Assembly (NCBI GenBank): GCA_018389105.1
Contig: JACATO010000122.1
Location: 1,883,501 to 1,947,500, forward strand
Reading direction: 5' to 3'
Length of the DNA: 64,000 nt
From: Nautilus pompilius
Taxonomy: Eukaryota; Mollusca; Cephalopoda; Nautilida; Nautilidae
In this document: in pieces, positions 1-64,000 of the stretch
How the letters are laid out: each line of letters opens with the position of its first letter
How positions within the stretch are numbered: the first letter of the stretch is position 1
The notes under the pieces: model-generated
Databases searched by the model: none
Seen by the model: the letters and a program-made list of their open reading frames with translations, nothing else
What the model was told of the DNA's origin: nothing
Translations under genes and position numbers: made by a program

Positions 1-1150
1 AAATGAACTAAACTGCTATTCTGCCTCCCACAACAGGAACAGACATTATGCACAGATGATCCACCTGAAGGGTCTGCACCAAGAAACTAGTTTATTAATG
101 ACACTTTCAATAAATTTAATTTACTATAAAATCATAGAATATATTTAACTATATAGTGAATTTTCATTTTTAATTCAAGTGGAGTTCTGCAATAAATTCT
201 ACATTAAATTTATTGTCTATTCAGAATAGCTATCCATTTAACATAAATTTTAATAACTTATTTGTATGTTTTATTTCAAAATATCTTTTGCTCATTTTAA
301 CTTCCTAAAAATCTTCTGCCATTTCATTATTGCACATTAAAATCTACTGATCATTTAACATTCACAAAAGTTTTCTGCATTTATTTTTTTGCACTCCTAT
401 GTACTTATTATATTTGCACTTTCTATCTTTGCCAGACCAAAAAAAAAAAAAATTTGTGGCTGAGATACTGCAGCTTGGCAAGAGCCCACAAACTGGGGGG
501 GGGGATGTTTTTGTGCCAAAATACTGACCCAAAAGAACCCCTTGGTATTACAACTGATAATAGACTTGCACCACTGTTTGTTAGAAACAATATAGGAACA
601 AACTAATTTGCATGATAGTGACTATGTTCAAGTTCAAAAAGACTGCCAGAGATCACTCCAGGTCACAACTGTCAAAGAACAAGAAACATAAGAAAAAAGT
701 TATAAGATGAGCATAAAATCACCTCCTGCTATCTCAATATTATTCACATGTTTATACACAACTCCACATGACACATCTGTGCATAATCTGCCATAAAAGT
801 GAGGCCAATATGCTTTCCTACTGTGGACTGAAAATACCGGCAAATTTCTCAAAAGATTCCAAGGAAATCTCCCACAACACAATATGCATATGCTATCAAT
901 GTTATGTTGAACCAAACACATTTTGCATCTCCTGCAAGACCTAGAAAAAAATTGCTGAAGCAAGAACCAAAGTTGTGGGAAGATTAGTATTAACTATGTG
1001 CCAAAACATAATGAAGGGCCTCAGGTCTAAGAAGCCATGATTCTATAACATGCAGGCATAACCCCCATGTCCCAGGCTTAGATTATTTGACTGCCTACCA
1101 TGACACAAAATAAAAATATATACATATATAATATATCTTCTCAGTGCACA
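1..1150. other. AT-rich non-coding stretch, no gene seen
   Basis: Simple AT-rich sequence with A and T homopolymers and a short G-run near 495-505. I found no coding similarity, RNA gene or transposon terminus here. Short open frames in it look random. Confidence 0.6.
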
Positions 1151-1189
1151 AGGCTACTGCATTCCATAAACCAACGTCTTAGTCTTGGA

Positions 1190-4183
1190 GACATCTATTG
1201 TTGTTGTTCCAAGGATGAATATGCCTGATGGCAAAGATACAACTCATGGAAAAATTACAGCAGTGTATCAGAAGACAGATGCTTTTTGAAGCCAATAGCA
1301 GCACCTATACACATTATTTACAGAATCTAATTGTTTCTGTTTCATACAGTAATGATTTGTGTAAAAAGTCCTGACAGTCCAGGAGTATTGTCATCCAATG
1401 AAAGAATTAGGAAGTTCACAATCAAAAAGCAGGTATTCATAAAACCTACCATTTAACACATCATAGATGGATTATACTTGTTATTTCCATGACCAGATTA
1501 CAACTCACTTTTTTTTTGACATGCCAGTTACAATGCCCCAGGTTGTAGGCTTGCGTCTGCTTCCAGAAATGGCATATAAGTGGTCAACTTTACTGACAGT
1601 GATAGGAAATCTTTGCAGGTTGAAGGAGCTGGCAGTTGGGAAAGATTGCCCAACTGTCATTTCAGGTGACATGATATACAATGAAAAAGTCATGCAGTTG
1701 ATGGATGACTTGCATAAGTTTTAAAATTATATCTTTCCCAAGTTAGGAAAACTGCATGTGATCATGGCTGTACTGAGGTCTTGGTGTCATAGAGAACTCT
1801 GGCTTAAGAACACGTGATTGGAAACCATGTGTATGGCTCTGCTACAATAATACAGATTTTGAAATGTACCAACTACAAGCCCACATATATTCATATTCTA
1901 CTGGAATTGTTCTCCAAGGATAATCCATAACTGAAGGAAGTCTGCTTAGAGGCAACAGCTAAAATACATGAAGCTTGCTCTGAACTAAACATAGTAAAGG
2001 CTGAATTAATGAAGTAAGCAAAAAACCATCTGCTCCAAGGAATGATCAAGAAAATGTAAAGCATAAGTTCTTGAACTTGGGAGCAAAGTCCTCCAAGAAT
2101 CAAGAATGCCAAGTTCATATCAGTGATGGACTACCTGCATAGTGTGGAAACAATTTTCCACTTTTAGAAGTATCTCAAATGGTGCCCTGAACCTCTATCT
2201 ACAAACTGGAGAAGTTAGCTATTCTTTGCAATGGAGTGTATTAAATACAAGCAACCCTGGACATGACACATACCACCAAAAAATCTGACAACAGATCAAA
2301 CATAAAGAATGCCATCCCACTCATGTCAGTTGGGGAAGACCATGCTTATGAACATAAGGTTCTCTCTGGCTAATTTGCACATCCAACAATGCTAATGCTA
2401 GAGAGCAATTCCTTTTGGCTACACCAGAATTGTCATGCCTGTCTAGCGAGTAAGTTCAAGAATGTAAAATCAGCCAATATTAGGAAGCATCGTGTCCTGT
2501 GCCCAGTGTTGTTAAGCAGAAACAAAGTATAGTAACCTTGATTTTTTTCATTGCACCAAGTCATGGCAATCCATCTGCTGTTGCACATTCTATAATGTGA
2601 TCACCCATACATAGGTACCAAAAGAGCACATGCAACAGATCCAGAACATTGGCAATACTAGAGAAAAATTGCATGAAAAGTTTGATTCAGAGAAGATCAG
2701 CAAAGATGTCAGCTTATGGGCATCAGTCAAAAAGGAAAATATTCAGGTAACAAGAAATATTTGACCAAGATTTAAGAAAATACTGCAGATCCTAAAGAAA
2801 CCAAAGATTTGTGGGAATGGTTCTAGCCATATCAAGCAATATTGTTGACCAAAAACTACAATTTTGAAATTATGAGTTCACCATGACTCCTAGGACACTA
2901 TTTGTACCAAATGGCTTAGTCTTGAAATGCACAAATATCTAAATCATTCCACATTCTGGAGAAGCATGGAAATTAAAAGTTTCCCAATCCATGAGGGTAG
3001 GGAGACTCTTCAAACATGGGCACAGCATCTGCTCAAGCCACTAATCCCCATCTCAGTCAGAAAATCATAGTGGTAGATGAAATGGTTGTTGTCCAGAAAT
3101 TGATGAAAAAACCAGAAACTGTAGCAATAATCAAGTATCTCAGTAAATGGTTTAGTGAGAAACTGATGAATCTAACCAGAAGCTACAATCAAATTATTCT
3201 CAATTTTTATGCCTACAAGGAGAGAGACACATCAAAGAAAAGATCAGATCCAATACAAAGTCAGATGATGCCAGAATCAGCACAACACAATGAGATGTCA
3301 GTCACCTGATGAATCACCTAGCAGAAATTATTTTAGAGCACAACAGAGATTCAACCAAGCTGGTTATTGTTTGAGCATCCAATTAAACTTCAGGTAACAA
3401 AAATCTAAGTTTTGAAGATAACAACCATGAAGCAGCTGACATGTTTTATCCAGCAATAGTTGCATCACAAAAATTTAAGGTGATGTTCAACTCTCGAGAT
3501 ACAGATGTTCTGGCTACAGCAAATTATCATCTCTTGCCCAAAGACACCCAAATTTCAATAGCATCTGTTGTTGTTCAGATTGGAGAGCTATTTTGAGAGA
3601 GAGGGAGAGAGAGAGGGGAGAGCACACAAGGCTTTGCCTGGCTTTCATGCATTCTCAGGGACTAACATTATTTAGAGGTCTGCTTAACTATGCAAAGCTA
3701 CCACAGACCAGACACTGACATCATCAAAGCTCATGGGGCACTTAATAGAGACAACAAATTGACTGAAATGCTGATTTATACTTTGGCCAGACTTGTCTGC
3801 CTTGTATACTGTCTAAATAGCATCAATCTTTAGCGTATTCCAGAACATGGCTTAAAATGACAAGCTACCACCACCTCTTGGTGCACTCAAGCAAAATATA
3901 CTGCAGGTGTATATTCAAGCATGAATATGGAATAAAGGTAGTTTTTGTTGATCTACTACAAAATGGCTTCCACAAAGATAACAATAGTCAATTCAAGTCT
4001 ATAAATGCATACATTCAAGATGGTCAGGTGCCTGTGCAAAACAGACTATACACTAGATATTTGTACAAATCTAGGGACTTGTCATGCACTGATCTCTGCA
4101 TGTGCAATGTATTGGGAGAGAATGATGATGGCTCCTATATCAAAAACCCTTGTTCCAGATTCTTGATGATGATGATGATGTGA
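1190..4183 (+). pseudogene. Decayed copy of a large multi-copy invertebrate protein family ending in a Cys-rich domain
   Basis: A run of short frames and ghost motifs on the + strand lines up in order with a long intronless family that I recall as repetitive in cnidarian, mollusc and chelicerate genomes. Pieces seen: PDGKDTTHGKITAVYQK near 1216-1270; LRLLPEMAYKWSTLLTVIGN in the open frame at 1467-1724; LGKLHVIMAVLRS near 1744; SLWASVKKENIQVT near 2707; LFVPNGLVL near 2900; VVDEMVVVQKLMKKPE in the frame at 3016-3309; HEAADM with SRDTDVLATANYHLLPKD near 3425-3545; and a Cys-rich end around LSCTDLCMCNVLGE in the frame at 3857-4183. Frameshifts, stops and GA- and GAT-repeat insertions separate them, so it is dead. 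The function of the family is unknown to me. It may travel with a mobile element, but no terminal repeats are visible. The assignment is from memory of motifs and moderately secure. Confidence 0.55.
3594..3622. repeat. GA-rich microsatellite
   Basis: Imperfect (GA)n tract with GGG interruptions. It lies inside the decayed multi-copy family gene, between the DTDVL motif and the Cys-rich end, and helps to break its frame. Confidence 0.8.
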
Positions 4184-7100
4184 GCATATGTTGTATCATA
4201 TTTTTTTCTTTTTAATAAAAAACAGGGTACAAAATGTTTGTCTGATAATCCAAGTAACCATCACACAACCATGACAAAAATGGCAACATTTCTTTTCTGT
4301 TTCAGTATGTCTCAGTTTCTAAAAGTGTAATTTTGCATATCTCCAAAATTACACAATACTAGTATATTATTTATTTTGCTAATAGTAATTTCAAATACTG
4401 AGACACATTCTTGTGACATATACTAAAGTTTTCCTATTGAATATATTTATAACTAATTATTTTAATGTTTAATAATTCTTAACCAAAAATGATCCATCTG
4501 CAATGGCTCTATTACATCTTGATAGAAATTCAACCAACATTTAAAGTATGAAAACTTTTAAACATATAAGAAAAAGTTTTTCTTTTTGTATTATATATTA
4601 TATTTGAAAAAAAACAAAAAAAAAACATTTGACTTCTATATGCACTAAACTTGCTCAAGTGCTTTTAAGGCAGCTCTTATTAGTATATATCACAGATTCT
4701 CCTCTGTATCAAGTAGTGCACAGATTTGATTGTACCTAGCTAGTCACTACTCAAGATATGCACAAAGCCTCCAGTATCTGTTTCTTGGTGTACATAACAA
4801 CTCATCTTTATTACTGATGCCAAAAGTCCAGCAATTTGTTTTGAAGTCTGCAGATGATGCATGACTGATGTGAATGGATGAAAGTGCGTATAATTACAAA
4901 GAAGAGTACAGCAATTCTCCAGAAAGATCAAAGAAAGATGAAAAATGAAGAATTATTACCATGTGGTTCAAAGTACAGTACCTGTCAGTCAAAAACAGGT
5001 GAACTAAAAATTGTATATTCCTACCTGTTTTATAGAGAGTTTCTTGTGTTTATAACATTATGAGGAAAAAGATCTAAACAACATTAACCAGATATTTTAA
5101 AATAATAATTCTAAAAATCTTTTTTTCATTGCCTTCCATTTTTACACTAACCTTCTAAAATTAGCTACACTATAATAAAGTCTTTAAATACTGTGATTTA
5201 AAAAAAAAACAAACAAAAAAAGCATTGAACAGTGGTTATTATTTAACCACAACCAACCAATGGATTTATCAGCATGGGGTTTCACTACGAATACCATATA
5301 ATATATGCAGTTGCAGCATAAAAAAATTATATACATACAATTGTTTCTGTTGATTTTAATAATTAATATGCATTTAAAAAAAAAAAAACTCCATTTCCAA
5401 CTGTTAATTATAAACAAACTCCCAGCTGCAGAAGAGTTTGCAGAAGGCACAAAATCTCTATTCATTATATGCTTAAAAAAATATTGAAATTTATTTTAGC
5501 TCTTATCCAATATTGACTAGACAGCATTCTGGAAAGTGTAGCATATAGCTAACATCAACATTTCACTGACTTGGAGAGAAAAAGAGAGAGATCTAAAATA
5601 TCTTTATTCAGTCCAACACCTCAAACCTTCTGTGCACTACTATTCTTGTCCACAGTCATCATGTTAATCCGCTTCAATACCTAAAGCCCTGCAGCATGTT
5701 TCTGTTAAGCTTTACTAATGACATGAGCATCAGTAACATTTCTAGTTGTCAGCAAGTCATTATCAGTTCTGATACAATCAACCACAGAAAAACTGTCAAA
5801 AAAAATGGAAAGCCTATCTTGCAAAATCAATCCTATTTGTTATCTAGATAAATTCCATTCTTCAGACCTAAATATCCCTTAAATGAAGATTTGTACTTTA
5901 TCTATACTATAAGGATGAGAGATAGCGGAGTTTAAAAACACACGCGCACACACTTTGTTTAAAAAAATGTTGTATATTGCATACAAAATACTGACTGCTC
6001 ATGATCTCAAAATAAATATTAATTTCCATGTATTCGACAACACAACTTAAAATCAGAAGTAGTGATACATTTTCTATATTTCATTTAGCTAGATACAAAA
6101 AATACAAATATTTTAGAAGCACAGATGTTGAAAATGCCAAGCAGCACACAGTTTTAAAACAAAATACATATGCAAGCAGGCCCAGTGTTATATGTACAAG
6201 TTCCTTATTGAAGATTTGCCCTGCGGAAGTACAGCCATGGAGTAACTAAACATTCACATCACAATAATGGTACTAGGATGTAGAAGAAATTTTGTTAATG
6301 CAGTGGTAAAGGGAATTAAATGATGCAGTCAGCAAGCCATTGCATCTGGCATCATAAGAATTTAATCATAAAAGCAGTGTTACAAAAATATATCAATGAA
6401 AGGATCTTAAAAGAAAAAAAGTATGTATTTAGGTTGGCAATATTATAAAGAGAAAAAAAGCCATCATACTGCATAAAGCACTGCCAAAAAAACAGCTACT
6501 TCAGACATCAGTCTAGTTAGTAGCTTCTAACCAATCCAATAATGTGATTATTTCCACCATCAGCTACCTTTCATATGAAAATATGAGTGAGTACACATTT
6601 AACAAAAATATCATAAATATTTGAAAATGAATTATTTTAAAATTGATTGATTTTACTTGTTAGAGCTACATTTCATATTTTTTAAAAATCTCAATAATTA
6701 AACCAATATCTGTCAGCAATTCTAAAGAATAAATTTAATCAATTCTTTATATAAAAAGGTGCATATGCAATACAGTTAACATCTAACTTGTTAATTATAA
6801 TGCCACTCAAAGAATGATTTTATTAAATCCATTAATTAGCATTGCATATTTATTTATTTATTGTCTTTAATCAATTTCTAAAAATTTTAAATAACTGATT
6901 ATGAAAAGATTTAGTATTTAAATTACCAACAGTAAAAAGGTAAAGTATAATTTTTTTCCTGCTATTTTCACTTGGTATCTCACATTTAATAATAATGAGG
7001 AAAAACATTTTGAAAAAGTTACTGCCATTTTGAGAGATATCTAGGATATTATTTTCTTAAATTCCGGTTTCCAGTAGGAAAAAATATATTATGGAGAAAA

Positions 7101-8211
7101 AGACAAGTGTACGCAAAATGCACCGATTAATTTACCTGCTGCAATGTCCTCTTATGACAAAGGAGATTGGAATAAATGGGTACTGATGCCAGAATAGCAA
7201 ATTGTCCTATAGTTTTCAGGGAAGTCAGGAATTGAAGATTACTCATGTGAAGAAAGATCAAAGTTTGGCAGTATAATCATCAGTCATTAAAAGGTGCAAA
7301 ATAAAGTGACATAATAATGGAATTGCCTCAAATATACTACCAGAACATACAGACCTAAGACAGCTGAAGAAAGAGATCTTTTTCCTAATTTTCTTCAAGA
7401 AGTTCAACAGTAAGAATTATTAGCTGGTTTTACAAATCGTCTAGAATCCAACTATAAGTAATGCATGAAGATACATGGAAACCAAAAAAAAACAAACAAA
7501 CAACAGATCAAAATCCAGAAGTATCCAGAGAAGAGAAGGATAAGCATCTGGAAAATCTAAAATGACTGTCCAATTCTATGACTATATGGCTACTATGACT
7601 ACTTTATTTTTTTCATCCTTAGTTTAATTTGGCTCATAGAAATGAGAGATTTCAGAAAAATGGCTCATTGCTTGATAAAATTTAGGGTGTATATCTTTTT
7701 TTTTTTTTTTTAACTTACCATAAAATGCAAACAGAGGAGAATGTCGTTTACCACATCTCTGGAATTTTTCATTTATAAACGTCAAGCCTATAGGATGTGT
7801 TGAGAATCACTGATTCAGGAACACTTGTTTTTGCATAAAAATTTTAAAACAAATATTCAAATGATCAGTTGTTGAGGTACTAACCCTAACCAACCATCAC
7901 TTCAAATATTGTGTACAACAATAACGAAAAATATCAAAACAAACATCTGAAGTCAGAAAAACATTGGATAATACTGTAAAAAGTTTGCCGATTCTGTTTT
8001 ATAAAAACTGGATCAAAAAACAAAGTGATTGAGTTAAGTCTAAATCCTTTGTTTCAAACAGATATTGTGTAGCAATTAGCTTAAGAAGCATAAGAATCAT
8101 TATGTATACAATAAATTTTGAGCATGTAAATAATGCTAATAAATCTTTACAGCAGCAGAGAAAAGTAGTACCATACCAAGGAAATGCTCAGCATGAAGGG
8201 ATTTTGCAATA
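4184..8211. other. AT-rich stretch without recognisable gene
   Basis: Only homopolymer-rich sequence and short chance frames. The interval around 5640-5800 reads somewhat coding-like on the minus strand, but I could not match it to a family. 7130-7560 is slightly less AT-rich and equally unassigned. No transposon ends were identified. Confidence 0.5.
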
Positions 8212-8709
8212 CATGGTGAGAATCCCTTATCTGGAATCCTTGGGGCTAATGTGTTTTGGATTCCACAATTTTTCAGATTTTGGAATGTAGATATGCCAGC
8301 ATAATTTGGTAGTTACCACTGGGGACTGGGCACAAGTTAATTTACAACATTATAACTGCATATGGATACATGTGGCCTACAGGTAGTTTTATGCGATATT
8401 TTAAAATCATTTTGTGCATGAAACCATATGAAAAAGATTTACATTTAACCATCAGAAAGGTCAGTTATCACTACGGTAGGCCTACCAGTACCGTAAGGGC
8501 ACCTGCAGGCCTTCTCAATACTTTCAAAGTATATTCACACCAACAACAAAGCACAGAAATTATGGTGAGCAGTGCACAAATGTAAAGCGTGTCGGGACCT
8601 GTGCGTTGCCCAGGAATCTTCTGGGATTTTCCACTGAAGGCGCTCTAAAAATATTTCAGATTTTGGAGCTTTATGGTTTTCAGAATTTCAGATAAGGGTT
8701 CTCGACCTG
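8212..8709. mobile_element. MER2-like Tigger (pogo) non-autonomous element, copy 1
   Basis: 498-bp non-coding element flanked by TA (8210-8211 and 8710-8711). Left end CATGGTGAGAATCCCTTATC; right end, read in reverse complement, CAGGTCGAGAACCCTTATCT. The interior carries repeated CAGATTTTGG blocks near both ends, then TTTTGTGCATGAAACCATA and ACCATCAGAAAGG. These resemble, as I remember it, the consensus of human MER2 (a Tigger derivative). A second copy at 50686-51207 is alignable along its whole length. No transposase is encoded, so it would have moved in trans. The TA duplication and terminal CAG fit the pogo/Tigger group. Confidence 0.8.
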
Positions 8710-9034
8710 TAAATGGAAATTCTAAAGATGAGGGTTTAGTGTTAGAGTATAATTTCATTCTAAATAATGGTAATGTGGTCCAAAAAAACAACAAGAATTA
8801 CATGTTAAGCTTTGCTAAAAATTGTCTCCAAATTGAGGGTTATGCAGAAATAAAAAAAAAACCTAATATGATAGAATGACATCCTATGAAGATTTTCCAT
8901 TGTCATAAAGTTCCTGTATCCTCCAAAGAGTAATGTGTATTTTAAAAACTAAGGTTTCGGGCCATGTGGTGGCTCAAGAATATGATTCCCCTTCTTTTAT
9001 AAATGCCAAATTCCAAAAGCATAGATTAAGAGAA

Positions 9035-9089
<55 letters not shown>

Positions 9090-10289
9090 TAATAATAATA
9101 ATAACTGTCTTCTGCTTTGATTTTGCCAATACAATATTCTAAAATGTTCCACCTTGTTTTTGAGATTTTTATTCAACTCAAAACATAATAAATTTACTTC
9201 ATTTAAATTTTAAACTATGACAGTTGACCAGCTATTTGTTTGCCTAACATACCACAAGCCTCCAAACAACATATGTACTTTTTTTTTTTTAATAAATGAA
9301 GTATAGAACAACTAAGTAATATTTTCTGGCTCTTCATGGAAAATAACCAGCTCATTACATACGCATGGTATTTGGCAAAGAACCTACTTGTACTTAAGAT
9401 CTTTGTGAGCCAGTATAATTTCAATAATCACTATAGCTTTAAGTATAATATTTCCAATGTTTATTTTATAAAATAAACTGTATCGATAAGTAGTTCATAT
9501 ACCACATTTTCTAAAATCACTTTCATTGCACAATTTTTAAATTTAAAAGACTAATAACAAAAAACAGGAAAAATAACAAAATTTTAATATTTAAAAATTT
9601 TTTAACAACAATACTTTGTTTCTGAAGTTTAATTTTAATTTTTTTATTAAATGATTAATTTTTAAAATTTTAATTAAGTGTAAAAAGTACCTAACTAAAA
9701 TACATTTTGTCATGAAATCTGTGTGGTGTGTATTTATTTACCTTTTAGTTACTGTAAATTTATCAGCAGCATTCTGTTAGAATTAAATAATTCATCTTGT
9801 TTGTAATTTTTTTTTTTTTTTTAATAGATTTGTCCCAAACTACACCCTGCAATTTTTGAAAGCATAATCTTTCATCTGCAGCAGCACTGAACGTTTAGAA
9901 CTAAGCTGCTCTACGAAAGTTTGTTAGTGGAGCCTGCACACAGACTTTCTCCATAAGTTATAAAACAGAGCAATAAATCAAAACGAATCACAGGAATAGT
10001 CATTGTTTAAAATCCAAATGAATGGACTTTCTTACTTGTATATTCATATAGCTAATGACTAAAATATTTCTTTCATAAATTACTCAGCTATTTCCTTCAT
10101 TTAAAGCTTTAATTTCCTTTTTTTTAATTATTTAGTAGCATTTTATACGCTTAATTTGTAAAATTACACTAAATTTATTACTTTAATTTAAATTCTAAGA
10201 ACCACAATCAGAAGAAAATAGCAAATTTGTGATTTTGCTATAATACAACTAACAGTAATATATTTCTACCACAACTAAGTACCATATAT
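8710..10289. other. AT-rich stretch with a microsatellite
   Basis: Apart from the (AAT)n array this interval is AT-rich spacer with poly-T and poly-A runs. No gene or transposon end was recognised. Confidence 0.5.
9035..9104. repeat. (AAT)n microsatellite
   Basis: About 23 AAT units with one phase break near 9090. The poly-Asn/poly-Ile open frame across it is only a translation of the repeat, not a gene. Confidence 0.95.
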
Positions 10290-11239
10290 ACATATACGCA
10301 CACACATATAGGTCAACCTTGCAGATGAGGCTAAATCATCATGAAAAATCATGGAATATTGCTTGCCTCACCTATAAGCTGAATGTTTTTTTTTGCCATT
10401 CGCCAAAATATCTGTTTTCTAAATTATGAGCTGACATTATTTGTCACCCCATAACTGGTCCCCAGACCAATAAACTCCTCATCATCAGACTAATGACACT
10501 ACAAATGTCTCTACTATTTAAGCTTAAATATGCACTTGAAAGATTTTTCTAACTAATGAAGATTATAAGCACGTAGACAGTATACATAAAATGAGGATAA
10601 ATTACAGGACAAGACAACTAAAGTCATACCATACTAGCTACAGTAAACAAGCTGGTAGCAGGGTACTAAAAGTAAATAAATTTCGCTAAATTTTATAATT
10701 TGTCTGAATATATAAAAGGCAATAAAAATGGTGCCAAGCTCAAATTAATGCATTTAAAATACTTTTTTTTTTTTTTTCCTATGTGGCCTTTCCCCCATGA
10801 AGTATCTGGCTTACCACTGAGCGAACATGATAGCTCATATTGGTGGCCTAGGTATAAACCATGCTTTATGAGCAATTTTCTCATGCATGACAAAAGTTAC
10901 AACAAAATAAAGCTAAAGAAAATGCTAATTTCTTTTCATGCATGAGAAGGAAAGTGCCCTAGGGATATGAAAGTGAGAGAATATTCAGTCTTTTGGCTAT
11001 TTTTAGTGAAGAAAAAGTACCACAAATAAAAACTAATGTAGAATGTGTGTTATGCACTGCTTGTAAACCCTTTTTTTTAAAGGGGAGATAGCAATCTTGT
11101 ACACAAAGCATGTAAACTGTCATCCATGAGAAATATTTAAAAAGCTAGAGGTGACACCCTGTACAAGTACAAATCTACTATAGATTACCAAAAGCAAACT
11201 CTCATATGACATGCACACTCATTCTACACGGGTCCATTC

Positions 11240-11500
11240 CTCTCAGAAACAGTGTAAATAAATGTCACTACTGTAAACAAATCCAAGGACCTGGTGGTGG
11301 TCAGTGAAGACCTGCAAGAGAGAGAAGTGAAATATCCACCACAAATTCTTAACACTGAACATACAAGCGGCAAATGCAGATTTGAAATAATCATCCTCGT
11401 GTTCAGCAACCCTGTTTACAGAATACTGTGTCGACACATCGTTCACAGCTATACATAATGGGATAAATACCAGGGGAACCTAACGAGTTTCTTACTAGTA
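11240..11500 (-). pseudogene. GIY-YIG endonuclease remnant of the Penelope-like element
   Basis: On the minus strand near 11490 there is a GIYPI-like start, followed after frameshifts by VNRVAEHEDDYFKSAFAA near 11410-11360. That run corresponds to the R..EH..D...KSA.A.H segment of Penelope endonucleases. The YIG half of the motif is not recognisable, so the active site is lost. Its place downstream of the RT fossil supports the call. Confidence 0.5.
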
Positions 11501-11899
11501 GATATGTCAGACTCTAAGCCTTCAAATTAAATATTTTTTTTTTAAGTTGTTTATTGAGCGTTCCAGATATTTAATCACTAATTCCTAGAACAAAAAGGAA
11601 CAGTTACATCTCACTTTAATAGAGTTTTTGTTTTTCTTAAAAGATCCTCATGACTTTAAAGATTTGATAATTATTTGTAAGAATTTCTCTCTAAGACTTG
11701 ATATTCATGTTTAATTTCACTGGGTAAACCTTCAGCATCACAAATTTAAAAGGTTTATTGAAATGAAATGGAGCAGATGTTTTTTTTTTTTTTTTACAAA
11801 GAAACACAGAAGTCACAGCCCCATAGAGATTTTGAATGAGAACAACAACTAATTTTTTTTGTTTATTAAATAAAATGCTCAAATTGTTGGCTATTATTA

Positions 11900-13150
11900 A
11901 GTTTGAAGCACTTTCCAATTTGACAAATACAAGATGTCTGAACCTGCCTTAAACGCACTGGCACCGATTTGAAAGAAAAAAATATGTTGTCTTTGAGCAC
12001 TACTTTTGCACCACCCTGTAGTGTAGCAAGAGAACTGACTGCTGTGTAAGTCTAAATATTTAGCCACATTGTGCATCTTTCCTATGTAATGACACTTTTG
12101 AAAATCTCAAGCTTCTGTCATTTGTACATCAAGAAATGAGTGAGTCATTAACTCCTTGCTCCATAACAAATTGTATGAAAGGCCTAATATAATTAACATA
12201 AAAGACAAACAACTTAAAAAAATCATTTTACTGTGCAGCCAAACAAAGGTATCATCAACATAGCTGAGCCACAGTACGAGTTCTTCAGAAGTGAAATATG
12301 TAACAAGTTTAAACCGGTGATAAAGGTGAACCAAAGCTGCTGTTCCTTCCTATAGTATGAGTGTGAAAAACAGAACTGAACTAAATCTGTAATGTCTCTA
12401 GGAAAGATAATACCCTACACCCAAGAACAGATATCTAAACACAAGTTATTGAAAAAAAAACAAAGGGTTTCATCAATAAAAATGCTACTGAACAAAGATA
12501 CCACATTAAAATTCACCAGACTATCAGATGGTTCTATTTAACTGCATATTTTAAATTTTGTTATAAAGAAAATAGTTATTTATAGAGTAAGTGAATGACA
12601 CAAGAAATTATGGAAACAAAATATTTTGCAAGCTACAGATGAATCAATGCTAACTACTTCCAACAGATCTGAGTGGTACATCAACAATATAATCTGGGAG
12701 CTGTAGAATGATGTAAATTAAGTACATTTGGCGGTTCTTCCTTTGTTCTTTTTAAAAGTTTTTGATGATTTTAATGCTAAACATATGAGTAGTAGTAGTC
12801 AAATCTTGGTTTGTTTGTTTATGATTATCAGAGTCTAAAAATTGGTTTTGGTATTGTAGTTTTTGTTTAGAATAACAGTAGAATTTCCTTTATGAGGGGT
12901 AAGTATTACAATGCAGGAATCAGATTTCAATTGTTTAATGGCTGCATGTTCATCTTTTGGTAGGTTAATGAAAGGTGATTTTGATTCACAGAGAAAAAAA
13001 ATCACTCATCCCTGCTTTACTTTCGATGATAGTGGAAGGACGAACACCAGTCATGACAGAAATATCATCTACAACTGGTAAACGTTTTGAGTTGCAGAAA
13101 ATTGCATACCTTTGCTAAGAGCAGGCATTTTTAACAAAAGATTAAGTTTC
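11900..13150 (-). pseudogene. Penelope-type reverse transcriptase, decayed
   Basis: Minus-strand motifs in order: ALSKGMQFSATQ and KRLPVVDDISVMTGVRPST near 13120-13020; LPKDEHAAIKQLKSD, then CIVILTPHKGNSTVI near 12970-12870; and, in the frame at 12107-12334, LWLSYVDDTFVWLH with a C-terminal THSFLDV. YVDDTF with a following FLDV is the catalytic signature of Penelope RTs, and the SKG.F segment is the typical N-terminal block. The catalytic YVDD survives. Stops and frameshifts elsewhere make it a pseudogene. A trace of the VYRKPTHTD-type motif may follow near 12080. Confidence 0.75.
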
Positions 13151-13199
13151 TCAGAAAAAGTGTTCCAAATGTGGCTAATCTGACTTAGTTAAGTTTTTG

Positions 13200-14978
13200 T
13201 GTTTGAGTTCTGGTTAAACAAACTTTCTGTCTTTTTTGTGTGGAAAGAAAAAGTTTGTTAAAATTCAACACTGGAGAAAGGTGTGATTGTGAAAGATTAG
13301 ACTTCTGTAATTTGATTAATTTGGTGAATACATCTACCCAGCACCACATTTATATTATCAAATATGGGTTTTTTTTGTTTGTTTACAAGTTTGAGTCCAG
13401 TAGAATAATAAATTCTATAAGTGGATGGTAATTGGATAACCTGATGAACTTATAAATCTTTAGAACAATATTCTGATCTCTGCAACAATGGAGAAAAACT
13501 AAAAGTTTACCCATTGTTTAATAAAATCAAATGTCTGCTGTTTATAATGTAAAACTAATAGTTTTTTTTTTACCTCCCATTCAGTTCAATTTGTAACCAT
13601 CTTTTAATATTTGTTTTCCATTATTCTATTTTTGTCTCATTGTATTCAGCTTTCTAGTGTTTCATTCCTGTTTAAATGGAAATCACATCCAAAACGGCTG
13701 TAATACCAGTAGAGAAGTCGTGAAAGTTTCTTCATGAATTATTATTACGTGTCAATGGAACATTTTCAAACCTACATAGCTTACAGACACTGCTGTAAGC
13801 TAAGTTATGAAATCATTACATAATGGATTTTAAAAATAAACATTGCAACCCAACAATTTTAATTGCAGTTAAAATAGTTGGAACTCTTAAAATACTATAG
13901 CATCTAATTTTCAAATAGATTTTATCCAGAAATATTTTGGTAAAAAAAAAAAGAAAAATTATACAGCTTTCAATAACTGAATGCTACTGGCCAACCAGCA
14001 TTACTGCTCTAGGCCAGACTTCAGATACTCAACAACCTGGCAAAGTCTACATCTATAAAAGCTTAACAAAACAAATATAAAAGATCTATATTATATTCAG
14101 GTTTTGTATACAAATATCACGGCAGATCAATATTATCAAATACTATTATAGCTTTTCCCCAATATTAAAATAATATCTAGTAATAGATTGTGCAGGTTTC
14201 TTTCATTACTTGTAATAAATGAATTTCATCACCACTGAACTGATTTAAGTAAACATCTATTTTGTGCTCCAGAAATATTTTGAACAAGAAATATTACTTT
14301 AAAAATAGAATTATTTTAAAACATTTTTTGAGGTAATGCTAAAAAGGAGAGAACTAAAAACTTTCTTTGATTTTTTCAAGTAAAAAGCAAAGAATAATTT
14401 GTGAGCAACTTTACTCTTATATATATATTTTTTTAAAAAAACTTTCCATAAATTATTAATTTTAATGGCTAACTCTCCGTTTAATGAGGCAGCAGAAAGT
14501 TTAAGCAAGGATTCCCAGGAAAGAGAATTATCCCTGATTAAGTTTTAAATCAATTCATGCCATAACTACCAACATCATCCAGTGTGTTCCATTTGTTTAT
14601 TATTCTACTACTAAAATATATTTCTAATATCAAGCTAATTTTTTTTTTTTCATCAATTTATAATTTTTAGCCTAGAATTACTAACAACAGAAAAGGAGAA
14701 AGTTTGTTTCTGTCCACCTATTAAAACCCTTAGTTATTATATTTTTTAAATGACTATAAGCTTCAACTAAAATGAAGTAAGAATGAGACATCAACAAGCA
14801 CTTGTATAAATGGTAAAAAAAAAAACAACTTCTTTTCTTTTATATTTCTATCCTTCACATTTAAAATTTTGGTAAAGATGACTCCCTCATGCATTTAACA
14901 AAAAATTAATAAATAAAGTAATGTAAATCTACCAAGTGAAAATTAAATTACAATTTATTTTATTTCCTGTTTGAAGTA
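13200..14978. other. AT-rich stretch without recognisable gene
   Basis: May include the decayed 5' part of the Penelope-like element up to about 13700, but no motif proves it. The rest is AT-rich spacer. Confidence 0.45.
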
Positions 14979-15511
14979 CAGTTGTCCACCCCCCTGCAGG
15001 GGTTACGTTCCTAGAGCACCCACGAAGAGTGAAAAACCGCGAATATTGGACGTGGTTCATAAAAATGCCTATAAACGTCAAAATATAATGTAAAATATAA
15101 TAAAAAATATAATTAAATATATAATAATAATTTAATAAAAAATACAACACTCAGCGAAACACTCGAGATAGCTACACGCGGTAAACTGGGATGATGCTGG
15201 GCTGCATCTGCCTGAGATGGCGCCTCGTGGGCAGCAGCCAATCAGCAGTGAGGAGAAATGAATAACGCTCTCCGATTGGCTACTTTCAAACCTCCAGCCA
15301 ATAGCGTTTACTTTATATTGATATTTTGCTGAATTTATGTTAGCATTTATATTACAAAATTAGTAAATTACATTGTTATTAATAATTTAGCGTTAAAAAG
15401 CGTGAAAAAATATATATTGCCACGAAAAAAGCCATCAAAAAATCGCGGAAGATATTTGCGATTCCGCGAATGCCGAACTGCGATTATGCAGGGGGGGGGG
15501 TGGTTGACTGG
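14979..15511. mobile_element. Tigger-like MITE with three CCAAT boxes
   Basis: 533-bp element bounded by TA. Left end CAGTTGTCCACCCCCCTGCA; right end in reverse complement CCAGTCAACCACCCCCC, followed by CCTGCATAATCGC. Both ends continue into CCGCGAA-type sequence (AAAAACCGCGAATATT on the left, ATTCGCGGAATCGC on the right), as in many pogo/Tigger elements. The interior is unusually GC-rich around 15170-15310 and holds three CCAAT motifs. No transposase frame is present, so it is non-autonomous. Confidence 0.7.
15238..15302. promoter_or_regulatory. Cluster of three CCAAT (NF-Y-type) boxes
   Basis: CCAAT at 15238-15242 (in AGCCAATCAG), ATTGG at 15275-15279 (CCAATCGG on the minus strand) and CCAAT at 15298-15302 (AGCCAATAGC). 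The first two match the extended NF-Y consensus CCAATCRG/CCAATCGG. They sit in the GC-rich core of a Tigger-like element. They may be a remnant of its promoter, but function is inferred only. Confidence 0.45.
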
Positions 15512-17690
15512 TATTTTACATTTTTAGTATTAAGTTCAATTTTCCACTTACTAACCTGGAACCATACAAACAATTTTAGTACCAGCTGCAAAATTTTCTA
15601 ATATCTACATCTACTATGCTACCAGTAAAGGGAAATTTTTAAGAGGGGAGGACCCAAAAAAACCACCTTGGCACAGCTTGTTCACACAAAAATAATACAC
15701 TGGCTAAAACTAGGCAACTAATCCAAATTAAGTGTGTGAAGAAGTTGCATTAGGTTTATGCAAACCTACATATAAAAACAGAGCTGCAAATACATTTTTC
15801 ATTATCAATCTTATTGGCTTTAGTCTTGTATTGATTCTGTTTTAAATAAAGTTTTTAAATCATAAAAAAACTTCTTTTATTTCATCTACCATACAAACAT
15901 CACAATCTGATTTTGTCAATCTAATGAAGGGAAAAATCTCACCTTTGGACAAAGAAAAAAAAAAATATAAGAGCAAGGCCAAATTGAGTATTTATACTGG
16001 AAAATTAGAACAATGTTTACTATCAAATGGCATTGATTTTCGCCAACAGAAAAATCTCTTTCATTTTGCATGAAGATAGCTAACTACACACCTCACCATA
16101 AGATAAATACAATTGAATTTTCCATACCAGTTTGCTGCAGAATTACCACATAATCCAAAATGCATTTCTGACTAAAAAGCAACACACACACCACAGTTTA
16201 TTCTTCCAGCCAAACACATGTGCAAACAAACTGTCTCTAAATTTAGAGACGGTTTCACTCAACCTAGAAAATAACTTTCTGCTGCAACATTTTACTTTTG
16301 TTGACCTGAGAGAAAATCCGATGGTGCGTGGTTTTAAATCTTCTTTGTTTTGTTAGTTTGCCGACAAAACTTGATGGAGAGAATAGCTGCAAGTGCTATC
16401 CTTGATCGCCGGCAGCTGTTTGTGTGTCATATTAAAACTTTGCATCTTTGCACGTGCACCGAATCAACCTTATAATCTGAAAGGGGGAACTCCGATTTTT
16501 CATTTCTATCAAAACAAAATCACTATAGAATGTTTTATATATTTTGCTATTTCTACTGGACCCTGACATTGAATTTTTTGAATAACCCAAGATAAAACAA
16601 AGAAACCAGTCATACAGCACAAATAAACCCTCCTTTTTTCCTTCCCTAAAATTACTTAAGCTATGAAGGAAATCCAATTTTGCAATACTAGTACAATATT
16701 TACCGAATAATGGATGTGAAAAATGAGACTTTATGAATTTTCTAGATCCAATTGCAATGACAACTTTACATTAAACTTGAATACTAACAAATTATGTCGA
16801 AATTAAATGAAAAAATCAATACCTTTATAAGTTAAATTAAATGTGATCCACAAATATTAATTTTCCTATTATTATAAACTTAGAGACCTTCCATTAGTGA
16901 ACCACTCATGAAACATTGTGTTTCAATTTTGGTCAAAGGAGGAAAAGACAAGTCACAGCCTGTTACAAGTTTTCTTTTTAAGTGAAATGAAAGTATATTA
17001 TTATGAAATACTTAACTAGACTGCACTTATTATCTTTCAATATCAGTTTATTTAATATCTGGAAAAAACAATCAGAATAAAGTATAGATTTACCGTAAAT
17101 TTCATACTTGGTTAACACTGATATATTCCATAGGTTTCTGCAGATTTTTGTTTCACACCATTAGAGAATCAGAAATAACAGTAAACCAGCAGGAAGCGAG
17201 ACTGCTGGCAGTGTGATTAGTTCTAAGCTTTTTTTTTAAACCTGAAAATACATTAAATAAATAAAGATAATGGATATACATGGACAACATAGAAGTACTA
17301 GAATTTATTCAGCTTGCATTATGGATTAAAGCTAGTAACATTTTAAAAAAGAGTGAGGCCACAACCACATGTATACTCTGAGGTTTTTTCCCTATGTCAG
17401 CTTACTAACTCATGGTACTAAAATGGCATGGAACTTGGAAAAGTATTAATTTTCAAAATGATTTGACATTATATAAAACTATTTGGAAATTTGTACTAGA
17501 GCAATAAAAAATAAAAATAAAAGAAGATTTTTCCAGTAATACTAAGACTTATTATTCAAATCCCCAGAAAAGGAACTGATATAGCTGGACTTTCTAGAAA
17601 ATTCATAACAGAGAAAAATTCAGAGTTTAATTCATGTATGCAGAAAAGCCTTCTTTCTAATTAATGAAAAGCTGCAAATGTTGCGACTAA
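15512..17690. other. AT-rich stretch without recognisable gene
   Basis: AT-rich spacer. A somewhat less AT-rich patch at 16310-16500 contains no motif that I can name. Confidence 0.5.
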
Positions 17691-18680
17691 GTTTAAGATG
17701 GATAATAAAAGTAAACCTGGTAATTATGGACCAATTATATTAACCTCAATACCATATGTGGATTTATTATCCTTTATTAGAGTCTACAAAATTTCACAAA
17801 AATTCTAGAAGAGTAGGGTTGGGAGTTTTAGTTAGATCCCATGTTGGAAAACCTGAAATATTAACAAGATGTTGTTGTTACTTATTTAAACTTAAAGGCT
17901 GTTGATAGAGCTCCACATTAAAGACTAATAGAAGAAGTTAAGGGAATAGGTATATGGTACACTTTCTACTATGATGGGTAGAGAACCTTTCAGAAATCAC
18001 ACATCATTAACTGAAGTATTGCCATCTTTAATGTTGGGCCTCATGGTAAAAACAGATGTTAATATTTAAAAGTTTGCAAATGACACTGAAAGAAATGTTA
18101 GTTTCAACACTAAAACAAAAAATGTCAGGTCAATTTGAATAATTAAATTGGTCAGTTAAGTAAAAAATAAACATTTAAGACTAAAAAAAAATTCTTTTTT
18201 TTAAAAATATCCAAACAGGCAACAGAGATAATTAGTAGAAATGCTTAAATGAAACCTAGCCAAATACAAGTGCACTGATGATATTTCAACCAGCTTTCAT
18301 CTAAATGTCCCTAGGATAATCAAAATTAAATTATACAGGTGACACTAAACTGGAAAATGCATTTTCAAAAGAGTATCTGAGGTAATTGTTACTCGAAATG
18401 TGCAGAACAGTACATTTAAACTACAAGCATAAAAGTGGAGTTTTAGTTCCATTGTATAAATCCATGGGTTGTCCATATCTTGAATCTGCTGTGAAGAGAC
18501 CTTATTTGAGAAAGGATATTGATGTATTCGAGAAAGTTCAGCATTGATTTACTAGAATATTTACATTTTTAAAATGTTAAACAAAAAAGATTAGATCAAT
18601 CAAGTTTGTATTTTAGATACCTAAGAGAAGACCTAATAGGTTTTCAAAATAATTAGTAGTTTTTAGCAAGTAGGCAGCTC
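17690..18680 (+). pseudogene. CR1/L2-type LINE reverse transcriptase, decayed
   Basis: + strand ghosts in correct order: DNKSKPGNYGPIILTSIP at 17701-17754 (family: KPxNYRPISLTS); LKAVDRAPH near 17893 (family: FxKAFDxVPH); KFANDTE near 18070 (family: KFADDT, here FAND, so the second catalytic Asp position is shifted or lost); GCPYLESA near 18466 (family: RPxLEYA); and PYLRKDIDVFEKVQH near 18503, followed by FTRIFTF. This is the RT and connection region of a non-LTR retrotransposon of the CR1/L2/Rex1 kind. Stops and frameshifts are frequent. No endonuclease was recognised upstream, consistent with 5' truncation. Confidence 0.7.
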
Positions 18681-21600
18681 AGCATTCATTGTACGTTTAA
18701 TAGTTAGTTCTTGTAGAATATTTGAATCAGAGAGAATATTTAATGAAAAATAAAATTGGGTTTTAAATTATCAATAATCAATAGTTCGTAAAAGTTTGAG
18801 TGATAAATAACTGTAATCATCTTTAGCATTGAACAATACTATGCACATGATTGTCAACCTCCCTAAACGTTTAAGAAGAAAAACAAAACCCACTTTTAAG
18901 TCCTTGTATAACTTTCACAATAGTCTTTCTTTTATTATTTTTTAAAATGCATTAAGGCTTTTACTAACAGATTTAAATTTGCATACTAGCTAGAATTCTG
19001 ATTATCTATGGAGTTTCTGTTACATGCTGTACAGAAAACCAAAATTTCTTTTTGCACATAAATATTACTTTTTAAATACATAAAGAGCAGCTCAGAATAA
19101 AATTTCAAAATCCTTTATGAACTGAATGAAAATAATATCATAATGTAATAACAGTGAATATGTAGCACAAAGTCTAAGAATCACAATGCAAAAACAGTGA
19201 ATTTGTATTGTTTAAAATTAATTTATGATACATTAAATATTTATTTAATAAACATGTAAGCTGCACTTTTGTTTAAAGAATTTCTTTTTAAAAGATCATG
19301 AAAAACACCATTTAAATCTACATTGCTAAAATAGAAAAAAGTATTCAAAAATAAAACAAAACAAACAGAAACTACACAGACAGACCCTAACCAGCTCTGG
19401 TTTTTATAGTTATATTTTCTTGTACAAAAAGAATAATCTACTGAATCACCAGCTTAAAGCTCAAGGAGACACAAAACCACCATGAATTATGCAGATGTTC
19501 CTCAGTAAGAAACATACCATTAGCACTATTAACTACACTAGCTGTTGTTATTTTAGTAACAGAGTTAGTTAATTAATTAAAGAAATTATTTTTCTGATAT
19601 CTAGCTGTTAGAATCTTCTAATTTGTAATGACGACTTCTTGTATTAATAACTGCACATAGCTGAAAACATGCAACTAGCACTGTAACAAAGTGGATTCAT
19701 TTAAATGAGAAAGATTTTCAAACTAATTAACCAATTTGGAGATCAAACTTTATAGTTGTGCAAAATAAACGTTGAAAATCAATTTTATTAACAAGTGTGA
19801 TTTATTTATTTAGTGAACTCTGTCAACATTGTATTACAGCAAAATTGTTTGCCAAGAATGTTTTCTTTGATCAAGAGTAAAAGTCAGAGAGTGCAGCAGT
19901 TCTGACCATAAATTTTGAAAGTGGCTGTGTGTCAGGGTTGGAGGTTTTAAAATCTCCATTAATTTTAGTGTTTAAAAAATGAAATATTTTTTTCTCTTTT
20001 TTTTTAAAAATTTTTGCCCAAAATATTATATTAACAATTTTAAAGCATGAAAACGTCACATGTTTATTACAGTAATGACAGTTATACATAACCACTATAT
20101 TTGAAAATTTACAAACTTTTTAAAGTTTAGGACAAATTTCAGGTGCCAGAGTAGTAAACTACAATTTTGTGTGTAAAATTACAAATAATTTTAAACAAAT
20201 CATGGATTTTAAAAAATGAAGATATCCTATTGGAGACTCATCACTCATACAAACAGTAAAATTCCAATGGAGAGAGAGAGAGAGAGAGACCATTTTTGAC
20301 TACAAAATTGTTGAACTATTGCTGGTCATACATATATTAAAAATAGAATGGGAAGCATTGTGTGTTTCAAATATATCTCAGCTTTATAAATAAATTTGAA
20401 AAAGCGATCTTAAATAATCAGGGAATTTTTAAGTTAGGCATTTTCAACTTTAAGAAAAAAGCAACAACCCAAATTCACATGCTTCTCGGTTGATATTCAG
20501 ATTTTAAAACCCAAGGATGCATAACAACAAGTGATCATTGATAGTTGCAGCCTTACTAGCTTTAGGAATGTTACATACATGATCTGCCTGCCTCCAAATT
20601 ATTTCTTCACTAAGCAATTTGCTGTGATTGATTTGCAAAATCAAAATTACACATTCCAAAAGATCAAGTATCATAAATTTAATTGGAAAAACCCATTCAG
20701 CTGTTTAAAGAAAATGAGAGAAAAAAGAAACAAGCTTGTGTATGCTGACTCAGTTTACCAGATAGCAAATAATGGTAATTGCTAGACAAAATTAGCCTGA
20801 TACATTAGTTGATAGGTTGACTGTCATCTTATAGTGCACATGAATGCTGAATGAAGATGGTAACTAATTTCGCCAATCATTAGCAAACTTTGGTTTGTAT
20901 GGAAGGTTTTCTCCATAAAACATGGTCTGAAACCTGAACAACACACAATGTCAATATGAAATTTGGAGTTTTGGCCACAACAGCTGTAGCAATAAACTGC
21001 TACTGAATTAACATGTCAACTAGATGGTAGCATCCTTACTTAGTAATTTCTAGTTAGTCATAATGTAGAAGAACTTGAAGTTACAACTAAGTACCAAATA
21101 ATGACAGTAGAGACTTGAATAATATCATGTGTAGCCACAATATAATTTATAACAAAACAAATACTGATTCTACACTGAAGTTTAGGATACATTTTATAAT
21201 TACAATTTTTTACTATGTTGGATACTGGAAGAAACTGTTGCCTCATTTCTCCAACATTTGGTAATGAAATCAATGGACTAATCTGGTTAAAAATAAATTG
21301 TTTTCTATAAGTTGATTTTTTAGTTTATTGCAAGTGCAATTAAAAATAAGATGTCAGATTCCAATATCTCTGAAAGGCTCCAACTTTACGGTTTTATTAT
21401 CTCAGCAGTAATTTACACAGTATAAATAACATGGTTAACAGGTAAATATTTGTAAAATTTAGAACTTTTTTTCTTTGCTAAACTATCAGTCAACTTTGGT
21501 AGAAGGTATTGCGTTACTGTAGCCTCAATGGAGAAATGATAGTTGCGGCATTGATATTCTACAGAGTTTCAATCAATACAACTTTACATCACTTCTACAA

Positions 21601-22789
21601 TGTAGTCACACCTGATGATTACAAATCAAATAATTTTGGTAATTTTATTGTTATTACAGGCATAATTTATCATCCAAAAATGTGTTAACTTTTTTTCTTC
21701 AAAAATTATACTATTAGTACTGAAAGAAAAAAAATTGGTATTTTGGTTTTTCCAATCAATTTTATTCTATAAATGAATGATTGGATTAGAAGAAAATCAA
21801 AAGTAAAAAGTTTTTAATCTCAAATTTTTTTTAAAAAAAGCCTTGAACTTTGGTTTATACTTTAAAATTATGGATACAATTAATTCAAATGGTTCCAAAA
21901 TTAATGAAGTATTAAAAGACATTAGTGCAATATAGTTAGGATAGATGGCAGGCTACCAAAATGAAAACATTAGATTTAGATTAAATTAAAACATTTTACC
22001 TCTTACTACAGTATTGCCTAAAATTATCAATAAAAATTTACATCTGTTGAGAAGAGACATTTAACAATATACATTTCTTTAATGTACATCATACTATTTA
22101 ATAGTTTCTTGAAATTATTCAAAAATAAAACTTTTTCTTATAATTTCTCAAGATGTTTATTTCATCAGTAGTACCTGCTTATCTTCTGATTAAAGACCGT
22201 CTTAAAGGACTAAGCACCATAGGTCCAACTAACTGGTATTTCATGACTTTGGACTTCATTAGAATTATTTTGGAAAAATCTTTCCATTATTATAATTGAA
22301 ACCACTTTTGATTTTCTTTTAATAGTTGTAAATAATGAAGAAAATAAAGAATATCCAACAGATCAGCTTCATGAGTTCTAGAAAGACTTTAATCTATTGA
22401 ATGATGTGGGGAAACTAATGTAAACTAGTTTGTATACATAATGAATAGAAATACATGTGAACTAGGCCTTCATATTCTTCTGGTTAAATAAACAAACTGC
22501 TTAAAAAACACAACTAGCAAATAAAATTTCAAGCCCAAAAAAAAAAAAAAAAAGGGATTTAGCAATTTTAATTTGTGTTTATTAATGTTTCATATAAATA
22601 AATATAAAATAATAAAACAGAAAAATCTGGCAATTTTAATATTATATGAAAATTATTTTTAAAATTACAAACAGCTGCTAAAGGAAAGGTCATTAATAAT
22701 CAGATATTTAAAATTTAAAATGTTTAATTAAATAAGGAACAACATATTGAAAGTGTATCAAAATACAATATGCTCACTGCAAGGCAGCA
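18681..22789. other. AT-rich stretch without recognisable gene
   Basis: Long AT-rich spacer with a short (GA)n tract at 20270-20289. Open frames are short and without family motifs. No terminal repeats or RNA genes were seen. Confidence 0.5.
20270..20289. repeat. (GA)n microsatellite
   Basis: Ten uninterrupted AG/GA units. Confidence 0.9.
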
Positions 22790-22849
22790 TCAGTGTATCA
22801 TTTGTAGCCACATGGAGATGTTGCTGTAGTCATGAACAACAATAGTGCA

Positions 22850-23770
22850 AGAAGTTTTATTCAAGCTTTTATCAGATTTGTGATCAAAGGTATTAAAATT
22901 GCCAACATTTATGACAGACTGTATCCTACGCACAGGAAACACCTACATATATGAAAGTAATGGCAGAAGTGAATTAGAAGATTCAAAGGTATAGCATTAA
23001 AATCACTGAAAAATCTAGGATCTACAAACACGAACAACAACAAAATGGACTGAGAAAACAATTCAAGCTGACCAGCAAGTTAGGGTTAGGTGCAGTTCAA
23101 GTACATTGTAAACTTGCCACTGCGCTGTGAAAGATGTGCTTACATTGGAATACTATGAAGTATGTGAACAATGGGTTCCCAAGGTATTGACAGATGTTCC
23201 AGACCTGTCTGCTGATGTCAGTACAGTTGTTTCAGTGACAGGCACAAGAGGGCAATGATTTCTTGTTAAGTATTGCGAAGTGAGATAAATCCTAGTTCTA
23301 CCATTATGAACAAGAGTATAAATGGAAAAGTGAATGGCATCCTTGTAAATCACCAAAAGAGAGAAAGGAATTTAAAGCTGTCAGCTGTGCTGGTAAAATG
23401 TATAGGGAATTCCTTCTGGAATTCCCACTGTTGCATGGTGGTGGTCATCTGATCAGTACTCTGAAACTAAAATGAGCACTGTGACAAAAGGCCTAATCTG
23501 AAAAGCATTAATTGTCTTGCAGCACAATAATACCTAGTTACATGTTGTAAACAAAATGCCCACATAAATTACTAAGTCCACCTGGATGAAAATTCATCGT
23601 CTCATTCATTAACCTAACTTGTTTGCACCACTGAAAGCACACCTCTGTAACCAGCATGAAATAGTAGATACAACATGTCACACCAGCACTTTATAGTGTT
23701 TCAGGTGGGTATCAAGTTGACAGGAGTGGGCTAACCACTCTGAAGAAGTGATAACACCATAAAACCATAG
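22850..23770 (+). pseudogene. mariner transposase fossil
   Basis: Ghost reading on the + strand: IQAFIRFVIKGIKIANIYDR near 22860-22920 (family: IKF...GK...EIHDRL); EYYEVCEQWVPKVLTD near 23140-23190 (family: KVCARWVPRLLT); HYEQEYKWKSEWHPCKSPKE near 23302-23360 (family: HYDPExKxQSMQWxHPxSPxPK), running into the FKAVSCAGKMY box (family: FKxxxSAGKVM); and a weak C-terminal trace around LQHNNT near 23520. Heavily mutated, with stops and frameshifts in every part. The catalytic triad cannot be confirmed. No inverted repeats found. Confidence 0.6.
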
Positions 23771-24069
23771 ATGCTTTGAGCAATACATATGCTATTAATA
23801 TGTAAATAATGTGACTTAGATAAAGATTCTTAGTGCACACCCCATGTATTGTACTCCACTGGTTAACTAATTAAATAATTTTTTTTTAAAAATTTACTAT
23901 ATTCATACATTTAGTACTGAGGAAATGAATAATAGCAACAATAAAATATTCATAAAATACTATACATTAAATTAATTAATTAATTTAAAGTGTATTTTTT
24001 TTAGTTTATACCTAAAAATTTGACCAAAGTGTACTTCTACTCTAATAACTCTTAATATAGTACAGACAA

Positions 24070-24262
24070 TGGAGACTTATTCCCCAGGCTTGAAACTCAA
24101 TGAACACCTTTGGGATAAGCTTGATCATCATGCACAAACCACCGCCTCAACATAACAGCAACTTCTTCAGGCCTTACAGGAGAAACAGAGAAAAAATCCA
24201 TCCCCACAACAAGTTCTGTAATGGCTGGCAACATCTCAGGCTATGATCAATTGTTATGGTGC
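24070..24262 (+). pseudogene. Tc1-like transposase C-terminal fragment
   Basis: + strand reads SPGLKLNEHLWDKLDHHAQT, then LLQALQEKQRKNPSP, and further VLXWLATSQAMI. This corresponds to the SPDLNPIExLWDxLDRR ... LxxALQEEW ... VxSMPRRCQAVI end of Tc1-family transposases. The third catalytic residue lies upstream of SPDLNP and is not preserved. Only about 190 bp is recognisable. It is a different family from the adjacent mariner fossil, so it is a separate insertion. Confidence 0.6.
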
Positions 24263-24309
24263 ATACTGAGGTATATTTTACACCATGCCATGTATTTTGA
24301 GATTGCTAT

Positions 24310-27300
24310 CATAGCTATGATGATTTCAACTGTAATTCTGTTACTATTAACTTATAACATTACCTGTGTAAATTTTTGAGGTGACAATGTATAAATGTAT
24401 GATAACCATAAACTTCATCATTGCGTGCATTGTTTTAAAAAGTACATACACAAATAATTAATGTTGCCAGAAGAAAACAATGTTATAATCTAATATTACT
24501 TGTCCCCCCAAAATCATTAATTATAGTAGATAACTAAGTTATTATTCTCAAATATAACTGGATAACCATGGAAAAAGATGGTTCCCCTCATTTCTTTCAA
24601 GCATGTTGTTGCTACTGGTTTATTAATAAAATAAAAATGAAATTTAAAAATTGGTTTTAAAAATTTTCAGAAATTAGAACTGATTACCTTAACATGAGGA
24701 CATTTCTTCTGAATGATTTTTGGAGTGCAAGCCAAGGTGGCCAAAAGAATCCAAGCATCAATAATACATTAATCACTTTATCACAATGGCTGGTGGCCAC
24801 AGGAGCATCCATGCATGTAAACATTGACAGCAGTTCTTGGACAACACAGATTAATTACACTAGCCATCAGACAAAACAAAGACAAATAGCTAGTGGTGTC
24901 AGATAGTGGACTTGTCCAAATCTCCTAAGGGAAATAAACAGACTGGTTTCTGTAGAATAGTTATCAACTAAGGAACACAAAGCATTTCTCTGGCAACATA
25001 TAGGAAAGCCTCAGATAAATTAACTATTTATTTAAATTAAAATGTAGTTCTAAATCCCAAATAGCAACAAATAACAAATTTGGGGCTGCTTTACCAAACA
25101 GATCTTTTTCATTTCAAACTAAACTAATAGTTAAGACAAATCTATGGAGAGTTATACTATGTACTGGTGTTTTAAATCAAATCTCTTATTCCAGTAATGA
25201 AACACTATCCTACTAATGTAATAGGCACAGTCAGCAAATTACAGAGTAGAAGAATTCTGCTATTGCAATAAATAACTATACTATTATTAATGCTAATCAA
25301 TCATGGTTACTGTCAATGAAAGATAAAAATGCCAGCTATGCTATGTAGCTGTATATCACAAAATAAGGCAAAATTTGTTATTTATCTGCAAATTGAAAGA
25401 TCTACAGAAATTGCACACAGCTGACATACTAATATTATTATAAATTATTCGAATATTTTAAATGTTTGTTTTTTTAATATTACAATAATATTGTGCAAAT
25501 ATTAAACATTAAAAATTTTCCCTATTTCACAGAAGCTAGATGCTGTAGAAAGGCTACATAAAAGCACTAAGATATGAATCTTCAAAGTTGTTTTCTTAAT
25601 TCCTATTAGTAGCCTAAAGGCAGTTTAATACAAATTTTACTGTTAAAATATACATTGTAGACAATATTTCATTTAGATTAAGTACCAGATTGAAACTTTT
25701 TTTTTTTATTTCCAATGATTACTCCAGTATTTTATCTTAAGCAAAATTACAGAGTGCAAATGTAGAAAATTGAGAAATATTAACAGGGAAAACTAAGTAT
25801 TGTTTGTTTTTGCCTCTAAAAAAACAACAAAGTAGTGTTATATTGTTACTTATCCCTAGCGAGGAGATTCTGACACATGATGTAAATTATCTTATTGTGA
25901 TGTCACATTTTTTGCATTAAGAAGATTCCATAAGAACATTAGTCAGTCACATGTCAGTGGTAAATCCATCAAATGTATATTTTAAATTGTCATCATTTTC
26001 AGATATGTTGTAGCAAAAAAAAAAAAAAAACCATCAAAATAATTAAATTTGAACTGACAAATGGTAATTTTGAGCTTTAAAGGTAAACTTATTAGAAATT
26101 ATATTGTCTTTAAACACTAATTTCTGCTGTTCTGACACTTATTAGCCGAGCAAAATTGTCAGTTTGACTTATTTTTTTTAATGTACCTAATAAATCTGTC
26201 ACACTATTTTCAATAAATTCTGTAGTGCGTAAGTACAACAGTGGATAGTACATTTGTCTGTTTACCTTATTTACTAGAACTGTTTTCAAATTTATGTACA
26301 CAGGCGTTATTAGCCTTCAGTTTTTTTTTAAAAAACACATATACAAAAACTAACATAAACTAACATAGACAAACACGCCTTCTTTAGTACATACACAAGT
26401 AAAGTTATCTCCTTAAAAGTATCTGCAGAAATTAATGGTTTTCTTCCTTTGCTTCTTTAGGAACAGAGATACTACACAAGAATATTATCTCGTTAAAAAG
26501 TATTTTTGCCAAATTTTGGGTATAATTTACCTGAATATTAGGCACCTTTTTCTGTTATTTCTAACTAGCCCACCACCTGATGTGGGTGGATCTGACTAAA
26601 GAATGGACTTGTCTTTTATAGCAAAAGAAACTTAGCTCTATCTTTGAATGCACATCCCTAGTTTTTCCTTAAAAACTATCTGATTTTTTCCTTATAATTT
26701 TAGATGTCAAACTATTTTAGACCTACCTTTAAAAGTTCTATAATCTAAAAAAGAAAAATAAATTTTTTAAATTATTTTTAGATACCGACATTAAAATAGT
26801 ATTGTAATTGTTTAAAATTGTTAAAAAAAAAAATATTATTAAGTTTTTGTTTGTTTTAGGCAGGAATAAAATATTTACTAAGTAAATTTTCAATTTTGAT
26901 ATCATTTTATTGCAGAGAAGCTCAAGTTATTTTTCTGTTTTTAATCTGATCAAAAGTAATATTTATTTATAGCAATAACCACTAAAATCAAATTTTACTT
27001 ATTAAGTTAATCAAGCCAACAGAATTTACATACAATTAATAGATTTAAAGCATTTAATAATCATGCTTAAGTGACAACAATGATCATTGGTAATTGCTTT
27101 CATTTATTATCCATAGACTCTTCCTGAAGAGAGAGAGAGGTGGTATTTTTCTAATAGTGTAAATGCATAACCTAATTTACATTTGCATCCTATGGTGCAT
27201 TTATTTTTAAATTTAAAAAGATAATTTAAAATCCAATCCAGTAGTCGCCATAAATACTACTGTCAAATCACTTCTATAGACTTTCCTGAATAATTGTGTT

Positions 27301-27610
27301 TTAGATATAGTAAATTTTGAAATAATCTAAATTAGAGAGAAAGTTTAGCTTAATGCATTTTTTAAAATAATTTTTTTTAAAATTCTAGTTGTAAAGCATC
27401 TCATCTGTATACTGTGGTCAATCACAGTATATAATTAAGTAAAATTGGTAATTTTAAATTAATAAAGCCCAATATATGTTGGAGAAACTAAACATCACCC
27501 AATAAAGAAAGAATGTCTAAAAAGGAAGAAGGGAAAATAAAAAAAGTCTACTATCTGATGAAAACAAATATTTTTTCTGTTTTACATGAGGTCATGTAAA
27601 GTTCAAAAGT
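24310..27610. other. AT-rich stretch without recognisable gene
   Basis: AT-rich spacer with many homopolymers. The frame at 24694-24906 has no family motif and I treat it as chance. Confidence 0.5.
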
Positions 27611-27619
27611 TCTTGTGGG

Positions 27620-28350
27620 TTTCTGGCCGGAATAATGTCACTGCCTTTAGCAAAACAAACTATCCAACAGTGACAAAATGACAAGAATGTGCCACCACTG
27701 CAGTCACCATCAACATTCTCTTGCGAAGAACAAATGGTCTGTCACCTCCACACATTTGGCTATAGAGGGGTATGTAACATGCGAGAAACCCCTTTTGTCC
27801 AATATGAAAAAAATAATGAAACATCTGGTTAGGTGGCAGGTCTGACAAAACCCTTTAGTGCAAAGGGCAAGCAAGTACTCTTCAGTTTCAGCAATTCACA
27901 GCTGGAGGTTGCACCAGAGTTTGAAGGAAAGCTAACAAAGACCTTTAACACCAGTGCCTTTAGTCCACTGCCAAGTATGAAGAAAGGATCATTATGGTAT
28001 GGATTGCAATATGGAAGCTGGAAACAAGGAATTGGTGCTTGTCAAAGAAAACCACAATTTTTTTGGGAACATTTCTATTTTAAAAACATTTCTACCATTG
28101 TACCAACAAGGTATACTGATATTTGCTGCCCATATTATATAAGAGGATGACACTTATATGCAAGACCTCTTGCAGAGAAATAAAGGTATTAAACTTCCAT
28201 GGGCACCCAAAAGCCCTCACATGAATTGATCAAGAACCTGTGAGAGCACCTAAATCATCAGCTAATATAATGGAATTAAAGAAAACTCATCTCTCACATG
28301 GATATGGGAAACCCAAACCAGACCATGATACAAAACCTTATTGATTTAAA
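27620..28350 (+). pseudogene. Tc1-like transposase, decayed
   Basis: + strand motifs: HLHTFGYRGVCNMRETPF near 27750-27800 (family: xLxxxGYHGRAAxRKP); KQVLFSFSNSQLEV at 27869-27910 (family: WxxVLWSDESxF, first catalytic Asp not preserved); SLWYGLQYGSW near 27990 (family: SVMVWGCF); VPTRYTDICCPYYI near 28100 (family: VNAQRYTDxxLRPY); and, frameshifted, LLQRNKGIKLPWAPKSPHMN near 28168-28228 (family: FLxxNNIxVLPWPAxSPDLNPIE). The open frame at 27833-28150 covers the middle. Catalytic residues are lost and the frame is broken in several places, so it is inactive. Confidence 0.65.
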
Positions 28351-28359
28351 GCAAATCAG

Positions 28360-31300
28360 GGTAAAAGGCTCTTCATGCTGCAAAAGCTGGCTCAACCAAG
28401 TATTAACAAACAAAATTTCACTTCAGAGCTTGTCTTTATTTGCTGGAGTTTTTTTTTTTGCATCAAACTAACATATTGTAATAACAACAGATATCCAAAT
28501 TATTATGGCAATGAACTGTATATTTTTAGAAGTGTTATCAGCACAGATTTTCATAGTAAGTTAGAATGGCAGCGATGGAAAGTTTATTTCTGGTTTATAT
28601 AAAACTTGTTCTCTGAAGTAAATATTCAGATGTTTTTTTTTTGCTATATGTGGCAATAATATGTTTGTCTAAGCCAAAGACTACTTTAGACCACATTTCT
28701 AGGCATTAAGCTAGAGGTTATCTCAAAATTAAATTTCTTCCTTTTATTAGTCTATCCCTGAATTGATCATTTGTAATCTCATAAAAGAGTATTTTGAAGG
28801 TTGGGTACTTACACAATGCCAAATTCCTACCGAAAAGTTAGTGATTGATCTGTTATTTGTAGACCATATTGAGATGAAATAGCGAATTCATTAAGCACAT
28901 GCAATGTACTTTCACTATTAATGTATTAATGTTAAATCCATGTATGAAAGAGAACAAAATTAAAATCTTATGACAGAATAAACTTCAATAACTCCAAATT
29001 AACAAACTAGGAGAATATCCAAAAAATTCTAAGTGTTAAACAAAACATTTTAAGAAATATTTCACTTAAAAAAAAAAAATTTAATTACAAATTTTTTACC
29101 TAATTGTTCTTATTTTCTCATTTGTATTAACAATTTTGTAATGGTGCTTATTCCTTATCTGTGCTATAGAAGTTGCACACCAAGCCATAACAGTGATTGG
29201 AAACAAATGAAAACTCATTAAACACATGCTTGAACTTATATAGGAAAGTAAACAGAATTATATAACAAACTGTGTACATCTTTTTAATTGTTGAAAAAAA
29301 TTTGTTAGTATAAACATGATAATGACCTAACCATTTCTACCAATGTCATACTGACAACAAGATACTATAAATACTATTCTTATTAAATCTACCCAAATTA
29401 ATTTTAGCTACAATCAGAGAATTTTATGCACAAAAATGCTGTATTAAGCTTTCAATTAAACTCCACCTATTATTTTTTTTATTAATAATAATAAAACTTA
29501 AATTTCTTTTTACAAATAAAGCATGTTTCTAAGATATTTGTATGCTATTTACTCACCCAGATTCAACAATTCAATAAATGCATTACACATTGTTTAACAC
29601 AAGTGCAGTAATCTGAAAAACTTTGAATTAGAAGTGATTCTAAAACATGATTACATATAATTAATTTGCATTAAGTTATATTTATTATCCCTTATTATTA
29701 TTCTCCTTAGCTTAAGCTATGATGCCGAAAATGTTACAAAATAAATAAATACCAATGTGGAAAAAAAAACTGACTAAAATCAAACTCTAGCAGTTGGTTA
29801 CCAATATTTAGCTTGTAAGGAGGCTAATATTAGTAGTAGTTGGGCTGATTATTCCAATAACAATGAAACATAAAATTGTGCATTACAAAAATCAAGTGAA
29901 TAAAAGACAAGCAAAAATGAAAAGTAACTGGTCTCTAAACTAAGAGGACAAAAAAATATATATGCTACAAGTATTTATAAATTACCTTCACGTGTTTGAG
30001 ATAATCAGCTGTCTCCCTTTAACTAGAAGAAACAAACTACCAAGTGATACAAGTAACAACAGCACACGCGCGCACACACACACACATTTGAAAAGCCACA
30101 ATAACCTAATGAAAACTTTAGGAATATAAAATATTTATAAGTTTAGAAAAGTGTCTTGTTTAAATGTGACTGAAGTCTGCAGAAATTCATAACATTTTTT
30201 ATGTAATTCATGAAGAAACTAATTAACCCTTAGCAGTGTACCAGTTGTGCAGAACACTATTTCCAAAATAACATTCCAACCCTAAAGCCTATAACTACAG
30301 AACATCTGCATGAAATCTGATACAAATATAGATGGCCCACCCAAGAGATGAGGAAGATTTTGACATTATAAAGTGTAGTAAGACTCAACAACACCCACAA
30401 GAATAAGCAAAAACATAAGGTATATAAGGGAATCAAAGGCTGTGTAAGGACTTGGTAATCATGTGAAAAAGAAAGAATATAATGAGTGCTTAAAATATAT
30501 ATTATTAATTTATAATCTAAAAATAAATGAAAATTTTCTAGAAAAAAAGAATTTTAAAACCATTCTTTCCAAGAACTTTTTTTAAAGTATGCATTACATA
30601 AATAATATCTAGCATTACAAATATTGCAATATATAAACTAAATCCCATCTCAAGCACTTACATTAAAGTAGCATAGTCTGAAATATTCAAAAGTTTATAT
30701 AATCAAATAGTTTTTTTTTTTGTAATTAAAGCAAGTATTTACATAAACAAAAACAAAACATGTCTAAAGAAATTTTGAAAAAGTATTTATAAGATTTTAA
30801 ATTAATCTACTATTAAACTTCTTTTTAAAAATGTACTTCGTTGTTAATTCAATTATTAGATAAAATTTTAATTTGCACATTTTTTTCATGCAAAAATCAA
30901 ATCAAAATGAAATTATTTTTCTTGTGAAACAGGATTTTCTGAATATATTTATGATCTTTTTTGTAGTTTGTTTGCCAATCATTTTTCCAGAAGAATAAAA
31001 AATATAGAAATCAAATCTGATCATCTATGATTGATAAGAACACACACACACACAAAAAAGTTTTATGACTAAATAATAAATTTAAGACTTTAAAACAAAG
31101 TTATCTAAATCTTACCATTGTGGTGTTAATTACACTGTTAAGGTTTCAAATGCTATAGACAGTATTGAGTGCACCATACAAATTCTCAATGTTAGTACTT
31201 GATCTTATTTGATAACTTTACAACACAAAAAGCTTGTCTGCCTGTCTCTTGTTTGTTTTGTTTTCTAAATTTCACATCTTTCCTTTCTCAGAGTTCGCCT

Positions 31301-31415
31301 GTTGTAACAATCTAAGTATCACAATATCACTAGTTAAATTGATCAGTAGAAAAACTGCTAGTTCCCTTAAGAGTAAATGGTTTCATAAAAGTTATTTTCT
31401 GAAGATGGCTCAAAA
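28360..31415. other. AT-rich stretch without recognisable gene
   Basis: AT-rich spacer; a CA/CG dinucleotide tract lies at 30063-30086. No gene motif or transposon end was recognised. Confidence 0.5.
30063..30086. repeat. (CA)n/(CG)n microsatellite
   Basis: Short alternating purine-pyrimidine run, CACACGCGCGCACACACACA and on. Confidence 0.85.
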
Positions 31416-31616
31416 AAGAAACAGGACAATTTAATTTTAATAAACCAACTGCTTCACAGAAAAAAAATTCTCCATAGTGTGATGATTTTATTATTAAAAA
31501 TTGTCCAAAAACAAAATAGATGATGTTGGCACAAGATGCTTAGATTACAAATGGTTGGTGGACATTAGCTATACACCAAGGAAACTAAATGAAAAGTCTT
31601 TCCAAATGGTCACCCT

Positions 31617-31916
31617 TTGTTAATAGTTAGTACAGTGTTCCAATTGCTGGAGCAAGGTGTTTTGAAACTGATGCCCCTTCCCCATACCACGCTAAAGTAT
31701 TGGTGGTTAAGCCATAGGAAGAAGTTCCTGAGTCAAGATCAGGGTCAAGTAACCTCTCAAGGCATCTACACTTGTATAACATCACAAGTGCTTACAAAAC
31801 AGCCAACCAATCACGCTTGGAGAAATGTTGGCAAAGTGGCAGCATTATATAACAATTCTATCAGTCGATTCTTGTTATCAAACATAAGTTGTCAATATCC
31901 TGCCATCTTACAATGA
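31617..31916 (+). CDS. Unrecognised 99-codon open frame, repeated in the tandem copy
   Basis: Open frame of 99 codons whose predicted protein is identical to the one at 33666-33965. The protein shows no motif, signal peptide or family that I recognise. Its preservation is explained by the recency of the duplication rather than by selection; a synonymous difference (ACG versus ACA) is visible between copies. I doubt that it is a real gene. Confidence 0.15.
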   Translation: MLIVSTVFQLLEQGVLKLMPLPHTTLKYWWLSHRKKFLSQDQGQVTSQGIYTCITSQVLTKQPTNHAWRNVGKVAALYNNSISRFLLSNISCQYPAILQ

Positions 31917-32275
31917 TAGACTACATTGGAAAACTCTTGCCAAATCGAAATATCTATATCTTAATTTCTAACTTGAGACAGGAGAAATCGCCCAGGGTTT
32001 CTAATTCTTCAGAATGAGATTTTGCTGCAGTGAGTATTGATTGTCCTTTTGCTCAAACAACCAAAAACCTCAGCATGACAAATAAGCCTGTGTCACAAAA
32101 CTATTTATAAAAATTCAAATAATTTCTTCTAATGTGAAACAAAATTTAAATTATTAAATGTGAAACAATAGTTTTTTTTTTCTGGAAAATTCTGCAAATT
32201 ACAAAAAAAAAAAAAAAAATAAAATAAAATAAAATTTTACAAAAGCAAGCATTTAAAAAATGCAAATTTGAATTA

Positions 32276-32587
32276 CAGTAGAACCCCACTTATCCAACAT
32301 CCATTCTTCCAAAACTTTGGGTATCCAAATGGCCTCCATCATTCACGCATGTATGCACAAGAATGCTTTACAGTGCTTTTCAGTATGTAGCACCCAAAAG
32401 GGAAAGGATGGCAGCATCCTTCAGAGACAAAATGGAGACCCTGGAGAGATTGGATAATTTTTACTGCATTTTGAACTTTACTGCACAAACAGCATGTTTC
32501 CCGACAAGGACTGTTCTGGATAATGGGGCAAATAATTAGCCACTGTTCAAATCAACATTTCAATTATCAGACATTGGATCATTACTG
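32276..32587. mobile_element. Tigger-like MITE inside tandem copy 1
   Basis: 312 bp. Left end, after TA, CAGTAGAACCCCACTTATCC; right end in reverse complement CAGTAATGATCCAATGTCTG, followed by ATAATTG. The left end and the internal TCTGGATAATGGGG resemble pogo/Tigger termini. The right TA has mutated to TG. No coding capacity. Confidence 0.6.
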
Positions 32588-33020
32588 TGCAAGCCAACTA
32601 AGTGAGATTTTAGTGCATTTCTAAACTTAAAATAATTAAAACCAATAATTATTACAGCAGATATGGCATCACCAGACTTCACTCTAAAATGAACACAATT
32701 TTATCATAGTTCATAACCAGAACAGTTACAAAATAAACAAGATGACCAAGCAATGCATCTCTGTAAGTTGCATAGCTCACTGAGCCATCACATACAACAA
32801 AAAGCTGCAAATGCCATGCTTCTGCATCTTGAACTGAAAGTAGTATTTAGTGAGCAGCCAAGTCCTTCCAAGAAGAAGATTTGGACAAGAGAAGTGTCAC
32901 AGCACTTTTTCTACCAAACAAACTGTTGAAAGTCTATACTAAAACTCTTCATTTTTAGAGGATGGAGGAAATTAGAGAGACTGGTCAGCTTAAGAGGAGA
33001 AAAACCATGCAAGGAAGATA

Positions 33021-33083
33021 GCATTCAAACTTAGGCCCTTAGCTTGGGCAGTCTAATAGCCTATAACTGGGCCATTAACCACC
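33021..33083 (-). repeat. tRNA-derived SINE head, tandem copy 1
   Basis: Minus strand reads GGTGGTTAATGGCCCAGTTA, then TAGGCTATTAGACTGCCCAA and AGTTTGAATGC. This fits a pol III A box (TGGCCCAGTT), an anticodon-arm-like segment and a B box with one mismatch (GTTTGAATGC against GWTCRANNC). It cannot fold as a functional tRNA acceptor, so a SINE head is likelier. The tail probably continues toward lower coordinates, end unknown. Confidence 0.5.
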
Positions 33084-34322
33084 CAAAACAACATGTAGGG
33101 GATGCATATCTATCTACCCCCCCCTTTTAGGATTTTAATAAAACAAATTTTGTCATCAAATTTTAAGAATATGCATATTTAAGTAATCTGCCAAAACTAA
33201 ATGTCATTAATCTATTCATTGAAGTTGTATAGATATTATTATTTCCAAAAAATATGTATTTAAAAAAGGCCAAAACTTAGAAGTTCTTCACTGTAAAATC
33301 AGATCAATTTGCATAGTATAGATGAACTCTGTTTTTCATCACGATAATGGTTTCTTCATCCTCAAAGTTTCTGTTTATCAAGGACAGAAAATAAATGCTG
33401 TTTGTAAAATAAACTGCAAGGGAAAAGAAAATCCAGTTTTAAAAAAAAATAAAAAACAACAACAACAAAAACAGGACAATTTAATTTTAATAAACCAACT
33501 GCTTCACAGAAAAAAATTCTCCATAGTGTGATGATTTTATTATTAAAAATTGTCCAAAAACAAAATAGATGATGTTGGCACAAGATGCTTAGATTACAAA
33601 TGGTTGGTGGACATTAGCTATACACCAAGGAAACTAAATGAAAAGTCTTTCCAAATGATCACCCTTTGTTAATAGTTAGTACAGTGTTCCAATTGCTGGA
33701 GCAAGGTGTTTTGAAACTGATGCCCCTTCCCCATACCACACTAAAGTATTGGTGGTTAAGCCATAGGAAGAAGTTCCTGAGTCAAGATCAGGGTCAAGTA
33801 ACCTCTCAAGGCATCTACACTTGTATAACATCACAAGTGCTTACAAAACAGCCAACCAATCACGCTTGGAGAAATGTTGGCAAAGTGGCAGCATTATATA
33901 ACAATTCTATCAGTCGATTCTTGTTATCAAACATAAGTTGTCAATATCCTGCCATCTTACAATGATAGACTACATTGGAAAACTCTTGCCAAATCGAAAT
34001 ATCTATATCTTAATTTCTAACTTGAGACAGGAGAAATCGCCCAGGGTTTCTAATTCTTCAGAATGAGATTTTGCTGCAGTGAGTATTGATTGTCCTTTTG
34101 CTCAAACAACCAAACACCTCAGCATGACAAATAAGCCTGTGTCACAAAACTATTGTTTATAAAAATTCAAATAATTTCTTCTAATGTGACACAAAGTTTA
34201 AATTATTAACTGTGAAACAATAGTTTTTTTTTCTGGAAAATTCTGCAAATTACAAAAAAAAAAAAAAAAAATAAAATAAAATTTTACAAAAGCAAGCATT
34301 TAAAAAATGCAAATTTGAATTA

Positions 34323-34634
34323 CAGTAGAACCCCACTTATCCAACATCCATTCTTCCAAAACTTTGGGTATCCAAATGGCCTCCATCATTCACGCATGTA
34401 TGCACAAGAATGCTTTACAGTGCTTTTCAGTATGTAGCACCCAAAAGGGAAAGGATGGCAGCATCCTTCAGAGACAAAATGGAGACACTGGAGAGATTGG
34501 ATAATTTTTACTGCATTTTGAACTTTACTGCACAAACAGCATGTTTCCCGACAAGGACTGTTCTGGATAATGGGGCAAATAATTAGCCACTGTTCAAATC
34601 AACATTTCAATTATCAGACATTGGATCATTACTG
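34323..34634. mobile_element. Tigger-like MITE inside tandem copy 2
   Basis: Duplicate of the 312-bp MITE at 32276-32587, with the same TA at the left and TG at the right. It arose by the segmental duplication, not by a new insertion. Confidence 0.6.
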
Positions 34635-35066
34635 TGCAAGTCAACTAAGTGAGATTTTAGTGCATTTCTAAACTTAAAATAATTAAAACCAATAATTATT
34701 ACAGCAGATATGGCATCACCAGACTTCACTCTAAAATGAACACAATTTTATCATAGTTCATAACCAGAACAGTTACAAAATAAACAAGATGACCAAGCAA
34801 TGCATCTCTGTAAGTCGCATAGCTCACTGAGCCATCACATACAACAAAAAGCTGCAAATGCCTTGCTTCTGCATCTTGAACTGAAAGTAGTATTTAGTGA
34901 GCAGCCAAGTCCTTCCAAGAAGAAGATTTGGACAAGAGAAGTGTCACAGCACTTTTTCTACCAAACAAACTGTTGAAAGTCTATACTAAAACTCTTCATT
35001 TTTAGAGGATGGAGGAAATTAGAGAGACTGGTCAGCTTAAGAGGAGAAAAACCATGCAAGGAAGAT

Positions 35067-35130
35067 AGCATTCAAACTTAGGCCCTTAGCTTGGGCAGTC
35101 TAATAGCCTATAACTGGGCCATTAACCACC
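35067..35130 (-). repeat. tRNA-derived SINE head, tandem copy 2
   Basis: Same A-box and B-box arrangement as at 33021-33083; present because of the tandem duplication. Confidence 0.5.
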
Positions 35131-35510
35131 CAAAACAACATGTAGGGGGTGCATATCTATCTACCCCCCCCATTTAGGATTTTAATAAAACAAATTTTGT
35201 CATCAAATTTTAAGAATATGCATATTTAAGTAATCTGCCAAAACTAAATGTCATTAATCTATTCATTGAAGTTGTATAGATATTATTATTTCCAAAAAAT
35301 ATGTATTTAAAAAAGGCCAAAACTTAGAAGTTCTTCACTGTAAAATCAGATCAATTTGCATAGTATAGATGAACTCTGTTTTTCATCACGATAATGGTTT
35401 CTTCATCCTCAAAGTTTCTGTTTATCAAGGACAGAAAATAAATGCTGTTTGTAAAATAAACTGCAAGGGAAAAGAAAATCCAGTTTTAAAAAAAAATAAA
35501 AAACAACAAC

Positions 35511-38255
35511 ATGGAATTAAAGTCATGTGCATTATTAGTATCTATACAAATTATTGGGCATTTAATTACCCATTAAATGTAGTCTGAATGCTTGTTGTAA
35601 AAACAAAAACAGTGCCAGATAAAAGTTTCATGCATGAATCAACAGACATGAATCAGTGTGCATATAGACAGACAAAAATGACCAGTTATGGTAACTTGTG
35701 AAGCAGTCAAAAGATGGAGACTGCTAGATATCTGAACAGATAAAGAAATACAAAGAAAATTGAGAACAAATTTACTCCTGTGTAAATCAAAAAGAATGAA
35801 GCATAAATGTAAAACAAAACAGCACCATAATTAGAAATAAGCATATTCCACAATTCACTGCACCAAAGTGGTTCTGTGAAAAAAAAAAAAAAAATCAGTT
35901 TCTCTAAATGGCGCCTCATACTTAAATTACTTGTTTGAATAGATAGCAATCTAAAAGGCCTCTAAAGATTCAAGAAGCAGCACATTTAAAATGTATTCAG
36001 GAATATTTTTTTTAAATAGTTATGTCAGAGTAGAGATTAAGCAAATTTTATTGCATTATTCAACAATCAGAATATCTTCATTCTTTGTGTAATGATATAT
36101 TTACTGTTGTTTCGCAATTGGCATATTTTAATTTTTTTCAAAATTATTTTCCATTTATTTACACCACTATACTACAAATGCACATTATCATACAAGTTCC
36201 AAATTGAAATATGACAAAAACAGACACACACAATGTCAGCAAAGTTTAATCAGTAGATGTATTAGCAGCAGTGGCACGAGGAAGACAAACAAGGATATTA
36301 AGGGGCTCACTGGGAATTGTTAGATCACATACAAGTCCTTAGGAATAAAGTTTTGTGACTAAAGAGAAAAATAAATAAGCCTGTCAGCCACAAAATACCT
36401 TCTGAATGCTTTGTACAAAATTATAATCAACTTCAACAGACTGATGACAAGACTTATCGACCAGAGATGAAACCATAAACAATGTTGATGCCAAGAAGAA
36501 AACAGCAGCAGCAAGGTCAGAGATACATTCTCAATCTTAATCAAATTAGCAATCGCACAACAAATCTAAATTTAAAAAATTCTTCAAAATCTATCATCTG
36601 TAAGCTTTGTGTTTCCTTCTCTCCAATTAGAAATGGCATCCTCATAGACTGAAAACATTTAGGTTTCAGTGCTTAAAAAAAGAAAAAAAGTTACAATCCT
36701 TTAAAATAAAAAATTTGTACTTGGTCTGACAAGGGTTAGTAGTTGTTTTAAATTAGAAGAGCATAATTTTTTGTTTACAAATATGAATAATATTGGTTGA
36801 CAAATCTGACACTAAAAGATAGTAATATTGAGTGTTGATCTTAACATCTTAAGTTATAATTAATGCAGTTTTAGCTGCAAAAGTTCTTCAGATTTTGGAG
36901 ATAAGATGAAATGTTTGTCACAGCATGAATACAATGTTCTGTCCTAATAGAACATTTATAGAATTTCACTATCACAGCCATACACATTAAAAACTGATTA
37001 AATAAAAGTCATGTTAAAGATTAAATAATTGATCACATTAATATGCAGACATTTTGTATTAACTACTTTAATATTTATAATTAAAGGAATTTACTAATAT
37101 TTTTAAAAGAAATGGAAAATGTACTACATTAAAAAAACAAAAAAGAGCTGTTTAGGAGAGAGATGGCTATTTATGAGTAAAGAATTACCAATCCTGAGAT
37201 TAGTTAAAATACACCAAAGAAGAAAAAAGTGAAATAAATATAAAACCACCTTTATTTGAAAATATTAGAAAAAATAGAGTTTGAACATAGAAAATAGCTG
37301 CCTTGCTAGAAATGTTAGCTACATTCTATATTGCTAATATTAGAATAAAGTCTAGAACATTGTCCACATATTACTGGCAAGTTAGCTAGTGGTTCTGAAC
37401 TAGAATCTAAGTGCAAGACTTAGTTTACAGTTACCCATGCTATGGTGCTGCCACTACCAAATATGGCTGAGAAGTCTGTAGACCATGGATGTGATAGCAG
37501 TTAATCTAGACTCTGCTATCAGCAAACAACAAATTCAGTAATAAATTTATTGGCCATTTATGAGAATCTACTTCATGATACTGAATATTATTTAACTTCA
37601 AAACAAACCTATCCAGTCTATCAAAAATAAAACCAAAATCAAACAAACCAGGCCATTAAATAAACCTGGTAGTACAGACTTTTGTACTCTTAAAACTATA
37701 AATTGGTGTTAGATTTGCTAGATATTTCATTGTACATACCTATCATTTTGTACGGGACAGCCATGCCACTATCACAAAAAAAGCTCAGAATATTTGCTGT
37801 TACCATGAGAACAGTAGTTAAATTTAACTATAGGTATGGTCAGGATGGATACATACAGTTACACAAAAATTAACAAACTGATTAAAACAAAAGGAAAGAT
37901 TCCTAGATCAATCATCTTGTTAATTGTAACACAAATTAGATATTCCTTTTTTTTTAATCATTATGCTGTATAAATTTAATACGTATTAGTATTGGCATCG
38001 CAGGATATTTTCCAGGAAGGAGGGAAGCAGAGAGATTTTAAAATGTCTGCAGAATAAATTACAGAGGGGGAGATTGAAGAAATAATAACAAGTACAAAAA
38101 ATGTGCCTAATGATGAAGACATACTAACTTCTATAATAATTTGTTGATTTTTTCCCCTATCAAAGGTATTTGATTTTAACCAATAATTTTTTCTACTTAT
38201 ATTTCTTGCGAGTCATTTAGAATTCTTTCAAATTTATTTTTCAACATTACACCGC
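35511..38255. other. AT-rich stretch without recognisable gene
   Basis: AT-rich spacer. The 3' part of the neighbouring hAT element may reach into its right end, but I could not find the terminal repeat. Confidence 0.5.
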
Positions 38256-38340
38256 TTCCTTTGCTATTCCACTACCCCATCAGAGCTCTCAATAACGAAA
38301 CAAAAACCCCTTGTTATTCAACACAAATTGTGAACCTCTC

Positions 38341-40511
38341 TCTGATCTTGTCCAAATTTATCCATTACGTTTTGAACACATTGGTGCTTGTTAGCTGTTA
38401 CTTTTGCTCTGTGAACACTTACCACACAAAGTCCAGACAAACAGTCATATGCGATTGTCGACCTCAGCCAAGTTTTCACCATTCTCATTGTGCTAAACGA
38501 CCTTTCTGCTGTGCAGGTTGTTACTGGTAATGTTAGAGCAATATGAACTACTTGATAATTGGAAGGGAATAGATCAGTGAACTCTTACAACTCAATGAAG
38601 CCAGTTTTAATTTGATGACACATTGTTTGTTCCTCCTTTTTGGATCACATCTTAAACCAGGTGATGGCTTCAGCTTGCAAGTCTTCAATTCGGTACACTT
38701 CATTTATCTTTACAATCTGTTTATTGAATTCTTCATGTCCAATGTGTACCATTTGTACAGGATGAAGGCAAAGAAAACAGAACTTATGTTTATTTTGTGC
38801 AACAATCAGGCTGTCTAGTAATGAAATGATCGACTCAGTGTTTGACGAAAATATTCCTCCACTATTCAGCCATCAGCATTAGATCAAAGTTTCTTCCTTT
38901 TGCATTGTCTGGGAACAGATCATTCAATATTCAACTTCTTTGACAACTGCTGAACTTTGGTGAAAAATTTGTTGAATTGTCATTTTGCTTTTTGTTGGTA
39001 ATCATGAAACCCACTTACAAACTCCTGAAAATGATCATATACTTTTATTCAATAGCTTGGAAAGCTCGTGTTACAGATTATAGCATTGCCGAATGGCTAT
39101 AAATTAGTCAGACAAAGAAATAAACTTTACTGTGCTTGAAGCAGATTCTAATTGGTGTGCATCCTACCAGAAACTGTAGTGACCAGTACAATGAACTGAT
39201 CAAAAATGCATTCAGAGTTGTTGGAAAAAATTCTAATAGGTTGGATTACAAAATACTAGTGTTTCAGATGGTAGTGGCACATTTGAAAAAAGACAACTTC
39301 TCTTTGGTCTCTCACAAAAAAAGTTCTATGATATGCAATACAATTGGTACAATCAAAGCTATCACTGGTACACAATTCAAGTCATTTGCAATCAGATTGA
39401 GTTTATGCACATGCCCCTTTCCTTTTCTGCCATCATAGAGCACCCATTGTATCCCTGGTCATGCAGTTTTTGTAGATTCAAACCAAACCTTGTACACTGG
39501 TCAATGATAGCATTGGCAATGGAAGTAGCATCCAGTTTATATAATCTTGCAAATCCAAGAAATTCCTCTCCGATAATATTTCCAGTGGTCGTTGGGTGAT
39601 GAGACATACATCAAGTGACAATTGCTCCATTCTAGGTAGGTCATTATTTTTTATCAGCAAGTATTGAAAATCCAGGTATAATTGTTTGCTGAAGAAACTA
39701 TTTCTTCTCTGATAGTTTCTTCACAAAGACTGATTAATTCATTTGCTACACAGCAGATGTGCAGCAAGCATTAGCTGGAGCATTTTCAAAATGGTATCAT
39801 AGCATCTTATTCCCTGGTTCAACACAAAAACTAAACGGACTTTAAACACTTCCAGTTTTGCTTTCTTTACCACGTAGTGCAATATATCATGTGTACTAAA
39901 AAACAGAATGGCCAATAACATTGGACATAATACTTTCCAGTTTCGTTCAGCATCCTGCTTCAAAGCAATGACCAGTTGACACAAAATGTTCACCTGTTTG
40001 TTTTTTTCCTGATGATCAAAACGTTAGTTGCATCCACCTGTGCATTTCTGTGCCAAGCAGTAAGAATGACTTCAGGCACTTTCACGAAAGTCTTTATGCC
40101 TTGTAAAAGGTGCTGTGGTGAAGGCTTCCTGTGTTTGTTCCATGATCAACTGGCTTTGGGAAAATTGTCAGTATTTACAAATTGCTCCCTTTAGGTGTGC
40201 GGAATAACTAAGCCATGGTAAATATTGTTTCGCTACATGCGGCAGAACCTCTGGGCTCCATTTGCATCATTTTTGAAATCATAATTCTTGAGAGACGAGG
40301 AGTCACTTTTTACAAGTAGGTTGTGCTTAAGATTGTCCATTAGTTTTATAGACTAATTAACATGCCCTCCAGTATCATCAGAATGATTGGGTTGATCACA
40401 TTTAACTGCTGCTGTTGAATCTGGACCAGAGATAGTGCAGATTTGTTTGTAACTTTTTACCTTCTCTGCTGTTTCTAATTTCAATTTTGCTAAAAACTTT
40501 CTGATATCCAT
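38341..40511 (-). pseudogene. hAT transposase (ZMYM/TTF-zinc-finger type), decayed but full-length
   Basis: Begins at an ATG at 40511 reading MDIRKFLAKLKLE, the typical N-terminus of this hAT group. A TTF-type zinc-finger remnant follows around 40250-40130 (RFCRHVAKQYLPWLSYS; AFTTAPFTRHKDFRES, after frameshifts). The catalytic-domain region at 40000-39390 gives IEQLSL-like and FARLYKLDATSIANAI, then LHDQGYNGCSMMAEKERG (family: VGQGYDGASxMSGxxxG). The C-terminal dimerisation domain near 38520-38340 reads TAERSFSTMRMVKTWLRSTI, then AYDCLSGLCVVSVHR, and is the best-preserved part. Length is close to the family norm, but stops and frameshifts separate the parts. The QGYDG Asp is Asn here. No 8-bp target duplication was identified. 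Confidence 0.85.
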
Positions 40512-41336
40512 TTTTGAAAAATGAGGATTAACAGAATATCTAAAACAAATAGAAATGTAAACTCTACTTGACTGGATCACTCGGTTACTGAATATGGATT
40601 CCTTTGCCAGTTTTTATAGCCTAGTGGGATCTGGAAATTGGCTCCTTGCACTTAGATTAACCAATTAGAAGTGCTGCTAGGGTCACTAAATAACTAATCA
40701 AAATGCAGTTATACTAATCATTTGACAACCTCTTCATTTATTAAATAATCTATCAGCTTGTTTCTCAAAACTAGACAGTGACACATGGTTTAGCTATTTT
40801 GACATACACAGCATAAGGCACTGCCAGTCTTATATTGCATTCTGGGTCTTTGACCTTTTGACCTCCCTTGGGCAAAAATTAATGCCGTCATTGCATCCAT
40901 CACCATCAAGTTACCACAGGAAAAGAATGAATATGAATATCCAACTAACTACATATTTATTCATTTTCTGAAGCTGTAGCATTACAAAGTGAATAATAGA
41001 TTTATTAAATTTCATTGGTATTTTAACAATTCATTTCTTAAAAAGGATGTTTTTCTTTGAGTATACAGTTTGTAGGCAGATAATAATTTAAATACCATAT
41101 GTTTCACACATGTAAAATGAGATCCTAAAGTTTCTGAAAGACAATATTTAAACTTTTTCAGTTGCATCACTAAACGTAAAATGTCACTATTGGCTAGACA
41201 AATATATAACTTCCAAAATGCATTGAAATATACTTGTATGCAATATGATAAACAGAGATTTGAGTATTCCTGCTGTGAGTCTGTCTGCCTTAGTATCAGC
41301 AAAAAATTCAAACCTAGATAGGTAAAAATTGCTCCT

Positions 41337-41700
41337 TTGGTTTTCACAGAACAGAATCCAAAAACACCCAGATGTTACCGAAGCAGAACATCTCCTTCAC
41401 CTGTTCTGATAATTTCAAAAGAATCCTCCATTGGAAAAGGTCTGTCTGCTGTGTTATTCATGGCATCATTCAGAAACTTTCTGCCAAATGGGGATACTTT
41501 TAATGCTGCCTGCTACTTCACATTACTCAGGGACCATGTGCAACCTGCAATAAGAGACAAGACAAAAAAATCTCCCCAAGGCCTACAAAACATAATCAGT
41601 CATTGGTGTAATGGGATGGAAGGTCCATCTACCTTACAGCTCTGATTTTCAGCCTAGTGATCTGCACATAGTCTGGTTAGCTGGGTGCTCATAAACCATC
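41337..41700 (+). pseudogene. mariner transposase C-terminal fossil
   Basis: The open frame at 41337-41645 contains NFLPNGDTFNAACYFTLLRD followed by HVQPAIRDKTKK, matching the F.P.G.T.NA.YC..L..L..AIR.K segment of mariner transposases. Out of frame just after, LPYSSDFQPSDLH at about 41630-41670 matches PPYSPDLAPSDYH, keeping the third catalytic Asp. The HDNARPH motif with the second Asp is unrecognisable. The N-terminal half and inverted repeats were not found, so it is a truncated relic. Confidence 0.6.
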
Positions 41701-41759
41701 AGAATATAGTTCCTTCATCACACACCAAACTAAATAGGCTACATAAGTGAGCTCTTACA

Positions 41760-42304
41760 CCAGTGGGAAATATAACAGTTATCCTATAATTCTATTATTC
41801 AGTATCTGGTAGGATCGTATCTTTTGGCATAGAATCTACCAGGCTATCAATGACGACTTATCCAAATTTTCCAAAATTTCTAGATATTCTTTCAATCACT
41901 GATGTGAGATCAGTGGAGATGTTTTTTTTTTTTTTTGGCCCTAAAAAAATCCCATTTGAGCATTTTGATATCTAAATTTGCATAGCCCAAGAAAGCAAAC
42001 AATGCATTCCACTTCTCCATAATTTAGTGATGGTAACCAATGAAATAGACTATTGGTGATCAATTCAAATTTGATTGGTAATGGTTACAGCTTCCTCTCT
42101 TAAACAGATAAGTTATTTGATACAAAACAGCAAAAGGACCAACAGCATCACAATGTAGCCTGCGATTAATTAATTACCTGACTTTAAATAAGAAAAATCT
42201 CAGTTTTTAGTGTTCATTTTCAGATACCTTGCTGGCAGTTGATGGACTCGCATTTCTCAGAAAGCTCAAATTATTATGGCAGAATGTGTATCATTTCAAC
42301 ACTA
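41760..42304. other. Unassigned spacer
   Basis: Contains a poly-T run near 41921. Possibly the 3' remainder of the mariner relic; nothing specific seen. Confidence 0.4.
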
Positions 42305-42488
42305 CAGTACAATCTCGGTTTAACAGACTAATAGGAGGGAAGAGGGGGTCCATTAAATCTGGACCTTTACACATGTAAAAGGCACCCAAGCAAAACATTT
42401 TTTGGAAAGCTCACCGCACACTTTTGTCAGGAGTACCAGACAGCATCCTTTGCTTTGAATAGGGTCCATTAAATCGAGGTTTTTACTA
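42305..42488. mobile_element. 184-bp Tigger-like MITE
   Basis: Flanked by TA at 42303-42304 and 42489-42490. Left end CAGTACAATCTCGGTTTAAC; right end in reverse complement TAGTAAAAACCTCGATTTAA. An internal GGTCCATTAAATC occurs near both ends in the same orientation. The ACCTCGATTTAA-type terminus and TA duplication fit a pogo/Tigger miniature element. No coding capacity. Confidence 0.75.
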
Positions 42489-42490
42489 TA

Positions 42491-45400
42491 CTGCAATATA
42501 AGATATAATCAGTGTAATCTCAGAAATTTACCCAGAATTCAGTTAAAGCAGTGTGTAACATAAGATATGGCAAGATGACTAAAAATCAACTGTAAGTAAT
42601 GTGATGCTTAAGTATTTAGTAGGGAAAACAAAATATGCTTTCACAAAAATTGGAAGGAAATCAGTACAAAGAAAGCAACCATGTCATGTTTCTTCTGCAT
42701 GTAGCAATAATTTTACTAGGTTAAAAACTACCACACACACATAGAAACAGAGGGGGGCACTGAGAACTCTGCCTACTTTGCCTCCAAATTATGGTCTTTT
42801 GCTTTTACAAAATGCCCTCTCACTAGTACAAATACATATTTGATACAATATTATCGATCTCAATTTATTGTCATCAATCAAAGGTTCCTGCGTTTTGGTA
42901 CTCAGTATTTTTCATTAGAATTATAGTATACAATATGTGAATTATTTTCCTTGAGATGTTTAGAATTGTAATGTAAAATTTGAACTAACTAATTAATCAT
43001 CTTGGGACAATTATTATTGTAATTCCAAGTACTTACCTTACTATTTAATAGATTTACCACTAGGCACTTGTGGCACAAATAGTTAACCAATCAATGCTTG
43101 TAATTTTTTGATGCCTATCAATCTAATAAATCATATGCCAATCAACCCTGTCAATGATCTGAACATAGCCAATCAGTTTAAAAAATGGTTCCCACTTTTT
43201 TGGTGACTGGGAGTTTTCCATAATTCATGTCTCTGGTAGCATACATATACTTTTGTGTAATCTTCAGTAACATTTCATTCAAAATGGACAATTCTTCACA
43301 GTATAATAGAAAATTTTGAAACTCTGAGGTTGGGGATAAAGCTCTTCATCACATTTCACGCCAAAGTGCGCCACACTCCACACAGTCTGATTATCATAAA
43401 AAAAAATTTTAAATTAATATTGTGCCATTATTTTTGTTGAACTTTTAAATCTGACAGGAATCTGTGAGTGAAAGCAAAGTGGGTTCAGTCAGTTAAACAA
43501 AATTAGGATCTTTTTCTCCATATTTCAGATTTTTATAATAATATTACCAGTGTTAAACTTTTACTGTACATAAAATATAAGGAAGGGACAATACACAGTA
43601 GTAGTAGTAGTCTGTGCCCTGACACAGTTACCAGAGTAGGAAACAAAAAATGAACATGCTGACTAGTTGGTGTTGTCAGCCTCACAACTGGTACAAAACG
43701 AATGTTATTTCATCAGACTTGTTACATTTACTTTCGGAAGTAGCTGTAAAAGGTTTCCGAACAGTGTGCAATTATTGACAATTCATTTTCAAGAAGCTCA
43801 TGTGATGGTAAGAAACTGAGCACTGAAACAAATGAAACAGGATCCCTATTTCTGGGTTTCCCCAAGGCCATAGCAGCTAAAAAAAAAAACAAAACAAAAA
43901 CAACAGGACTGAAGTAGAGATTTCTCCTATTGTTAAATGTACCATGCTCTTCACACAAGAGGCTCTGTCTGTGTGCTTTTCCTGACATTTCATTTGCTGT
44001 TAAAGTTATTCTGACTTTTTATTTTTACCTCTGAAGATTAGTATCCAGGGTTCAAAACTGAACATTTTACATATTCTATAAAAATATCTTGGATTAATTG
44101 TAATAATAATAAAAAAAAAAAACATGACAATATAAACTAACCGACAGGATATAAAGTTTGCCGAGTCCTGGTTCAGAAGATGAACATGTGGTGCCAGGCA
44201 TGTTAAATCACCGGAACACTGATAAAGAGATACATATGACGTTTTTTTTGCTGGGCAAAGGCTCTTGCAGTCAGGGCAACAATTAAAAATTTTGGACATG
44301 TGATATCATTCCATAAACCCCTACAGGACGTGTGTGAACATGTGACATCTTTCAGGTTACTACCTTGTATGTCAGGTTGATCACAAGGTATATGGCGCAT
44401 ATCACCTTTTCTGCACATACATAGCAAAGTTTGGGTAACCATGCAATAAAGTCAAACTAAGATAAACACTGACTGAAAATGTTCTGTACCATAAAAGTAA
44501 GGTTATTCATTTATTTCAGAGATGCTTCATAGTTCACTCAAGTACAATCAAAATTGATTGGTAGGGTTTCATTTTTTTTAGAATTATAATAATTTTTCTT
44601 GTCTCTCTCTCTCTTTTTTTTTTTTTTGAACCTTGATAAGTTTACCAACTTCAAATAAGATTTATTAGAAATAAATTAGTATTTTCAGATATTACAAACA
44701 TTAAAAATAAATTTCTGAAGGTAGCAAAAGTTTTCCAACTCAACAACTCACTAATGTTACTATTGATTTTGTACCTTGATTTTGCTTATTCAAATCAATG
44801 TTGCAAATAGTATAATGGACAATTTGATTTTAGTGTATACTGAAAAATAGTTAAGTAAATGCATTTTCCTTGTTTGTTTGTTTTTTCAAATTTTGTAACT
44901 CATATATGACAGTACAGTGCCTAAATATAATGCACTAGCCTGGAGAGGGATGGGCTGTGCCAGGCTGTAAAATTCCCTAGATACTCCTCTCGAGGTCCCC
45001 CTATGGGACAAGTGAAGTGAAGTCGCACTTCTGAAAAGATTTCAAAACTTTGAGCAAGTAACCGCACAAAATTAAATACTCTGCTGAAAATTCAGGTGTA
45101 TATTAGATTAGAAATTACAACCTCATTGGCATATTGCAGTAATTACCTAAAGATATCTAATACTATATTAGTTCAAGTGACATTTTATACCATAAATAAA
45201 GATTTTATCCTGAAAGAAAATGCTGGGGTTTTTTTTTTGTTGTTGTTGTTGTTTTTTTTTACACTATTAGAAAAATGAGCTAAAAGGATGATTTATAAAA
45301 GTATGCATCATGCGATAACAACATGATTCTTAAGTTTTCTTCTTTAAAAGTTACAGTACATATATTGTAGTTGAATATGCTTTAAGATAACCACCTTTAA

Positions 45401-46248
45401 TGAATCTACCAACACAGTTTAATGCTAATGTAATTATTTCACAAAGCTCTTTAGTTAACATCCAGATATCTAGAAATTATTGAAGCATTCAAATTGTTCT
45501 GTTTAAAATTTATGACCAGTTAGTACAGTAAACTAGAACCTGTAAATTAAAAATGAACTTTTTTCAGATATCTTATGGTAAACTGCTAATGTTTCATATT
45601 AACCAACAGTTGGTAAGAAGGGAAAACTGGAGATGCTGTGAAGCTAAGCCACTTATTATATATATACACCAGGTCAGATTTGATAACAATTTGTAAGATA
45701 AACCCAAATTTAAGTAAACAAAAGCTGATCTGTAATAAACTAAATCAGAGCCAAAATAATAGTGCACAAGAATTATTATGAGAACGGGGACAATGATTCT
45801 GTAATTATTATTATATTCTTGATAGCTGTCGTTATCCAGTATCAAACCCCTTTTGTCTGAAATTGTCTAAATGGTTTCACATTTCTTTGCAATAAATAAG
45901 ATTCCTAAACTCCAAAAGATTGCTGTCATAGCAAACCAGATTTCACATGTGTTTCTGATAAACTTGTTTACTTTCTGAAGCCAGGTATTAGATGCCTTTG
46001 GATGACTGTCATGTCAAATGTTATTTTGCAATACAACAGTGGTCCTTTGCTTGACCTCCTTGATGCCTTATCTTGTTCTCGCCTGCACAGAATTATATGA
46101 AGCAAAGAAGTTTGTTTTATGCTAATTTAATCTTGTATCCAAATATAAAATTTCTGTATCTGTTATATAAAAGATGAATGTAACTGTTTATGTATTGCAT
46201 ATTGGTGTCTGTAAACTAAATAAATATAAAAAAAAACTAAATGGAGTA
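42491..46248. other. Mostly AT-rich spacer without recognisable gene
   Basis: The open frames at 43728-43988, 44006-44299 and 44203-44442 on the minus strand have no family motif. A compact GC-richer patch at about 44938-45030 stands out from the surroundings but is unassigned. Confidence 0.45.
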
Positions 46249-46682
46249 TGACAAAAACCTGTTATCCAAGCACCAGGTAACTGACTTCACCAGCCAAAAT
46301 CTGTTTATTTTTGTTATCCAACCTTTGTAGTTCATGGGTTAGTCGCCAGAACTGAACTGTTGTTTGTGCATGCTCAATCATTCTTGAAATGGTTAGAATC
46401 CTTTACACTTGCTGCTCAGCTGTATTCTTGCTCACTGGTGATTTTTATCAGTAATAATAATTGTAATCCTTTCAATAGGTCAACCAATAATGCTATAATA
46501 TTTAACCTAGTCCCTCAACAAACAATCCAAAGAAAGTGTGTAATAATTCTAAGTACTGAGCAGAAGTAAAGACAAACAAAAAGTTGTTGTTAGATAACCA
46601 GAGTCCCTCCATCCAGGTATCCAATGTTTTCAGATATCTAACCATCTCCACGTCCAATTAGGGTCAGATAACATATTTATTG
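46249..46682. mobile_element. Possible Tigger-like MITE
   Basis: TA at 46247-46248 and 46683-46684. Left end TGACAAAAACCTGTTATCCA; right end in reverse complement CAATAAATATGTTATCTGAC. The TTATCC motif recurs near both ends (TTGTTATCCAACC, GGTATCCAATG), as in related elements. Terminal similarity is imperfect, so the assignment is tentative. Confidence 0.45.
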
Positions 46683-47896
46683 TACATTAAAAAAAAATAA
46701 AGTTTATTTCATGAAACATGATTTTTAAAGCTAAAACCAAACAAGAAAGCCAGCCAGCCTCAAGGCTAATATTTAATAAAAACTGAAGCACTTGTATTAT
46801 TCAAATAAACTGTTTCACTAATTTAAACAATAAAAAAATGAGCAATTTAAATCTTTAAATAATAAAGCAAATAAGTAAACAAACAAACAAATTTATGAAA
46901 AGAAAATTTTAAAATACATTATATTAATTTTCAAAACTGATGCCAGAAGTGGTGACACTCTGGAAAATGTTCGAAGAATTTTTTTAAAAAGATGAAGTTC
47001 TTTTAAAAAAAAAAAAAAAAAAAAAATCAGAAAGAGCAAATTTGGACATTTACTTTATACATCAATGATTAACAGAAATTACTTACAAATAAAAAAATTT
47101 TCAAAGCTTGAAATTTCAAAATTACTTTATATTAAAAGAAAATAATTTTAATAAAAATATACAAAATCATATAGAAAACTTTTCTTTTTCTCATTTACTT
47201 TTTACTGCATAAAAACAAGAATTTTCACATTTTAGGGCTTCTAGCAACAAATTAGCATATACCTCAAATATTCAGATACACCTGTAGGTAGTCTTATATT
47301 TTCTCAATAATTTAATCAATGAATAAGCAGAATTATACTAATTTTGAGCAGAACTATAAATATTCTGAGTGACACTTAAGAAGAAGGAGACTTCAGAATA
47401 AACCTTGACAAAAAAAGTGTTTTGCCACACACACACACACAAAGCAGCCAACAGAAATAATGCAGAACTCTTCACTCAAGTAGTAGTAAATACTTCTCAC
47501 GCCTACAAAAACGTAGATGGAGATATTTAAAAGAGAAGTTGAAGGTGAGAAGGAAATGCACGTCTAAACATCTTACCAGAACACACACATTTAAAATATA
47601 GGAAACTGATTTAGAAAAATAAAACTTCAACAAGACATTTCCAATAAAAAAGTAAAAGATTTTTTAGATTAATATGCCTCTTTATAGTTTATTGATGTAG
47701 AAATTAGAAGTTATATCAAACCGAAAACTGTTATAAAACTGCAATCTAAACATTCTTATTAAACTTAACATTACTGCTAAATACTGGAACTTTTTTAGAA
47801 AAAAATATTATTTCTGGCAAAAAACAAAACCTGCTCCTAAATATTCCCACCACAGCAAGTTAACGACCCCCAAACAAAGACTTCATCAAAAATGTA
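46683..47896. other. AT-rich stretch without recognisable gene
   Basis: Homopolymer-rich AT spacer with a short (AC)n run near 47423-47441. Confidence 0.5.
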
Positions 47897-48030
47897 CAGG
47901 TGCATCTCAAAAAATTAGAACATCGTGGAAGAGTTAATTTTTTTCCGTAATTTAATTCAAACTGCAAACCACATTGCTAAATCAGTTTCAACCTTTGGAT
48001 CTGTCTCACTCAAAAATTAGCCATTAATCT
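47897..48030 (+). mobile_element. Left end of a dispersed TA-flanked DNA transposon
   Basis: After TA, the sequence CAGGTGCATCTCAAAAAATT, then AGAACATCGTGGAAGAGTTA, resembles a terminus that I remember from vertebrate genomes (GTGCATCTCAATAAATTAGA and on). The similarity seems to continue for about 100 bp, through TTTGGATCTG. The right end was not found, so the extent is unknown and the family name is withheld. Confidence 0.4.
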
Positions 48031-48039
48031 CCAGAATCA

Positions 48040-48800
48040 AATATACTAAAGAAAACTAACAGTTGGAACAGTTACAGATGAGAAAACACTATTTCAAATT
48101 TCATATAAGCTGCTCAGGAGAAAAAAAAAAAAAACACAAGTGATAACAAAATGTTTTAACCAATTTCCAACCCAACAGCATCTATATAAAGTTAGACTGA
48201 CAAATATGCAACTAAATCCCCTGAACAAGAAAAAAAAAACAAACAAAAAACACCTGGAAGTAAAAAAGTATCTGCAAAACTTATGACATTCTCTTATATA
48301 AGAACATTGGTTGCCCCTGACTGATTTTGCAGGGAAAAAACCAGAATCACCCGTAGGAAATCCAAAACAGCAGTAAAATATATTATTTTTATTATTGATA
48401 TTTATTGACATTTTTAATTCAGTTCCATTTATTTTAAGTAAACCTAATGTATTTTAAGAGATATTTTTTAAAAAAACTTTAACAATGCCCATTTAAATGT
48501 CAAAGATATGAATAAAAGCAGATTCAGCATAATATCTTTCTTTAGCATAATGATTTCATTTGTTATTTTATAAAAAAAAACAAAAAAACAATTCATGAAA
48601 ATATCTCCAACCAAAGTTTTGTCCTATGATCAAAAGATTTTTCTTCATCTGGCAGGTCCCACATGTTTACTACCAAGATTCATTTATTATCATTATCTTT
48701 CCTGCTGTCAGTGTAGCTACTATCTCTGGGGCAATTTCTATACAATTCATGACAGTCCCCAACAATTTTAACTAAAAAATTAGCTTTCTTTGATTAAGGA
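48040..48800. other. AT-rich stretch, nothing recognised
   Basis: May include the remainder of the element starting at 47897. The open frame at 48094-48411 on the minus strand has no family motif. Confidence 0.4.
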
Positions 48801-49000
48801 GCAAAGCTATTATGTGCGAAGTGCCAATGCTATGCTCACAGGTAATTACAGCTATCCCAATAGTTGCAAACATCTATCTTATAGCGGTGAATAAAACAAC
48901 AAGCAAAAATATTATGCCTGAAGTGCCAATACTATGTCCATAGGTAATTAAAGCTATCCCAACAGCTGCAAACATTTTTCTTATAGCAGTGAATAAAGTT
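48801..49000 (+). repeat. 102-bp tandem dimer
   Basis: Unit 1 begins GCAAAGCTATTATGTGCGAA at 48801; unit 2 begins GCAAAAATATTATGCCTGAA at 48903. They share GAAGTGCCAAT, GGTAATTA, AGCTATCCCAA and GCRGTGAATAAA in the same order. I estimate about 85% identity, so the duplication is older than the 2.05-kb one. No coding meaning seen. Confidence 0.85.
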
Positions 49001-50561
49001 CTTAATTCAATCATGAGACAAAATCCATACTTTTTGAGAAGTTCGTTAGAATAATCCTCAAAAATAAGATTAATTTTAAGTAGTCAGATTTTATCTGTAT
49101 TTCTTTTAAAAATGTATCAAAATGTACAAAACAACTTTGGCTACCACATCCACAGAGCACCATGTAGATAAACTTAAAATTACGTATGTTTTCTTTTCCT
49201 TACTTTAAATTCTCTGTATATATGGTAACTAATGGAAATACTTAAATGGCCATTTGCTGAGTACAACTTTATGTAAATCATTGCTGACTATTTAAAAAAA
49301 TATTAGTTTTCTCATGGAAAAGGACTAAAGAAACCTTAAAGAAAGTATGAAATCAATATAGGTATAGTGAAGTTGTTTGTGTAGAAGTAGTTTGCTTCAT
49401 TTCACTAAAAATGTTTGCTTTAAAAAATACCTTTAAAGTTTCTTCATTTATTATTTCAGTGAGACAAGATCAAATGTCTGCTTAGTTTTAAAAGCTTTAG
49501 AAGAGAATTTGGAAAAAAAGTTAGATTTTTAAAACCTGTCATGCAACTTTAAAACTCCAGATTAATGGCAAAAAGATAATAAATTTTATAGGATTCACCA
49601 AATCTTACTCAAATTACTTTTTTAATTTCTGCCTTTCTGGTACCAATAAATGCCTAATTCACAAGGTGCATATGACCTTGTCTTCACCTCAGACTGTACA
49701 TGAACCTTGTAATAGCAGATTCATGCTATCATTTACTCTTATTGCTGCTTAATGATTGACACAATGCTCATTACTCTGCCATGTGACATCTGAGAATAAT
49801 AGCTCTCTTTGAAAGGTTCACTGTGGTTATGTCTGGCTAATCAACACAAAATATTTTACATTACTGACCTTCATAATTTCTGAAAACTTAGCTGCAAGGC
49901 TTCCAGTTAATCCTGTTACATTAATGCTTCTGGGAGGTAGAAGAGCACTAAGATGATGAACAATAGTGATAACTGATAAACACAGAGTATCACTGAAAAA
50001 TAGCTTATGCTATTTATACAAATCACAAAGTTAGTTCTTTTTGGTTATTTACTACCCCCAACCAACAGGTAAATCTGTTAAGAAAACTGTAATTAGTCCA
50101 CCTGACTGCTAATCTGGAAGTATCATACTAAAATTATTTTATTTCCTTTTTTCTTTCTTTTAATTTTCCAATTTAATGTATACGTATTTATGTAATCAAT
50201 CACAGAATAGGAACATTAATTCAATACCTTTTGGTTCCTACAAAAGTATTTAAAAAATAAAAAACAGTGGTGCGATGTCCTTTGTAACTCAACAGGAAAC
50301 TATGCTTGGTATTTTTTAATATGCATTTCTTATTGATACATGAAACCATCCTGACAGAAATGTTGCAGATATCTGCAAAGTAGAAAATAAAGCCTAATCC
50401 CAGGAAAAAATTGTTAACACAACTCAACTACATGTTTGACAGTTTCCAAACTTTCCAATTGACAGACTTCAAGTTGTAACTGTTCACATTCATTAAATGT
50501 CAGCAAGTTCTATCCTAACATGAAACAAATCATGGGGCTGTTTCACTCAGCTGACACAATA
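49001..50561. other. AT-rich stretch without recognisable gene
   Basis: No motif, transposon end or RNA gene was recognised; open frames are short. Confidence 0.5.
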
Positions 50562-50685
50562 CAGAAATACCCCCAACTTACGTAAATTCGACTTTATGTA
50601 AGAAATAAATTCCAAAAAGAATTAAAAATATGGCAAAAACACTACGTAGAGATACATGTGGGTACCTGGTTATGAGCGGGCACTA

Positions 50686-51207
50686 CAGGTTGAGAATCCC
50701 TTATCCAAAATCCTTAGGGCCGAATGTGTTTTAAATTTCGGAATTTTTCGAGTTTTAGAATATAGGTATACCAGCGTAATTTGGTAGCTAACCTACTGGG
50801 GAATGGGGACTGGGCACAAGTTCATTTACAACATTATAACTGCATATGACACATGTGGCCTACAGGTAGTTTAAGCAATATTTTAAAACCATTTTGTGCA
50901 TGAAACCATAAGAAAAAGATGTGCATCTAACCGTCAGAAAGGTAAGCTACCACTACGGTAGGTAGGCCTGCCTGCCGGTACCATAGGGGTATTTGCAGGT
51001 CTTTTCAACATTTTCAAAGTATACTCACACGAACAACAGATCACGGAAAAAGCAAAAATAATTATGGTGAGTAGTACGTGTACTTCAAGTGTCTCTGAAT
51101 CCATGTGGCACCAAGGAACCTTCTGGAATTTTCCACTGAAGGCACTCCAAAAAAATATTTTGGATTTTGGTGCTTTTCAGAATCTTGGATTAGGGATTCT
51201 CGACTTG
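50686..51207. mobile_element. MER2-like Tigger non-autonomous element, copy 2 (nested)
   Basis: 522 bp between TA at 50684-50685 and 51208-51209. Left end CAGGTTGAGAATCCCTTATC; right end in reverse complement CAAGTCGAGAATCCCTAATC. Same family as the copy at 8212-8709, sharing TACAACATTATAACTGCATA, GTGGCCTACAGGTAGTTT and TTTTGTGCATGAAACCATA. It is inserted in another Tigger-like element, so it is the younger of the two. Confidence 0.85.
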
Positions 51208-51353
51208 TACTTTTAGCTGTGAAGTAACGCATGCTGGAGTCTGAGTCAGGGTTAGTTGGCCAGAATCCCTCTCCAATGCTCTCACTTATACATCGGTATC
51301 CATCAAGTGAGTTTAGTTGTGCATAAATCTTTTCATTTTACATATATTTTTCA

Positions 51354-51428
51354 ATGGCGCCAAAGTGTGAAGGTGATGCTAGTGCTGGTGATTCTGCAAA
51401 GAAGCTTAAAGTAGCCGGTGAACAATAG
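51354..51428 (+). pseudogene. Residual N-terminus of a pogo/Tigger transposase
   Basis: Short frame of 24 codons starting MAPKCEGDASAGDSAKK and ending in TAG. The Ser/Ala/Lys-rich start is typical of Tigger transposases just before the CENP-B-like helix-turn-helix domain. Everything after it is deleted, which marks the surrounding element as an internal-deletion derivative. Confidence 0.5.
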
Positions 51429-51869
51429 TTATGGATGTGAACAAAGTAAATATTCATCAGCTTCTCCACTAACATCACCATAAACAACCTGCAACCTGCC
51501 TCACCACCATCTCGATAATCAAAAAATATAAATAAAAAGTAAAAATGATTCTAACCACTTAACGTTTTGTATAAATCAGAGAGACGGGCTTAATGTAAGA
51601 ATTTATACATTTTTAGATTGCTACTGCAAAGATACAGAAAGAGCTCGCTCACTACAACAAAATGCATAACAAAAGGTAAATTTTTGTGTTAGACTCTCAC
51701 CAATTTAATGTCAAATTTTAAAAAGATTATCTGATAATATTCACATTAAATAAAATTAACCATTTCAGAACTTTAAAAAGCATTTCCTGGCTTTAAATTT
51801 GTTATGTAAACCAGTAAACTAATATATACATATATTAGTTGTTGAACATAAAATTTTATTAATAAAGTA

Positions 51870-53151
51870 AGTTCCATTTGCCAACAACATACAAGCACAT
51901 TTATACCATTTTGAAAATAAATCTGGCTTCTGGAGTCGATAAACTGTTGGAAGGCAGTTTCAATTGCTTCTTGGTTAGAGAAGGATCTCATACAGAAGCT
52001 GTCAAGGTGTTTGAAAAGGTGGTAGTCTGTGGGAGAAAGTTCTCCCCCACCCAGCCTATTCACCAGACCTTTGTTTCTCTGAAGAGTCACTTTTGCGGTA
52101 TGAACAAAAGCACTGTTGTGGAAGAGTATTAGGCCTCTTCGATTTACCAATGCCAGTTGTTGAGAGTTTCTGATGAACAACATTCAGGGCCGCATCAAGG
52201 AAATAGTGGGCCTGGGGCAAACAGATATTTTGGCCCCCGATGTGTACTGTATTAATATCTTTTTTAATAAAACTATGGATAAATCATGTTAATTTCATAT
52301 TTAAAATTTATAAAAATCTAACTTACAATATTATTTTCTTTTAAATTATTGATTGATTAAAACAAGATTAAAACAATAAAAATATACCATTATTTGATAA
52401 ATTAAAATAAATAATATTATATTATTCGGGCCCCTCCCAATCGTGGGCCTGAGCAAGTGCCCCATTTGCCCTATGGTTGAAGTGAGCCTGACAACATTTA
52501 ATTCACGACAGTACCTTTCAACTGTGATGGTTTCGGCAGGTTGCAAGAAGTTATAATGGATGACACCATTTGCAATCCACCAGACAGTGACCATGACCTT
52601 CTTTGGGTGGAGGTTGGGTTTTGGAATGTGGTTGGATGCCTCGTCTCTGTCCACCCAATCAATTATTGATAGTTTGCGATTGTTGTAAAGGATCCATTTT
52701 TCATCACACGAAATGATTCTGTCAAGAAATGAGTCGTTTTTCTTTCTTATGACAAGTGAAGAGCAGATCTCCAATTAACGATTTTGTTGTTGTTCATTCA
52801 ACTCATGAGGCGCCCACTTGTCAAGCTTTTTCACCTGGCCGATTGCATCAAGATGCCAGGTAGCAGCTGCAGTGCTTACATCAACCTCTCCAGCAATTTC
52901 TCACTGTTTTCTTTGATCGGCTTCAAATGAGGCTTTCAAATGGTTGTCATCACAGCTGGAAGGACGTCTGCTATGGTCCGTATCTTCGAGGCTCTCATCT
53001 CCTGATCGAAACTTTGCAAACCATCGTTGTACTGTGCGCTCATTTGCTGTGTCCTCTCCCCACGCTTGGTTAATGTTATGAGTTGCGTCGCTCGCTTTGT
53101 GGCCTGGTTTGAACTCGTGAAGCAAAATGGCACAAAAAATTTTCTATCCAT
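51870..53151 (-). pseudogene. cecropia-type mariner transposase, split by a hAT MITE
   Basis: Starts MDRKFF at 53151. After a frameshift: LLHEFKPGHKASDATHNINQ (frame at 52901-53125), RTVQRWFAKFRSGDESLED, then QVKKLDKWAPHELNEQQQN. The frame at 52346-52774 carries SFLDRIISCDEKWILYNNRK (first catalytic Asp kept in CDEKW) and KPNLHPKKVMVTVWW. The reading then stops at LNVV, where the hAT MITE is inserted, and resumes beyond it with ALVNRRGLILFHNSAFVHT and LSPTDYHLFKHLDSF. The second Asp (HDN) is replaced in FHNSAF; the third (PTD) is kept. The family resembles human Hsmar2 and cecropia mariners. Inverted terminal repeats were not found. Confidence 0.85.
52185..52490. mobile_element. 306-bp hAT MITE with perfect 8-bp target duplication
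   Basis: Left end CAGGGCCGCATCAAGG; right end in reverse complement CAGGCTCACTTCAACC, followed by ATAGGGCAAATGGGGCAC. The target duplication ACAACATT is exact at 52177-52184 and 52491-52498. Terminal CAGG and an 8-bp duplication are diagnostic of hAT. The interior is AT-rich and non-coding. It could have been mobilised by a transposase like the one decayed at 38341-40511, but that is inference. Confidence 0.93.
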
Positions 53152-53159
53152 GCTTTACT

Positions 53160-54069
53160 CAGAACCTTGAAACAAATATCTGTTTGATGATTTTTAAAAA
53201 GGTAGGTTTTTTCGATAATGTATTAATGTATTCCAGAGCACAGTATAAAACGATATACAACTTATCTACACACACCTTCACAAGCACGTAAAAGATGAAC
53301 CCCAAATTAACATATAAAAACTGAAAACTTTTATCATCTCACACACAAACACTCTAAAATACAATGTTACATACTTGCTTTGTAAGTTTTGTTTATGGTG
53401 TTTGCATACACTGAGAAGGTAGACAACCCTGGCTGATGAAGAAGTGCAGTACTGCCAGTTAAGAATGGACCAGATATGAATACTATTCAGGTCCTTGCAC
53501 AAACTTTCCTATTATGCAAATGTAATGCTATGTTCAGGGAAAAAAAAAATGATTTAATTCAAAGTGACCAAATGTTTTCACAAATCAGATCATTAATTAA
53601 AAGCATACAACATTCACTTTGTAATTCTTCAACCCATTAATTTAAACTAGCTTCACAAAACTTAAATTAATTTCTTTAGAAACATTAACAATGGTTTAAA
53701 CTTTTACAGGCACCATTTTATAGTAGTATTATTTACATGTATAGGATAAGATTTCAAATACACTTTTTATTTCACCTGCTAATTTATTACATAGGTTCAG
53801 ATTATAAAGAAACGATTTTCTTTAAAATTTAGAGCAAAATATGATTTTAAATCAAAAAAAAGAGAGAAGTGTGATAAATTTTTTAAAGTAGTAAATGTGA
53901 ATTTTAAAAGTTTAAAATAAAGCAAAGATACACCTTAACTCAAGCTGTATTACAATCTTTTAGAAAGAAATATTTTACATTATGAGTTGTTTGTTATTGA
54001 TGAATGCACTTTTTTAAAAAAATTAATTTATACTAAAATATTAAGTTTGAACATAAAAAGCATATATAT
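53160..54069. other. AT-rich spacer
   Basis: May include the terminal part of the neighbouring mariner on its left; otherwise nothing is recognised. Confidence 0.45.
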
Positions 54070-55383
54070 GAGGTCTGTCAAAAAAGTATTCGACCTTAGG
54101 CTGGGAAAAAAAAATTTATGTACTTGCTGGGGTTCAATTGCTAATCCCCTTCTAAGTAGGCCCCTTGTGCCTCCACACACTTATCCCAGCAAACCTTCCA
54201 CTGTTCAAAGCATGTCTGGAATGCTTCTTCCGGAATGGCTCTCAGCTCTGCTGTCACATTCTGCATGATGTTCTCTGGGCTCTCAAAGCGGGAGCCTTTC
54301 AGTGGCATTTTCATTTTTGAGAACAACCAGAAGTCAGAAGGAGCCGTGTCTGGAGAGTAGGGAGCCTGGCGAATGAGCAAAATGCCTTTCTTTACCAAGA
54401 AACCTTGGATCAGCTGCAAAGAATGAGCTGGGGCTTTCTCATGATGCAGCTGCCAGTTTTGTGAGGCCCACAGATCTGGTCTCTTGCACCAAACTGCATC
54501 ACGATGTTGGAGGACTTCCTGATAGTACTCCTTTGTGACTGTTTGTCCTTTTAGTGCGTATTCATGATGCACAACACCTCAGTAGTCTAAGAAAACAATC
54601 AGCATCACCTTGATTTTCCTCCGGACCTTGGCGATGTTGGGTGCTTCCACTGTGATGACTGAGCTTTGGTTTCCGGGTTGTACCCGTACACCCACGTCTC
54701 ATCTCCAGTTATCACGGTATTCTGGAACTCAGGATCCCTGTTGGCAGTATCCAACAGGTCCTGTGCAACCTCAAGACAAAGTTGTTGTTGTTCCTGAGAA
54801 AGCAACTCGGGCACAAATTTCGCTGCCACTCTGCACAAGCCCAAATTCTCCTTCAAAAATTGCATGTGCAGAATCTTTACTGATCCAAACCTTGTCACCA
54901 GTTTTCCGCACTGTCAAATGATGATCCTCCATTATCAAGGTCTGCACTTTCTCAATAACAACTGCATTGCGGCATGTTGACGGACTCCCGGAACGCTGGT
55001 CCCTTCCCCCCACCGGTGTGCAGCCATCTTTGAACCTGTTGTACCATTCTTTAATTTGGGTAACACCCATGGCATGATCACCAAAAGCCTGATGAATTTT
55101 GCGAGTTGTTTCCGCTTGGGTATCTCCAGGCTTTTGGCAAAACTTGATGCAAGATCGTTGCTCCACACGTTCCGTCCTCACGGGCGAAATGAAAATGCGA
55201 CGAGTAAGTAGTACAGCGCCTCACACACTGGCTATCTGACATCGACTGACACATCCAGCAAGCCCGCCAAAAACCACACATGTACATGAAGGCATGCAGC
55301 TCCACTATGCTCCCTTTTGCCTCCCTAACGTCATTACTTCCCTCGGGAAAAAATAAAGTCGGATACTTTTTCGACAGACCTCA
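54070..55383 (-). mobile_element. Full-length mariner with terminal inverted repeats
   Basis: About 1.31 kb. Left end GAGGTCTGTCAAAAAAGTAT, then TCGACCTTA; right end in reverse complement GAGGTCTGTCGAAAAAGTAT, then CCGACTTTA. The repeats match at all but a few positions over about 29 bp. Flanks read TATATAT on both sides, so the TA duplication is present but its exact phase is ambiguous. It encodes a transposase on the minus strand. Confidence 0.93.
54141..55181 (-). pseudogene. mariner transposase, frameshifted
   Basis: Three consecutive minus-strand frames cover nearly the whole protein. 54771-55181 has the DNA-binding part (RSCIKFCQKPGDTQAETTRK, MGVTQIKEWYNRFKDG). 54605-54898 has VAAKFVPELLSQEQQQ and VITGDETWVYGYNPETK, with the first catalytic Asp. 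54141-54572 has HHEYALKGQTVTKEYYQEVL, LHHEKAPAHS and YSPDTAPSDFWLF, ending in QGAYLEGD. The second catalytic residue is Glu in HHEKAPAH, where the family has HHDNAPAH. The third Asp (PSD) is present, 34 residues further on, giving DD34D spacing. Two frameshifts break it. A start upstream near 55240 (MSDSQ-) is also possible. Confidence 0.9.
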
Positions 55384-57390
55384 TATATACAAAGCCTTTG
55401 ATCAGTTTCAATGTTTAATAACTGTTTGACTGCATAAGGTAAAACAAAAAAATAAACTGTATTACATAGCCAGCAGCTGGAGTTGAAAATGTTGGCAAAT
55501 ACAATGATTAAACACTATATCACTGAAGATGGTGGCTCTGTTGAAGTTTAACCTTTAACCAGCAGCATAAAGTCAAAAAATTCCATCACCTTGTGCAGGA
55601 AAAAAATTTTTTCTTCTTTATGAAATGATAGATTAGCATGCAAAATGAAGATAAACATACAAAAAAGGCATAAGAATACAAAAAAAAAAAAAAAATTCAA
55701 ATAACTACAAATGTTTGGCCTGGTGGAGTGCAAAGGAAGGTATAGTATAGGGTGGTGCTGACAAGTCTGGAGCCATCATTCATGACCTTCAGATAAGATG
55801 GGTGGGCCTGGTTTGTTCGTTTGTCTTTATCGAAAATAGGCAAAGTTGGCATAAAACCATCACCACTTGACCATACAAAGGCCAAACATACAAATAGAGG
55901 AAATGCAGCTGGTTGCGACATCCAACACTAGCAACCATCCTCCTCATGGTCACTCTTAGTCTGTCAAACTACCTTTTACTCTATGTCTTCACTTTCCTCA
56001 CAATGATGTGATTGATGGCGAGTATTTCTTCCCAACACAGATTATCCAACATTCTCAAAATTTTCTGCAAGAAGCCAGCAAGCACTTCACATCATGTGAG
56101 GGAGATCAAAGGACATGTGTCATCCATGATGATTAGCAAGTTACTAAGGACTGGGAAATTTTCCCAGTGCCTATGATAATGACCTCGATGTCCACCATTC
56201 AAGAGTTAAAGATTCATTGCTGCATCACTCAACCTTAAGTAAATGGCTCAACACAAATTATTTAAGGTGGAAAAAAATTAATTAACAAATGAAATACTAA
56301 AACCCTCAAAGAATTTATGAACACCCCATATATCTCTAACCTTTTCAGCGCCAATGTTGCTGCATACAGTAGAAAACAATCTAAACAGTAGTCTGGTTCT
56401 ATTTCTGTAATCAAGCTTTTCTTCTGAGGTCAGATAGTTAGCCTCATGCTCAACCCTCCCTACTTATCTAAGATTGGGACAGGAAAATACAATGAGGTAT
56501 AGCAGATGGCTAAATACATCTGTACCAGAAATCCCCTGCTTAGCCCAAAAAAGAAAAAAAAAACCCATGCTGACAGACTTGGACAGAAGCAATTAAACCC
56601 CAAGAGGAACACTATGCAATTGGTCATCATCAGTAGCCATCTAAGTTCACCTTAAGCAATTTCTAACAACTTAAACAGGGTTAAAGTTCTTTTAATATTC
56701 ATTATGCTCTTTAAAAAAAAACTTTTGTGCCAATAAAGATTTTGCAGTTATGTCAAAAACTATAATATGGTCTTTGACAGGTGTGCTGCTTCATTTTAAA
56801 AAAAAAATACTTTGTAGATCATAAGCATCTGCATTTTTAGAGTTAATTAAACTTTTATACTTATTTATTCTTTACAAAAGCTATGTAATTCTCCAACCCA
56901 CAGATCATTTATATCTGTTCTAGGTAGTCATGCTGCTTTGTATTTAAGCCAATAAAAATGTAAATCTGATATGCTTGAGAAGAGAATATGACTCTTAATA
57001 TCTTCCTTATGAATAATTGTTAGTATTTGATTTTTGGTTATTTTGAGATTTTAAACTAAATTAATGACATAAAATGATAAGTATGGATTTTGTTTCTTTT
57101 TAATTTCTCTTTACCGTATCAAATGATGGAATCACTGGCCACATTAGACAGATAAACAGCACAATGCAAAGCATTATGTGATGTTGCTAATAAAAAACAA
57201 ATATAATAAAGTTAGCTTTTCCTGACAAACATTTCAAAGCTAAAATCTATAGAAATAGTGAAATCTGTTCAAAATCACAATAAATGATAATGTCATCCCT
57301 AATGATCAACAAGATATAGATAGCAATGGAAATGCTTTCGCCAGAGAACCAGCCATAAACTGAAACATTCTTTCCTTCTCACGGTTATTA
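55384..57390. other. Spacer with an unassigned less AT-rich block
   Basis: 55690-56240 is clearly less AT-rich than its surroundings and has a 74-codon minus-strand frame (55697-55921) with no family motif I recognise. It may be an unidentified old transposon. The rest is AT-rich. Confidence 0.45.
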
Positions 57391-57407
57391 TTTTATTTGA
57401 AAACAAT

Positions 57408-57870
57408 CTCCCTCTATTGGATATCTAGTGAAGTAATCAATAATGACCATTAAATAAACTTTTGACAGAAACAGTCAACAAAAATCTAATTCTTGTGTCT
57501 ACAATCTGTGTGGCAATTCAGTGCTACGCAGTAACTTTGGCATATTTTACTGTACAGACATTAGACAAGGTATGCAGATTTTACACAACTTTATTTAGCC
57601 TCCTTTTCAATGCTGGAAAATTATACTTCTCAGGTAGTACTTTGGATTTCTTTGCTAATCAGGTGACTTTCATGTGCTGACTAAATTATATTACATTGTA
57701 ATTTTGGGAGTAAAACCAATTTGTTCCCAAGAAGCAGCATATCATTTTCTGTAGGAACAACTGTCAGTTCATTCTTGAGCCTTGAGAATGCTTCCCATAT
57801 TTGTGACATTGCAAATCAGGCTCATTGTTTGTGGTTGAACAAATCTCATTCAGAGTCATGGCTTTTGGCA
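57408..57870 (-). pseudogene. gypsy integrase remnant
   Basis: Minus-strand reading MTLNEICSTTNNEPDLQ near 57850 corresponds to the region just before the integrase zinc domain. FPALKRRLNKVV near 57620 corresponds to the WFPGIDxxVExxV block. YLMVIIDYFTRYPIE near 57455-57410 corresponds to the core xLxVIDxYSRFPxxE, keeping the first catalytic Asp position. The rest of the DDE core is not recognisable. Confidence 0.6.
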
Positions 57871-58056
57871 ATTGCATTATCTGAATTGAATAAATTCCTC
57901 TACAATTTTTAAATATTTAAGCCAAATGATTATATGATGTTAGGGTGTCTTAGTATATTCAACAGCATTAATCTCTTTGGTTTATACTCAATTATTAAGT
58001 TATATGACTAAAGCCTCAGTCTTCAGCGTTTTATTCTTTCAGGCTGCTTAAAGTTT

Positions 58057-59035
58057 GGATTATTGAAAATAATTTCAATTGGTTTATGATCATTGACTAA
58101 AGTAAACTTATTTACAAACAAGTATAAGCAAAAAACCCCTATACTACTGAACACGTCTCATGTTCATTTCATGAATAACATTTTTTTTAGTATCTCTAAT
58201 GGCATATACTAATATCTTTCCATCTTGGATCGATTAGTATATTACCTAATATGATGAGATTTGCGGTGATCAAAAATATTGTATTCTTTGAAATTAAAGT
58301 ATGCCATTAATTTCATTAGGTAGATTGTATCAAAGGCCATAAAATGCTTTTTTTTTTGGTTGACACTAAGTCCATTTTCACCAAGAATACTGTCTCATTA
58401 AAGCACTCAATGACTCTGTCATTGTAAAGTAATTCAGAATGAATCACCAAACAGTTTGTCAACCCAAGGAAACATCTCTCTTGTCACATTTGTAGGTATA
58501 TCAGCATTCTTTATAGCTTTGACCTTTTGGGGGTCAACTGATATACCATCACCACTAAATACGTACCTGCAGAATACCAGTTTTTTTTAATTAAAATTGC
58601 ACTTGTTTAGTATCGCATTTCTCTCTTTGAGACTAGCGAATGTAGCCTTCAGGTGACAGTTAAGTTGGACTCAAAAATGACACTAATATTTCATATACTG
58701 TCGTGCCATTCTTAGGATATACGGAGCGCATTTTGAAAAATTTTGGCTGTTGAACATATACCAAAAATGAGATGTTTATAGCTTCGTGTGTTTAAAATGT
58801 TATGTACTAAGACTTTTTTTTGCCAAATACAGATAACCTGCATTCAGGTTCCAATTTTGATAGGAAAGTTTTGTACCAATTAAAACAGCTATAAGGTCAT
58901 CAGTAGGAAGAATATTTGCATTGCGCATGTTACAATGCTTTATCAGCTAATCTCATGTCATTGTAAATTCTAATTATAACTGGGTTCCTTGGTTTTCTTG
59001 CTACAGAAATCAGTGAAATCCAAGGTATTTCTCAA
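58057..59035 (-). pseudogene. gypsy reverse transcriptase and RNase H remnant
   Basis: In minus-strand order: PWISLISVARKPRNP and RIYNDMRLADKAL near 59030-58940 (family: WVSPIVVVxKxxG, RICVDMRxANKAI); LSKLEPECRL near 58860 (FSKLDLxxGYHQ); GICSTAKIFQNALRIS near 58760 (FGISSAPExFQ); LKATFASLKERNAILNK near 58660; GISVDPQKVKAIKNADIPTN at 58550-58490, a well-preserved RT-end motif; LMAYFNFKE near 58310; and FTLVNDHKPIEIIFNN at 58108-58057 (RNase H). The YxDD catalytic box has been replaced by a stop and NISV near 58700, so it cannot be active. Confidence 0.75.
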
Positions 59036-59769
59036 TTTTCTTATGTCCAATTCTTCTAGCCTCTAAAAAAAAATTATCTGAAATGGTATGCATTGATGTA
59101 GCTGTGCTATTAGAAATATGTATGGATGACTGTTAATCCAAGTACTCTATAATTTTCTTATGCCACAGAATATGCAGTATTTTATACTTTCCCTCTAAAT
59201 AATACTATTAATGCCAGCTATTTCAAAGTCCTACACATGTCATAGCTCAAAAGATTTCAAAAATTTCCTTTCAGAACAAATTTATATGCTATTTTTGTCT
59301 TGTTATCTGTCCCTGTAGTAGCATAAATTTAAGAATTAATAACAGGCAAACATTTCAATCCAGAAGTAAACATTCCTCTATTTATTTTTGTCAACTTACA
59401 TATTGTGTATTAACTAATTCTTAAAAGTCTCTACTCATCAATGGCTTTAATGCTAACTCCATTGTCTACCTGAACGTAACCAAATACTCCAATAATTTGA
59501 ACCATAAATTTTATTGTCTTGATTTTAACGTATTAGTGTTTCATCCAGCCACACACCTAAAACATATCCATCACCAGAGCTACTACCATAATTTTGCTGG
59601 TCATCAAGCTGCTTAAGATGGCTTCTCGTTTTTAATCATAAATAGTTTATTTCTGCAGATTTCAACAAAATTAACTTTTTAAATTGGATGTTTCACCCTT
59701 TGCCATGCATTCCCTTACTTGATGTCAAAGTTCTCCCCTACCATTTCTACACATCCGTTTCACACTTTT

Positions 59770-60839
59770 TTAAGTCAAGATATTTTTCCCGAAAGCACGG
59801 TAAATCTTTGCCAAATTTACCAGGTTGTTTCTGTTTGTTTAAAAGTTCCTCTATCTTCATTTTCTATTTGTCAGACTGTTAAGCACAACCTGTGTTTGAA
59901 CTACATTATAACATCAATTCACATCATGCACAGCATCTGGAGTGCATTGACAAACATCCTTGAATAATTTTCAATTTTATTTCCCTATTTATGCAGATCA
60001 AATTCAGTTTTCTGGGGGGGGGTGGTTATTTGGCCCACTGCTGTAGTCTAGTCATCTCCTGATACATACAAAGTTTTAAAAAATATCATTTACTTCTTTC
60101 AAATGTAAAAGTAAAGTGCATTGGTGTTTATGCTCCTCGATGTCCATTCTCATAAGATTTTAAGGCTGTTTTAGACATTTTATTCCAATGGATACTGAAA
60201 GCATTCTCGTGGACTATGAATGGCCAAACGCTGAGCAGTGTTATAGCCATTTTGTACAAAATTTGGAACCAATAAAAAATTCAAAAGTAATCAATACCTG
60301 ATAATGGGTAAGGTTTCCTAGAAATATTCAACCATAAATACCCATTGTAGACTTCTCTTGCAAGTGCACCAGCAGTATTTCAATGTTGTGTAGATTAGGT
60401 TCTGGCAGAAATACTTATTTTTGCTGTTACAATGACAACATCATGATTTATTCTAGCAACAAGGGGCAACATCTTAACAACTCCGTTGTATTCCACCAAC
60501 TGCAGAAGTAAGGGTTCTGCCTCTGTGCCAGTAAATATTCTTTATTTCTAACAACAGAAAATTGATTATTTAGACACTATTTAGTCTGTCACTTCAGTAA
60601 AGATTTTCACCCTACATTAGAGAAAGTTAAGGCAGTTTATTATATCTTTCCCTGTGAAAATCAGTTATAGAGCTTCAATCATTCCTTAGATTGCTCCAAT
60701 ACAATGCTATATTTCTCCAAAACATGACTTTGCTACATTCACTGCATGAACTGTATCTATTTAAAAATTTTATTTATAAGAAAAAAAATTAAGAGAAGAA
60801 TTATAGTAAATTGAGAGTTTTGTGCCTTGATCCTATATA
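59770..60839. other. Spacer, partly possible gypsy gag remains
   Basis: Minus-strand gag of the gypsy fossil would be expected here but shows no recognisable motif. A G-run lies at 60014-60021. Confidence 0.4.
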
Positions 60840-61033
60840 CAAGATCTGTCCAAAAAGAAACCGAACTTTTAAAACAGCAGGTGCAGCGTGCTCGCGACTG
60901 CAGTGCTGTGTATCAGTGACCTTGACTTTCAGTCTAATAATAGCCGCATTACACCATGTCAGTTAGTCATAAATCTACGTGTTAGAGTGAACATATGTCT
61001 AGTGCACTTGGTGATTTGTCGCAAGTTGAACAA

Positions 61034-61873
61034 TGAAGGATCGTGAAGAGCAACGTGTTTGTGTGAAATTCTGTTTCAAATTTGGAAAAACTTTTACAGT
61101 GACTTTTCTAATGTTTCAACAGATCTACGGGGAAGATTGTTTGAGCCATACACAATGTCATGAGTGGTACTAGCGTTTCGAATTGGGAAGAACATCCACC
61201 GAAGATGATCACAAATCCGGACGACCTTCCATGACAATGGACAATGATCACATTGAGAAAGTGCGTGCTGTGATCCGTGGAAATCGTCACCTGATGGTCC
61301 GTGAAGTTTCCAAAGTAGTAGGCATCTGTTAAAGTTCAGGCCATATGATTTTAAAAGAAAAATTGAACATGCATCACGTAGCCACAAAATTTGTGCCGTG
61401 TCTGCTGACAGATGAACAAAAAGGGAACTGATTCATAGTCAGTCAGGTCTTTGATCATTCGAATGCTGATGAAAGCTTTCTGAAAAGTGTCATAACAGGT
61501 GATGAAATGTGTGTGTACGGCTACAATGTCGAAACATAAAGGCAGTTGTCGCAGTGGGTTGGATCATCGTCAGTGCGACCAAAAAAAAAGCACGTCAAAG
61601 TTGCTCAAATGTGAAGGTGATGTTGGTAGTTTTTTTTGATTGGAAGGGCGTCGTTCATCATGAGTTTGTTCCACGTGGTCAGACGATCAAGAAGGAGTTT
61701 TACTTGGATGTCCTGAGGCAATTGAGAGAGGCAGTGTGGAGGAGGAGGTCTCAGGCATGGAAAAACAAAACCTAGATGACAACGGACCTGCTCACACATC
61801 ACTCCTTATCTGTGACTTTTTGGCAAAGGACGAGATGACTCTAGTCCCACAGCTGCCCTACTCTGTGGATTTG
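61034..61873 (+). pseudogene. mariner transposase, truncated, left arm and spacer
   Basis: ATG at 61034 reads MKDREEQRVCVKFCFKFGKT and continues through the helix-turn-helix region (HIEKVRAVIRGNRHLMVREV) to VGIC followed by TAA near 61328. Further on: LNMHHVATKFVPCLLTDEQK; VITGDEMCVYGYN near 61493 (first Asp kept); VHHEFVPRGQTIKKEFYLDV in the frame at 61509-61775; and LDDNGPAHTSLLICDFLAKD near 61770-61830, which keeps a DN..AH second-site motif. YSVDLL near 61862 is where the third catalytic Asp segment should follow, but the sequence switches to the inverted arm. The C-terminus is therefore missing. Confidence 0.88.
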
Positions 61874-62019
61874 CTTTTCAGAAAGCTTTCATCAGCATTC
61901 GAACGATCAAAGACCTGACTGACTGACTCTTTTTGTTCATCTGTCAGCAGACGTGGCACAAATTTTGCGGCTACATGATGCATGTTCAATTTTTCTTTTA
62001 GAATCATATGGCCTGAACT

Positions 62020-62319
62020 TTAACAGATGCCTACTACTTCGGAAACTTCACGGACCATCAGGCGACGATTTCCACGGATCACAACACACACTTTCTCAAT
62101 GTGATCATTGTCCATTGTCATGGAAGGTCGTCCAGATTTGGGATTGTCTTTGGTGGATGTTCTTCCCAATTTGAAATGCTGGTACCACTCATGACATTGC
62201 GTACGGCTCAAACAATCCTCCCCGTAGACCTGTTGCAGCATTAGAAAAGTCTCCGTAAAAGTTTTTCCAAATTTGAAACAGAATTTCATGCAAACACGTT
62301 GCTCTTCAAGATCCTTCAT
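62020..62319 (-). pseudogene. mariner transposase N-terminal half, inverted right arm
   Basis: Open 99-codon frame starting MKDLEEQRVCMKFCFKFGKT, with DCLSRTQCHEWYQHFKLGRT and the second helix-turn-helix DHIEKVCVVIRGNRRLMVRE. It ends at VGIC and the same TAA stop as the left arm. It is a DNA-binding domain without any catalytic domain. The open frame is intact here, whereas the left copy has an extra stop (TGGTACTAG, at CHEWY*RF). If expressed it could bind the element ends, but there is no evidence of expression. Confidence 0.85.
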
Positions 62320-62529
62320 TGTTCAACTTGCAACAAATCGCCAAGTGCACTAGACATACGTTCACTCTAACACGTGTTAGGGTGAACGTAACTGACATGG
62401 CGTGATGCGGCTATTATTAGACTGAAGGTCAAAGTCAATGATGCACAGCAATGCAGTCGCGAGCACGCTGCACCAGCTGGTTGGTGTGCGGTTTTAAAAG
62501 TTTGGTTTGTTTTTGGACAGACCTCGTAT

Positions 62530-63439
62530 ATATATATTATATATATTGGTAAGTATCTAAAAAGTGCAGAGCAGAAAATGGTATGATTATCAGATGCTTT
62601 AGCTCAACAATTAAACTAGTTTCAATGTTTAGTAATAAAATGGGAATTTTTTTTCCTCAGTGTCTCCACTGTATGTCTTCCTTTTATAATCCCACAGCTT
62701 GGTCAGCATGGTTCTAAAATAGTTTTAACAAGAGGCGTGCCAATAATACTGAGGCCTAAAGAAATAAACCATATAGCCCAGACAGAGAATTCATTACTTA
62801 TTATATTAAGTGGTTTTCTTTTCAAAACTTTATGGTCTATAAAATCAACTCAGCCATAAAATGACTCACCACTAAAACTTTATTGATCTGTCAAACAAGT
62901 ATAAGATTGTGTATCATATTTATCTGATGTTGTTTCCCCCCATTGTTTTATACTTTCTACAAGATCTTCTGATATATATAAAAAAAAAATAATAACAACA
63001 GTTCACATAAGAAAACATAGTAAGAGCTCAATTGTTTTTTTTGTTGTTGTTGTTTTAGTTGAGTAGTTAAGTGTAGAGAGAGAAAATCTTACTTAATCCA
63101 AATCAACACCTCAAAGAATAAAATAGAATCTACATTTTGGCTTCTAAACATCTACAATCAGATTTAGAGCAATCAATTCCTTGAAATCCTAAGAAACTCA
63201 AACATGAAACTGATGAGAAAGTTAATTGGCTTGTGGATAAACCGTTTTAGTAACGGAAACCTTTCTATTAACAAAAAGAAAAAGAATTTGATAAAAAACA
63301 AACAAACAAAAACATTTTAACTAAGTTCATTAGACTGGATTTTATACTTAAAAGGAAAACAAAAATTTAATTTGCTTTACAGAAATCTCTTGACATTAAG
63401 GATGAGGGCATCTCACAGAAGTAAGCGTGATGGTATTTG
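62530..63439. other. AT-rich stretch without recognisable gene
   Basis: AT-rich spacer; no motif seen. Confidence 0.5.
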
Positions 63440-63665
63440 CCTTGGTGACCAGCCAAGTTACCTGTGAAGGATTAGTGAGGCTTAGACAGCGGTCTGTTAG
63501 AACTCTGCCATTTTAGATGTGGAAAAAATCCAGATCACTGAGAGGAAACCCACATGGCCAGCTCATAAAACGATTGAAAAGAAACACTAGGAAGACACTA
63601 CAAATTGAGTTGGTCCCAACCAGAATTCAAACTCAGGTTCTCTAAAAGAATAGTGCCTGATGCAA
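63440..63665 (-). repeat. Possible SINE fragment with tRNA-like B box
   Basis: Minus strand reads GAACCTGAGTTTGAATTCTG, with a B box one mismatch from consensus (GTTTGAATTC). It is followed by a conserved-looking body that includes, on the + strand, GAGAGGAAACCCACATGGCC. This arrangement is common in animal SINEs. The A box is not clear. It differs from the SINE head at 33021. Confidence 0.4.
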
Positions 63666-64000
63666 TTTTATTTTTATATATTCCTCATAACATTTTTAAA
63701 ATTTAAATTAATGAATAAAACTGTTTAATCTTAAAGATATATAAAAAGAAACATAACCTGTGTCAAAGATGTTGACTATGTCCATGCACCATCCTTTAAT
63801 ATTCACAGAAATAAGCAAAATGGCTTGTAAAATACGAGTATGATACAATAGTAATATTTTCAAAAATTTGTATTTTATTGATATGCATTTTTATACCAAA
63901 CAATTTTGTACTATGCTGTACATTAGAATGATCTATTCTAGATTCTTTTAAAGTGTAGATTTTTTTTTTATTTCAGTAGACAAATCTTCATGAAACAAAC
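63666..64000. other. AT-rich window end
   Basis: Nothing recognised. Confidence 0.5.

Follow-up and report, generated by a model that had tools for sequence, protein, structure and literature searches.

The window, the 64 kb stretch of Nautilus pompilius DNA analysed here, contains an element that descends from mariner (Tc1/mariner, DD34D) but is not an autonomous mariner. With a probability of roughly 0.83, we read it as a member of a non-autonomous family of fold-back mariners that arose in a single founding event, was mobilised in trans and has since undergone gene conversion between its two arms.

Structure of the element

The element and its parts are as follows.

60840-62526, fold-back mariner copy of 1687 bp with TA on both sides (sequence)
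60838..60839, no strand, left TA target-site dinucleotide (sequence)
60840..60870, + strand, 5' ITR at the left end, family form CGAGGTCTGTCCAAAAAGAAACCGAACTTTT (sequence, ITR consensus)
60840..61487, + strand, left arm, the mariner 5' half with the 5' UTR and the N-terminal half of the transposase, including HTH_48 (self-alignment, translation, Pfam)
61330..61332, + strand, in-frame TAA after VGIC in the left arm, private to the window copy (translation, arm comparison)
61488..61873, + strand, single-copy spacer, the mid-transposase of the left copy (translation, comparison with ordinary copies)
61873..61874, no strand, blunt junction GGATTTG/CTTTTCAG, common to the 43 copies read (with some decay) and to 74 places by pattern
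61874..62526, - strand, right arm, the same 5' half inverted (self-alignment, translation, family majority)
62020..62022, - strand, the same TAA in the right arm (translation, arm comparison)
62496..62526, - strand, second 5' ITR, at the right end (sequence, translation)
62527..62528, no strand, right TA target-site dinucleotide (sequence)

The left part of the element spans 1034 bp from the start of a mariner, and its right part is the first 653 bp in inverted orientation. Self-alignment pairs 60977-61423 with 61929-62375 (447 nt, 93%, in register), 60872-60965 with 62389-62482 (90%), 61437-61487 with 61874-61924 (98%) and 60834-60879 with 62487-62532 (89%). The in-register pairing extends over about 650 bp, and the two arms are 88.8% identical in a gapped alignment. 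They are the sole inverted repeats reported in the window (at least 60 bp, 16-base seed), and the column-majority 5' half of the family aligns to both of them over 669 positions; a chance resemblance is thereby excluded. The duplicated, inverted 5' half proposed in a preliminary description of this locus is thus borne out by the in-register self-alignment and by the match of the family 5' half to both arms. With two arms of about 650 bp within 1687 bp, the element is Foldback-like by structure.

The same description had two 650-bp arms around a 386-bp spacer. The arms stand, but the spacer is not foreign: in it, the transposase of the left copy continues (GDEMCVYGYN ... NGPAHTSLL ... PYSVDL), with frame changes, and it ends immediately before the site at which ordinary mariner copies have DLAPAD or similar. 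Among four pieces of the window compared with Pfam, one contained HTH_48, the Mos1-type HTH (30.9 bits, E 3e-07, cut-off 24.1) and the remaining three had no family above the cut-off, while an ordinary copy (L016) exceeded the cut-offs for HTH_48 (34.4 bits), Transposase_1 (43.7 bits) and DDE_3 (34.6 bits). An Rfam search of the window gave no matches.

The junction and the size of the family

The right arm begins with the 8 bases CTTTTCAG, and the left arm ends in their reverse complement. In ordinary copies, GGATTTG is followed by GCCCCTG, and TGACA precedes CTTTTCAG. The joint GGATTTG/CTTTTCAG hence contains no microhomology; what had been taken for microhomology at the junction is the end of the arm, and the joint is blunt. 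Among the 43 fold-back copies read, the 15 bases of the joint were exact in 22, carried one change in 16 and two changes in 3, and were alignment-shifted in 2.

The genome searched comprised 728 Mb in 2558 contigs, the window occupying C121:1883501-1947500. The left arm as a query gave 41 matches, among them two pairs adjoining in inverted order. This arm search, in which copies were not chosen by their junction, yielded 10 elements with the fold-back plan, 9 of which had the junction of the window element; two of these nine (L011 and L030) had no left arm within the stretch read. The tenth (L010; C325:399500-403000, 1275-2266) also has two 5' ends, but its inner joint lies elsewhere, the left part reaching 652 and the right part starting at 312; a fold-back copy that lost internal sequence would fit this, as would a fold-back of independent origin. 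With a 201-bp query across the junction, all 40 scored candidates, of 1293 at first look, crossed it. A 26-base junction pattern allowing up to two mismatches occurred at 74 places genome-wide and its reversed control at none. The corresponding stretch of ordinary copies was found by pattern at 485 places. Counted with these like patterns, mariners with two 5' ends reach about 15% of the number of ordinary copies and are hence not a dead end, the ratio being rough because the patterns were unequally tolerant (two versus four degenerate positions). The exact fold-back junction was found in no viral contig.

The 43 copies read consist of the nine from the arm search and 34 fetched for matching across the junction, so that the presence of this junction in 43 of 43 is partly a matter of selection. 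Within the stretch read, the left arm was absent in 7 of the 43 and partial in 6. The fold-back copies had a median length of 1684 bp (34 copies), compared with about 1.3 kb for ordinary ones. One of them is adjoined by a second, older mariner, about 65-66% identical and with a long open stretch (L018, 66-849).

The family therefore has the features of a non-autonomous mariner, being multi-copy (74 places), with one breakpoint and with its coding region cut at the joint. The preliminary description had treated the event as peculiar to the window locus; the genome search for the same junction, with its 74 places, contradicts this and rules out a local one-off rearrangement. The same count, together with the difference of about 11% between the arms, speaks against an assembly artefact at the window locus, in favour of which we found no supporting point and which we consider practically out of the question.

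Insertion and probable mobilisation in trans

When the flanks of the 43 copies (35 left and 43 right) were compared all against all, only those of L058 and L059 were alike, and these represent one segmental duplication. As an observation apart, the two flanks of L076 are about 70% like each other, and this copy may sit in a tandem repeat. By a strict pattern, TA stood beside the ITR on both sides in 21 of the 34 copies whose two ends could be read, on one side in 12 and on neither in 1, although TA is weak evidence in AT-rich DNA. A search for the empty site of the window copy returned only its own two flanks, and no empty site was found among the copies read (35 joined flank pairs); insertion as a unit accordingly rests on the flanks and the TA. 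The occurrence of the junction at 74 places with unrelated flanks agrees with the earlier suggestion that two 5' ends could be mobilised in trans. A pair of independent mariners, each with its own TA duplication at the junction, would have told against the duplicated 5' half but is not what is seen.

In ordinary copies, the 5' ITR and the 3' ITR have consensus sequences that agree over 31 bp except at a single CpG site; they were built from 27 and 31 pattern-gathered segments, respectively, with at least two stray rows among the 31. Such near-identical ITRs would let two 5' ends work together. The coding capacity is a different matter. The joint lies directly before the DLAPAD site. Of 20 ordinary copies, 6 have the full motif there and 15 retain its final D, which we take to be the third catalytic acid of the mariner transposase. 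With two 5' ends and a joint before that D, the fold-back has neither a 3' end nor a full three-acid transposase, and the reading frame that passes the joint into the inverted arm meets a stop after 15 codons in 21 of the 43 copies and after 10 codons in 11. To judge from these frames, a functional transposase is hardly to be expected from the fold-back. Since it spread without coding capacity, it must presumably have used the transposase of the ordinary copies.

On this view, the founder would have retained two good ITRs but neither the third catalytic aspartate nor the C-terminus, and transposase from ordinary copies would have carried it in trans to some 70 sites. A truncated product comprising the DNA-binding half without the third aspartate might have acted as a dominant-negative repressor. 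The open frame across the joint and the HTH_48 match in one window piece would suit such a role, but the present copies are decayed, and we hold it to be improbable.

The spread of the fold-back probably coincided with the burst that spread the ordinary copies. Non-CpG divergence from the family majority was 3.5% for 27 fold-back arms with an exact junction and 3.3% for 10 ordinary copies picked by their own pattern (Mann-Whitney p 0.93). Across all 73 fold-back arms, it was 3.9% on the left and 3.8% on the right (p 0.29 against ordinary copies). Ordinary copies picked as best hits, a biased sample, gave 2.8%. The fold-back copies are similar in age to this small sample of ordinary copies.

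Mutations shared between arms

The TAA after VGIC stands in each of the window copy's two arms and in none of 100 other arms (96 with an ungapped codon). Because it is private to this copy, yet the junction is common to the family, the TAA postdates the founder and was passed from arm to arm. It was not, as previously supposed, already present in the element that was copied. Gene conversion between the inverted arms after insertion would have placed the same new stop codon in both.

Sharing between arms was measured in 30 copies with both arms longer than 500 bp, leaving out L010 and the row of the older mariner at L018. Derived non-CpG states common to both arms averaged 5.4 within a copy and 0.54 between copies, a roughly ten-fold difference, and on permuting the right arms, none of 20000 permutations reached the observed sharing (maximum 2.2). 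Leaving out L059, the duplicate of L058, gave 5.5 versus 0.54 in 29 copies. Strictly private shared states numbered 38 in the 30 pairs, in 17 of the 30 copies, versus 49 in 870 between-copy pairs. The shared fraction ranged from 73% in L018 to zero in 4 of the 30 copies (L032, L079, L085 and L087).

In mid-arm, 14-20% of derived sites were shared, compared with 6-9% at the arm ends (Fisher p 2.5e-5). Shared sites form clear blocks in some copies, as in L074, where positions 14-126 are unshared, 176-350 shared and 534-656 unshared. Clustering of shared sites was evident in a plain runs test (0/5000) and after thinning (mean p 0.002 and 0.010). With same-label neighbours merged, 993 of 10000 permutations at a gap of 6 and 9881 of 10000 at a gap of 12 fell at or below the observed value; merging thus loses or reverses the significance, but it is itself biased and cruder than thinning. 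Taken together, the sharing points to arm-to-arm gene conversion as its cause, the test for conversion tracts being only partly robust. With dozens of replicate inverted pairs of the same design, this single genome provides sufficient material for measuring gene conversion between the arms of short palindromes.

Mutations private to a copy and shared by its arms could also arise if fold-backs had formed repeatedly from a variety of source copies, each time at the same nucleotide. The 17 of 30 copies with private shared mutations would be explained in this way, and the clustering of shared sites does fail in one form of the test. Recurrent formation, however, would have to produce at 74 places an identical joint that is blunt and has no visible directing sequence. 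The shared sites, moreover, lie mid-arm and cluster under the two other forms of the test, and the four copies named above share none between their arms. We therefore regard recurrent formation as very unlikely. The identical blunt joint suggests that a single founding event is the most likely source of the family.

Origin of the founder

In the simplest terms, a single event would have fused a mariner at position ~1034 with the first ~653 positions of that sequence in inverted orientation. The resulting element, about 1.7 kb long, would lack a 3' end and carry a 5' ITR at either terminus. Snap-back copying would achieve this. So, too, would a deletion between two neighbouring inverted mariners that removed both 3' parts and the intervening DNA, after which the composite would have moved from its two outer 5' ITRs; this alternative concerns the origin only. 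A blunt joint without microhomology fits end joining, and a single deletion would give TA and a 5' ITR at both ends at once. Against this, two near-identical inverted copies would have to lie close together, and the arms have the same consensus, which does not favour deletion over snap-back copying. We give the deletion origin a little short of an even chance.

Neither the blunt joint nor the identical arm consensus decides between these two routes, both of which fit. A comparison of left arms, right arms and ordinary copies revealed no fixed difference. Among the differences specific to the founder that were sought in arms and spacer, the best left-versus-right site reached p 2.5e-4 in about 5000 tests, which is not convincing. 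The founder left no marker of its own from which its origin could be read.

Possible functions

The potential for a hairpin, already noted in the preliminary description, is strong. The predicted fold of the RNA of 60836-62530 has an energy of -1162 kcal/mol, whereas three simple shuffles lie between -452 and -464; of the 652 bases in the left arm, 610 are predicted to pair with the right arm. Transcription by read-through or from the element's own 5' promoter might yield hairpin RNA that triggers small-RNA silencing of the mariner family, by analogy with Mu killer of maize. The predicted energy and arm pairing would suit this role, and Mu killer is reported to be built on the same plan (PMC3440606). 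On the other side, the two arms of this element have diverged to about 89% identity, and the fold-backs and ordinary copies are similar in age. Silencing is possible, if on balance unlikely, and the reading best supported is that of a trans-mobilised passenger, a parasite of the ordinary copies.

A wider proposal combines the two. The fold-back could be a self-spreading hairpin in which two inward-facing 5' halves that each include the parental 5' region, carried by the parent transposase to about 70 sites and kept matched by conversion, supply a double-stranded RNA trigger that helps to silence the parent family, as a mobile analogue of Mu killer. We consider this combination distinctly doubtful. 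The idea of a mobile silencing trigger becomes testable through small-RNA data from this species.

Comparison with known systems

Mu killer (Muk) is reported as a partial inverted duplication of MuDR, a Mutator element, at one locus in maize, and its silencing activity has been tested (PMC3440606). It resembles the fold-back mariner in having part of a transposase gene in inverted duplication, two copies of one terminal repeat and a proposed hairpin RNA. Unlike this single Mutator-derived locus, the window element belongs to a mariner family with some 70 copies, and its hairpin is predicted only.

Mariner MITEs and internally deleted mariners of aphids are described as non-autonomous and are thought to be mobilised in trans, and copies of a sublineage share breakpoints (PMC5490172). 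The fold-back mariner is likewise non-autonomous and multi-copy, with a common breakpoint. It differs in its two 5' ends, inversion and blunt joint from these elements, which are described as internal deletions, mostly with microhomology. Nor is it a short internal-deletion MITE, its median of 1684 bp exceeding the approximately 1.3 kb of the parent.

Galileo, a Foldback-like element of Drosophila, is reported to have incorporated transposase sequence into its long arms and to have extended insertions from one arm to both (PMC4168063). Long inverted arms with transposase sequence are common to both systems. Galileo belongs to the P superfamily and has a 7-bp target duplication, whereas the fold-back has a mariner transposase and TA. 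The arms of Galileo, as there described, vary in extent, and those of the fold-back mariner are fixed by one junction.

In bacterial insertion sequences, TIR-TIR recombination between the inverted ends of one copy is described as leading to inversions (PMC3004938). There, inversions are the reported outcome; the fold-back mariner shows long arms and shared mutations, and flips would be invisible in it owing to its symmetry outside the spacer. Work on a bamboo mariner reports that TIR affinity affects transposition. A literature search at the level of titles and the beginnings of abstracts, confined to papers outside subscription and excluding repeat databases, returned no many-copy mariner with two 5' ends, which does not prove novelty.

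Other repeats and nuclear COX1 matches

Two further repeats were noted in the window. Positions 31461-32506 and 33510-34553 form a duplication about 2.05 kb apart, with two 300-base blocks at 99% and one 127-base block at 87%. A dispersed repeat at 8388-8654 and 50870-51156, in the same orientation, is 73-88% alike. One COX1 fragment in the genome falls within an open stretch of 299 codons when read with the invertebrate mitochondrial code, in keeping with an invertebrate host. In all, COX1 gave 117 matches spread over numerous contigs. Most of them are partial, and TAA or TAG stops interrupt many; these are probably nuclear copies of mitochondrial DNA.
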